Assembly: GCA_002286715.1 (NCBI GenBank) | Contig: NSJX01000006.1 | Location: forward strand, 620,001 to 684,000 | Source of the DNA: Dentipellis sp. KUC8613 | Taxonomy: Eukaryota; Basidiomycota; Agaricomycetes; Russulales; Hericiaceae | Length of the DNA: 64,000 nucleotides | Direction: 5' to 3' | Part shown: piece by piece, positions 1-64,000 of the stretch | Numbering within the stretch: position 1 is the first letter of the stretch | Layout: each line of letters opens with the position of its first letter | Notes under the pieces: generated by a model | Told to the model about the DNA's origin: nothing | Databases searched by the model: none | What the model saw: the letters and a program-made list of their open reading frames with translations, nothing else | Translations under genes and position numbers: made by a program

Positions 1-1
1 C

Positions 2-667
2 ATGTCCAAGGAAGGCAAGATGGAGAAGTCCTTCCTCAACTTCAAAGCCGCGCACCCCGAATGGGTGCCCTCGGACCCCTCCGGCTCGCTCTACCTCAGC
101 CGCATGGCCGACTTCACCGCGGCCACGCACCGCCGGCGCGCCTCTCAGGACCTCGGCTCGACGGTGCTCATGGACAAGGCCGGGAGGACGGACGAGCAGC
201 AGCTCGCGTCGCGCGCGAAGGAGTACGAGCGCGCGCTGGCCGAAAGCCAGAGTGCGGCCGTAGCCCGCCGGCGCGGCGTCGTGGGCGCGTCGGGCGCGAG
301 TGTGATGCTCGGGCAGGCGCACGGGCCGGAGGCGAGCTTGTATCAGTCGACGACTGGCGGGATGGCTATGGCGCGCACGGCGGTGCTGGGAGATTCGGAT
401 GGGAGCGTGCATGTGGGCGCTGCGCCATTGCGGATGCAGACCTCCGCCGGGAGCGGCGAGATCGATGCGGAGGACCGCGCTGCGGATGGGGGCGTCGGCA
501 GTGGGCTCGGCGAGTCGTATGTGGATGGTGCGGGCGTGCGCAAGATGCGGCCGTCGTTGAGCATGCAGGAGGAGGAAGAGGAGCTGGAGGATGGAGGCGT
601 GCTGGGGCTGTTGGCGCAGATATATAGTGGCAGAGGGGCAACCAGGCCCGGCGGCAGGGTGCTGTAA
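2..667 (+). CDS. Probable autophagy protein Atg9, C-terminal part (cut by window edge)
   Basis: An open frame runs from the window edge to a TAA at 665-667 and gives about 220 residues. The first 35 residues (KMEKSFLNFKAAHPEW, then a segment ending SLYLSRMADF) resemble what I remember of the stretch after the membrane core of fungal Atg9, the multispanning lipid scramblase of autophagosome formation. The remainder is a low-complexity Gly/Ala/Ser tail with an acidic run of Glu (residues about 190-196) and a short hydrophobic end (LGLLAQIYSGRG). No membrane segment lies in this part, so the family call rests on one short motif. The real exon probably begins upstream of base 1, so the first ATG need not be the start. 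Confidence 0.5.
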   Translation: MSKEGKMEKSFLNFKAAHPEWVPSDPSGSLYLSRMADFTAATHRRRASQDLGSTVLMDKAGRTDEQQLASRAKEYERALAESQSAAVARRRGVVGASGASVMLGQAHGPEASLYQSTTGGMAMARTAVLGDSDGSVHVGAAPLRMQTSAGSGEIDAEDRAADGGVGSGLGESYVDGAGVRKMRPSLSMQEEEEELEDGGVLGLLAQIYSGRGATRPGGRVL

Positions 668-815
668 CGATATAACGACCGCACGACATTTTTTGGCTAT
701 CTCATCTACGGCGCTCACGCATTTGCACTACATAGCAATGGAACCAACCAAGAAACGTCGCTTCAATTAGTAGATACAGCGCTGTTATACAATCAATACA
801 TCTGCTTTCACAGTT

Positions 816-3422
816 TTAGATCCCATTGGGCAGCTGCTTGAACACCGGGTCCACCCTGCTCGCCGCAGACATCACGGCCCGTAGGCCCGACGCAGCAATA
901 TCCGTCTCCGCCACGACGCCCCACCCGGACGTCTTCCTCGTCTGCTCGCCCTCCGCCACCTCATACACAAGCTCGACGTACGACGCCGCGCCGACCTCCG
1001 TCCCGGCGCCCAGCGCGTGCTCCGAGTACTCGCGGATCGTGAGCGTCCCCGCGATGTTCTGGTGCAGGCACGATAGCACGGCGGATAGGGGCCCGTTTCC
1101 CTGGCCGGTGGTGCGCACGGCCTTGCCGTCGAACACGAACTCGCCCTCGAGGCGCACGTTCCCGCCCGACTCGCGCGGGAGCTCGAAGCTGCGCAGCTCG
1201 ACGCGGCCCGCGGCCTCGCCGTAGCCGTAGCTCTTCTTGAAGAGCGCGGTGAGCGCGTCGTACGAGATCTCGCCGCCCGAGTCGCGCGCCGCGCGCTGCA
1301 CGACCTCGAAGAACGCGGCCTGCAGGCGCCGCGGGAGCTCGAGCCCGAGCGAGTTGAGGATCGCGGACGCGATGGCCTCCTGCCCCGACAGCGCGTTGAA
1401 GCCGAGCGTCAGCTTGAGCTCGGGCAGCGGCCGGTCGCCGATGTACCCGTTCACGGCGCTCAGCACGGCGCGTAGGCCTGAGCCGGCGATGTCCCGGTCG
1501 ATGCCCGCGCCCCACCATGAGCGGGAGGACTTGCGGTCGTCGGCGGGCACGAGCTCGATGTACGACGCCGCGCGCGAGTTTTGCAGGTCCGAGTCGGTGT
1601 TGACGGAGTGTTCGGAGTACTCCCGTAGAGCGAGATCGATGTCCAAGTGTGTGCGCAGGGCATTCAGGAGGGCGGAGATGGGACCGCTGCCGTCGCCGCG
1701 AATGACGCGCAAGACACCGTCGACAGAGAGGGTGCCGTCGAACATGCGAATGTCCTCGGGCTGCTCGGCATTGGGGTCCGGCGGTGGTGCAGACGTGATC
1801 TTAAAGGAGCGCAGAGCGAGGCGTCCCTCGTACTTGCCACCGCCAAAGTGGTACGACTCCCGGAATGCGCCAGTGATGTCTTCGACCGTCATCTCGCGTG
1901 CCTCGCGGTCTGCGACGGTCTGCACGACCTGGTAGAAAGCGATCTGCATCTTGCGCGGGAGGTCCAGGTGCAGGTGTTGCTTGATGAGGTATGCGATACC
2001 ACCCTTCCCGGATTGCGAGTTGACACGAATGACCGCCTCGTAACTGCAGCCGAGCTCGGCAGGGTCGATCGGCAAGTAGGGCATCTCCCAGATCTCCTTC
2101 TCGCCGTTTTTCCGCGCAAGAGCATGTCGTTTGCTCTGCTCCTCGAAGCCCTTTTTGATCGCGTCCTGATGCGAACCTGAGAACGCAGTGAAGACCAACT
2201 CGCCAGCATACGGATGCCGGGGGTGCACGGGCAGGTCGTTGCATTGTGTCACGACGTCGATGACGTGCTGAATGTCACTGAAGTCGAGATTCGGGTTGAT
2301 GCCCTGGGTGTATTGGTTGAGCGCGAGGTTGACAATGTCGACGTTACCCGTGCGCTCGCCGTTACCGAACAGACAGCCTTCGACACGGTCGGCGCCCGCG
2401 AGCATTCCGAGCTCAGCAGCAGCAATGCCGCATCCTGAAACGGGTGAGTTGAAAGAAAGCATATTGCGGGCGAGCCGGCTTACCTCGGTCATTATGAGGG
2501 TGTAAGCTGATATAGATTTTCTCTCGCTCAGAGATGTGGGTATGGAAGTACTCGACCTGACAATCGATCAGCACAAAAGTGCGTTGGAGATGCCACCACC
2601 ATGCATACCTGATCCGCAAAATGATTAGGAGGGGCGATTTCCACTGTCGCCGGCAGGTTGAAGATGATCCGCTCCATGGGCTCCGTCCCAGCCTTACCCC
2701 AAGCAGCCTTCACAGCATTGCAGACCTCCACTGCGAACTCGGGCTCCGTCTGGGAGAACGTCTCCGGACTGAATTCGTACCTGAACTTGGTGCCGTATTT
2801 CGCGGTGCATTCCTCCGTCAGCTGACGAACGATTTTGGTGTGCTTCTCGGAGAGCTCGACGGTCTGCTGCTGGTTGTTCTTGAACACGACTTCCCGGAAG
2901 AGAGGTGAGGTAGCATTGTACATGTGAATGATGGCCTGCTTGCATCCTGCGACAGCGTCTACTGTCCGCTTGATGAGATCTTCACGCGCTGGGGTAAGGA
3001 CCTAAGCTCCAGTTGCCTTCAGCACTTGCAGTATGTTATGCTCAGGACTGCATGTACTAACCTGAATCCAAACATCATCCGGTATTGACTTGTTCTCAAT
3101 GAGGCCTCGGACGAAGTTGAAGTCTGTGTCACTAGCAGCTGGGTAGGCGATCTCAATCTCCTTGAAGCCACATTCGACGAGAAGCTTGAAGAACGTGGTC
3201 TTCTGCTCGATGGTCATAGGGTTCGCGAGGGCCTGGTTCCCATCGCGGAGGTCAGTGGACAGCCAAATAGGCGGCTTCGTAAATGTTTTGGTGGGCCATT
3301 GGCGGTTGTCGAGTTTCAGGGGGGTGTACGGCTTGTACTTTTGGGAGGGGTCAACGCTAATACAGGAGATCAGTGGTCTGAACTCTCGCGGAGAAACAAG
3401 ATACATACAGCATACAAGGCAT
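816..3422 (-). CDS. LEU4: 2-isopropylmalate synthase (LEU4), with tandem-duplicated C-terminal region
   Basis: This enzyme condenses acetyl-CoA with 2-oxoisovalerate, the first committed step of leucine synthesis. Exon 1 (ATG at 3420-3422) is tiny and codes MPCML. The catalytic barrel then shows the [11 protein letters not shown] metal/substrate motif, SLHPHNDRG with its metal-binding histidines, and the GNGERTGN loop. At least four introns interrupt the first 900 bases of the gene. The last exon (816 to about 2445) is long and uninterrupted. It holds two copies of the subdomain II plus leucine-sensing (LeuA_dimer) region: copy 1 at 1440-2042 and copy 2 at 855-1418. Ordinary family members have one copy. 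The gene shares a 254-bp divergent promoter with GUS1. I see no leader or operator. Confidence 0.93.
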
Positions 3423-3676
3423 GATGGTCGTAAAGAAAGAGAGCGGATAGGTGGGCGGTTTTATGTGGGGGTCGAGTCAAGAAGTTAGGCGAATGCAGCT
3501 ATCGGCGAGTCCGACATGCTCTTTCGGTCTTTCGGGCTTCGGCCCATCGACGTCCCTCCGCTCGCTCCAGACCCCCAGCCCGTGGTTAGGGGCATGCACG
3601 TGCCCCTACGAGAAACTCATCGCGATTCATCGCAGACGCAGAAATTCACCAAGTCAACACTTGCAACTAATCCACC

Positions 3677-6376
3677 ATGGCCGCCGGCACCTTGACCGTG
3701 TCCGCAAAAGCGTCGCCTTTTCCCTTCGCTGCTGTCGTGACCGCCGCGTACACGCAAAAGGCCCAGGTAGTCTACGATGAGAGCGCGTCTGGGCTTACTC
3801 TCGAACTCGAGGGTTCTACAATCACCTCCGAATCTGATGCTGTAAATGCCTTGGCGAAAGCTGGAGGTCTTGCTGAGGATAGTGCCAAGGTATGTATCCA
3901 CTCACATGATTATTGCTGCCGGGCTTAGGGAAGTATAGACACCATCGTACTTTGCTCTTGCGAAATCCCTCCTTTCATCATCGGCAGTTCCGGAGATCCA
4001 GGCGTCGCTCAACTCTCTCGACGATTACTTGGCTTACCGCACGTTCCTCGTTGGCCATGAAATCACCGCAGCGGATTTGATCGTCTGGGGAGCTTTGAGA
4101 GGTATGCTCACACGACCGGCTGACCACCGATTGTCCTAAACCTCCTATTGCCCAGGAAACATCAAGATTGTTGGTTTCCTGAAAAACAACCAGCATCAAC
4201 ACGTTCTGAGATGGTACAATCATCTGGAATCGCTCGAGTCTACTCAGGCGGCGCTCGCAGGACTTGCCGAGGCCAAGGCGCACAAGGCGCGGGCAAACCA
4301 AAAGACTGCTTCGTCCTTCGCCCTTGGTCTCCAGGGTGCAGTTGAGGGTCAAGTTGTCACCCGTTTCCCTCCGGAACCCAGTGGCTACCTGCACATCGGC
4401 CACACGAAGGCAGCGATCCTTAACCAATATTTCGCAAAAATGTACAAGGGCAAGCTGTTAATTCGCTTCGATGACACCAACCCGTCGAAAGAAAAGGTGA
4501 GTTGCGGAAGAGAGTATGTCATGTCATTATGATTGACCTGTCTGTAGACCGAGTTCGAGGATACAATCCTGGAAGATCTCAGCCTTCTTGATATCAAGGG
4601 CGACAAAGTCACTCACACGTCGGATTACTTCGATTATCTCTACGATCTTGCGGTGAAGATGATCAAAGATGGAAATGCCTACGCAGATGACACTGAGCAA
4701 GCGCAAGTTCGTATTCTTTCTTTTTATATTTCACTCCGTTTATTCAACTCCTTCTAGATGCGCGAGGAGCGTGGAAAAGGCATTGCCTCTAAAAACCGCG
4801 ATGCATCGGTGGAGCAGAACCTTGCCCACTTTGAGGAGATGAAGAAGGGCACGCCCGAAGGTCTCCGATGGTGCCTGCGTGCCAAGATGAGCGTGGACAA
4901 CCCGAACAAGGCCATGCGCGATCCCGTCATCTACCGTTGCAACCTTTTGCCTCATCATCGCACGGGGTAAGTCGCCACACGTTTGCATCTGACCGACTTT
5001 CCATCTTAACGTTCATTACAGAGACAAGTGGAAAATCTACCCCACGTACGACTTCGCCTGCCCGGTGGTCGACTCGCTCGAGGGTGTCACCCACGCACTC
5101 CGTACCAACGAGTACCGCGACCGCAACCCTCAGTACCAGTGGATGATCTCCACTCTCAAGCTGCGGCCCGTGAACATCTGGGACTTCAGTCGTCTCAACT
5201 TCATCTACACTCTCCTGTCTAAGCGCAAGCTCCACTGGTTTGTCGACCAAGGCCTCGTCACTGGTTGGGATGACCCTCGCTTCCCTACCGTACGTGGTAT
5301 CCGCAGGCGAGGCATGACGGTCGAGGCGCTCTCTCAGTTCATGTTGACGCAAGGTCCCAGCCAAGCTGTCGTATCGCTTGAGTGGGACTCGATTTGGGCG
5401 CTTAACAAGAAGATCATCGACCCCATCGCTCCGCGGTTCTGGGCGATCGTCAAAGAAAAGCAGTAAGTTATTATCCAATGCTCGAATACCATACCCTGAC
5501 TTGTTGCACAGGGTGCCGGTGACAATCACGGGCGGACCAGCTACTCCTGAAGTCAAGACCCTGCCCAAGCACAAGAAGAACCCCGAGGTCGGCGAGAAGA
5601 AGACTGTTTACAGCTCTTCGATCCTGGTCGAGCAGGAGGATGCTCTTTCCTTTGAGGATAATGAGGAGGTAGGGTACCTCGAATTTACGGATATGATTCA
5701 CGACTGAACATATCCTCAGATCACCCTCATGGACTGGGGCAACGCCATCGTCCGCTCCAAGACGGTTGACGCTTCAGGGACTATCACAGCAATCACCATG
5801 GAGTTGCACCTCGACGGCGACTTCCGCAAGACGAAGAAGAAGATCACCTGGCTCGCGCAGCCCACGCCCGAGCACCCGCTCCTGAACGCGACGCTCTTCG
5901 ACTACGACTACATCATCACGAAGAAGAAGCTCGAGGAGAACGACGACGTCAAGGACTTCGTCACGCCCGAGACCGAGTTCCGCGAGGAGGCGTGGGCGGA
6001 CGCGAACATCCGGGACCTCAAGAAGGGCGACATCATCCAGTTCGAGCGCAAGGGGTACTACATCTTCGACAGGCGCATCGAGTCCGAGGAGGAGGGCGTC
6101 AAGTACGAGTTCATCCACATCCCCGACGGCCGCGCGGCCAGCCTGGCGAGCAAGGCGCAGACGGGCACGTCGACGCCTGCTGAGAAGGAGGGCGGCAAGA
6201 TCAAGTCGGGCAAGGCGACGCCGGCGAAGTCGGGTGCGCAGACGCCGAAAGTGGGCGGTGATGATGCGGCGTCGGTCACGAAGATGTATACGGTCGAGAA
6301 GGTGTACGGCGAGGGAGACCCTATCGTGGAGGGTGCGACGAAGATGTACAAGGTTCCGAGTGTGTACGATGTCTGA
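3677..6376 (+). CDS. GUS1: Cytosolic glutamyl-tRNA synthetase
   Basis: This class Ic synthetase charges tRNA-Glu. The N-terminal 200 residues are a GST-like domain (residues [24 protein letters not shown]), which in yeast binds the cofactor Arc1. The catalytic core begins with the [17 protein letters not shown] signature (HIGH) near 4370, then [10 protein letters not shown]. The KMSKS equivalent is [11 protein letters not shown] near 5215-5240. A beta-barrel anticodon-binding part follows, ending about 6125 ([15 protein letters not shown]). A Lys/Thr/Pro-rich tail (6140-6370) carries two short repeats, [11 protein letters not shown] and [11 protein letters not shown]. About seven short introns interrupt the gene; the first is 3890-3938. 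ATG 3677 begins a hydrophobic GST-like start with no targeting peptide, which supports a cytosolic location. Confidence 0.95.
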
Positions 6377-6734
6377 GCATTTTTTGTATCGAATACTAGA
6401 GGGGACGCTGACCCGAAGAATAACACTGAGACAATTGTAGCATGCAGCTTATCTAGATATCACTCTGCGTGTAGTACTGGTAGTGTATTGCAGCAAGTCC
6501 ATTTGATAGATTTACAAAATCCATGTGACACCAGAGAAACATCGCCATGTGCTGTTAGGTATATTACACATTGAGGCAGGGTATATCAACGAAAACGAGT
6601 ATCCATCGCAGAACAGTCCTTTGCAAAACATGCAACAAAAATACTGTTCGGCACTCAGTATATGCATACGGAGCATAATGGGCATGCCATGAAACACACC
6701 TAGAACATCTTCCCTATCTGCGGCGCCATCATTC
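6377..6734. other. Intergenic 3' ends of a convergent pair
   Basis: This is an AT-rich stretch between the stops of GUS1 (+) and the IRS4-like gene (-). It presumably contains both 3' UTRs. The short reading frames in it are not supported by codon bias or homology, and I see no RNA gene or repeat. Confidence 0.5.
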
Positions 6735-8727
6735 TCATCTAAGGATGGGTTTTGATACGACCCGTCTGACGGGCTTTCGTGACGCGACTATCGACGCGCC
6801 AACGCGTCCAAGACCTAGATGTGCTTTCCGTAGGTCCTCGTCGATTCTCCACATGCCCCGAGCGAATGCATCTCGATCAAGAGATCCACGTTCCTTTGGA
6901 TCGCATTCCATCCTGCAGCATAGACCTTCAGTAATGAGCGAGAGACATCGAGTCCATTTGACATACCAAATCGTTCTCAACCTCTCCCTCGATAGCTTCG
7001 ACCGCATCCAGATCATCTTCACAACTTGGCCCTCTATCCTATCGTCATCGTCGCCTTCCCCAGAGCCCGCTATGCTCTCCGCATCGTCAGTGCTAACATC
7101 TGCACCAGTGATCAAATCCACCGACAGCCCGCGCCACCCATTCTGCCGCCGCTTGCCCTTCACGCTGCTCGGAGGAGACGCAGGAGCCAGATGTTCTCTC
7201 CGCTTCGCGCGTACGGCTGCGAGCGTCTTGTCGAACAGAGCATCGTAGCGGACGCGTGCTGCGGGCGGCACGGGTGTCGGCCGACTCGTGCCTGTGCCCA
7301 TCGCTGCGGTAGAGCCGAGGCTAATGCCACTGAATGCAGACGCAGAGGGCTTTGGTGTGACAGCGAAAGAGGAACCGAGGCTCGATATAGAGGTGGTCGT
7401 CCCGTATGACAATATGCTCGCGCGGTCGGATGCCGTTGTGGACGTGGTTGAAGTGGTGGAGGTGCGCGCGGATGGCGGTCGGCTTCGAGAGGTACGGGTT
7501 GGGGGCGGAGGCGGAGGGGCGGCACGTCGAGTCGCATTTGTGTGTGATGAGGACCCAGATGTCGTTGGAGTGAGGATCGGCGAAGAGACCAGGGAAATTG
7601 GGGACGAGCTAGTGGAGGAGGGTGCTAAGGATGCAGGGGCCGAGAGCCGCGGTTTGGGTTTCATGGCTGGAGGGCGCTGCGGAAGTTTGGGTGGTTCGGG
7701 TTTCGATGCTGTCGTGCCTTGCAAGTACTGTGTGATAGACAAGCTGGGTACGAAAGAGGATGCGGATACGTTCTCGAAAGACTCGTCGAGGCTATCGCCA
7801 TCTGTCCATTCTTTGTCCTTGTCATCGATAGGAGTCTGTAAGATGCTGAGACTCGTTACAGAGGCCGAGCGGTCGTGCTCGTTTCCACCGTCGGAAGACA
7901 GCGAGACCGAGTGGAAGGAGCTTATGGACGATGCTGGCGCATGACCACGCCCGGAGTTCAGGCCAAGCTTAGAGAGGTTGGGTGGGTATGTGTGATCTGC
8001 ATCAGGCGGCTTCAGCAGTGGTGAAGGAATGTCTTTATCCTTTCCAGCAGCGGATGGAGTGATTGGCGAGAGAGTAGGAGTAGAGACGGAGCGGAGCGAA
8101 GAGTAGGACTGTTTGCGAGGTGGAAGCGGAGGTGCCTTCCCCGATTTGGCCTTTGTTTGAGGTTGAGGCGAATCGAGGTTGATGAGAGGAGCGCTGTCAT
8201 TTACATGCAGAGATGGGGAAGTCTGGGACGGGTGTGGTGGAAGAACGCGCTTGCCGCCGGTAGGTGGTCGCGGAGGTGGACTCTTCTTTACTATGGGGTC
8301 CGGATGATTCTTCGAACCATTAATCGGTCCACTTCTATTGGATGCTGTCTCAACATCCGAAGCACTTCCGGGAAAAACAAAGCATGAGATTCGATACAAC
8401 ATCTCAAGCCACCCGCTGCACGCACCCATTCTGCTTGAGAGGTGACATGGCCCCTGGCCCGTCGTCGATAACCCAGTCCCTCAGATCTATCAGTGATGTC
8501 TTTGTGTTCAAAACATGTGGGGACACAGCTGGTGAGCTGGAGTGAGGTCGCAAAGGCGGTGAGGGCAAGATGGGTGGAATCGAAGAGACAGATGGAGGAC
8601 TGTATGAATCTAAGGGGTTTGCATCCTCGCGCTTCGAATTTTCCGGGATGTCTCTAGGCGACGATGTTGCTTCGCTTAGAGACTCAAACGCTTGTATTCG
8701 TGCTTGCAACGTGGAGGATGGAGGCAT
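6735..8727 (-). CDS. EH-domain protein, IRS4/TAX4-like
   Basis: The chosen start, ATG at 8725-8727, gives MPPSSTLQARIQAFESL, an N-terminus I associate with fungal IRS4-like proteins. The first ATG of the same frame (8907) lies beyond the start of the divergent neighbour. An intron near 8361-8420 joins exon 1 to a 500-residue Pro/Ser-rich disordered region with many polyproline stretches (possible SH3 or EVH1 ligands). Near the C-terminus a 54-nt intron (about 6930-6985) is spliced out to give IWMECDPKERGSLDRDAF followed by ARGMWRID, an EH-domain EF-hand with its Asp-x-Asp loop degraded. Yeast IRS4/TAX4 act in PI(4,5)P2 control and autophagy. The family name is an inference from this C-terminal domain; the rest is not conserved enough to check by eye. 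Confidence 0.6.
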
Positions 8728-8850
8728 AGCGAGGTAGTGAGAAAAGCGTTTGCGGAACGTTGGACTCGGATGCCGCGGCACACACGACTCAATCGGGCTT
8801 GGCCGCGCAAGCTCACCGTGCGCGCCTCTCCTCCCTGTCTTCTTACCATC

Positions 8851-9518
8851 ATGTCTGATACTAGCCCCGAGCTCTATGCAACCGCTGGTGAGAGTTATTT
8901 CACGCACGCATGCTTATAATTGACCTTTGGATTGTCAGACTTTTGTCTAATCCCGATGGGCACCGGCCCAGATCCCTCGGTAGCGTCATCCTCATGCTCA
9001 AGGCTCAAGCCCGAGGCTTGACGCGAATCATCCTGTGTCTATGCGTAGGTAGCTGAGTACGTCGCGGAATGTGCAAGAGTACTCGAGAAGTCGGGCCTCA
9101 AGTATCAGGTGCGCGTTTTGTCTCTTCGTCAACGACGTGTATCGATCGTCTTGCGTTCTAGATGCAGTAAGCTACCGCTCTCTATCTTCGAACGACGCGT
9201 TAATCGCTATTGTTTAGCGGTTATGGTACCAATTTAGGTATGCAGCCCGTTATTGTCGAATAGACACTTGCTGAGCGGCCTTGTCTAGAGGGCCCTTGGC
9301 AAGCCGTTTCCCAAGCCATCCATGACTGCCACGCTGCAGTACATGCTATAGGAGCACCTCGTGTTGCAACGGACATCCGGATCGGCACACGTGCGCCATC
9401 TCTTCCTCGTGCAGCCGCGCAGGGCAAGGACGACGAAGGGGAGAATGCGCGCAAGTTGCGACGCGTCAAGGAGATACTTGGGAAAGATAATGTCGGGAGC
9501 ACGAGCAACAAGGTGTAG
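8851..9518 (+). CDS. ECM15/UPF0045-like thiamine-binding-fold protein
   Basis: This small (about 125 aa) protein of the MTH1187/YkoF-like fold (PF01910) resembles yeast YBL001C/ECM15. The family binds thiamine or related ligands; its cellular role in fungi is unclear. Spliced in order, the exons read FCLIPMGTG, VARVLEKSGLKYQMHGYG-like text with TNLEGPWQAV, and then PRVATDIRIGTR, which match the family beta-strands and conserved Gly-x-Gly-Thr. The gene is cut by six introns of about 50 nt in 670 bp. Two exons are extremely short: 5 nt at 9162-9166 and 20 nt at 9218-9237. Both are needed to keep the conserved HGYGTNLEG in frame. The tail is basic and Lys-rich. The ATG lies 123 bp from the divergent IRS4-like start. 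Confidence 0.82.
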
Positions 9519-9854
9519 TAGTCATTCACGGTAAGTTACCCCAGCCTCTCTTCGTACACATTGGCTTCAGACTCCTGATGCATTTTCCTAGCGATGTGTG
9601 TGTCGAAAAATAGCCAATAAATGTATTTCTGGTCAAGTCCCGTCGCTGATTTATTTCTATTGTACGTCTCCGGGTATTTGTAAGTATCCTCTGTATCTGA
9701 CCTGCCGCTACTCTAGGCATATTCATATTGCTATCGAACGTATTCCTCTGCGACATTCAATGATTCATGCGGTTTGCCGCCGCAATTACAATAGCTACAC
9801 GCTGACGCCGTACACCTTGTGAGCCACAAATAGACTGACTGTGCCCATGGTAAA
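9519..9854. other. Intergenic, convergent 3' ends
   Basis: This stretch lies between the ECM15-like stop and the DNA methyltransferase stop. Small frames on both strands look random. I see no repeat or RNA gene. Confidence 0.45.
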
Positions 9855-12800
9855 TTACACTTCGGGGCTTGTTTCGCGAGCGTCCTCTTTCCACATCTTG
9901 AGCAGTGAATTGCCGATTGACTTGCCCAGGGCGCGCGCCAGCGGCACAGGGACTGCGTTTCCGATCTGTCGATGTTGCTGATAGAGAGATTCTGTTATGC
10001 AGGGCTAGATGAAAGACGCGGGCAATGGAACATACATCTGCAATGACTGTAGAAGGTCTGGTATTGATGGAAAGGATCTCCCAGCAATCGGGGAAGCCTT
10101 GTGCTCGTGCACATTCACGGACAGTCATGATCCGCTTTTGCTAATCACATCATCGTTGCCCGACGTGCAGTGTTGTAATCCAAGGTCAGAACACATGCAT
10201 AACTAACAGACTGAGAGAAGCACTGACTGAGTAATGCAACATGCAGCTGCCCTTGGAATTTGGGGACACTGTTGTCATGGCAGTACGAAATTTACCATCC
10301 TTGTCTATGCGCTCATATACCCCTATCATGTGTTGTGTGATGACTAACAAGTACATGGTTTTGATCAGGAAAACTAACCAGCAAGTTTTTTATAACCACC
10401 CTTGGCCCTCTTGCCAATGGATAGTTCAGGAGGCAAGTCTGCATGGTGAGTTTAGATGATGGCCAATGTAAAAAAATGCAGATAACATACTTGACCAGTC
10501 AGCTCCTGGATGGAGGGGAATGTTGACAACCCTGAAGACACAATTGAGGAAATGTGGTGTTTTTCAATGGTCAGTGCTCACCTTTCTACAACATCTGCTG
10601 CAAATCTTTGTGTATATTGAGCTGTGACTGTTTCACCAGCACCTTGTCTGACAGTCTCTTGATATCTTGTCAGGGGAGAAGATGCATACTCCTCAGCCTC
10701 ATTGAAGCCAGAATAGTGTGCAGATCCTGAGACTGCACTGAAGGCTTCAATCCCCTTCTGAAGCCTTTCAAGTGCTTCTGCCTCAGATAACTTGCTGGCC
10801 TTCAGCCTATTGTGAGGATTCTGCCAATCAAATGTAGGCTTATTTTATGGTTGTAAATATGTTTCCCAGACTTTAAAAGAGATGCACTCACCAAATCCCC
10901 AATAGCATCTTCCACTGTAACAGGGTATTTGGGAGCACCTTGGTTGTAGTCTCCAGGTATCAGTGAACGTGATGGTGGAGGTAATTGTGCTCCTGTAGGA
11001 AGATTGAAGAAGCCTTGTTTCTGAAAAAAATGTGTGGGAATAGGAAATGATGGTAAGGGAAGTCCTAGCTTGGCACCCCAGAAAATGACTCTTTTTCTGC
11101 CCTGAGGTGCACCATATTGTCCTGCCTGCAGAACCCTGAAGCTCACTTGATACCTAGCAAAGTGTTTGAACCATGAGGTGAGCATATTAAAGCATATAAA
11201 CATATGACTGACCCCAGGCTGGTCAAAGAGCGAAGAATAAATTTGACAACACCCATTTTGATGCCCCCTACAATTTTTTGCCCTTCTTGCTCACCCTTCA
11301 GAGGATGCAGAAGAAGTCCCACAACATTCTCCAGCAAGAACCAGCCAGGCCTGTAGAATTCCACATAGGAGATCATATTGCATACAAGGGTAGACCTTAT
11401 AGCCATTCATATAAATTATACTGTTTGACTATGGAGATAGGTTGATTCACCTTTTATCAATCACTTTCTATCACAGATTGTAGAAAAGTGAGATGACTGT
11501 CATCTGAGAAGTTTTGCTTGGCTTACCTTGTGATGATTGGCCATAGAATAACTTTGGCATGGGAGACCTATGAAATGTGAGTAATTATGCATACAATGAT
11601 AGTGAGGATCCACTTACCTCCATAAATGAAATCCACCTCTCCAGGTTGAGGCATAGGTGGAAGAATTGTCTTTCCATCATGCAAGCTAACCAATGGAGGG
11701 CAGTCCTTGCCTTCATATGTTTCAACAGCATGCTGGAGAAGAAGGTTACAGCACTGGTTGTACACTGTTATGTCTGGGTGGTTTCTCCTATATGTTTGAT
11801 CAGCAAGTTAATTAACAGATTGATCAAAAATGTTAAGTGTACTTCATTGTTAGGGAGCAGCTTGGGGAAAACTCCACTGCCCATTTTGTCTTCACAAACC
11901 CTGGTTCATTGAGACCTGCTGATAAGCCTCCAGCACCTGTTTCTGAAGGATTAGCAGTGGACAATATATCAAAACAGAAGCATACCAGCAAATAACTCCA
12001 GCCCAGAAAGTGGTTGATTACTTTTCAGTAATACACTGTGCTCCTTTAAGGTGCTCATGTGCTTGGGATAGCAAATGCTGCATTGATGAAAATTATCTGG
12101 ATCCAGTCTGCTTAGATCCTGGTGGGATCTGGCAGATGTTGAGATGGCCTGATGGCTAACATAAAAATGGTCATGTATGAGCCATTCATGCAGATCATCA
12201 ACAGAATCTTCATGAGCCACAAAACACTTTCCAGCAATCTGGTCAGAAGAGACTGATAATGTCTTGGATGTTGCAAATAAGTGGCTCTAAAAATACACAT
12301 CAGTATGATGAAACAATTTTCTGAATGGAACCAATAAAACCTCATCCTTTTTCCAGTTTTGAAGGTTAGGATTATCTCTTCTCTCCCTTCTAACCACATC
12401 ATCTACATGGCCAAAAATTTGAACCCTGATATGTAGGTCATCCTGTTTTGACCTCTTAACTTGCAAAATTTGAGCAAATTGATATGGTAGATCAGAATCC
12501 ACCTCTTGAAGCAGGTAGACAAAGTCATATCTGTGATATTCAATGCCATGCTGGGAAAATCCATCAGGATGGACAGTCAGCTCTGCATGCCTTTGTTCTC
12601 TTTTCCTGAGACCACAAGGAATACATTGCTGATGAGGTTTACACAATGCAAGAGCCTCAATTTCATCAAGATTTGCTAGCTCTATAAAGGAGCTGTCATC
12701 TTCATTCCAATAATGGGAGCTTGTGATGGCATATCAGAATGAAAGGAATATATAGTTGAATAGAGCTCACCTGAAAAAGAAACTGTTCTCCACAGAAAAC

Positions 12801-15169
12801 CCATTTTCACAGGGTTCAATTTCATCCAGGTGAAGCTGCCTAACATTAGCTTTTTTGATAATTGAACCGAGTTCAATATCATCACAAATATCCATCAGAA
12901 AGAGGCGATGTGAATGTGCAACCTCCTGTAAGATTGTCTTGGAGCTGTGAGAAAGCCACTGCCCATGGAACCACTTCTTGCCCTTGTCTTCAAACATATA
13001 GCAGATTTTGGCAAACCTGGAAGAAATGTCAGTATCTCAAACAAGGCTCATGCTATTGCATACCATTTGTTGTTGCCCAGAAAATTGCTTGTCTGAGCAT
13101 TTTCAGCTGAGTAATTTTGGGCCCTTGTTTCATCAGCATCTGTGCCAGGTTCTATAATCACAATATCTCCAACCTCCAAAAGAATTTGATTAGCACAACA
13201 CCCACCTGCAACTAGAAGTGAAAAAACTTACATGGTATTCCAGGCCATCTATCTTAACACTACTATAAGTGGGAGGATGCTCTCCTCTTTTCCCCCATGA
13301 GAGTGAAGGGTTTGCTGAGTGTTCTATTTCCTTCTCCAGCAGGAAGGTGGAGTCCTCCACCACAGCTTTGGGTGCATCCAGGACAGAAGTAGCAATGAGT
13401 ACAGGCTGGGGTAAAAAGAGATCCTCAGCAACTCGATTGACAACAGGTAGAACAGCTGTCTTGTTATGATGTGAGAGAACTTCCTGCTCCAGGTTTAGAT
13501 GGACAGCACGAGAGTGACCATGTGTTGACTTTTTTTGTGGCTTGAAATATTTGGGAATAGACAGAGTATTCTCCAAATGGCCTACTGATGCTGAGTTATC
13601 TGAGAAAAGACTTCTGACCAAGGGCACCCTGCCAAGTTTGATATTCTCTGCTTGAAGGTCCTCCAGAACACCAAACATATAGTTTTTCTAGTAAAAATGT
13701 GAATAAACTGTCTATGAACATACACAAATTGACCTACTACATCTTCAGCATGAAGATCCTCCTCAACTATGTTGCGACCCAAGATAGCATGAGGTTTGAC
13801 AAAAGCATCAAATGGATCAACAATGGTACCCAAAGATTGGACAAACTCTGGCAATGCTGTTCGAGGATTGTCCAGAGCAGTAGATACAACCAGATGGAGG
13901 AGCCTATGCTGTAGCCAGAACTTGACAAAAAAGGGTAGATAAGTGTCTGCTGGCAGGCCCAAGATGTACCAGGCATATTTAGTCTTCAGATACATTTTGC
14001 TAGAATTGAGAACCAAGTCATCAGCCTAAACTCCAGTCATAATATAACCTTACTCACATGTCAAGTGCACCTGTCTCCTCAGACACATCATGAATGTTGA
14101 ACTCCAGAATGGCAGACAGTTTGATATGATTGACTGCTTGACCAACACTCCCATCTTCATCAGCAACATCATCATCTTCAGGATTGTCATCCTCATCCTT
14201 ATCCTCATCCTCATCCTCATCATCTTCATCATCTTGAACCCATGGCTTCACAGTACCTGATGCACCATATAAGCTGGGGACAACAGACCCCAATGACAGC
14301 AGTTCAGCTATGTGAACCAGCTCCAGAGATTCCATTTTGTAAATGGAGAAATCAGAGAGGAGTCGAACAGGCACATCATCCTCTGTGCTGTTATTACCAT
14401 CAAGGTCTTCAGGATGCTCTGTTTCACCCATGATATGGAGGTTTTCATCCTCCACCAGCTCATCATCAGCAACATCATAGAGAACACCTTTTTATTTGTG
14501 AGATTTATCCATGGCAGGAAAAAAATGGCACATACATTGACTGATATCATCATGTGATTGTCCTGGTGCTGGGATTGGGAAGATGAAACTGGCAGGGGAT
14601 GCAGAGACCTGGTGAAGATTGGGATTATTGTGTTGCATCTGCACACCAGAATCCAGAGGATGCAAATTGTTCTCTGATGCCCTATTCCCAGCAGGTGAGG
14701 AGGTGCCACAATCACCAAATACCATGCCAACAAACCTGTTAGCTGCATTGTCATGGTTATATGAGCCTAATATGAGTCTTTATATGAGCCTCATATGGCC
14801 AACTCATTTAGTGAATCAATGTGGAACATGCCTGATTTCGAAGCCGCTCGACGAGAATGGCCGTGGACCGACAGCCCTACGTCCGAATTCTGCACGGCAG
14901 TCAAAGTCAAGTTCTAAGCTGTCACTACTAGGACACATGTTACTCACCTTCTCAAAGGAGTTCTGACCAATCTCAGCATTGCGAGACGAGAGGCTTGAAG
15001 GTGGACGCTCGAACGGCGACGATACAGCCAAATCCGAGCGTTCTGTCCGGTTCGATGAGTCGGTCGATGTTAATCGCCTCTTCTTCGCGGGGGATTGGTT
15101 TTGCGGACCTGGACGTTTCTGCGACGCTACTTTTGGCACCAGGACGTAAGGAATTAGCCTCGGTGGCAT
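9855..15169 (-). CDS. DNMT1-like DNA (cytosine-5) methyltransferase
   Basis: A DNMT1-type enzyme would maintain CpG methylation after replication. Start ATG 15169 gives a basic, nuclear-type N-terminus (PAKKRR). Then follow an RFTS-like domain (about 13700-14450, with an Asp/Glu run at 14170-14235), two BAH domains (about 13150-12750 and 12640-12000), and a full catalytic domain. Motif I is LFAGAGGLSAG. Motif IV is GGLPCQSYS with the catalytic Cys. Motif VI is FLLENVVG, VIII is APQGRKRVIFWG, IX is TVRECARAQGFPD and X is RQIGNAVPVPLARALG. No CXXC finger is seen, as in other fungal DNMT1s. There are many short introns, and a 17-nt exon (11451-11467) is needed for frame. I found no internal stop once introns are removed; the junction of exon 1 to exon 2 (about 14740-14950) is unresolved. 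The gene body between 10166 and 14838 is nearly free of CpG. Confidence 0.93.
10166..14838. other. CpG desert inside the methyltransferase gene
   Basis: By eye I count 11 CpG dinucleotides in 4,673 bp (positions near 10286, 10310, 10968, 11231, 12868, 12906, 13433, 13509, 13775, 13862, 14364). The same gene has about 21 CpG in its last 311 bp (9855-10165) and about 30 in its first 331 bp (14839-15169). TpG and CpA are plentiful, as expected from deamination of methylated CpG. The left edge lies in the intron just before motif IX, and the right edge lies in or near the first intron. Introns and exons are equally depleted. Confidence 0.93.
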
Positions 15170-15305
15170 AGCGCCACGCAGAAGTAAAAAGGAAACGAGT
15201 TCAACGCCTGCTTCAACCGTCACGTCGATGATGTGACGGTGTTCAGACGCGTCGCGTCACACGCGAACGGTACGCGTCTTGACCGCAACCATCTCCTGCC
15301 TCCTC
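15170..15305. promoter_or_regulatory. Bidirectional promoter of DNMT1-like gene and MCM7, with two MCB boxes
   Basis: The 136 bp between the two start codons contain ACGCGT at 15247-15252 and again at 15272-15277. ACGCGT is the MluI cell-cycle box bound by MBF in yeasts, which drives G1/S transcription of replication genes. The first box is part of ACGCGTCGCGTCAC (15247-15260), repeated exactly upstream of the APC15-like gene. That MBF acts here is inference. Confidence 0.55.
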
Positions 15306-18067
<2,762 letters not shown>

Positions 18068-18251
18068 TAGATTTTCTTTGGTTCATTCTCATGTACTTTT
18101 ACTCTTATTGCTGCTGCTTTCGATGTTGTGTTTGGTGGTATATCTGTAGCCAATAATATTATGTTGATCCTCCTACAGTTCATGGTGGGTAGATCTCCCA
18201 AAACTCGGAAATAGTATAAATAGGCAACGAAAGTGTAGTCTAGCGGAGAGA

Positions 18252-21165
18252 TCACCGCGTTTGTGAGGCATGCTCCCAACTGCCGTCTGCGCTCCCGCTC
18301 CCACTCCCAATACTGGGACTCGCCGACGTCCTTTCGTGCTCTTTCTCGGACTCGTCGGGCTCGTCGCGGTACGCTGTATGGGGACCCGGGGTGCTTGTGG
18401 CAGAGTGTGGGTCTTCGTCATCCAGGAAGCCTGAGTGGAAACCGAGCCCGCCGGGAGACCTATCCTGGGGACGGCCAGGGCGAAGACCAGTCTCTTCATC
18501 TGCATCTTCGTCGTCCGAGCCTTCCCCAAAGGCGTCATACAACTCCTTCGACCGCGGCGCTCCCCGACCGACCGACCCCATAGGAAGGTCGTCGCCAGCA
18601 GGGAGTGTAGTGTAGTTTTCGCGACGCCGCCGTGCCGCACGCCGCCAGAAGAAGAATCCAGTGCCCAGGCCGAACAGTGCCACGATACCAATTGCGCCGA
18701 ACACCCATTTCTGGTCTGAAACAAGGTTGCCCATGCCTGCGAACCAGCCTTCGTCAAGGGTAGGAACCATAGACGCCGATGAGGAAGGCTCCGGTTCGGA
18801 AGCGGACCCAGAGGGCTCTGCAACGTCCTCCTGGTCTCCTTTATCGTCACCGTTTCCTCCGCCGAAGGTCGGCTTGTCGGCCTCTCCTTCAGCAGTGCCG
18901 TGATCGCCCGGAAGATGTTCAGTAGGCTTCGGGTGAGCTTTGGTGGACGTCGGATCCTCACCATCGGTAGGCGTTGACTGGACAACGGAGGGTAGAAGCG
19001 TTTCGTACAAGGAGATCTCGAACTCCTTCGTGGTGGCAGGGTCGATGGCAGCGCCAAAGAGAGACAAACTCCATCCCAGGAAACGACCCGAGTTTCCTTC
19101 AGATGCGATGTCTGACACCCGGATCGTCCAGTTTCCAACGGGGTTTTCGTCCCTACCAACAAAACACAATTAGTATAGCTCACGGTCTGAACAACTGTAT
19201 CACACACCAATGCTTAACGCTCATGAATCTCCATCCAGGGTAACCTGAGTCCGCCGTGTCCAACGACCGAGCACCGGCAAGTACGCTCTTGACGCCATTA
19301 GGGCTAACAATCTCGACCTCCACATCTCCGCGCTTGGTATGTTCAATCCACACCCTGACTGTGATGTGCTCCAGACTCTCCAGATTGTGCGCTTGTAGAT
19401 CCTCCTGAGTCACGGTCATCGTGCTAGAGACGCCACCTTGGACGATAGGCTCTCCACCTGACATAACCCCAGAAACGTCGCAAGTGCCATTGTTAACCTG
19501 GATCGCCGGGAACTCGATCCAAGACTGGGGCTTCACAAGTTCCCACTTCTGTGCGGCGGTGACGAAGTCGTAGCCATCGAGCGCGCCGTAGCCATATTTA
19601 TACGAGAATCGGCGGCCGGCGGCAGTGTCCTCCCAGTCAGGATCATCTGGGTTGATCATGCGAGCATTGCGGACAGAAAGGTGTTGAATGTCACGCCATG
19701 ACAGATCAGGTCTACGCAGAAGTCAATAGCTTGTCAGACGGTTCAAAGCGTGTGACATACCGTACAGACAACGCGAGCGCGTAAACGCCGACCGCATTGG
19801 GCGCAGCGGCGGATGTGCCTCCATGTGACGAAGCGCAGCTGTTCTTGCCAACATCTGTGGTTACCTGTGCGCAAAGATCAGCCCAAGTAACCGGGTGAAG
19901 TACCCAAGCTACGCACGATGTGTTGTCCGCTGCCAGAACTGTAAGCGACAACCATGTTGGCAGCGCAAGCCTCGGAATAATATGGATGGAGCCCTTTGTA
20001 GTCCACAGCAGCCACGGTGACGGAGTATATGCTGTTGGTGTAACCGTCGAAGTTGCATTGGTCGCCGTAGCTAGCACCATTGCCACTAGCAAACACGAAC
20101 AGAGAACCCTTGCCGCCTCGGCCGTTCTGAATACCGTTGAGCATGGCCCTGCGAATAAGATAGCCAGGGCCTTCCATGGATTTCCCATTGTCCGGCGGTC
20201 CCCAGCTACAGCTAAATATCGAGGTGTTCTGGTAGTTGTAGTTGAGAGCGGCAGCCTCGTCGACATCCGATATGGGACCCGAGAGGATACGAATACCAGA
20301 TAACTTGGACTTGTATGCGATACCAACGCCGCAAACATTGTTCTTGACAGCACCTATTTGACCAGCACAACGGGTTCCGTGGTGGTCGTCCGAGAGTTTT
20401 GGAGTAGGCAGGTCTTCATGGTCATTGTAGTCGTAGGAACCTGCAGCCCACTGAAATGCAGATACAGTCAGCACCATCCCAAAGAACACAGAACAGGTCA
20501 CGCACGAAGTTGTCTGCCAGGTCATCACTGGTATAGTCCAATCCATCGTCCACCAACGCCGACACCACACCCTCGCCCGTAATCCCCATCTCCCAAAGCC
20601 CTGTGACGTTCATCATATGTTCCGGAAACTCGTTGTTGACCAGATGCCATTGGTCAGGGAATGTAGGGTCTTCGATCCCTAGTCGCGCAGCGACCAAGGA
20701 AGAAGCGCTGGGTTTCTCCTCCTCCTGGGGCTCCTCCTCGTCTCCAGGCCGGACAGGCGGTGGTGCACGCTTGACACGCCGGCGCAGCTCCTGTCGTTCG
20801 AGATATTTCACAGAAGAGGCGACCCGCCGGGCATGGTGGTGTGCGGTCCCCGAACGAACAGAATGCGGGGATGCTGCCCGCCGTCGTAACGAGTCCAGGG
20901 TTTCGCAAACTGCATCTGTACCCCGCCGCTGTATTGAGGGCTCAGGCCGTGCTGTCCGTACGAGCCATGTATTGTCAAGTTCGCCCACACGCTCGACGAG
21001 CTGCACGCCCAGTGCTCGCGCGGCTTCCGCTAGCGATGCGCCTCCGCGAGTGTCGTGTTCAAGGACATAGTAGTCGTACGTCGAATGGTCGCGTTTTGCA
21101 TGTGCAGCAGCTAGAACCGCTTCGTATGAGAGCAAGACGAGGACCAAGTGCAGCGGTAGGCGCAT
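18252..21165 (-). CDS. KEX2: Kexin, Golgi subtilisin-like proprotein convertase
   Basis: Kex2 cuts secreted precursors after Lys-Arg/Arg-Arg in the late Golgi. The ATG at 21163-21165 gives MRLPLHLVLVLLSYEAVLAA, a clear signal peptide; the longer frame from 21279 does not. The propeptide ends at RRRVKR (about 20775), a self-cleavage site. The catalytic triad is visible: Asp in ALVDDGLDYT, His in DHHGTRCAG, and Ser in HGGTSAAAP. The oxyanion Asn is in ASGNG. A P/homoB domain follows (about 19100-19500), then a Ser/Thr/Glu-rich stalk. One transmembrane helix lies at about 18650-18720 (GAIGIVALFGLGTGFFFW), followed by RRAARRRR and an acidic cytosolic tail. Domain order and size match the family. 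Several 50-60 nt introns interrupt it. Confidence 0.95.
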
Positions 21166-21416
21166 AGCCGGGTGAGAGTAGAGGATGAAGATGAGAATGT
21201 GCAACGGGCGGGGTCGCCCGCCAGGAAAGGAAGGCGCGCGGAAAGCCGACCGGGCCATCATCGTTTCTGCGCTGCGCAACCATCACCCTGTAATTCCATC
21301 CGAGATGCTCCTGACCTCGAAGCCAAACAAAATTAAGGAAATATACGGTGAGTACGATTACATGTGTGGTATACTATCCGAACAAGCGAAGAAATACAAA
21401 GATACTGGTATATCAA

Positions 21417-24400
21417 TCACCTCAGTCCATAGCCAACCTTTCCTTCAACGTCAGGAATAGGCCAGCTAATAATAGTAAAATCGTGGAACGCAGACCGCGT
21501 TTCAGGCGGTGTCGTCTCTCGCTCTAGGGCATCGTGGACTTCTTCAAGGTTCCCGATGTACTTGAGCAGTCGCTCTCGAAGTTCGTTGAGCAATTCAGCG
21601 TCTTGAACAATCTCGTCGGGTGAGAGCCCAGCGAGGTCCGCCCACTGCCGTACGACGTTAGGAGGTAGACATGGTCCATGTCGGAGATTCACTCACATTT
21701 TCATCGATAGCAACTTGAAGGACGTCCCCGTCCTCATCCTCAATACGTAAGAACAGCTGGTAGACGTGACACACGTGCTCGAGCAACATATCATTGCAGG
21801 CAACGCATGCAGCACGGTTTGCAGGGATCCTGGTGGTACGCATGACGGTCAGAACTACAGAAGCATCGTGAGAGGAAGCCATACTTGTTATGGCACTTCT
21901 TGCACAACGCAAGTATGCAATCTTTAAGAGATAAGGGGTAGAAGTCAACAACTCGAGCCCGTAGGCGAAAGCGGCCAGGACACTTGGTGCTCTCTAGGAT
22001 CTGCCGGATACTGCTGTAGCCCTTGCGCACTACAGAGGGCCTCGCAGACTTCAGTGTTGAGCCTGACGTCCCACCTGTATTCTGCCAATCCGCCCTCCGT
22101 CTGTTCGACAATCAGAAATGCAGAACGAACCGGAGGCCTGGTCGACTCACGCAAGTAAAGCAGCCAGTTCCTTGTTCTCCTCATTGTTTGGATTCAGCTT
22201 CATGATAAGCCTATCGTTGCCTCCCAGATAACCAACTAGCTTTCCCGTTCCTGCCATTTTCCGCTCGCGCAATCGTAGGTTTTGGATCTTGAAGAACGAT
22301 CCGCGATCCATCTTCTTCGCAAAGTCGCTTTGACCATCCCTGAGTTCGACCTTGACTATACGGTTGGCAAGGTTTCGGGACCAGTCCTCGGACGGACATG
22401 CCGCGAGGTCATTGCGCGTGGTATAGTCCGTCACAAAGACTTCCGAAAATCCTTTTGGATCGTAGATGCTATGAAGGACCTGTCCGACCCATGTAAGTAT
22501 AACATTGAGGTCAAGAAGACTTCGCCCAACCTCCACTGTTGAGTCAAATATTTCAAGTTCCTTGACGTCGCTGAGTAGACGATGAGGGAATTCATTTGGA
22601 CTCGTATTGGTCTTCTCCCATTCCTTCTTTCGCCTACACCCTGTTAGTTTCCTGCTATGATCGTAAATGGAAGAACATACTCCAAGAGCAATTTCAAGTT
22701 ATGGTTCGTAACGGCATCAATCTCAGCAAGCTTTTCGGCCTTGTGTGCTTCCTTGAACTTGGCTTCGGAGTACCCATTCCCAGACACTATCATTCGAACG
22801 TTGCTGAAGGACCAGTATTCGCCCGGTTTCATATCTGGACCAATGCCCGCCGCCCCGTCCCAGAGCTCGATCTTGAGACATTTATCCGCGAGATTTCCAG
22901 GACACCAGTTGGCTGTCGCAGGGTGCAGACCGCTGTTCGCGGTATAATCCGTGACGTAGATGGTGTACGGATTGCCGTTGTTCATAAACCCTTGGAGGAC
23001 CTGCAATTTCAAGCTCGCACCATCTCACCCAAATTTATGGCCGAGCACATACCTCGACTGTACAATCAAAATATCCATCAGGCTCCGTCCCAGGGGTCGT
23101 ATCAGCGATCAGCCGATGCTGTCTCTTCCCACGTCCTCTGCTCGCAGACGGGTTGGCATTCTCGCCACCGATATAGATCTGTGTGCCCATAACAGCCTTC
23201 CGTTCGTTCTGCACAGCTAGCCACCACGTCTGCAGCCGCGCGCAATACGCCAGTTCCACGTCCGTTGGGTCCCAGAAAGGAGAAAACATCAGTCCGTCGC
23301 CGTCTGCCAGCCCTTCCGCTCGAGGGACATTGCCCAGGTCGCCGTGTGTCCCTTTCCCAGTATTCGGGTCATAGATGGCCCAGCGCATCTTATCATGGTA
23401 GCCTTTAGCCATCAAAGCGTTATTGAATTCGACGGTCTGCGGCACACGACGGCAAGTTAATCAGTATACGTCTCTCGGCGCGGTGTTTTATGTACGATAC
23501 CTTGAGCATTCGAAGAATAACAACATCGCCTTCATTGGGTGCGGGTAGCCATTTCGCATACTTCCTAGTGAAGCAGCTAACCATAAGGCCTGCCTCTGGA
23601 CTGTAGAGATAACTACCAGAGGCCTCCAGATTTGATGGATCAAGAAGGAAAAAGGTTCCGTTCCAATCTGGGCATTTTTCAATCATAAGTTTGCAGCGGT
23701 AATTCATGCCACGTACCTCCTATTCGGCTCTTACTGATTTGCCTCGCAGAACTACACACGCCGATGACTGATACCATTTTGTTCGCTTGAACGGACGCTA
23801 GAGGTACGTAAGGACCCTGAATGGGGGGCCGAAGGTCGACGCGGGGCATTACACATATAGTTGCAGCACGTACGTTGTTTGTCCGTAAACCAGCTCGCAT
23901 TTTCAATACTGGATCCACGCCATCTGCTTCCTCCTGCTTGTCCGAAGGGCCTGCACTGGGGGTTTCGGCAGGTGGCCCTGGCAATGAATTTGCAGGCTGT
24001 AAGTCTGCTGAAACTGCATCGCCACTCGCATTGTCCTCAAGAAGTGCACCAATGTTTACTTCCACAGCCGCCGCCGGAGTATCGGACACGCCGCGCGGGT
24101 GTGGTTCAGGAGCAACTACAGCTGTCCCGGACGATTGTGCTGCAGCTTCCTTCTGAGCCTGGAGTAATCTCCTTCGCTGTCGTTTAGACATTTGCTGTTT
24201 CGGCCCAGATGTGCCGGCAGCTTCGGACTGAGGCGCGCTTCTCTTGCTGGTCGTTGACGTCGATAGCTTAGTAGGTGAAGCCACTTTGACAGCTGGTAAA
24301 GGTGGACGAGCGGCTGCAGCAGATGTAGAGGCAGTGGCTTGGCCTCGGGATTGGCCCTGCCTTGCCTGTGCTTCAGCGGGAACAGGTCGTTTATTGACTA

Positions 24401-25318
24401 TAGGCGGTGTCCTAGCTGCTTTGGAGGCTACAAGCGCTGGAGCTGCAGAGGAAAGCACTGCGCTGTTGCTGGTTGCCCTTTGATTAAGAGCCTGAGGACG
24501 GACGACCGGCTGAGGTTTGATGGGAGCAGCGGTAGGTGGTAGAACGACTTTGGATGTAGAAGCTACCTGCATCTCTTCGTTTGGAGGCAAGATGGGTGAA
24601 GAGCGTGCTAGGGTCGATGACCTCATACTATGGCCTGGAGAATTGTGTGCACGGTCGACCGCAGTAGCATCGGAATCGTTGCCGCCGTCCGCCTTCGGAT
24701 TGTCAGGTATATTAGTTTCTGCAGGTGTCACGAACCAGTCAAAGTCGTCTGCTTTTGGTCCTTCGAGAACACTTGTCTTATTTGTCTGTGCATTCTTCTT
24801 CCCTTTCCCGCCTACGGGTCAAGATTAGATGTACACCCAGGTGCGCAGATGGCTACCAGCAGCTTACCAGGCCAGAAGCTATACAGTTTATTCGTATCCT
24901 GCTGGGATCCTGGCCGCCGGACAATCTGCACGGATACACCCTTCGAGTATTTCAGTTGGTACGGAAGCACACCAGCATCCGGGGCCTTCTTCAACTTCAC
25001 GACTTCGACGCCCTTCAGAGCGAGACGGATTTCATCGCCCACCATCAGGACCAAGCGTGTTACCCAATTGCCTGAGAGTTCAACGTGGATCCTCTGAGGC
25101 CCATTCAGTCCATGGCGTCCGGCCGAGTTCTCTCCACACAGTTCCAGCCTGAACATGCGGGTTTTCATAAAGAAGATCTTCCCGAGGATGAAGCCGGTCT
25201 CGTCGTCATTGTGCAGCTCGTCAGGGACCTGTCGCTCGTTGGCGAACAGAACGTCGGCTGGCGTGGTCTTTTGTCGTTTTCCATTTCGCGTGTCGTCAAC
25301 GTCGGCGGAGCGTTTCAT
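21417..25318 (-). CDS. POT1: Telomere single-strand binding protein POT1
   Basis: POT1 binds the telomeric G-rich overhang and protects chromosome ends. I chose ATG 25318 (MKRSADVDD, good context); the in-frame ATG at 25432 would add 38 residues and leave only 55 bp to the divergent TAP42. The order is: an N-terminal segment with beta-strand pattern (about 24890-25220), a long Ala/Ser/Pro linker (23880-24790), and the first OB fold of Telo_bind type (about 23370-23830, KMVSVIGVC...GDVVILRML). Next are two related OB folds: 22644-23005 (VLQGFMNNGNPYTIYVTDYT) and about 22155-22500 (VLHSIYDPKGFSEVFVTDYT). The last is a zinc-type OB with LCKKCHNK and CVACND (21780-21930), like human POT1 OB3. The tail ends at 21417. 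The duplicated middle OB is unusual. Exon joins between 22500 and 22650 are uncertain. Confidence 0.87.
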
Positions 25319-25487
25319 GGTGAGGGCGGTGAGGAGGAAGTCGGCGTCCGCGGCGTCGAGCGCCAAGCTGAAGATCGACGCGTCGAATTCACCGTCGCGG
25401 TCACGGTCAATACGCGCGCATCGAGACCCCAAAGACCCGCATTGGACGCGACGACAAGTACTGGTGGCCTTTTGACACCCCTACGTC

Positions 25488-26893
25488 ATGGATTCTCTTC
25501 CTGCGCTATTCCACCGTGCACTCACGGCAGCAGCTAAGGCTTCCAACTTACCCACAATTCAGGATGCTACTCAGGTAAGTACGTATTTCCTGGAAATATA
25601 TGCAGCTTCTTGACCTCTCTTTATTCCTCAGGAAATAGTAACTTCAGCGCTGAAAGATCTTCGGAACGTGAACAAGCGAGTCACGGATCTCTCGCTGTTT
25701 AGCCCAAACGAAACATTGGAGGATATATCGACGCGTGATCTCGTCTACTTGCTTGTCCCGTATGTTATTGCCGATGTTGAGGGTAGAGTAAGGACCACAG
25801 ATATTGAAGATCGTCTGGTGCATCTCCGCGAGCAGCAGGCAAGTCTCTCTTCATAATCGTATTTTGGCAACGACCAACCAAGGCCTTTAGACCAATTTCA
25901 GGAAATTCTCCTCGGAACTGGAGCAATACAACACTGTTCCAGAAACGGAGCGAGAACTGTATGGCAAGAGAGCTTCAGTCATCGCAGACCCCGCGAAGCG
26001 GAGGGAAACCAAGATCAAGCAGTACCAGAAAGAGAAAGAGTTGCGCACCAAAATTGAGGTAGGTCATACCTACATTGCGAAGTCTTTGGATACCGACACA
26101 CTGCTCAGGCTATTCGGAAACGCCGTCATGTTGCTACCACATCTGCAGACGATTCCCCTACTGATTTCGACCTGATTGCCTCACTGCTACCTGAGCCGAC
26201 CTCTTCATCTACTGAGGAAGAAGATCAGGATACAGAGGATATCTTGCGTGATGCTACACTCCTGCTACTACGACTCTTCTACACACAGACACACGGCCAG
26301 CTAGAGAGCATCGACCAAGAATTGGAACTTCTGCAAAACGCGCCTCCTCCGGTACCGCAGCCGCCGGTAGACGCGAGTCGAGAAGGCACTGATTGGCGTC
26401 TGGATCAGCCGAGGTTAGACGATCCGAGAGCGCCAATCTTGGATTCGGCGGGAAAGGTAAATTACATAGTTGTGTATCCTTCGAAGAATAAGCTTATCAA
26501 CAACTCGTCAGCCACTCCGTCCTTTCACTATTCTCCCTTCAGGAGCGGCGGACCGGGCGCGCCTGCAGCAACAGGTATTCCAAGCGGACCACCGGTTGCC
26601 GAGCATGACCATCGACGAGTATCTCGAGATCGAACGTCAACGCGGGAACATCATTACCGGTGGCGGGTAAGACACTCTGTCCTGCATGTCATCATGAAGC
26701 TGACGCCCATTACTTTAGGCCACAATCGGAGGCCGAGCCCACGTCCAAAGAGCAGCTTGCACTGGATGCCGAGCAAGACGGCACAATATTCGGAGACCAA
26801 AAGGAGGAAGAGAGAAGGCAGAAGGATGAGAACTGGGCCAGATATACCGATGTCAACCCGAAAGGCGCCGGCAACACAATGAATAGAGGTTGA
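25488..26893 (+). CDS. TAP42: TAP42-like regulator of type 2A phosphatases
   Basis: TAP42/alpha4 binds the catalytic subunits of PP2A-type phosphatases downstream of TOR. The spliced protein is almost wholly helical. It begins MDSLPALFHRALTAAAK, contains DLVYLLVPYVIADVEGRV, and has the basic PAKRRETKIKQYQKEKEL phosphatase-contact region (about 25990-26040). It ends with the family C-terminal signature: MTIDEYLEIERQRG near 26600, then the acidic/basic EEERRQKDENWARYTDVNPKG-type tail before TGA 26891-26893. Six or so short introns. The promoter is shared with POT1 (about 170 bp), and an ACGCGT lies at 25378-25383. Confidence 0.92.
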
Positions 26894-27121
26894 GTAGTAA
26901 TGCATCTGTTTGAAAACAAACAATTGGCTGTAGCAGTACTCCATGTAAACATACCTTTCTCATGTAACTCTCTGACGGAACCTAGAATTGTCTTTACTGG
27001 TCGTGACAGAGGCATTATGTTCATGAAATGAGATGGTATATACTTCGGACAGCAGACGCCGCCTATGAAACCGAAGGGCGCTCATAAACCACCGATGAAG
27101 CGAAGAACGAGACATGCCAAA

Positions 27122-28075
<954 letters not shown>

Positions 28076-28474
28076 GGCGGTAGCGTCGAAGGGACTTGCT
28101 CGAGGTGTAGGAAAGAGAATGAATGCACAAGGTTACGCGTACCGACCGGAACAGAGCAAACGTCTATGAGTAAGGCAGCAGCATATGGACGCAGACACCT
28201 GGCCCTCGGAGCGCATTGTTTGTGCGTATGTATCCCCCCGCTCGCCCGGTCCCGCCGCTCCGTCTCGCGACTCTCGCGTGCTTCACGCCGTCCCGAATCC
28301 AAAGCAAATTTGCGTGTCCCGCCCGACATGAACTGCTCGTCGTGCACGTTCTGAACACCCGAACGTTGACGCTGACTCCAGCAGGCCAGGTATATTGAGC
28401 GGCAGGATAATACGTTCACCCGGACTTTCAATATCTTATTCGCATCGGGAACATATTCCTCTCACATACGCACC
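28076..28474. other. Divergent intergenic region, YPT6 and MTHFR promoters
   Basis: This is 399 bp between two start codons. It is GC-rich, with pyrimidine-rich patches near the MTHFR side (CTCACATACGCACC before ATG). I see no recognised box beyond that. Confidence 0.45.
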
Positions 28475-30853
28475 ATGAAGCTCGCAGAGAAATTCGCGTC
28501 GTCCGAGCGGCCGTTCTACACGCTCGAATTCTTCCCGCCCAGGACCGATCAGGTCAGTCGTGAGCACCGTTCTGGAAAACTTTGTAGATCGACGGTTCGT
28601 CTAGGGATTCGGCAACTTGATCTCTCGAATCTCCCGCCTGGCCGAACTCAAACCAATAGGCGTGAGCATAACATGGGGCGCCGGTGGATCGACGAGAGCA
28701 CGGTCGCTTGAGCTGGCAGCCGTCACGCAAAAGGATCTTGGTCTGGACACGATTGTCCATGTAACATGCACCAATATGGAGATGGGCGTGGTAGATGAGA
28801 CGCTCAGGGTATGCCGTTTTCAGGATGTGAATTCCGGCGGCGATATAACTTCCGGGTCTTTCTTAGGCAGTGAAGGATAGTGGGGTTCAGACGATTCTTG
28901 CTCTGCGGGGCGGTGAGCAAAATTCGTCCGTCATTTAGGCGTCCTCTAATTTTCAATCAGATCCACCCAGAGGAAAAGAATCCTGGATTCCCACCGATCC
29001 TCGCTTCGACCATGCCATCGACTTGGTGAAATACATCCGCGCGCATCCCGAGTTCTCAGACTGGTTTTCCATCGGTGTAGCAGGTGATTAAGGCGCATTA
29101 CTCCTCTTCAACGCGTCTCATTCCATTTTTCAGCCTACCCGGACGGACACAGCGACCATGTACTCACAGAAGACGAGGAACTTGGCTACCTGAAGGATAA
29201 GGTTGACGCCGGCGCGGACTTTATCATCACCCAGCTCTTCTATGACGTCGACAATTTCCTTCGATGGGAGGGCAAAGTGCGCGAGCGAGGTGAGTTCGCT
29301 GGATGTCCTTTGCAGCCAGATTTCTGATATGTAGACAGGAATCAAGGTCCCCATTATCCCGGGAATCATGCCCATCCAAACGTACGCGTCCTTCCTCCGA
29401 TTGACGAAGCTGTGTGGGACGAGCATTCCCCCATTCTTAGAGAAGGACCTTGACGCCATCAAGGTGAGTTCCAGTCTTGTCTCCTCGGTGTCCCTCTTCT
29501 CACGCGGTTGTATAGCACGACGATGCTAAAGTCAAGGATTACGGCGTCTCACTAGCAATCAGTATGGTCAAGCGGCTGGTCAACGAAGGTGGCATCCGCG
29601 GGTTCCACTTCTGCACGCTCAACCTAGAGAAAAGCGTGCAGCGCATCATCGAAAGTCTCGACTGGGCACAAGCACCGTCGATCAACCAAACTCCAAACAG
29701 ACTCATCGCGGTACAGTACTTTGTCAGACCTCCCCGACTGCGGCTGACATGAGCACAGGATACGCCGGGAGTGGTGGAGTCTGCTTCGAACGACCCTGCG
29801 CATACGGTGACACCTGCGACCGCGACAACATCGGCTACGAGCGGGCTTGCCATGCATGCGGCTCGAGAAGGCGAGATCGGAAAAGGAGAAGCGAACAGTG
29901 CCGCGACGTGGGACGAGTTCCCTAATGGCCGTTTCGGAGACGTGAACAGTCCCGCATTCGGTAGCCAAGATCTCTGGGGAGGCTTCAGCAGCTTGGTCAG
30001 TCTCCAGTCTATGTCACTCAATATTTACTTGTGCTGACTTTCGTGATCATGACTAGCATTCATCGACCCTATCGCAATGGCCCCGCCCGAAATCCGTCGC
30101 CGACATCACCGACATCTGCATGCGTTTCCTCACCTCCGAAACCACCTCCTATCCATTCTCCCCCTCGCCGTTGTCTACAGAATCTCAAAGGATCTTGCCG
30201 CAGCTCAAGCGGTTGGCTCGTCTGGGCTGGTGGTCAGTCGGCTCGCAGCCAGCAGTCGATGGCGAGCCCTCAGAGGACCCTGTGATTGGATGGGGCCCGA
30301 CAGGAGGCTATGTCTTCCAGAAGCCATTCATCGAGTTCTTTGCGGATGAAGATGTGGTGAAGCGACTAGAGAAGAAAGTTAAAGAGAAGGGTAAGGGCTG
30401 GGTTGACTATCTTGCGGCGAACTTCGAGGTATGTCCTTGCTGCGCCTGGGGAGATGGACAGGATAGTGACAGGCGGCCCATAGGGTGGCTTCAAATCTAA
30501 TGTTCAAGAGGGGCAGAGAAATGCGGTGACTTGGGGTGTCTTCCCCGGCCAGGAGATCATCCAGTCGACCATCATAGAGCAGGAATCGTTCCTCACTTGG
30601 AAGGCATGTCACCTCCTTACATTCAGGCCACTGTCGACTAACTCTCTCCGTCTCGTAGGAGGAAGCCTTCTCGATATGGACCGAATGGGCCTCGCTGTAT
30701 CCGCCAAAGTCCCAGGAACGGGAACTCCTGGAAGGCATCCGCAACAGCCGATGGCTCATCAACGTTACACACCATGACTACAAGGATCCCGAAGGCCTGT
30801 GGAACTTCCTGTTCGAGGATACCCCAGAGGCCCCGGGGTCTGGTGAACAATGA
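28475..30853 (+). CDS. Methylenetetrahydrofolate reductase (MET12/MET13 family)
   Basis: MTHFR reduces 5,10-methylene-THF to 5-methyl-THF for methionine synthesis, using FAD. The N-terminal barrel shows FYTLEFFPPRT with the catalytic Glu, ITWGAGGST, ILALRGDPP (FAD contact), and AYPDGHSDH. It continues ADFIITQLFYDVDNFLRW and GFHFCTLNLEKSVQRI. A linker with ATWDEFPNGRFGD leads to the eukaryotic C-terminal domain (30080-30853; GWWSVGSQPAVDGE, FGWGP-like IGWGPTGGYVFQKPF, VTWGVFPGQEIIQ, INVTHHDYKDP). The WDEFPNGRFGD linker looks closer to yeast MET12 than MET13, but I cannot settle that by eye. About nine introns; the small AATTTTCAATCAG-type ones are all near 50 nt. Confidence 0.93.
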
Positions 30854-31175
30854 TTTGAATGGGGAGATCTAGGTGAAGCCACAGTGCAGCGATCTGTAAA
30901 AGATATCATCGGTTTGAAGCATGTAACTGTAGAAGTGTACACATCATAGCAACTTTTGCACACTCTTGAACTCTGAATCATGGGCTGAAAGCGTTGGGTT
31001 TGGGAGGGCTTTGGATCAAACGCGCGCATTGCCAGCTTGAGTGCCCGCCGGAGACGCGTCGCGTCACAGTGTGACTGACCGCACCTGCTGCCGCCCAGAA
31101 GTCTGGGTCAACTTGCAGCACTGGGTCTCCTCCTCGCTGCAGTGCGCACAAGTCTCACACCGTCGACACACCGAA
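30854..31175 (+). promoter_or_regulatory. Upstream region of APC15-like gene with an extended MCB box
   Basis: ACGCGTCGCGTCAC at 31054-31067 is identical over 14 nt to the box between the DNMT1-like gene and MCM7. It lies about 110 bp upstream of the APC15-like start. The rest of the region is the MTHFR 3' UTR and unremarkable DNA. Confidence 0.4.
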
Positions 31176-31777
31176 ATGTCAGTCGCAACACCCACCGTCA
31201 TTCCGCGACCGCCAATATTTCCACGACTCCTCCCCAAACCCCCACAGCCGCACCCCATTCCACTAGACCGCTCCGGCCGATGGGCCGAGCGCGTGTACCC
31301 GCGACGGGATCTCGCGCAAGAGATGGATGATTTGAGCGACGAGGAGAATGAGCTGGAAGATATTGTATGTGGTCCACTTTCTATGAAGTCCACTGAACAC
31401 ATTCAACGGGATGTTTGATGTTGGCAGACACTCGATATCAAGAACCGAGGCTATAACAGCATGATACCCATTGGCAAGATGTTCACGCAGTACGAGGAGA
31501 AGAACGACGTGCGTTACTTCATCTTTACACCAGCCTTATCTCATCCTTTGTGACCATTCAGGCGGACGACGGTTCGGAAGGAGACGACTCACGTTCATCA
31601 CACCCCGACTCCCAAGGCTCGGCGTCAGAAGAGGAAGGCGACGAATCGGAAGAGGAGGAAGAGGGCGGGGATCTCGATGCGGACATGGAAGACATGGATG
31701 AGGAGCCGGGTAATATGACTGCTGAGACTGACCCTGACGATATGGACGATGGAGAGGCTGACTTCTACGACGCCTAG
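31176..31777 (+). CDS. Probable anaphase-promoting complex subunit APC15/Mnd2-like
   Basis: A small protein of about 155 residues. The first part is Pro-rich with PPIFPRLLPKP, then a helical acidic/basic stretch DLAQEMDDLSDEENELEDI. A short conserved-looking core follows, NRGYNSMIPIGKMFTQYEE, and then an extremely acidic tail of Asp/Glu/Ser (31560-31775). The order of Pro-rich start, ordered IPIGK motif and long acidic tail resembles APC15, which resets the mitotic checkpoint complex on the APC/C. The family is poorly conserved, so this is a tentative match. Two introns of about 55-60 nt are placed so that the frame stays open. Confidence 0.5.
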
Positions 31778-31989
31778 CATCCGCGAGGCAGGATTCTGCA
31801 GCACCATGGACTATGTATCATATACCATCATGTATTCGATTCCGAGCATAATGTATTTTCTGACCCAGATTTCAGATGAGTCCAACGCAGACAAACAAAT
31901 GCATAGATCGTCGTCTCATCATGAGCAATTAATAAATCTACGTCCGTCCTATCCTACAGCCACCCCACCTCTCCGGTAATACAAGACGT

Positions 31990-34238
31990 TCAGCCAATAT
32001 CCTGCGCATCTGCAGTCGCGGTCAAAATCCCGCGACTGTGCCCGTTCTTCAGATGGCGGTTCCGCACGGCCAGCGGTCGCACCCACAGTCGGACAAGTCC
32101 AAACTTGTTCGCTGTGACAAGCGCTCTGGGCAAGAACGTAATGGCGGTGAGGAGGTCCCCGTCGAGCTGCTTGACCTGTATCCATCGTTAGCAAAGATAT
32201 GAATAACAAACGCGCTAATCTCATAGTAACGCACCAATACAGGCTGGACGACGGCGACTTCGTTTCGTGAGGGTGCAGGGTGGTAACGGGTCAGCGGCCC
32301 TTCGGTGCCGGGAGGTGGCAGGTGGAACGTGGAGCGATCAGCAGTGCCTTGTCTTCGCAGAGCAAGCGAGTACGTTGACGCCATTGACATCCGCTGTTGA
32401 TGGGCAGCTTGGTATTTTGGACGATGGAGGATACCGCTTGAGAAATCCCACTACACGATCGGTGAGCGACTGTCTCCGGAAGAGCAGGAATCACCGACAA
32501 GGATCAGTTTGTTGTCTTCGCCTACGCTGCCGAAACGATATGTCCTGCCGTCGCAGCGGACATCGTCGAAAGCGAGGCCTGATACGAATGAAGAGTGTCC
32601 TTGGCATCGAGCAATGACTCGTTGTTCCCAGGGAGAATATATGTTCACAAGATCGTCTTGACCCCCAGTCTGCGTTTGCCAATCTTCAGCATCGCCATCT
32701 TCTGTGGATGAGTAGTGACTTACGATGATGAACCGGCCATCAGGGGACCATGCGACACATGTGAGCGAACCAAAGTACGCTGCGTAGCAGTCCACGAGCC
32801 TTCGTTCGAGTTCAGGGACCAGTATCAAGGGTTGCAGAAGAGACTTACTGCTCTGCTAATGCGTCAATGACTCGCAAACACCCGTCTTCAGATATAGCAG
32901 CGACATATTTCACGTCCGGGGAGAATACAAAATCTTGCGTGAGGTAATTCATGTTCACTTGTCAATCCTCCGGTGTATGCGTATATGACCGCGACTTACC
33001 AAGTATGCTCCGCTTCGAGACTTTCCAGTGACTTACGGGGTTCTTGGCAGTTTTGTCCTTCTCCCCGCGTCCGCCGGTACCCGCGACGCCAGATGCAGCC
33101 TGTGCCGGGTGCCATGGAGGCATAGTCACGAAGATACTGTCCAGATGGTTCCATTCTTGGCGAGCGGAAGCATCTGGTGTCGAAGGCGAGGGAGGGACAC
33201 CATTCGTAGGAGGTGCTGAGGGTTGTTGTGGGGTGAAGGAGCCGTCTTCGCGCTCTTTATCGTAGACGATGATGCTCCCATCGGCATGGGATACAAGGAA
33301 GAGATTCGGTGAGGAAGGAACCCATCGAACAGCGGTGCAGGGAGAGTTGGATATTCGACCCTAGTGTGGTTCAGCAAGGCAGAAGCGGGAACATGGCAAG
33401 GAGGATCTTGCCTGCTTGTTCAATCGGCAATATCGCGATGATATGGGATCTACAAGCCATGAGCAGGGGCTTCAGAGGCGCACACAGTGAATGCCTCACC
33501 GAACCATACGAGGTCGCCGGTGTGAAAACCAATAATAATATCGATTCGTTCATGAGATATCGTCGCTTGATTTACATCATGACATGTAGGATAAGCAGAG
33601 AAAGAGATTCGTGACAGAGCATCCTGAACCGCATCTAAGTACCGGCTCGGAAGGAGACGGGAAGACAGGCTCACCTTGGCTTTCACACCGGCTTCTGCCC
33701 AATAAAAGCTCTTTGCAGAGTTATAGAATAAATACGTGGCATCGCCTTGCTTGGCCTGCAGGGCCTGCTTCAAGCCCTCTACGCTGTGCAGTCGAGTAAT
33801 GAAGGTGGACGATGTGGTGCGCATGTTATGCTTCGGACGTGACATCGTCTTCCGCTTGGTGGCAGTCGGGTGGTGGTGAGCAAACAGTCCATGGTGTTGA
33901 TCATGTTGTACGATGGGGGACGAGGTGGAGGTGTCCTGCGCATTGGACGGGTCGGGCGAGTTGCCCTCGTCCGGAGTCTCGCTGCTCGAGACGCTGACGC
34001 CATCCTCCTTCTCCTTCGGCTGATTTCCCCTCTCCTTCCAGAACTCCTTGCTGCCTCCGAGAAGTTGTGTGAGGCCAGGACCTCCCCCGCCTTTCTGGAC
34101 CGGGAATCGCACGACCGCGCTGGAGAGCCGGGTAGGGTATATGGGCGGGGCGCCATTGGCAATTACCGGGATCGGCTTGAAGTCTTCGGTGACGGAGTAG
34201 ACGCCTTCGGGCGCGACGAAGGTCGAGTCGTTCTCCAT
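31990..34238 (-). CDS. WDR20/CreC-like WD40 protein
   Basis: The family partners ubiquitin proteases: in Aspergillus CreC with CreB in carbon catabolite repression, in animals WDR20 with USP12/46. ATG 34236-34238 starts MENDSTFVAPEGVYSVTEDF. A Ser/Pro-rich stretch (33850-34110) precedes WD repeats. Diagnostic text is ISFSAYPTCH-type entry, DIIIGFHTGDLVWFDP, VRWVPSSPNLFLVSHADGSI plus VYDKERED, then [40 protein letters not shown] and GHSSFVSGLAFD. The HADG/KERED pair is typical of CreC/WDR20. The final exon ends TATADAQDIG at 31990. About seven introns, all short. It is divergent from the BCKDH E1-beta gene (204 bp). Confidence 0.85.
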
Positions 34239-34442
34239 AGTCTGTGCCCGACGCGTTGCGGGTCGTTGGAGGAGAAAGCAACAAGGCGCGGATGATCTGA
34301 GAGTGGTGATGCTGAGAGGCAGCTATTGAACTAAGCTACGGGGTCACGGTACGATCGCGCCAAGTCGACAAGTCTGCAGGCGCGTCAAGCGCTCCGGGTC
34401 ATCAACTCTGTTACCCCGGATCTTGACTCTTTCTCCCCAACC

Positions 34443-36135
34443 ATGATCTCCCCGCATTCCCTCGCGGCCACCCACGCAGCGAAGAGGCGGATTTCTGCTC
34501 ATGTGCGCGTTTTTTCTTTGTCTCTGCGATCGGGCCGTTAATAAAGGGTACAGACGAGAGTGCTCTGCGGCGCGCGGCGCACGGAGTCTACCAAAGCAGA
34601 GCCCCCGCCCGCGGGAGGGCATTTGCCTGGTATAGCAACGTCGAAGTTGCTTCGGATGACGCGGGACGCCGCTATACGTACACCTGGCATTTCTTGGAAG
34701 GATGACGAAGGAGGGGCTCCCACTAGGGAATTTGGAGGAAGGGAAACGAGGAAGATGAATGTATACCAGGCTGTTCGGGATGCTATGAGGTATTGCGATT
34801 TCACGATCGTTTTTTTCGGGCTCATGTCGATGTATGTTAGCATTGCTCTCATGAAGGACGACAATGCGGTGGTCTTCGGTGAAGACGTCGCCTTTGGAGG
34901 CGTGTTCCGGTGCACCATGGTACGTGACCGTAAGCGCACGAAATATACAACCCGCTAAATTCTCTCGGGCTTCTAGGGATTGGCCGAGGAGTTCGGTATG
35001 TAACTAGTATGACATACCACTCGACTGAATGAATGAATGAATGCTTTATTGACAGGCCGAGAGCGTGTTTTCAACACGCCACTAACCGAGCAGGGCATAG
35101 CTGGTTTCGGTATCGGCCTTGCAGCCATGGGTCATACCGCAATTGCAGAAATCCAATTCGCAGATTATATATTCCCTGCGTTTGACCAGGTGTGCGGTTA
35201 CGCGTTTTCCTCCTCTGTTCTTTGTTCAATCTTTCACAGCTCGTCAATGAAGCCGCAAAATACCGGTATCGCAGTGGCGGTCAATTCAATGTCGGCGGTC
35301 TGACTGTGCGGACGCCGACGATGTCCGTAGGACATGGTGGTCTTTACCACTCGCAAAGTCCAGAAGGGTTCTTCATGGGCGCGTCAGGGTTGAAGGTAAA
35401 TTCATTGAAGCTTCCTGGTTCGTAACCTTATTGAGTCGGTGTTAGGTCGTGATACCCCGTTCTCCTATACAAGCCAAAGGCCTTCTGCTCTCGTCAATAC
35501 GAGATCCAAATCCTGTTATCTTCATGGAACCAAAGATCCTATACCGGTCTGCGAGTGAGTGTTTGCCTCTCCCACGCGGCGAGGCAATCTCTGACGCCTG
35601 ATATAGTCGAGCAGGTCCCAATCGACGACTTTGAGCTCCCTCTTGGGCGAGCTGAGATCGTGTCTCCTGGGAACGATCTCACCCTTTTGACCTGGGGCAC
35701 ACCCGTCTACCACTGCGAAACTGCCCTCTCGATGCTCGCGGACCCGCCCGCGCAGCTTGCACCACACGTTCCCAGCGCTCTCCGCACAGCAAAGATCGAA
35801 CTCATTGACCTGCGCACCATCCTCCCCTGGGACGTCGAAACGGTCGTGGCCAGTGTCCAACGAACCGGCCGACTCGTCATCGTGCACGAGGCGAGTCGGA
35901 CGGCCGGTGTGGGTGCGGAGATTGCGGCTGAGGTGCAGAAGAAGGCGTTCCTGAAGCTCAATGCGCCGGTACGCAGGGTGACGGGATGGGAGTACGTATT
36001 TTACAATTCAATTGCCGAGAAGGGTATACTGATTATATTTGCTACAGTACGCCTGTGGGTCTACAGTACGAGAAGTTCTATATGCCGGATGCTGTTAGGA
36101 TATTGGATTCTATCGTGGAGACATTAACATACTAG
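34443..36135 (+). CDS. Branched-chain 2-oxoacid dehydrogenase E1 beta subunit, mitochondrial
   Basis: This is the thiamine-diphosphate E1 beta chain of the mitochondrial complex that oxidises leucine, isoleucine and valine oxoacids. The core reads [50 protein letters not shown], and [26 protein letters not shown] across an intron. It continues [37 protein letters not shown], and [10 protein letters not shown]. The end exon (36052-36135) reads [13 protein letters not shown] place the start at ATG 34443: it gives a basic Ser/Arg-rich presequence ([20 protein letters not shown]) and splices with a short intron into the core. The first exon is the least sure part; ATG 34560 is the alternative. 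A (TGAA)4 tract lies in the intron near 35029-35044. Confidence 0.87.
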
Positions 36136-36255
36136 CATACTAGTTGTGTAAGACATCTAATTACGAGCGAATTAAGGAGCATTTGGAAGAAGAAATACTT
36201 ATGTTGGGTCTACGGAATACGGACGGAACCCTCTACAGGGTCAACGAATTAGCGC

Positions 36256-37563
36256 TTAGCGGCGGACCAGGATCTTCCAACGCGTCAGCATTCTGATTTT
36301 CAGTAATGCCGCTTCCCAACGCAGACACAGCACTTCCTCTCGCCATTGCTCAAGAGTATGGTTATCCAAAAACTCCGAACGCATTCCGGGGTCATGCTCT
36401 AGCCTTGTCGCTGTGACATCAAGGGCCTTCGCGTGCGCGCTTGAGATGTTTGCGACAGACGCTATTGTCAATGGTGCATCTCCGGAACTCAAGAGCCCTA
36501 TGACTTCTGACAGTGATGCCGAGAGCACCACCGAAGTGCGAGAAAGGGTGTCGCGCTGCTGAAGCTTAGAGTTGATGTGAGGGCGACGAGGGAGGAAAGG
36601 CACGGCTGCTAGGGCAAAGGAAGCGTCGAAGATAGAGCTTGTAGATTGGTGAGTAGCCAGCTCAAGAGAGGCCAGAGAGTTTGCCGACAGAGTGAATTGG
36701 AGACGGCGAATGAGAGCCTCAAGACTTCCATGTGGCACGTAGTCTAGATTCAGATTGTATGCGACAAAGCTGCTGGCCAAGGATCGCTCAACGACAGCTC
36801 GATTCTGCAGGCCTTCTGGAGAAAAAGAGGCGTGTTTAGATTGAGCGACGATGAAGAGCTGATAAAAGAGGCGCATATACGCACGAATGTAAACATCCGG
36901 CTAAGTAGAGGGCGCGCGATTATTAGCAGCGGATAAGTTCCACTCTGTTAGAGTGCCCACCTTGAATTCCACAGGAAAATAGTGATCCCTGATCCACCAA
37001 AGAGTTACATTCATCCGGGATTTGAAGTCCACGGCAATCTCTACGTGGCGTCCCAGGATAGTTAACCGACCAGACAGTAGTTCATGAAGAGAAGGTGTAG
37101 GGGTCCGTAGTTCCAGCGTTCCTTCAATCAAGTCTTGCAACAAGCGGCTCAAAGGAATGCGTGTCGCCCGAGTCGGTTTGGATGTTCGCGCAAGAGAGCT
37201 GTAGAAAGGAGGCCAGTGCGAGCATGTCGGTACGAAGACAGTTTGAAGGGCCCGAAGGTACTGAAGGCTCCCATTATCGGCATTTGGGCTTCGCTTAGGT
37301 CTACCAGCAAGCATAAAAGCGACGACGAGGACGACCACGACTGCTGCAGTGATCAAGAAGAGGCGGCCTGGGCGAAATTTCGAAGCCTGGATGAAATCTG
37401 AGAGACTTTGCTGAGAGATGCTACTTTGGATGCGGAGCAGGTGAGGGGTGACATGAGTGGATATCAGAGGTCCCGCTTCCTGTCGTAGGCGACCATAGGC
37501 AGCAGATAGCTCTGCCGCCCTCTGAGTGAGGTGGGATTGAACGGTGCTCGCTGTGAAAAACAT
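36256..37563 (-). CDS. Hypothetical single-pass membrane protein
   Basis: I do not recognise the family. Two exons (intron about 36901-36960) give roughly 405 residues. The N-terminal 70 residues are amphipathic, followed by one strong transmembrane helix (LFLITAAVVVVLVVAFMLAG, about 37310-37370). The remaining 310 residues have helical and strand patterns (FYSSLARTSKPTRATRIPLS; LEIAVDFKSR-type core; EALIRRLQFTLSANSLASLE) without obvious motifs. No signal peptide and no cysteine pattern. Codon use matches the neighbours and both exons are long, so it is probably a real gene. It is divergent from STT4 with 170 bp between starts. Confidence 0.7.
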
Positions 37564-37733
37564 GGAGGTCAGAAGACAAAGAGACGCGCCGTCTGGCGAG
37601 CCACGCGCGCGTCAAACAAAGGTGTACTTGACGTGATACTGCTTACGTGCGTGACCACCGTCATTGGGGATATACACTGTATGCAAGCCAAACCACCTTT
37701 CAACACCACACAAATCTCTTGATATCTATACTC

Positions 37734-40700
37734 ATGGACGGGTGAGCCATACATGTCCATCGTATACCACCATTCTTACGACGGCCCTCTGACAGCCTTG
37801 AGTTTAATATACACCAATTGGTCTTGTCAGACCTCGCAGCCAACGTTGGAGCATCTCACAGCAAACCCTTAGATCCCTCGGTCGAATCATCTATCGACCT
37901 TCTCTCTTCCAAAGTCACCACCCGAGCTATCAATGAGTCGAAGTTGGTCAATGGAGATGCGAAAGCCGAGCTGGAGACCAAGGTGTTCATGGTATGGCAG
38001 ACTTGCACTCCCGAGCTCACGCCGCTGACTTCATGGCATCACGACTAGCCCGCATCTAGAGTCAGGTGTAATGTCGCATTCGGCGAGCTGGCTGTCAATC
38101 TGCCAGATAGTCTCGTCGCCAGCGCGGTCCCAGCGTTGCTCGACATCTTGCGGGATATACCCTACATCGACTTTGACCGTGACTTGACTTGGGATGGTGA
38201 GTCGTCTGTTCGGAAGCACGAGTCGCGTTTATGAACACATATATCAGATTGGGCACTTCCGGATCGCCTTGTGTATTCCACTGTCTCTGCTCTTCTGCAT
38301 CTCGCGAACAATCATATCGAGCACAGGAAGGCAACTACCGACGCGATCTCTAAATTTGCATCAGTCTTGGTGGGTGAGCTTTGCACCGGGAATGGTGAGT
38401 GAACAGAAAAGCTTCAGAAGAACGTCTGCTGAATGGTTTCCTGCAGCAACGGATGTCATAACGCACTACGCCCCAGCGTTTCACGGGTTTTATCGAGCCC
38501 TGATTTCGACTCCATTCTCTTGGGAGCTGGAAAACTGGTACTCGGCATCCGAGAGCATCAAAGCACTCTTTTCCCCAGACACGGTCGAGCACCTCAATCG
38601 CCTGCTTGTTGATGTCATCCAAGGCAAAGACGGCGACCACGAGATGCTCAATTACATGGAGACCCTCCTGGCTCGATATGTATCTCGTGGACGCCCTTTG
38701 AACGGCTACTTCCTCGTCTGCTGCGTCATCGAGACACAATGGACCATCCTCGCGCAAGCGCTCTGTCCTCCGGATGTCTCCTCGGAGATTTTCGTCGCTG
38801 ATGTGGTGGAGGCGGCCGCTGCCAACAAAGCCTGGTGGACACTGGCAAAGCATGCCCCGTTCCAATCAAGTCTCGCAACCACTCTTCAAAGTGACGCTCT
38901 GAAGGCAACGATGGAATCTGCTATGCTGTGCTTCTCTGACCTTCTCGTCCAACTTGAGGATATGGATGCCGAACCATCGCTTGACACCTACGCTTGGGAG
39001 ACTATGGCTGAAAGCTTGGTAAGTGGTGTTCAAGAGTAAAATAACCTCCGTTTAATCATGGGCCCAGAAACTTGCCACCGTCTGTGCCATTGCGCGGCAA
39101 GAACTCGACAGCAGTCTGTTCTCACGTCTGAAAGCTCTCCTGACCCTCGAGTCTCCGATAACAGACAGTCTTGTACAAGTGTCTGCTTTGAAGGCGATGG
39201 CTCTGCTTGTCCAGCAGTAAGTTTGTTGCCGTTTCGAAAAGCCCCGTAAGCTTACTTCGCAAAGCTTCCCCGAAATTGCCACGCAGATGGCACACCACCT
39301 ACGACGTTTCGTCACGTCACCGCTGCCAGCGTTCGAATACGAGTTCGTCAACGAAACCAGGGCGCCCGCGCCTCTATCTGCTGCCGCGAAATGCCTCGCT
39401 CTCTGTATCAAGGTACGATGATCTTTCCAGATGTGCGGCGTATACTAAGGTTTGTATAGTTGGCCCCGGGCGACGATCTTATCATGTCGAACATGTACTC
39501 ATTGCTCAACTATATCGCTGCCACGAGCAAAGACACACATGAGTATCTCAGTGGCCCTCAGCCTCTTCGAAATAGCATATTCGGTGGGGCGGATCATGCG
39601 ACGCTACAATCGCTCGAAACTGGTCTTGGGGGATATACAGAGGATGAAAGGCGCCTCATAGGCATCAGTACTATCTCTGTTGTGTCAAGGCTGGCTCTCG
39701 AGTTCCAGCAAGAAGAGGTAATTCTGCCGTCCCCATTACCTGACTGCATCTGAGATGGCGCTTGCAGGTTACAAAGCTTACGATTGCGATGCTGGTGCAA
39801 CGTCTGCGCTCGGCAGAGGCAACTGCTGAGGCTGCCATAGCTCACAATCTCGTGGGTTTGGCACTAACTGCACCAGAGGCGTCATTTATCGATATTATCC
39901 GAGCCTTCTCTGCACTCAACTTATCATCTAATCCTGATGACCCTCGTTTCTCCAACAATATGGTAATATCGCATACTCTTTCGCTGTCATGTCGACTCAT
40001 GGCTCCGTATCCAGATTCTTGCAGCACAGACCAGGCTGGCGCAGGAGTTATACAAGAGACCCGAGTTCTACGATATTTATCTCACAGAACTGCTATCCCT
40101 GTTCGTTGACAAGGGAGTGGCTATTCAGAATGCTGCTATCCAGAATCACCACGCCAAGGTCAGACTTCATGTTCATGTTCAAGACTCACTTCTCACTTTG
40201 TGGTAATGGCAGACCGAAGATATGATTGGCCAACTTGTGTCGCTGCTGCTTCCGATCGACGCCCTGCTCAACCACCCCGACTACAATCTTCATTACCAAG
40301 CATCTCCGGAACTGGTGACACAATTCCGCAACATGTGGTTCCTGTGCACTTTGTTCCAGTTTGCTGTGGCGGAAGACAAGGGCCTCTCACCTACTGATTG
40401 GCGAAGGCCAGCACTCGCGCGCATCGCTGTGAAGACTCCCGCTTTGGTCTCCGAGGAAGCTCATGACTCCCTTGTGAGCGAGGTCGACTATAACTCTTCG
40501 ATCCGCCTCGACTATGCGCATACAGTAAGCACGTTGGTTCCCACGTGGTCTCCCATCCTAACACGTCGAAATAGGTACTGCCGAAGCACCGTGCGCTGTT
40601 GCAGAAACAGGTGCCAACCGCAGACATCCGATACCTCTCGGCTGGGCAGATTATTCTGCTGCTCGCGATGTATGATCTAGAGAGCATGCGTTCGGCCGCT

Positions 40701-43700
40701 GGACTTCCTTCTTCATTGGTCTCCTACTTCACCAATAACAGCCTCAATGACCATGCCTCCTTGATTGCCAGCATGAACGTGATGGCAGAGAAGGTGTGTA
40801 CTTTGTTGCATCACTCCGCGTCCAGACTATTTACTCCAACGCCTCCACACAAAGATCATCAAAGACTCCGTCGCAGAACTCAGTTTACAGGCCCAGGAGC
40901 AGTCGTTACCAAAGGAAACTCCGAAGGAACTCCAGTCGCTTCTGGTTGGCAGCACGCACCGCGTTTCCAAGGCCCGGGTCGTGGCTTCGAAATATCTGAA
41001 CTCGCTCATCACATCCTTCCCGTCGTTGATGTGTGATCCTTCACTGGTGTTTGCCATGTTGGAGATCCTGACGCTAATGCGGCGGGCCTGCGAGAACGAG
41101 TTGATCGACGAGGTTCGTATTGCGCCTCTCAGGACTTTCGGATCTGCCTTCTTACATAGCCTTGCAGTTCAACCCCATCTACGAATTCCATTCCGAGCGT
41201 GCAGACATCACCATTCAACTCAGTGATGATTACAAGGTCCGGGACGAGATACTTACCAACCTGCAGCGAAGTGCGAACAAGTGGTTCCAGCTGGCGCTAT
41301 CTCGGGCTCCTATGGAATTTCAGACAATTCTGCAGGTTTGGTTTTCATCCATTCAATCATCTCTTCAAGCCCTTATGTCCTTCCCCGTCTTCGCAGAAAT
41401 ATCTTGCTGTCAATCAGTCACTGTCTCCTCTGGACTCGGTAGATCTCGGGGCATCTATTGCTGAGCAGTATGCCAAAGCTATTGGACCCATCGAGCGGAA
41501 GCTGTGTAAGCTACAAACCTTTCTCTGCAACTGGGGATTTTTTTTCTGACAACCTCTACAGCTTCCCTTTCCAGCTTGTCGAAATTTCAGACCGATCGTG
41601 CAAAGAGTTTGGCCAGTCAGATGGCAGCAAAGAGCTATTTTTACGGAGAAATTGCAGGCCTTCGCCTGGCTGGCAGAGGAGGTAAGCATCCGAATTCAAT
41701 ATGCTAGTTGTCTCTGCTAATAAATGTTCCCAGGCGATAAGCTTGAACAGGCTCCTCACGAGCATGACCCAGTCGCCGCCCTTCAAGGCCTGAAGGACAA
41801 GATGTCTACTGCCTTGCACGGCTTACGAGAGAAGCACACTTCCCTAACGATCCAAGACTTGAAGCGGCTGTTGTTCCGTTGTGGATCGACACTCATCTCC
41901 TTACCCAAGGTTGGTACTACATATTATTCCATGAGGAACCAAGCTAAGACAATGTCTGTAGTCTGACAGCGCTCTGCTTCACTATGCGGTCGTTCTGCCG
42001 TTCGAAGTATTCACACCATCTGCTATCACGGCTGGAATTGAGATTTGGACATGGATTATCTCAGAAAAGCCGTCGATGGAGATAGCAGTGATGACGGAAA
42101 TCAATTCTGCGTGGATGGCCACGATCAAACACCAGCGGGGTATCTTCTCCAAAGTCTTGAAGTATGTCCTCTGCTTTCTATCAGTGAACACCTCGCTAAA
42201 TGTCCTGATTTAGTCACGACGATCCGTTCTACCATCCCATCGAATACGCGCCGACAGACAAGGAGGTCATAGACCGGGCTACCAACACTGCTCGTCGGTT
42301 GTTGTCGCCTCATACCCTCATCCTGCAGATGCTCTTCAGTCGTTTGCAAGCAGCGAAGTATCGTCGACCTGGACTCATGCGCTTGTTCCAGCGCTTAGTG
42401 TTACAATCTGCCCGCGCATGTCGCAACATGAGGTACGCACCTAGACCGTCTCCGACTTCCTGTAACATACTGACAATGTGGCCAGCACACACCCTCTCGC
42501 ACGTGAAGCTCGTTTCTCTTTCCTTCTCTTCGGGTTTGAAGCACTCAAGAGCTCGAGGCTGGATGCCGCCTGCGAGCATATATTGCGCGATAGCTTGTAC
42601 ACGGCGGCATTTTCATGGTTTGCTGTGCGGCCACAGTAGGTCTTTCGATTTTTGATATGGATAAAGGTCGCTAATCGCTCACCATAGGTGGTCGCATGGA
42701 TCAAATCGCCTGCAAATGGACGCAGATGCGAGTCTGTTGACAGAGTTCACGTTTTGCTTGCAACACGACGTTGCGCGCTTGTCCCATCATACCACGAGCC
42801 TCTCCACTGCTCAAGCCTCAGCCATGAATACATGTAAGTGTTGTCTTACCCATTCACCGACGTATCATGCATTTGACACTGTTGGACGCAGCGTACATCG
42901 CCCGACTAAAGAACTGGAGCACCCCGCTCAAGCTTCTGGTCGAGAACGAGATGTACAGGCTATCGGTGTGGGCGAATCCCATCAACGATGCAAAGAGAGG
43001 CCAGGATTACGTTGGAAGTCTCGAACGCAACATGGCCGACGTATGCCCTTCCTCTCCAAAACGCAAGATTTATCATTGACAATCTTCTAACAGAGCTCGT
43101 GGATCGCAGCAGTTCGCACTGTATGGGAGATCGACCCCGCGATCGCGGTGCACTTCACCGAGCGGTTCAAGCAGCTCATCGTCACCCATGAAGTCAGCCG
43201 TGCCGTGAGGTCGAACCCGCGCGATGTTCTTCACTCGTCGGAAGCTTTGAGGTTCTTGTTAGGCGACAAGTTCGACCCCAACGTTCGCCGTGATCTGAAG
43301 GTTAGTCCTTCTTCTTCGTAACATTGAGCAGTCCTCTGATACCCGCATAGCATTTGCTAGTATGGGACCCCGTGCCGCCCGTCATTGCCGTGACCTTCTT
43401 CGAGCCTCGCTACAAGAACGAGCCATTCATCCTGCAATATGCTCACCGTGTGCTTGCACAACATCCTGTGGACCTCACGTTCTTCTTCGTCCCGCAGATC
43501 GTGCAAGCTCTGCGCTACGATGATCTCGGCTACGTGCGAGACTTCATCTTCAAGACTGCCAAGATCTCGCAGCTGTTCTGCCACCAGATCATATGGAACA
43601 TGAAGGCTAACTGCTACAAGGACGATTCGGCGGAAGTGGTAAGCAGGGCCATACCACATCATATACACGTGAACGTGGAGATGTACTGATCTGCGACGCA

Positions 43701-45427
43701 GGAAGACCCCATGAAGCCGGTCCTGGACGACATGACCGATGCCATCGTGAACGAGCTCTCCGGCGAGGCGAAAGACTTCTACGACCGCGAGTTCGCCTTT
43801 TTCAACGAGGTCACGTCTATTTCGGGCAAATTGCGCCCGTACATTAAGAAGTCCAAGCCGGAAAAGAAGGTGCGCTCATACGGCTACAATCGGGCATGGC
43901 GCGGCTGATTGACAGGATCTGCCATTTGTTCGTGGAAATTAATGAATCTAGGCGAAGATCGACGAGGAGATGGCCAAAATCGTCGTCGATGTCGGCGTCT
44001 ATCTGCCCAGCAACCCCGATGGTGAGGTCGTGGATATCGACAAGAAGTCGGGCAGGCCCCTGCAGAGCCACGCCAAGGCAAGTTGCGAACCCGCTGTGAA
44101 TATCGGCATTCGTTTGCTGAGTTGCATTGCGTTGCTAGGCTCCGTTCATGGCGACATTCAAAGTCCGGAAGCAGCGAGTCGTCGTTGATGCGGACCCGGA
44201 GTCGCTGCTGACGGAGAGCGAGGAGGGCCATGAGCATCGGACCGAACAGGAAGTGTGGCTCCAGGCCATCTTCAAAGTCGGCGACGATTGTCGGCAGGAT
44301 GTGCTCGCGCTGCAGCTCATCGCGATGTTCAAGAACATCTTCACGAACGTCGGGATGATGCTCTACCTGTACCCATATCGCGTGACCGCCACCGCTCCTG
44401 GTGTAAGTTCCCGGTCCTCTTGCAAGGGCTCAGAGCTGACCTCTTGGGTGCTAGTGCGGTGTAATCGACGTCGTGCCGAACGCGACCTCGCGCGACGAGA
44501 TGGGCCGCGCAAAGGTGAACGACCTGCTCGACTTCTTCGTCGCCAAGTACGGCGGGCAGGACAGTATCGCGTTCCAAAAGGCGCGGCTCAACTTCATCCA
44601 GTCCATGGCCGCGTACTCGCTCGCGTGCCACATCCTGCAGATCAAGGACCGCCACAACGGGAACATCATGATCGACGGCGAGGGCCACATCGTGCATATC
44701 GGTGCGTCGTTTTGCAGCTGCCTTGCGCCGGGGGACGGTGGCTGAATGCGAACGGCGAGCGCAGATTTCGGGTTCCTGTTCGATATAGATGAGTAGCGTT
44801 CTGCCTCTTGCTTTGCCGACCGTGCTGACAGACGAATGTCCGGCCGCTTACGTCCCGGAGTAAGTCTTCCGACCCCTATCCCGCCACCCGCATACTAACG
44901 AGCCATTCCTTATAATAGGGCGTAAAATTCGAACCCAACTCGTTCAAGCTGAACCACGAGATGGTCGTGCTCATGGGCGGGCGGTACTCGCAGGGGTACG
45001 CGCTCTTCCAGCAGCTGATCGTCAAGGCGTTCCTCGCGATCCGGCCGCACGCGGAGCAGCTGATCAGCACGGTGCAGCTCATGCTCGGCACGGGCCTGCC
45101 CTCGTTCAAGGGCGAGGGCACGATCCGCCGCCTGCGCGACCGCTTCGCGCTGCACCTCAGCGAGCGCCAGGCGGCCGAGTGGATGATGGGCGTCGTGCGC
45201 AATGCGCATGAGAACGTGCGCAGCACGGCGTATGATGAGTTCCAGAGGGTGAGTTCTCGTGGTTTGCTCTGTGAGCGTGTGGGATTGGGGCTGACTGCGG
45301 ATGCGATCGTCGTTGTGCGTACTGTCGGGTTGGGGATGTGTAGCTGCAAAATGGTGAGTGCTATGCGGTCCGTGCGTCGGCTTGTAGGACTAATTTCGTT
45401 GGCATGGTAGGTATCCCCTACAAGTAA
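37734..45427 (+). CDS. STT4: Phosphatidylinositol 4-kinase alpha (STT4)
   Basis: Stt4 makes PI4P at the plasma membrane. The start is the 8-nt exon ATGGACGG (37734-37741), whose only frame-keeping splice is to 37796, giving MDGLEFNIHQLVLSDLAANV. A very long helical solenoid follows over some 25 exons, then the PIK accessory domain. The kinase domain has KVGDDCRQDVLALQL (44277-44320) and KDRHNGNIMIDGEGHIVHI, with DFGF completed across an intron near 44770. Further on are GGVKFEPNSFKLNHEM and MGGRYSQGYALF. The last codons read QNGIPYK with TAA 45425-45427. A 10-nt exon (45344-45353) precedes the last. The activation segment between DFGFLFDI and PGGV appears to carry about eight extra residues. 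Length is as expected for this 1,900-2,000-residue family. Confidence 0.93.
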
Positions 45428-46613
45428 TCAACTTCAACACCACTACACCGCATTCACAAAATCTCGCACCCTCTTTGGTTTCTAGCATCTCTAGAGCATC
45501 TACTTATATCTCTCCGGTTTCACTCATTTTCTCATTCCATCTCATACATACCTCCCTATACCCCCACACTACTACACAACAGTACGCTACTCCAAGTAAA
45601 ATCAATTCAATATTCATTATCCATTATCCATCGCGTCCGCGTACTGCGTACTGCGTTTTGCGTTCTGATCAATATCCATATACACGTACGGCGCCAACAA
45701 ACCAAAGTCAGAGTCAAAAGTCAAGGTCAGAGCCCAAACAAACGGCACATCCGCGGACCGCCCCGCTAAGTAAGGTAAGACAAGGCAAGGGTAGAAGGGG
45801 ACAGGGCGGCCGCCGAATGGGACAAGGAATAGATGGAGATGGAACTAGAGTTAGTGGTGGGGGTAGATAGAGTTAGAGTTCGAGCGGAAAAAAGTGGGGA
45901 AGGGAACGGGGAATGGGAAGTGGTATCATGTGCGGAGATATACTGGGCGTAGGGCCCGCGACAGATGGACAGTACGGGAGGAGTCCAGCGCTCGAGGTGA
46001 AATTGAAACAGTCAGAGTTCAGAAAGCGTCAATGGGAGTCGGGACCGTCCAAGAATCCATGTTCTGCGTGCACGAAGAGGGAGAGAGAAATAGTGGTGGT
46101 GCGCGTATGTTTCAGAGAACAAAGCAAGGGAAAAAAAAACGAAAGGAAAGATAAAAGTTTGTGCAAAACAAACCCCCTGAAGAGCAAATCCGAAAGAGGA
46201 AGCAGAAAACGAAAACGAAAAGAAAAAAGAATGTCATGCAAAAGGAAAGTGAAAAAGCGGGGTATGATATATAGGCGGGTGGAATGAATAGTCGTGCGGG
46301 GCCGAGTGGGGAAGTCGGGGCCGGGCGTAGATCTGGTCGATCGCACGTCGTCTTGGTTGATCATGAACGGCCATCCGCTGTCCAAACGTGGCCATGGCAT
46401 TTCCTGTTTCTGTCATTGCGCCCCCCGAGGCTCGCGCCCTCCGCGATAGCTGGAATAAACAAATAGCGAATATATATTTAGTATGCAAACGCCGCCCCCT
46501 CCCCCCGCCACCCACTCTGCACCGCATCCGCCGGCTCGGCCCGTCGTCAGATCTCATAGATATTAGTGTATGTGGACGATGCGTGCGTGCGTGCGTGCGC
46601 TCGTATGAGCACG
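45428..46613. other. Intergenic 1.2 kb, low-complexity
   Basis: Two tail-to-tail genes leave this gap. It holds pyrimidine-rich DNA at 45470-45570, purine-rich DNA at 45880-46260 (runs of A and G on the + strand) and a (GCGT)n microsatellite near 46578-46600. The ORFs here follow base bias and have no recognisable protein. A long non-coding transcript or long 3' UTRs could lie here, but nothing shows it directly. Confidence 0.5.
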
Positions 46614-48351
46614 TTACGCAGACGGCTTCTCGGCGGCGTCGTGCTCCGCGTCCTCGCTGCTCGGCAGCGCGATCGACGGCATGCTGAGCGAGCGCAGGGG
46701 CATGCCGTGGTCGACGGGCGTGGGCGTCGTGGGCGACGAGTACGGCGACCCCGAGGGCGTCCGGCGTCCGAGGGACGGCGGCAGGTTGAGCGGGAGCGGA
46801 CGCGTCGGATAGGGGTGCGCGGGGATCGTGGCGTACGTGGTTGATGGGGACGACGACGCAGAGGACGAGGCCGAGGATGACGGCTTGGGCGAGAACGAGG
46901 TCGACGATGACGTGGGGCTCGTGAGCGGCAGCGCGGACACGTTTGAGCAGCGCCGCGAGCGGAAAAGGAGTGGGCGCTTGTTGTCCGGCTGACTGTAGAG
47001 CCAGGTCGCGCAGAGCACGACCGATGCACCGACGACGAAGGAGGCGGTGATGCGGAAGTGGAAGAGCGCGACGCTCGCGAGGAAGGAGATGACGATGCTC
47101 AGGCTGGTCGCGAAGCCCTTCGTGATGTTGTCCGCGTACTTGATCACGAGGGCAGTGATCAGCCCACCCAGCACCTGCGTGAGCACGGTCGCCCAGGCCC
47201 AGGGCGTGAAGTTGGCGAAGAGGTTCGTCAGGGACGGTACGGCATGTGACGGGTCGACTTGTGCGGCGCGCGGCGCAAGCACGACGGGGACGAGAGCGGG
47301 CAGCAGCGAGAACAGCGACAGCTGCACGTTGCGTACCCAAAGATCGCCGGTCGAGTTCTTGAGGACCATCTCAAAGTACACACCCGCGAGACCGGAGGTG
47401 AAGCAGGCCGCGGCGACAGCAAGGAAGCCCTTGAAGGGGTACATGGTGTGCACGTCGTGTGACCCCGACGATGATGGCGTGGCCTTAGCCGCGCCGCTCT
47501 GGATCTGCACGACACCGACGCCGATAGCGAGGAAGAACAGCGCGAGCCACTTGAGGGGCGTGAGCTTCTTGCGGAGGAGGAAGACGGAGAAGGCGGCCGT
47601 CGTGAGGATCTTCATTTGGTACGAGACCTGGAAGGTCGCGGCATCTAAGTTGGAGGCAGCAACGAACTGCAGATTATTCTGGATGACTGTAATGAAGGCA
47701 TGAGCAGCGTGCACAAAAGTGGAGCGGGCGTGCGACTGACCGTAGAGTATGGCGGGGATGGAGAGCTTCCAGCAGTCGGCTCTAAAAACCTCTTTTCCCA
47801 GGCGTCTACAGCGGGCGAAAAAGACCCTCGGGTTGAGCGCAGACGTAGTATAGCGACTGGATGCCTGGGTGGGGACAAGGGTATATTGAGGCGGGACGTT
47901 GTCTAGTCGGGAAAAGGCGATCAAAAGGGAGATGAAGCCCTTTAGGAGCTCTGTCGCGAGGACGGCAGACGCGGCGGAATAGGCGCGTGAGGGTGGTGTC
48001 GAGACACGCGAGTAGTGCATGAGGAGGGAAAGCAAGGCATTCTGGACTGCCAGAGTCACCAAACTGGAAAAGGAAAACAGAAGGGTGAGTAGGTGAAGAC
48101 GCGACGACACGACGACACGAGGAGGCCAGAAGCGGGAAAAAACACGGCAAGGGCGCCACTTGGGCAGGCGGACAGCAGGCGCAATGGAAGAAAGCTGCTC
48201 ACGATATATATTTGAGCGGGATGCCCCACAGGGACGGAGTGGATGGAGTTGAGGTCGCGAGGGCGTCGACGGGCGAGTCTTGCTCTTTGGAATACTGGCT
48301 ATCTGTGGGACTGAGCTTTACGGAGCGGGAGAGGGAGTCGGGGAGGGCCAT
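46614..48351 (-). CDS. Nucleotide-sugar transporter, SLC35A (UDP-galactose/UDP-GlcNAc type)
   Basis: A Golgi antiporter exchanging a UDP-sugar for UMP. ATG 48349-48351 opens MALPDSLSRSVKLSPTDSQY, and a long 5' intron (about 48061-48203, 140 nt, unusually long here) joins YIS to LVTLAVQNALLSLLMHYSR. A second intron (about 47696-47741) joins IPAILY to VIQNNLQFVAASNLDAATF. The family signature continues QVSYQMKILTTAAFSVFLLRK and GLAGVYFEMVLKNS. Late segments are GGLITALVIKYADNITKGFA and TSLSIVISF. Ten hydrophobic helices are visible. A 130-residue Ser/Pro/Thr-rich cytosolic tail after RPLLFRSRR is longer than usual. Substrate (UDP-Gal versus UDP-GlcNAc) is not decidable from sequence alone. Confidence 0.87.
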
Positions 48352-48671
48352 GCTGGGATCGTTCTGGGGACTCGACGGAGAAGGAGAGGATGGAGGACCG
48401 CCGAGACAGAAGATAAGCAACGGGTTAGCCAACAGCGCAGCCTCCAACAGCGAACCACAACACAAAGCGCCCGTCGCTCCATTCGCATCAGCCTCCACGC
48501 CCCCCGCCACCTCCCTTGACGTCACCCCTCTCCGGCCTCGGCCGACTCCCTTCTCTCTTCATTTTCTACTGCAGCTGCTCGCCAGCTCTATCCTACACAA
48601 TGCGGTACATCTCTACGGCTGCCCGTCCCCGCTGCCTGAATCCATTCTCAAGTCCCCGCCGGCTACTCTCC

Positions 48672-49770
48672 TCAGCACCGCAACAGCCGCTTGAAGTCCC
48701 GGATCCACGCAGTTGCGTCTGCAGCGACCTGTAAAGTACGGCATGCATCCATACGTGTCCCAACGATCTGCAGGCAGCAGCCAAGCGAGCACGCACCTGC
48801 TCTTCCTCAATAACCCCATTGATCTGGTGCTTCGCATTACGCAGCACCCGCTTCAAATGCAGGTCCCGCTCGTGCTCTATCGCCTCATCTATACGGTGCA
48901 GCACCGGTCAGCGCGCACTGCACACGCGTAGTGTCGGGCGCAAGAGATAGCGCTAGCGACGGATACGGATACGTACAGTGCGCACTGGCCGCCTCGATGT
49001 CCTGCTGCCGCATCGGCGACAGCTCGTCCGCAAGCGGCGCCTTTGCGTCCTCGACCGCGGCGAGGGCCGCCTGGACGTGCTTCCAGCTGCGCTTCGTCCC
49101 GAGCACCGCGTCGCCCGCCGAGGCCTCGCGCCGCATAGCAGCCAGCATGCCGTCTGCGTCTGTGAGCATCTGGTCTCTGTCGAGTGGTGTGGGGTTCAGC
49201 GCGCACAGTGCAATGCGGGGGGAGGCAGGAACCCACATGTATGCGTTCGTGTCTTGCACGATCTGGTCGGTGTGCTCGCGCAGGGCTTTGGATTGCGCGA
49301 GGAGGTATTTCTTGCGCGCGACCGTCGATGCGGACGGCTTGGACAGGGTATCTGGGCGTGGGGACTCAGTACTCCTACTTACCAGGGCCGGACGAGGAGA
49401 GGAGCGCGCGGGCACCGTGTATCTGCTTCAGTGTTTTCTGTATATGTGCATCACTGAAGCAATACACCAATGTTTATCAGCGTATATGCGTAGCTATGGG
49501 TACAAGACAAGACCTGCCTCAGTCCGGATTTCTTGGTTTCTACAACTTCATCCTCTTCTCCGATATCGCTCACGTCGACTTCTTCGTCCCAATTGATCTC
49601 GTCGAGGTTGGGCTCGTCAAAGGGCGTCGCAGCCTGTCGAGCCCGACCTGTGCTTGCGCCTGCAGGCTTCTTGGGGGCTGGAGTGGATATATGCGCATGT
49701 AAATGCGCCTTCGTGGAGCAAAATAGTATGGGAAATAAAGTCACGTACCTGTCTTGGTCGCGCGAGGCAT
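48672..49770 (-). CDS. Hypothetical charged, helical protein
   Basis: I do not recognise it. Five or six short introns are needed. The spliced product, about 230 residues, starts MPRATKTAPKKPAGASTG, then has an acidic patch NLDEINWDEEVDVSDIG. Helical, coiled-coil-like segments follow (RKKYLLAQSKALREHTDQI; SWKHVQAALAAVEDAKAPL; HRIDEAIEHERDLHLKRV), and it ends near FKRLLRC at 48672. The gene could code a small complex subunit (kinetochore or vesicle tether types look similar), but that is a guess. An ACGCGT at 49844-49849 and a (GACGC)n run (49864-49882) lie in the promoter. Confidence 0.55.
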
Positions 49771-50123
49771 TTCAAGTGGTGCTTATGTATGGGGTTGTAT
49801 GCGGTGGGGTATGGCAGCAAAGGGGAAGGAAAAATGACCTGGACGCGTAGTGGAGAGGCACGCGACGACGCGACGCGACGCGGGCTGGTCACATGATCTG
49901 CACAGTTTCATGTGATAATTCGCTGAGCCTCCCTCTCGGGCTTGTGAGCAGAGCACCGTGCAGTACTTGAGAACATGAGTTGGCTTGAACTATAGAGTAC
50001 AAGCATGCAGAATGATATATGCAAATGAAGAAGAAAGTGCAAAGCGTGAAAGGTGAAAAGATGCCGAGCCATCCATATGTATGCATGATGATATGCTGTA
50101 TGTGTACGCACCAACGCGAGCCT

Positions 50124-51781
50124 CTACGCAATGTCCGACTCCAGCACAGGCGTTCTCGTTCCCTCGGTCGTCGTACCTGTCTTCAGCCCCGCCAACCTCC
50201 TCTCCAGCTCCTCCGTCTCCGCCGCTTCCCGCTCCTTCTCCTTCGCGCTCTGCTCCTTCTCCTCTTTGTCTTTCGTCTCTTGCTCCGCCTCCGCAGCAAG
50301 CGCCGCCAATTCGCGCTCGAGCTCGTCCTCGTCAAGGTCCACACCAGCCTCGACGCGCGCCATGTCGCCCCCGACGCGGATCGCGTCGTCGATCTCGCGC
50401 GCGTCGGTCGTCGCCTCGGCCAGCGCGTCGAGCGTCTTGTCGACCGAGTCGCGCTGCAGCGCGGGGTCTGCGAGGAGCGCTTTCAGTGTGGAGGTGCTTG
50501 ATTCGTAGGTCTTCATTATCTGCAACGGCGGTATTTAGCATCGTGGTCGGGTATAATGGATGAGAGGAAGGCGTACTTGAATGTCATCGGCGGCAGCTTC
50601 GACACGGATGAGCGTGCTCTGGAGGATCTCAAGGGAGCCAAGTCGCTGCTTCAGCAGTCCTTCGAGCTGCTTGCGCGAGCGGATGTAGGTCAGTGCGGCT
50701 GCTTGACGCTTAGCGCGCAATGCGTCAGACGCTTTCGCTGTGCATCTAATTTCCGAGTCGTATATGAATATACAGATAACATGATTAGAAGGGAAGTGGC
50801 ATACCCATCTATCCTCTGGTGAATATTGTCCACTTGGGCGCTAAGGCTCGCGACTGCGGTCTTCAGCTCGAGAATGCCGCGGTCTACGGAGGTGATTTCG
50901 AGCTGGTCGGGGGACGCAGACTCGACGAATTTAATGACCTAAAAAGCACTGTCAGAAATCAGCGATATCCAGGCAAACAAACCGCATACGTCTTTATCCA
51001 CCACAACCACCTTCTTATCCCTCTCAAGATACCTAACAAGCACCTTGAGATCCGCGTCAGACAGCACACCCCCCACAACCACACCCGCAAACGCCTCCCT
51101 GAACCCCTCAAAGCTATACAGCGCCTCCGCCCGCCCCGCGCCCGCCCTGCTCCTCTGGCGCGCCACCACCGCCTCCGCCGCGCGCTCGACCAATCCAACC
51201 ACGACATACTCCCCACGCACGCGGCGCCAGCGCTGCGCATCGCTCTCATGCCCGCCGTCGTCCGCGCCGACGATGCCCGTCTGCTGCAGCGCCCACCAGA
51301 GCGGCTTGCCGAGCACGAACGCCGCGACGCGGTACGGCAGCCAGCCCGGGTCGTAGATGCTCTGTGTGGCACTCGTGAATTGTGTCAGTGGGATTAGCGC
51401 GCGTGCGCTGCTGAGTTCGGCCTTTGCTAGGTTAGGGCTGTCAGCTGCTGTTCGCGTTCTGCGTGTTGGGAATGGGTGAGGACTCACGATGACGGTGCCG
51501 AGGCACAGCGGCTTGCCCGTGCCCTCGAAGCGCAGCGCCTCGGGCAGGTCGGGGTCAGCATGCAGGATGAGCTTGTCGGCAGAGTGCGGCTGCCAGCCCC
51601 GCGAGACGATCGCCTCGAGCGTGGAGCGCCACCAGGCGACGTTGGACTGGTAGGTCGTCGGGTTGGACTGCTTTTGCCGCGAGATGTCGGCGTAGAGCGA
51701 TTGCAGCCGGTGCGGGGAGGTGCCGGTGTAGGTGGGCAGGGAGGAGAGCTGCGTGAACGGGATGTGTGGAGTTGAGGACAT
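50124..51781 (-). CDS. CHM7: CHMP7-like ESCRT-III protein Chm7
   Basis: CHMP7/Chm7 recruits ESCRT-III to the nuclear envelope for sealing and pore surveillance. ATG 51779-51781 starts MSSTPHIPFTQLSSLPTYTG. The N-terminal tandem winged-helix region has SNVAWWRSTLEAIVSRGW, GWLPYRVAAFVLGKPLWWAL and YLERDKKVVVVDKDVIKFV. The Snf7-type C-terminal half is helical and charged (QLEITSVDRGILELKTAVAS; ALTYIRSRKQLEGLLKQRLG). It includes an acidic/basic coiled coil with RELAALAAEAEQETKDKEEK-type sequence and ends PVLESDIA. At least four introns. The start is 136 bp from a long inverted repeat. Confidence 0.87.
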
Positions 51782-51916
51782 GGTCGTGGTCGGTGGTGGG
51801 CTTTGCCCGGACGAAGATGGTGGCAGCTGCGAACAGCAGCTGAGGAGACTCGGGGGACACGAAGATGACGTGCACGTGCGGCGACGCGTCGGGAATTAGG
51901 CGCGCGTGCACGTTGT

Positions 51917-52561
51917 CACTGGGGGAAGGAACCAATTTCCGACGTGGGACATTGGGGGAACATAGCGAGGCCATGAACAATGTATATATTATTTGTTATC
52001 AAGGAACATGATAGTTACATAACCAATTTACAGCGATATTTTTGTGTCATGTAGCCCGGCAGTAAATAGCCTTTGTACCACGTGAGTACACATAGTGCAC
52101 ACGGATAAGGACATAGCCAATGGGCATGTTATGCGACCCCGAAACCATGCTCGGAACATAGCCTATGTCCCAAGCATGTTCCCTTTGTGTTACGGCAATG
52201 TACGCCCACATAGGTTATGTGCGGAGTGACCGGGTGTGACATAAAGGGAACATGCTTGGGACATAGGCTATGTCCCGAGCATGGTTTCGGGGTCGCATAA
52301 CATGCCCATTGGCTATGTCCTTATCCGTGTGCACTATGTGTACTCGCATGGTACAAAGGCTATTTACTGCCGGGCTACATGACACAAAAATATCGCTGTA
52401 AATTGGTTATGTAACTATCATGTTCCTTGATAACAAATAATATATACATTGTTCATGGCCTCGCTATGTTCCCCCAATGTCCCACGTCGGAAATTGGTTC
52501 CTTCCCCCAGTGTATGTTCCCCCAATGTCCCACGTCGGAAATCGGTTCCTTCCCCCAGTGT
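51917..52561. mobile_element. Long inverted-repeat (fold-back/MITE-like) element
   Basis: Arms 51917-52193 and 52236-52512 are reverse complements over 277 bp with no net length change and only a few mismatches. For example, CACGTG at 52080-52085 faces CGCATG, and TCGGAAC near 52151 faces a CCC variant. The spacer is 42 bp. Termini are CACTGGGGG...CCCCCAGTG. The right end carries an extra tandem copy of its terminal 48 bp (52466-52513, then 52514-52561). No transposase is present. Neither end has a clear target-site duplication; TGT beside the left end and TGT after the second right copy is a weak candidate. Confidence 0.85.
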
Positions 52562-53188
52562 GTGCGTCAGGCGCCCGTCGTCGTCATCTTTCTTTCACCT
52601 CGTCCAGACGCGTCAGACCCAGGACATATTCATTGTCCAATGACCGCGACCTTCTTTCCTTCAACATTGTATTATCTTATTCCTTGACTGTAAGCCCTTT
52701 GCTGCGCGCTCGCTTACCCCATAAGCCTGCATAACACCGTCGCGGGTCATGGACGGCCATGACCACACCATCTGCCCTCATCCTCACGGACCACGATCCA
52801 TCCTTGTCTCTTCCCCCAACTCCCTCGCCGAATAAAACTCGTTGGTCGACACCTGCGGCTGGCGGATCAAGGCGGCGTAGGAGGGTTTCCTTTTGATGCA
52901 CCTCCCAATTGAAGGGCCAAGGCAGTGCTGCCCCTGCCTTAGCCGCTTTGCTCATAGACCAACAACACGTTCCCCTGCGGGCCGGCCGCGGCTCTCCCCA
53001 GGCGGCACTTTGCTACTGAATCGCGGACTAGGATGCCCTGCCGGTACAGCACCGCAGGGTCGCTCGATCTGCCGGCTGATCACGATACAGCGATAATTAC
53101 CGACGTGCGCGTGTCTTCGGTATCTCTCTCTCTCTTTCTCCCTTCTTTTCTCCCTTCTTTCTCTGCTGCTTCTGTGTGACGCCCAGCC
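52562..53188. promoter_or_regulatory. Intergenic and promoter of first membrane-protein gene, with pyrimidine tract
   Basis: A CT-rich tract lies at 53121-53172, immediately upstream of the ATG, as in highly expressed fungal genes. The rest shows no gene. Short frames that read through the repeat end above are not supported. Confidence 0.45.
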
Positions 53189-54487
53189 ATGTCGTGGGGT
53201 GTGCAGGCATGTGTATTTTTGATGCTGTGGGTGGCGAGGGAGGTGGTGGCTCAGGTTTCGGCGCCGCAGTGCAGTGCGGGGTGGGACTGGGTGCGTGTTT
53301 TGGGTCTTCCTGTTTCTTCCTGCGCTCATCCCCGTGATATGTAGATGTATAACAGTCTCCACCAGTCCCCATGCGTCGTAGGCGCGTATATCGCTTCTGT
53401 GTGCAACAACGGCCGTAAGCCAGAGCCGTGTCCTAGTGTTCTGTGTGGGCGCATATTGACAAGAGTGTAGTGTTCAGCGTCGTGCCGCTGCCCTCTGGAC
53501 AGCATTATGTAGGGCCTGAGGCCGGGCTGAGCAGTCCTTGTCTCTGCAATACTGTCTCGTATTCGCTGTTCAGTGCGTGCGATCTTTGCCAAGGTGGCTT
53601 CCCGACAACGTACGTTCCATTTCATTCATAAATTTGCACAAGCTCATGCATGGAACGGTACCAGGTGGTCTGATTGGCATCTGAACTGTACTGCGGTGTC
53701 GCCCGATGGCGTGTAAGTATCCGCGCTTGTGGTTCGACTTTCTGCAGAGTTGAATGTGGCGGGCTTTAGGTTAGAAGTGGATATTCCGAATAGTACGAAG
53801 GTGCCACAGTGGGCTTTCCAGAATGTCACGGTAAATGCGACTCGATTCTTTGAGATTCTCTTTGCTCACATTGCTTGTTCTCAGGCGACGAATATGTGGA
53901 GCAATGCAACAGCTTTCAGTGTCGGCGGTACGTAGACCATTGATTCCCAATAGATTTCATTGTGTCTAACTAATCAATTCAGATGGCGTGGAATCCCCGG
54001 CACCTAGCGCCATCAACAGCTCTCATGGCAAATCGAACGTCGGCCCTATCGTAGGCGGTGTAGTGGGCGGCATCGGGGGCGCAATCCTGCTCGCAGGGGC
54101 CATCGGCTTCTTCATCATTCGTCAACGGCGGAGACGACTCTCCCACACGGCACCATCGGCGCTCTATGCTCAGGAATCGCTCAACAATCTGAATCCGAAC
54201 AAAGCTGTCTATCCCGTCGCTGGGCCAGAAGTGCCGAGACGGTACTACGTGCGTTTTATTCTGTTCCCTGCGAGCGCATCTATGTGCGAAGCACCGGCTG
54301 ACATCATGATCGTTATGATGCTTCACAGGACCCGTCTGACCCGGCCACATACCCGCCCATGTCCCAGATACCAAGCTCACCACCTATGCATGCACAAGCC
54401 GACGAAGTGCCGCAGGAACCAATGTACGGCGAGAACGGGTTTATCATGCAGCCGAATCGCGTGTATACAGGCCTTCCGGAGCTGTAG
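53189..54487 (+). CDS. Secreted/plasma-membrane single-pass protein, family member 1
   Basis: The signal peptide (MSWGVQACVFLMLWVAREVV, cut near Ala-Gln) is followed by a Cys-containing extracellular domain: CSAGWDW, MYNSLHQSPCVVGAY, SSPCLCNTVSYSLFSACDLCQ, then PQWAFQNVT. A short Ser/Ala stalk leads to a Gly-rich transmembrane helix (VGPIVGGVVGGIGGAILLAG, about 54040-54110) and a basic stop (RQRRRR). The cytosolic tail is Pro/Tyr-rich and ends YTGLPEL. No catalytic motif is seen. About six introns of 50-60 nt, with some joins inferred by matching the paralogue at 57127. Its role is unknown; the layout suits a cell-surface sensor or adhesion protein. Confidence 0.7.
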
Positions 54488-55559
54488 ACCGCCCGTTCGA
54501 ACCCCTTCGGCTCTTTCAGCTTGGCTTTGCGAGCTTCCGTGATGATTTACGGTATCGACTCACGACCATCCAGCAGTATCATGATTTCATTCACGACTTG
54601 ATCTATCTATCTATACACACACCCTAGGTCGACCGTGGACTTTCGTATTTATTGGCGCTCTGATCATGATGGCTGGTAGTCTTCGTCTCTGCTCGGGACT
54701 TGTTGTTTTTATCTTCAAGCAGGATCGGACCTGTAATCGTTTGTATCATTTACTCACTATACAGCACTTATTGCAGCACTTGGTGCTGTCTTCGATATCG
54801 CTATTTTGTCGAGTCCAGGTTACTTGTCGCAGACGGGCTGCACTTGTGGGCTCGCGCGGTGATATCAACTTTTGGTGGTTTTGCCGATATTTTTTCGCCC
54901 TCTGTTCTCAAGCCTCTAGGTGAGCCCCTTGACCATAATCTTCCATTTGCCAATACAGTACTGCGTCATGCATTAATATTATCAGACGATCACGACCCTG
55001 CAGTGGCAGTGGCATGCGGTGCGACCTCCCGCTCGTGCCTTACCCAAACTGGCTTTTGACTTGCGGGCATCACGGGCAATGGACAGGATTCGGGCCCACC
55101 AAAGGAGATTCGGAGCTGCCTGAGCGCTGTTTCAGGGTCAGGATGGGTTTGTTTTCTGGTGAGGTGCTCATTCGAAACATGAGACTATGTGGACGCGAGC
55201 TTTGAGCTTGGTGGCCGTTGGTGAGCGCATTCGTTTCTTTGGAAGAGTGGTAATCGACGGGTGCGGCAGTTGTTTGAAGGACTGCTCTTAGGGACACCGC
55301 CTTCGAATGCCTGATATTATCTCCCTGCTATTTACTTGAACATCTCAGAGTGGTACGGTGCTATTTTTGCCCTGGGATGAAGCAGTCACTGCAACTCTCA
55401 TCGATGCTGACAATCCTCCGGCTTGTCTGAAGCAGCTGCTATGCTCGATCGGCGGATACCTCGAGAAAAGTTGCAAAGACATGATGATCCTATGTTTCGA
55501 CCGTTTTTTCCAGGTGTCCATTCTGATATGATACACTGCACACTGGTGTATATGGTTAC
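54488..55559. other. Intergenic 1.1 kb, no gene seen
   Basis: After the first membrane-protein gene (stop 54487) the sequence has no supported exon. Short frames at 54666-55205 have no domain and differ from local codon bias. It may include the 3' UTR and part of the damaged copy that follows. Confidence 0.4.
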
Positions 55560-56461
55560 CCTCACTGTACAGTACCAGCGGCTTGAAGTATACCGACCTC
55601 TTGGCGAATCATGCAAGTTCTTGTGTCTGCAATGCAACTTCACGCACTCTTCTGACTGCATATGCCGCGTACAGGGACACCAACCACCGCGTGAGCCTCC
55701 CCGCCGGCGAGCAACCTAATAACGAAACCATAGCTCGGCTCTAGGGTCGACCAACTGTACCTCCGTGACTCTCGTACAGCGAAGAATGTGCGTCATTCTG
55801 CCGTAACCGCGTAAATTTGTATTGCTCATTATTATGTGCTAATTGCCTACGCCTGTCTCTGGGCGAGCGAGTGCTTCGCAATGGGTCTCGCTAGCAGCAG
55901 CATCTAGAACTGACAGTGAGCAGAATTTTATTTCCTCGCCTATCACAGTATGCGTCTTTTTCCTTGAAGGCGCAATTGGGTCGAGCCCTGGATCCCTGCC
56001 GTCCTCTATTGCGGTGCCGTCTCAGGCGCCGGCCCCATCTAAGTATACCCGAACCTACCAAACCGGATGCAAGCGTAGGCGGCATTGTAGGCGATGTTGT
56101 GGGTGTTGCTATCCTTACTCTCGTGGTCGCGTTCTTGCGTATCAGACGCTGTCTGGCGGTGGAGCTCGAAGCTGTGGCAGAGCCTCCATGTGCCGGTCTT
56201 GTCGTGGAAGATATTGGGGAGACTGCTATGTTCTGTAACCTGACAGCTTCGGACAGACACCACGTCCGTTTTTGTTCCGTGTCTGGCTCCATAGGTTGGC
56301 CTTCCCAGTTCCGTCCTTGAAATTTTGAGCATTCAATCAATCTCGGTGCGTTTCCGGACACAGCAACGTCGTACACGGATACAGAAGCCTCCACTCCCCC
56401 AGACCGTTTGCGCTCAGCTGGTCTGTTATACGACGACGGTACAGTGCAGGTGGAGCATTAA
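55560..56461 (+). pseudogene. Degenerate third copy of the membrane-protein family
   Basis: Pieces of the family appear in order but do not join well. A Cys segment at about 55611-55690 reads SSCVCNATSRTLLTAYAAY, against SPCLCNTVSYSLFSACDLC in the copy upstream. STNCTS-like text follows near 55750. A Gly-rich transmembrane stretch with basic stop lies at about 56075-56150 (VGGIVGDVVGVAILTLVVAF then RIRRCL). A tail runs to TAA 56459-56461. No start with signal peptide is evident, and stops break the reading between the segments. It could be a diverged but live gene with unusual splicing. I favour a decayed copy. Confidence 0.45.
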
Positions 56462-57126
56462 TGCAATCCAGTCCTACGAGTTACGGCGTCTGTGATTACT
56501 TACCTGAAGTTCGACATTTCGCGCTTTTTTTCGAGTTTTTTTTGTCCGCTTCAACGATGTCAATTCGGTGAACTCTGTACATGTGTCGTTGAGCTGGCCA
56601 CAGGATTACAGGGTTGACTTTGGCCTAGATTTCGCGTAGCAGCACTACTCCCGAGCTCGGAGATCACGATGCTCCCTGTCGGATCGGGCGCGTTCCGAAC
56701 TTTGGCGCGTCCGCCCAAAATGGAACTGCTTCCGAGGTCGATCCCAGTGTCACGCGCTCGACAACGCGTGCGACAGCCTCGAAGCCCTCGCTCGACGCGT
56801 GTTGTCGCAAATACACGCCGTGCTACACCTCTGCAGTGTTTGCCTTGTTACAATGACACTCAGCTCTGCTCTTTGTGCCATGTGGCTGTACGATTGGTGA
56901 ATGCACTAGACCGAGATGCGCGCTAGACGGGACATCCGGATCATTTGTTTGCGGGCCATCACAGAATATTTTGGGCCATGGGCAAATCACAACTTGTCAA
57001 CTTGTCGTGGCGGTGTGCAGGCACCATGGGCCAAGCGCCAACCCTTTTTATTAGTCAAGAAGGGGCTATGCGCGTGGTCGGAGCGCGCGACTTTCTTCTT
57101 CCCTCTTCCTCCTCCCGCCATCGACC
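56462..57126. other. Intergenic, promoter of second membrane-protein gene
   Basis: No supported gene. Pyrimidine-rich DNA at 57088-57120 sits directly before the ATG, as for the first family member. Confidence 0.4.
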
Positions 57127-58484
57127 ATGTCGACCTTCACCAGGGCTGCATCCCTCCTCACAGCCGTCGCTGCTCCGCTCTTCCTTGCTCAGCGAGTGGT
57201 CGGCCAGCTGTCCGCGCCCGACTGTCAGCCGGGTTTCCAATGGGTGCGTTGAACATTTTCTACGTCTAGAAAAGGTTTCTAACGACCTGTGTACGTCCAG
57301 TCGTACAATAGTCTCAATCAGACCCCTTGTTTGATTGCTGCGTATGTGGAGGCGGCTTGCGATGGTGGCCGTACGTCTATCACTGCCGTTCGCATCTATC
57401 TCTATCTGATCTCGCCACAGAATTCAGCATCCCACCTCTGGCGCCAAACCACCACTACACTGGGCCTACGGCGGGTCAAGGGAACCCTTGTCTGTGCAAC
57501 ACCGTCGCGTACTCGCTGATCAGTGCTTGTGATGCGTGCCAGGGGAATGCCCCGCTCCAGTGCGTGTTTCGGCGGAGTGTGCCACAATTGGGAAACTAAC
57601 GGGGGTGCTGGCGCGAATCAGGTGGTCTGAATGGGCGTTCAACTGCTCCTCAACTTCGCCCGACGGAACGTGAGTTGGACGATAGCGGCTCTGGAGCGCC
57701 TGTGGATCCTCATGTATTCTTGCTTCCAGGCTCCCCATTTCGGTTCCCAGTGGCACAAGAATACCGCAATGGGCATACCAGAATGTCACCGTGGGTATCA
57801 GCCTCATTTCCGCTTAGAAGCATATCTCAATCGTATTTATAGGGTACCGACTTGTGGAATAACCAGACCGCCTTCAATGTCGGTGGTAAGCACGATCCGG
57901 CAATTTACACAGCCAACACGCATTGATGATACTTTCCAGACGGTGTTGAGTCCACAGCGACTAGTGGCCCGACTGGAAGCAGCTCTGTGTCGATGACCAG
58001 CAGCCCTGGTGTGACGGGATCGCAAACAAGCGCGCCAAGCATCGGCGGGTCTAGCCACAAGTCGCACGCGGGCGCCATTGCAGGTGGTGTCGTTGGTGGT
58101 GTCGTCGGTGCTGCCCTCCTCGCTGGCTTGGGAGTATTCTTCTTCCTCCGCTATCGCCGCTCGCACCTGCCCCCCTCTGCTGCGTACACGCAAGGAGGCG
58201 CTCCACCTATGAGCCAGCCAGGATACGAAGGCTCCACTGGACCGTTCGCTGCGGGCACAACCGAGACGCCGAGGAAGTTTTACGTGAGTTCACACTTGCA
58301 TCGAAATCACAACGTGTGATGCTTACCTGCTATTGCGAACCAGGACCCGTCGGACCCCAGCACCTTCCCCACCTCGCCTTCTCCTTCGTCGCCCACGATT
58401 CGCACGACCGCCAACACGTACAACGGCGGCATGCAAGGCCTGCAGCCGAACCGCAGCCAGTACAACGGGCTGCCGGAGGTGTAA
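57127..58484 (+). CDS. Secreted/plasma-membrane single-pass protein, family member 2
   Basis: A paralogue of the 53189 gene. The signal peptide is MSTFTRAASLLTAVAAPLFL, then QLSAPDCQPGFQW, YNSLNQTPCLIAAYVEAACD, and NPCLCNTVAYSLISACDACQ. An Asn-rich glyco-type segment reads PQWAYQNVTGTDLWNNQTAF. A Ser/Thr stalk (57955-58060) leads to the Gly-rich transmembrane helix (AGAIAGGVVGGVVGAALLAG; about 58070-58140), then LRYRRSH and a Pro-rich tail ending NGLPEV (TAA 58482-58484). Intron positions match the first member, which supports both models. Function unknown. Confidence 0.72.
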
Positions 58485-60163
58485 GGTCTCATCTGACCAC
58501 TCCCCCTCGCCCATCTCGGAAGATTGGCTACGCACGCACGTCTTCCGGACCACCTCTGGATTTACGATCACGACCCTCTAATTCTGTATCACGCTTCCCG
58601 CTGCTCTGGCCGATCTCGCGACGCGCCGTAGCACCATTGTATAGGTTCCTTCTCGCGGAGATTCGTTCCACTCTGTATCTGCATTGCGGCGACTCGGCGT
58701 CGACCTTCTAATTATTCTTTATGGATTCCCGGCTTCGTTCTGGTGGTGGATGGATGGTCCGTAGTGGCGTTATGGCACCCGTCGTTCGCGTTCTCAAGGG
58801 ACCCTTCATGGCATTGGACGGCGCAATTAGCTTACGTTGTTAACGATATAACTAACTTCGAAGAATGCTTGGTTTTATTTATTCTCTCCATGTTGACGGG
58901 GGCTGTTACAATACACTCTGCTTGCTCATGTGTGATGGTGTGAGTTGCTGCGGGTCTTGTCAAGTATCACCCACATTTGAACATGATCCACTTGAGACTC
59001 AGCCTTTCGATGAACTGATCTTGTTCTCCCTCTAACCCCGTTCCTGTGTTCGTGGTTCGGCAGGCTCGGTGACAGAGGTACAATCCGATTGACAATTGAC
59101 AGGAAGACAGCCGCACATGCCTCAGCGAAGTGAATCAGACAATCCTGCCATGAACAGTATATATTTGAGAGCAGACAGCCTAGATAGTACACAGGAATTG
59201 CAAGGTATGCATACAGCACACAGGAAAGGCTATGAGGATGTCGGAAACGCCAGGTGACCGATTACACCCAAAGGGTTTGTACCAGGATGATCAGCCAAAG
59301 AGCGAACCTTTGTTCTGAGGCTGCTGGCGATGAGGGACTGCCGTGAGGGTGGGCAGTCGAACATGTGGTATAACAGCGCCTGGAGTAGTTGTTAAAAGAT
59401 GACCGCGCGTGATGACACTGCGGGGTATATGAACTTGATTGTTTAGGGCAGGTAGCGGTCGGTGAAACCCGCTGCTATGTCAACGGGGCCCGTCGACGTC
59501 CTTATAACTTCGTCCACCCTCAATCCACTCATTCGATAAAGTCTTCCATGATTTCTACGCGGTGGTTGATATACGGTGCGTGGCTGAACTCTTAGAGAAC
59601 TGCTGTCAGAAACCTCCGACATCAATTCGAGGAGGAAACAACTTCGAACCTGCTGCGCCAGATGATCTCAGTCTTCATTCTTTTGCAATGTTTTGATTTT
59701 CCAATGGCAAGGCGGAGAATCCCACGCCATAAGAGACAAGACCGAAAGCGAATGGTTGTGGCACCTCTGCAGGCGCTTCTACGATACTTCCAGATCGCGT
59801 TTCGCATTCCAAGCCCTCGAGCATTCTCGTTCTTGGGCTGAATCGCGCCACGAATCGCTTCTGAAACGTCAAGCCAGGTACCCCTATCGCGGCTTTCTCT
59901 ACCCGGCGTGACGTTCGAAATCTCAGCGCCTTCGAGCGCTACTTACAAACGCAGTGATTTATCGACCTGTACGCGTACTGACTTCATATCTCGTTAGGCT
60001 GTTACGCCATGCGTGCTTGATGCACGCCGTCCCTGGCGGCCATCGATGCCCACTGCACCGATGCTTGCTTAGGAATGCATCAGACCTGGGAGACTATAAA
60101 GAACACACCGAAGGTATGCATGTCGGAACCATCCTCACTACTCACCACCCCGACAACTTCACC
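58485..60163. other. Intergenic 1.7 kb before the first aldo-keto reductase
   Basis: Several ORFs of 60-97 codons lie here, without recognisable domains or conserved splicing. A TATAAA box at 60095-60100 lies 64 bp before the next ATG. I see nothing else that can be named. Confidence 0.4.
60095..60100 (+). promoter_or_regulatory. TATA box of the aldo-keto reductase gene
   Basis: TATAAAG is 64-69 bp upstream of the MANTP start. A TATA-like GATAAAAGG sits at 63796-63804 before the paralogue. Confidence 0.5.
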
Positions 60164-61233
60164 ATGGCAAACACACCCGTTAAGCTCAACGACGGCAGGT
60201 CCATCCCCTGGTTTGGCTTCGGCACTGGCACTGCGCTTTACGGCAAGGATGCCAAAGACTTGGTCGTCGCCGCCATCCAGAAGGGCTTTACCCACCTCGA
60301 CGGCGCGCAGTCGTATCAGAACGAGGATTCCCTGGGCGCCGGCATCGCCGCCTCGGGCAAGCCGCGCTCTGAGCTCTTCGTGACCACGAAATTGCACATC
60401 CTGCCGCCCGGCCAGACCGTCCGGGAGTCGCTGCTGGCGTCGTTGAAGAGGCTGCAGCTCGATTACGTCGACCTCTTCTTGATACATAACCCCATGGAAC
60501 ACCAGGGCCAGCTGAAGCAGGTCTGGAAGCAGTTCGAGGAGTTGCAGAAGGAGGGTCTGGCGAAGAGCATCGGCGTGTCCAACTTCCGGCAGCACCAGCT
60601 TGAGGAGATCTTGGATGGGGCCACCGTCGTTCCTGCCGTCAATCAGGTGAGCACATCCGCCGCCGGCGCTCGGCAGCTACACGCGCGCACTTGAAATAAA
60701 CTCACGCTCATGGCGACTTGAACAGATTGAGTACCACCCCTACCTTTTCAAGATTTCCCAGCCTCTTTTCGAGTTCCACAAGAAGCACGGTATCGCCATT
60801 GAAACGTTCGCAGGCCTGTCGTCGCTCTCCCGCGTTAAGGGTCCAGTCGATCCCGTGGTCACGGAGATCGCTGCGCGTCTGTCGAAGACCGCAGGGCGGC
60901 CGATTCCTGAGAATCACGTCTTGCTTCTGTGGCAGCGCCAGAGGGGTCTCATCTTCATTACGTGTGTTCTAGAAATGCTAGTGGGTCAATTGATTACTGA
61001 CATATCTTTCCCCTCTAGCACGACCACCAACGCGTCGCGGCTGGACGAGTACCTCAGTATCGCGAATACCCCCGAGCTGACGGCTGAAGAGCTCGCTGCC
61101 ATCGACGAAGCTGGCTCGAAGGAGCACCACCGTGTTTTCGTGAGTCCACCGGTGACTTGTACAGCTGAGCAATTTCTCAAGCCTTCAATTGTAACTCTAG
61201 GCACCTTACACCTACTGGCCTGCAGACGAGTAA
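60164..61233 (+). CDS. Aldo-keto reductase (D-xylose/aldose reductase type), copy 1
   Basis: An NADPH-dependent carbonyl reductase of the AKR superfamily. ATG 60164 starts MANTPVKLNDGRSIPWFGFG. The catalytic tetrad is visible: Asp and Tyr in LDGAQSYQNE, Lys in FVTTKLH, and His in DLFLIHNPME. GVSNFRQHQLEEI and IEYHPYLF (across the first intron) follow. The C-terminal NADPH-binding part usually reads like IPKSxxxxR; here it is HVLLLWQRQRGLIFITTTNASR across an intron. The final exon, after a 60-nt intron at 61141-61200, gives APYTYWPADE and TAA 61231-61233. Earlier in-frame ATGs (59954, 60117) are unlikely starts because the TATA box lies between. Substrate cannot be read from sequence. Confidence 0.88.
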
Positions 61234-61827
61234 AGGCAGAGGCATCAGAATCATGAGCCGACTGTTTCCTGTAATGAATTGTGAACAAATGACTCTCAAT
61301 ATTGTGTATTAACTAGTATCTTCACTCCCTTGTGCCAGCAACTACCTGAATATATCTGACCACCTGAAACGAGGCCGGGGATAATATTATTGTCATCGTC
61401 ACGGTCTTGATAATTGCATGCCTCGGCGCCTTGTGCATGTTGCGGCGCCGGCAGTCTATTTGAGAGTTGCACTGGCTCGACGCGCGTCATGCCGATCACT
61501 CTGACCTTGTATAGTCCGATTCAGCTTCAGCTGACGCTACACAGAGAGCTTGAAGATTTCGCTCCAAGCCACGAGCTCGAAAGCTATATTAGTCCAATCG
61601 GCACTCTGACCACCATCTTATCATCCAAGTACATGAAGTCGGACGATGCGCATGCCGTAGTCGTGTCCGTTCGGCAGAACCTAGCTACCACCTCAGTGAG
61701 GCCGGGGCGCCCACTCGCCTCCGAGGCCGTTACGGGCGTGCACATGGGCGCTCATGACAGTTCATTCAACCATTCAAATAGCCATGGTCATTGCAGCAGT
61801 ATGCCTTATCCCTTCCTGGTTCATGCC
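61234..61827. other. Intergenic between aldo-keto reductase 1 and rhomboid
   Basis: About 590 bp with no supported exon. The long + frame that starts at 61414 is in frame with the rhomboid start, but its first 138 codons look non-coding. Confidence 0.4.
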
Positions 61828-63476
61828 ATGTTCCGACCTAGTCTCTGTCATGTTTGCAGGCCAGCATTTCGCCAGCAGTGGAGCAGATCTTTCTCGCTCA
61901 CCTCGTATCGATGGCTGCCGCGGCCTTCACAGTCTCTCATGAATGCGGCTGACCAGAAGACGTCCCGACCGTCCAGGGAGGACGAGGATCTCTCGAAACT
62001 CGCCGAACCTGACCCGGAGAATGTCCAACATCCTAGAGTTTGGCCTCAGATCGGTGTACGTGTCTTCCAATATCGCATATTGGCGTTCGTTGACCGTTCT
62101 GTCGCGCATTAAGACTGCAGTATTGTTGGCCGGTGTCTTCACTTACGTTGCCGCCGCAAAGACCAACCAGATAACCCAAGATGGGGAGCTTGTCGGCGCA
62201 GAAGGTCACACGGAATGGCTGTCCCCGGTATGTTTTATGTGTCTCACTGCTTCTCACTACGAAGGCCGCGATCTCATGCCTCGACTTCACCAACGTCCAT
62301 AGAAGCGAGTGAACCAAATTCAAGCCTTTTCGAAACGCATCAGCTTCCTGCCGGAAGCGCTGCGCAACGCCGTCTCTGATCTAGGTGCTTTCATGGTTTA
62401 CAAATACGATGTCGCATCGAGCGGCGAGCGCGCCGCGTATTGGATTACTGGCATCAATATCGCTGTCTATGTGGCCTGGAAGTTCCCGGGCCTCCGGCCA
62501 TTCATGAGGGAACACTTTCGTCACTACCCGCTGAGCGGGAAGTCCTACACGCTGTTGACGGCGACATTCAGGTAGGCCCATCTCGTTTTCGTGTCCGCAG
62601 AACGGAGGATGAAGTGTAATACTTGTGTAGCCATATGTCTTTCACCCATCTTCTGTTCAACAGCGTGCCACTGATAACTTTCTGTGAGTCGTTTTTGGAA
62701 ATTAGTATCCATCACTGACCGTGTTACAACGACGCTATAGCTCGAGCGGTGTCAGACTGGATGGTCGAGGAACAAGAACACCCAGGACATCTGAAGCAAA
62801 GCAATTACGCATACCAGTTCTTCGCATTCTTCGTCGCTGGTACGAGAGATACGTATGCCCATGCGTTCACGAACTGACATATCTCTGCAACCCCAGCATG
62901 TCTTTTCTCCTCCCTAACTTCACATCTCGTTGCGACTCGCGTCGTCTTCCCGCGCATGTTGCGTCAAATGTCGCAGAGTGCCCTTGGGAAGCCCATTACA
63001 GCGCAGGCCAGCAGCCTCGCATCAGCCACGAAGACGATCGCGGCCGCGGCAGCCTCTACTGCGGCGGCAGCTGCGAGCACAAAGGCAGTCGCTGCCGCAC
63101 CAAAAATCCTACCCTCCCTCGGCGCGTCGGGCGGGGTCTACGCGATCCTTGGGCTCACCACCTTCGCGTACCCGGATCTCGATATCTACTTCATCTTTCT
63201 CCCTTCGTTTGAATTCCCCATAACGTACGGCTTCGGCACTATGGTGCTGTTCGACGTCATCGGTGCCTTGCGTGGATGGAGGTAAGCATTGCCGCCTTTT
63301 GTCCCGTTCGGTGTGGGTGTGTACTGATAACGACTAGGGTATTTGACCATTATGCGCATTTGGGGGGTGCCGCGTTTGGTGTGATTTATGGCTTGTGTGG
63401 AGTGGGCATTTGGAACTGGACAAGGAGGCATGTATGGGGGAAGGGGCCAGAGGAGGATATCCGGAGCACGTCGTGA
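61828..63476 (+). CDS. Mitochondrial rhomboid protease (PCP1/PARL-like)
   Basis: An intramembrane serine protease. ATG 61828 gives an Arg/Ser-rich mitochondrial presequence (MFRPSLCHVCRPAFRQQWSR). Splicing then gives a hydrophobic VLLAGVFTYVAAA (extra N-terminal helix, PARL type), WITGINIAVYVAWKFPG, SYTLLTATF and HMSFTHLLFNSVPLI. The catalytic Ser lies in LPSLGASGGVYAILG (63113-63155) and the His in DHYAHLGGAAFGVIYG (63348-63390). An Ala-rich loop (63050-63100) precedes the Ser. Yeast Pcp1 processes Mgm1 and Ccp1. About five introns; end TGA 63474-63476. It sits between two aldo-keto reductase paralogues. Confidence 0.88.
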
Positions 63477-63901
63477 CGGTGCTACTTGCGCTCCGTTTAG
63501 GTCTGATCGGCATGAGCGACGATCCATCTCTACCGCCTAAGGTCACGGTGAATGGCATGGCGAGTGCTGCATTTTATAATAAGGCGTTTGCCTCGGAATA
63601 GCCAGTCTCTCCTGGGACCTGGCTTATCAATGTCGTGCACGGCTCCCCGCATCGCATCATTAGCCGAGATGATGATTAGACACCAACACTACCTCCGAGA
63701 GTCCGATAACAGGTGGCACCAACAGTATTCAGTATACCGTGACTCTGACGCACATCTGGCCTGAGAGTGATGTTTGGTCTTCGTGCCCGATCTGCGATAA
63801 AAGGCGTCACCGGGGGCGCGGTTGTCATTGGAATCTGCGCGACTTTGCCCTCTTTCCTCCCACACATCCGCCGTTATACCCAGGGCACCCCGACGACTAC
63901 C
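63477..63901. promoter_or_regulatory. Promoter region of aldo-keto reductase copy 2
   Basis: 425 bp after the rhomboid stop. A GATAAAAGG TATA-like site lies at 63796-63804, about 100 bp upstream of the ATG. An in-frame upstream ATG at 63770 precedes that site. Confidence 0.4.
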
Positions 63902-64000
63902 ATGGCTAACACTCCCATTAAGCTGAACGACGGCAATACCATCCCTTGGCTGGGATTCGGTACAGGAACGGCCCTCTATACTAAAGATGCGGAGGACATC
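63902..64000 (+). CDS. Aldo-keto reductase, copy 2 (cut by window end)
   Basis: The first 33 codons read MANTPIKLNDGNTIPWLGFG then TGTALYTKDAEDI, nearly the same as copy 1 at 60164. A tandem paralogue truncated by the end of the window. Confidence 0.85.
   Translation, partial: MANTPIKLNDGNTIPWLGFGTGTALYTKDAEDI

Follow-up and report, generated by a model that had tools for sequence, protein, structure and literature searches.

A nearly CpG-free gene body in a predicted DNMT1-type methyltransferase gene of Dentipellis sp. KUC8613 and its probable origin in gene-body methylation

DNMT1a, an intact gene of the wood-rotting fungus Dentipellis sp. KUC8613, has a body almost devoid of CpG that is framed by two CpG-normal ends. 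The best explanation, to which we assign a probability of roughly 0.8, is that the body of DNMT1a has long been CpG-methylated while the ends stayed free of methylation, and that the CpGs have decayed in an apparently working gene. The explanation, drawn from sequence, extends to a second methyltransferase gene, DNMT1b, and, judging from sampled pieces, to two Argonaute genes. Speaking against it, excerpts of two reviews place fungal methylation mainly in transposons and describe gene-body methylation as largely lost (PMC7862722, PMC13297926).

Gene model and predicted protein

The exon and intron bounds of DNMT1a were set by orthologue alignment. Positions refer to the window, i.e., the whole 64-kb stretch of DNA that was analysed.

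9855..15169, minus strand: DNMT1-RFD gene DNMT1a, 23 exons, 1,362 aa, based on an alignment of seven orthologues, D. fragilis included
14839..15169, unstranded: CpG-normal 5′ end of DNMT1a with exon 1, intron 1, and most of exon 2; 31 CpG in 331 bp, observed/expected ratio (O/E) 1.27
10166..14838, unstranded: CpG-free block bounded by the change points 10165 and 14839; 11 CpG observed, 209.5 expected
9855..10165, unstranded: CpG-normal 3′ end of DNMT1a with the end of intron 21, exon 22, intron 22, and exon 23; 21 CpG in 311 bp, O/E 0.99
11937..11985, minus strand: intron 11 of DNMT1a, which splits ELFAGAGG (presumably motif I) within the Gly codon that follows ELFA; splicing restores the complete motif
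10286..14365, minus strand: 11 surviving CpGs, with C at 14365, 13863, 13776, 13510, 13435, 12907, 12869, 11232, 10969, 10311, and 10287

By its sequence, DNMT1a is a member of the DNMT1-RFD (DNMT1/Masc2) family of Basidiomycota and a predicted CpG methyltransferase. The Pfam domains RFD (PF12047), BAH (PF01426, two stretches), and C5-methylase (PF00145) follow each other in this order in the proteins P0001 and P0121, and the D. fragilis orthologue of DNMT1a matches solved DNMT1 chains with an E value of 2e-63. A preliminary description of this DNA had held that the reading frame and the catalytic motifs are intact and that the gene is not a decaying dead gene. This is borne out by the 23-exon model, which carries GGLPCQ, LLENV, QGRKRV, and QIGNAVP when spliced; we take these PCQ, ENV, QxRxR-type, and GNAVP motifs to be the catalytic motifs of DNMT1-RFD. 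The introns are GT-AG introns, with the exception of intron 2, which is GC-AG in the present model. The public NCBI model P0001 lacks the exon that holds TVRECARAQGFPD, an exon also found in D. fragilis. A frameshift suspected near 13690 was rejected, as the orthologue alignment explains it by a mis-set intron. The plus-strand ORFs nearby encode MCM7 and a piece of a class I tRNA synthetase (E and Q).

Extent and edges of the CpG-free block

The 4,673-bp block reaches a CpG O/E of only 0.05 when the expectation is taken from base composition (Poisson P ~1e-73), and both likelihood change points lie within DNMT1a. The count by eye in the preliminary description, 11 CpG between sharp intragenic edges, agrees with the exact one; its 21 CpG at the 3′ end are likewise exact, and its “about 30” at the 5′ end are 31. 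Exons and introns are both affected, as had been claimed: in the final gene model, the 19 block exons hold 11 CpG against 172.0 expected, and the 19 block introns hold none against 31.6 expected. A CpG O/E profile across the window, proposed earlier as a check, finds only the block emptied; apart from it and the two bins at its edges, the 500-bp bins range from 0.63 to 1.41. The longest gap between CpGs measures 1,637 bp within the block and 116 bp elsewhere in the 64 kb, the edge being left out.

Mutation signature

TpG and CpA occur at near equal numbers in the block (427 and 423) and are jointly raised to an O/E of 1.49, in line with their abundance noted earlier. A simulated back-conversion of 30% of TpG/CpA yields O/E values of 0.99, 1.06, and 0.98 for CpG, TpG, and CpA, which compare with 1.03, 1.04, and 1.13 in the flanks. 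The silent-site context test considers two-fold C/T codons. In DNMT1a, C makes up 47% of these before non-G and 0 of 97 before G; DNMT1b gives 47% and 0 of 47, and the 12 reference ORFs give 65% and 60%, respectively. NCG is absent from DNMT1a and NCA is raised, the lost NCG having turned into NCA only in part. No CpA-to-TpA signature is found in DNMT1a, and the raised TpA/ApT that characterizes repeats under Neurospora-type RIP is not seen (0.56 in DNMT1a and 0.71 in DNMT1b, the latter slightly above the 0.66 in the flanks of DNMT1a).

Ten of the 11 surviving CpGs lie in CGN Arg codons, and the one at 12869 falls on a codon boundary (CTC|G). The corresponding share in the 12 reference ORFs is 262 of 1,177 (P 2.6e-6), and pooling both DNMT1 genes gives 15 of 17 coding CpGs in CGN codons (P 1.4e-8 against the reference ORFs). 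The CpGs left are mostly those of Arg codons, in which a loss alters the protein. Of the 15 CGN Arg in the DNMT1a and DNMT1b bodies, five are replaced in D. fragilis, in every case by Cys, His, or Gln. D. fragilis differs at nine of the 65 AGR Arg, with one of the nine changed to Cys/His/Gln (P 7e-4 against CGN). Since Cys, His, and Gln at CGN Arg sites are the products of CpG transitions, these changes support methyl-CpG decay. The kept CGN Arg of DNMT1a show a trend toward higher conservation (median Arg frequency 0.56 versus 0.215 for AGR Arg, P 0.08), with three of the ten being Arg in <30% of relatives; those of DNMT1b are not more conserved (0.46 versus 0.65 for AGR Arg).

The loss in the block is CpG-specific and fits methyl-CpG decay under purifying selection, because exons and introns are emptied, TpG and CpA are raised alike, silent C is lost only before G, and the survivors are mostly CGN codons. 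DNMT1a displays the features of a gene-body methylation scar, namely CpG-specific depletion, a gain of TpG/CpA, spared ends, and a constrained protein, and from these we infer methylation as the cause of its CpG loss. In support of this, the bodies are conserved: identity with D. fragilis reaches 84% in the DNMT1a body and 87% in that of DNMT1b, compared with 71% and 85% in the respective CpG-normal parts.

A second DNMT1 gene, two Argonaute genes, and the rest of the genome

DNMT1b lies on another contig and harbors the same kind of block, with 8 CpG in 3,551 bp of an intact 17-exon model that carries AGFPCQ, FENV, QTRVRF, and QIGNAVP. Its 5′ part holds 38 CGN codons, and its 3′ end, unlike that of DNMT1a, is not spared. 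The sampled pieces of two Argonaute genes, relatives on one contig (C76) with 70% identical DNA, are also free of CpG. The preliminary description had proposed that DNMT1a is body-methylated by its own product. The CpG-specific loss, the spared ends, and the intact gene fit body methylation; the emptied DNMT1b and Argonaute pieces speak against the narrow reading of methylation by its own product and point to a rule beyond this single gene.

The CpG-free state was not found at three other methylase loci, at four other Argonaute places, or in the sampled SRA, RdRP, Dicer, TET, Pre-SET, and SPO11 pieces. Equally low CpG in many genes, which would have made the block unremarkable, had been named as a counterargument; it was found in none of 39 arbitrarily placed genome samples. 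Silencing genes (4/30) and arbitrary places (0/39) differ with a one-sided P of 0.03 in a comparison that was framed post hoc. A set of 16 contig-start samples (three all N, two part N) contains five with shorter CpG-poor stretches of 417–1,093 bp and a GC of 0.34–0.39.

At E 0.001, DNMT1a has no other DNA copy in the genome save a 35-bp match on contig C96, and DNMT1b has none save a 125-bp inverted match within itself; the two genes do not match each other in DNA. A repeat search of 9000–16200 returned only low-complexity and short pairs. The genome copy search and the neighboring ORFs revealed no transposable element or duplication to account for the blocks in the DNMT1 genes.

Relatives

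The Arg content of proteins was used as a stand-in for the CpG content of orthologues. The protein data suggest that D. fragilis shares the CpG-depleted state. In DNMT1b, Arg content separates Dentipellis from Russulaceae, which suggests that Russulaceae DNMT1b is not CpG-depleted and that depletion has a patchy distribution among agaricomycetes, not a universal one. DNMT1a of Russula emetica is also low in Arg (4.5%), and by the same measure Neolentinus lepideus, Abortiporus biennis, and Pleurotus djamor are possible further cases for DNMT1a. The per-species tests of Arg-to-His/Gln/Cys/Trp against Lys are weak, with uncorrected P values. From the DNMT1 alignment scan, 71 viral-contig loci were set aside, all with ≤34% identity to the query in the best segment.

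Proposed explanation and alternatives

In the proposed course of events, the DNMT1a body would have been kept CpG-methylated over long evolutionary time, with the first ~330 bp and the last ~310 bp free. Methylated C would have turned into T on both strands until nearly all CpGs harmless to the protein were lost. DNMT1b would have taken the same course, as would the two Argonaute genes, judging from the sampled pieces. Tentatively, both DNMT1 genes and the two Argonaute genes might be body-methylated in a negative feedback that keeps silencing capacity steady. The silencing genes would then be standing targets, the near-total CpG erosion would record the history of the loop, and the block edges would mark the start and stop of methylation.

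A variant compatible with the proposed explanation, and a somewhat unlikely one, dispenses with the loop: the genes could be off and body-methylated for the greater part of the life cycle, with a brief active phase, e.g., around meiosis. Excerpts on Pleurotus, Ganoderma, and Coprinopsis link gene methylation with low expression (PMC5974365, PMC4457147, PMC8889193), but SPO11 and the other sampled silencing genes, the two Argonautes excepted, are CpG-normal. According to part of the Pleurotus study, moreover, monokaryotic mycelium of that genus, which is not Dentipellis, transcribes all identified DNMTase genes (PMC5974365). It is improbable that past duplicates made the genes repeat-like, so that homology-triggered silencing of the RIP/MIP type methylated them before they decayed. 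CpG-type RIP is reported for Ganoderma in an excerpt of one study (PMC4457147), and the two Argonaute genes are a related pair on one contig. However, the repeated target of MIP or CpG-type RIP is missing from the present-day DNMT1 genes, which lack a second DNA copy, have intact reading frames and, in the case of DNMT1a, bear no CpA-to-TpA signature. An inverted RdRP gene pair on contig C128 is CpG-normal, and an excerpt of a kingdom-wide screen confines RIP-like signatures to ascomycetes (PMC12543289).

Selection against CpG, raised in the preliminary description, would have kept the genes without target sites and thus out of reach of silencing by their own product. The genes found are indeed methylation and silencing genes, and emptied introns would be expected as well. 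The symmetric TpG/CpA excess, with transitions alone meeting the mass balance, and the D. fragilis changes at surviving CGN codons disfavor this idea. Ten CGN codons also remain in DNMT1a, three of them CGA and thereby one synonymous step from AGA, and escape should not halt mid-gene, yet the ends of DNMT1a keep 52 CpGs and the 5′ part of DNMT1b its CGN codons. Selection is accordingly regarded as very improbable. The sharp edges might suggest a foreign or mobile segment of CpG-poor origin inserted in the gene, but this reading is refuted in the main: the block makes up most of an ordinary orthologue, introns included, is single copy save for the 35-bp match, and has MCM7 and the tRNA synthetase piece as neighbors.

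Comparison with known systems

Long-standing body methylation of DNMT1a would resemble the CpG methylation of animal and plant gene bodies in the intact gene, the CpG-only loss in exons and introns, and the spared 5′ and 3′ ends. It differs in that the mutational scar in Dentipellis occurs in very few sampled places and is as deep as O/E 0.05. With CpG-type RIP/MIP of repeats it shares the CpG-to-TpG/CpA transitions and methylation as the presumed cause; in contrast to those repeats, the DNMT1 genes are single copy in DNA, intact, and surrounded by CpG-normal DNA. The ROS1 “methylstat” of plants and the promoter methylation of animal DNMT genes are methylation feedback loops that act at promoters. 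There the methylation machinery is itself a target, as it may be in Dentipellis, but DNMT1a, for which feedback is a tentative reading, has lost the CpGs of its body and kept those on the 5′ side. Part of one study states that high methylation and hydroxymethylation of genes goes with weak or absent expression in Coprinopsis (PMC8889193), which fits badly with a methylated, working DNMT1a. None of the literature matches listed describes a fungal DNMT or Argonaute gene that is free of CpG.

Implications

Fungi are generally regarded as having mostly abandoned gene-body methylation for its mutational cost. A few apparently intact Dentipellis genes, so far all part of the silencing machinery, seem to bear that cost almost fully. 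The CpG-free blocks offer a direct and cheap test of self-regulation in mushroom silencing, requiring methylation calls over a few genes. The CpG-free DNMT1 genes may also bear on the expansion of DNMT1-RFD copies in Agaricomycotina, the reason for which is called unresolved in an excerpt of a 2026 review (PMC13297926).

The DNMT1a gene and its CpG-free block

The window (C128:620001-684000 of the 34.1-Mb KUC8613 genome) contains a gene whose product matches the annotated protein P0001 of Dentipellis sp. KUC8613 (Hericiaceae, Russulales). P0001 is composed of DNMT1-RFD, two stretches of BAH, and DNA_methylase domains and shares 82% identity with its D. fragilis and 49% with its Artomyces counterpart in the orthologue alignment.

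15169 to 9855, minus strand: DNMT1a, gene model with 23 exons and 1,362 residues

The public model P0001 lacks the exon with TVRECARAQGFPD at 10140-10036, although all aligned relatives, D. fragilis among them, possess it. The donor of intron 2 is GC in the present gene model, and a near-perfect (94%) 18-bp direct repeat lies around this intron at 14757-14797, where the block begins on its 5′ side.

The near-absence of CpG from the gene body, as claimed in the preliminary description, is borne out by 11 counted against 209.5 expected CpGs at 10166-14838. The edges, described as sharp and lying within the gene, are located by change points at 10165 (in intron 21) and 14839 (close to the end of exon 2). 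Exons and introns are both emptied, as had been stated (11 vs 172.0 expected in exons, 0 vs 31.6 in introns of the block), and the CpG observed/expected ratio (O/E) in 500-bp bins is at least 0.63 everywhere in the window outside the block and its two edge bins (0.43 and 0.41).

Ten of the 11 remaining CpGs belong to CGN Arg codons, compared to 262 of 1,177 CpGs in a reference of 12 long window ORFs that were chosen by length and are uncurated as genes (P 2.6e-6). The body contains 10 CGN and 32 AGR codons, and the CpG-normal ends contain 14 and 3, respectively. Identity with D. fragilis is 84% in the body and 71% in the ends. The codon bias of the remaining CpGs and the identity of the body indicate that DNMT1a persisted as a gene through the CpG loss. 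A point against this is that conservation of the kept CGN arginines exceeds that of the AGR arginines as no more than a trend in DNMT1a (P 0.08), which is absent in the second gene, DNMT1b.

The second DNMT1 gene and other methylase loci

PF00145 matches five loci in the genome. The locus on contig C22 is a second DNMT1-RFD gene (DNMT1b). Its 17 exons form an intact model that encodes 1,253 aa and is 99% identical to P0121 across 95% of the query.

L009 (stretch around DNMT1b, C22) 3549-7099: CpG-free block of DNMT1b, 8 CpG in 3,551 bp

The block starts in intron 5 and ends ~650 bp beyond the stop codon, so that one edge is intragenic and the other lies outside; CpG-rich DNA returns abruptly at the latter. 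Of the six coding CpGs in the block, five belong to CGN codons (15 of 17 for both genes pooled). The 5′ part uses 38 CGN and 9 AGR codons; at L009 7128-8839 it is CpG-rich, Arg being encoded by CGC in 31 of 47 cases, and stands at the other extreme from the remainder of the gene. The loci on C150 (presumably DNMT5-like, from its helicase-like reading), C100 (which we take to be DNMT2-like), and C92 are CpG-normal over 10 kb each.

Genome sampling and Argonaute genes

No CpG depletion was found in 19 2-kb and 20 400-bp pieces from evenly spaced arbitrary places on five large contigs (a twentieth 2-kb piece is mostly N); the lowest whole-piece O/E among these 39 is 0.68. Thirty places of silencing or related genes comprised 5 DNMT, 2 SRA, 7 RdRP, 6 Argonaute, 6 TET/JBP (of nine hits, two of the six being under the family's cut-off), 2 RNase III (of five places, those with paired domains, taken as Dicer), 1 Pre-SET, and 1 SPO11; the Dicer and Pre-SET pieces span 80 bp each. 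Four of the 30 are CpG-free: each of the DNMT1 genes, plus two of the Argonaute places, both located on C76.

C76:269048-269447: Argonaute piece
C76:286540-286939: Argonaute piece, in opposite orientation to the first and 17 kb apart

These pieces contain 0 and 1 CpG per 400 bp, and their PAZ hits 0 and 0 per 45 bp; the other four Argonaute places are CpG-normal. A further C76 PAZ hit at 242940 lies outside the Argonaute sample. Both pieces are in frame across plausible introns and share ~70% identity, and a DNA search with one of them gave no match besides the other. Judged from these short pieces, the two Argonautes are likely intact whole genes. CpG is present 1.7-2.8 kb outside the hits, with 5, 9, and 2 per 80 bp at three points (the fourth is N).

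On the contig of the window, an inverted RdRP pair (C128:46877-49052, plus strand, and 53559-55899, minus strand) is CpG-normal in 400-bp pieces. Short CpG-poor stretches with a GC content of 0.34-0.39, perhaps decayed repeats, occur in the contig-start samples L013 (3684-4630), L018 (5926-6404), L022 (3081-4173), L019 (three), and L027 (two).

Mutational signature

The decay is CpG-specific, strand-symmetric, and confined to parts of intact genes. A general drift toward AT is ruled out by this specificity, as silent C amounts to 0 of 97 before G and 47% before non-G. TpG (427) and CpA (423) have risen near-equally in the block, and simulated reversal of 30% of them yields dinucleotide ratios about those of the flanks. 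Neurospora-type RIP is opposed by TpA/ApT, which is not raised in DNMT1a (0.56, flanks 0.66) and reaches 0.71 in DNMT1b. Deamination of methyl-CpG on both strands fits the CpG-specific loss, the TpG/CpA symmetry, and the TpA/ApT values alike.

Age and spread among relatives

The Arg content of the protein was used as a proxy for the CpG state of orthologues, in place of their DNA. For the DNMT1a body it is 3.5% in KUC8613 and 3.9% in D. fragilis (median 6.1%, 107 rows) and also low in Neolentinus (3.4%), Pleurotus djamor (3.9%), and Russula emetica (4.5%). The DNMT1b body has 4.9% in both Dentipellis species (median 6.7%, 122 rows); Pluteus (3.3%) and three more rows lie below this. By the same measure, at 7.5-9.9% in eight rows, DNMT1b of Russulaceae does not look depleted.

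At the 15 CGN arginines of both KUC8613 bodies, D. fragilis shows five changes, all to Cys, His, or Gln. Among 65 AGR arginines nine are changed, one to this type (P 7e-4), and among 51 aligned CGN arginines in CpG-normal parts nine are changed, three to this type (P 0.012). KUC8613 has a His at position 758, where 96% of relatives have Arg. Given the Arg content and the D. fragilis substitutions, the same pressure is probably at work in D. fragilis.

Relation to known systems and proposed mechanism

According to reviews, fungal methylation is located in transposons, and fungi have for the most part, though with exceptions, lost methylation of gene bodies (PMC7862722, PMC13297926). For Ganoderma, RIP of a CpG type has been described (PMC4457147), while RIP-like signatures are confined to ascomycetes in a kingdom-wide screen (PMC12543289). 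Among the literature matches listed, from a coverage that leaves most subscription journals outside, there is no earlier report of fungal methyltransferase or Argonaute genes free of CpG.

The depleted gene parts have probably carried CpG methylation for a long time, which the 5′ side and the 3′ end of DNMT1a would have escaped. Conjecturally, the silencing genes are either under feedback from their own system or switched off in most life stages. Under feedback, methylation would be present now, and loss of DNMT activity would lead to de-repression; under stage-restricted expression, methylation would be accompanied by little mycelial transcript.
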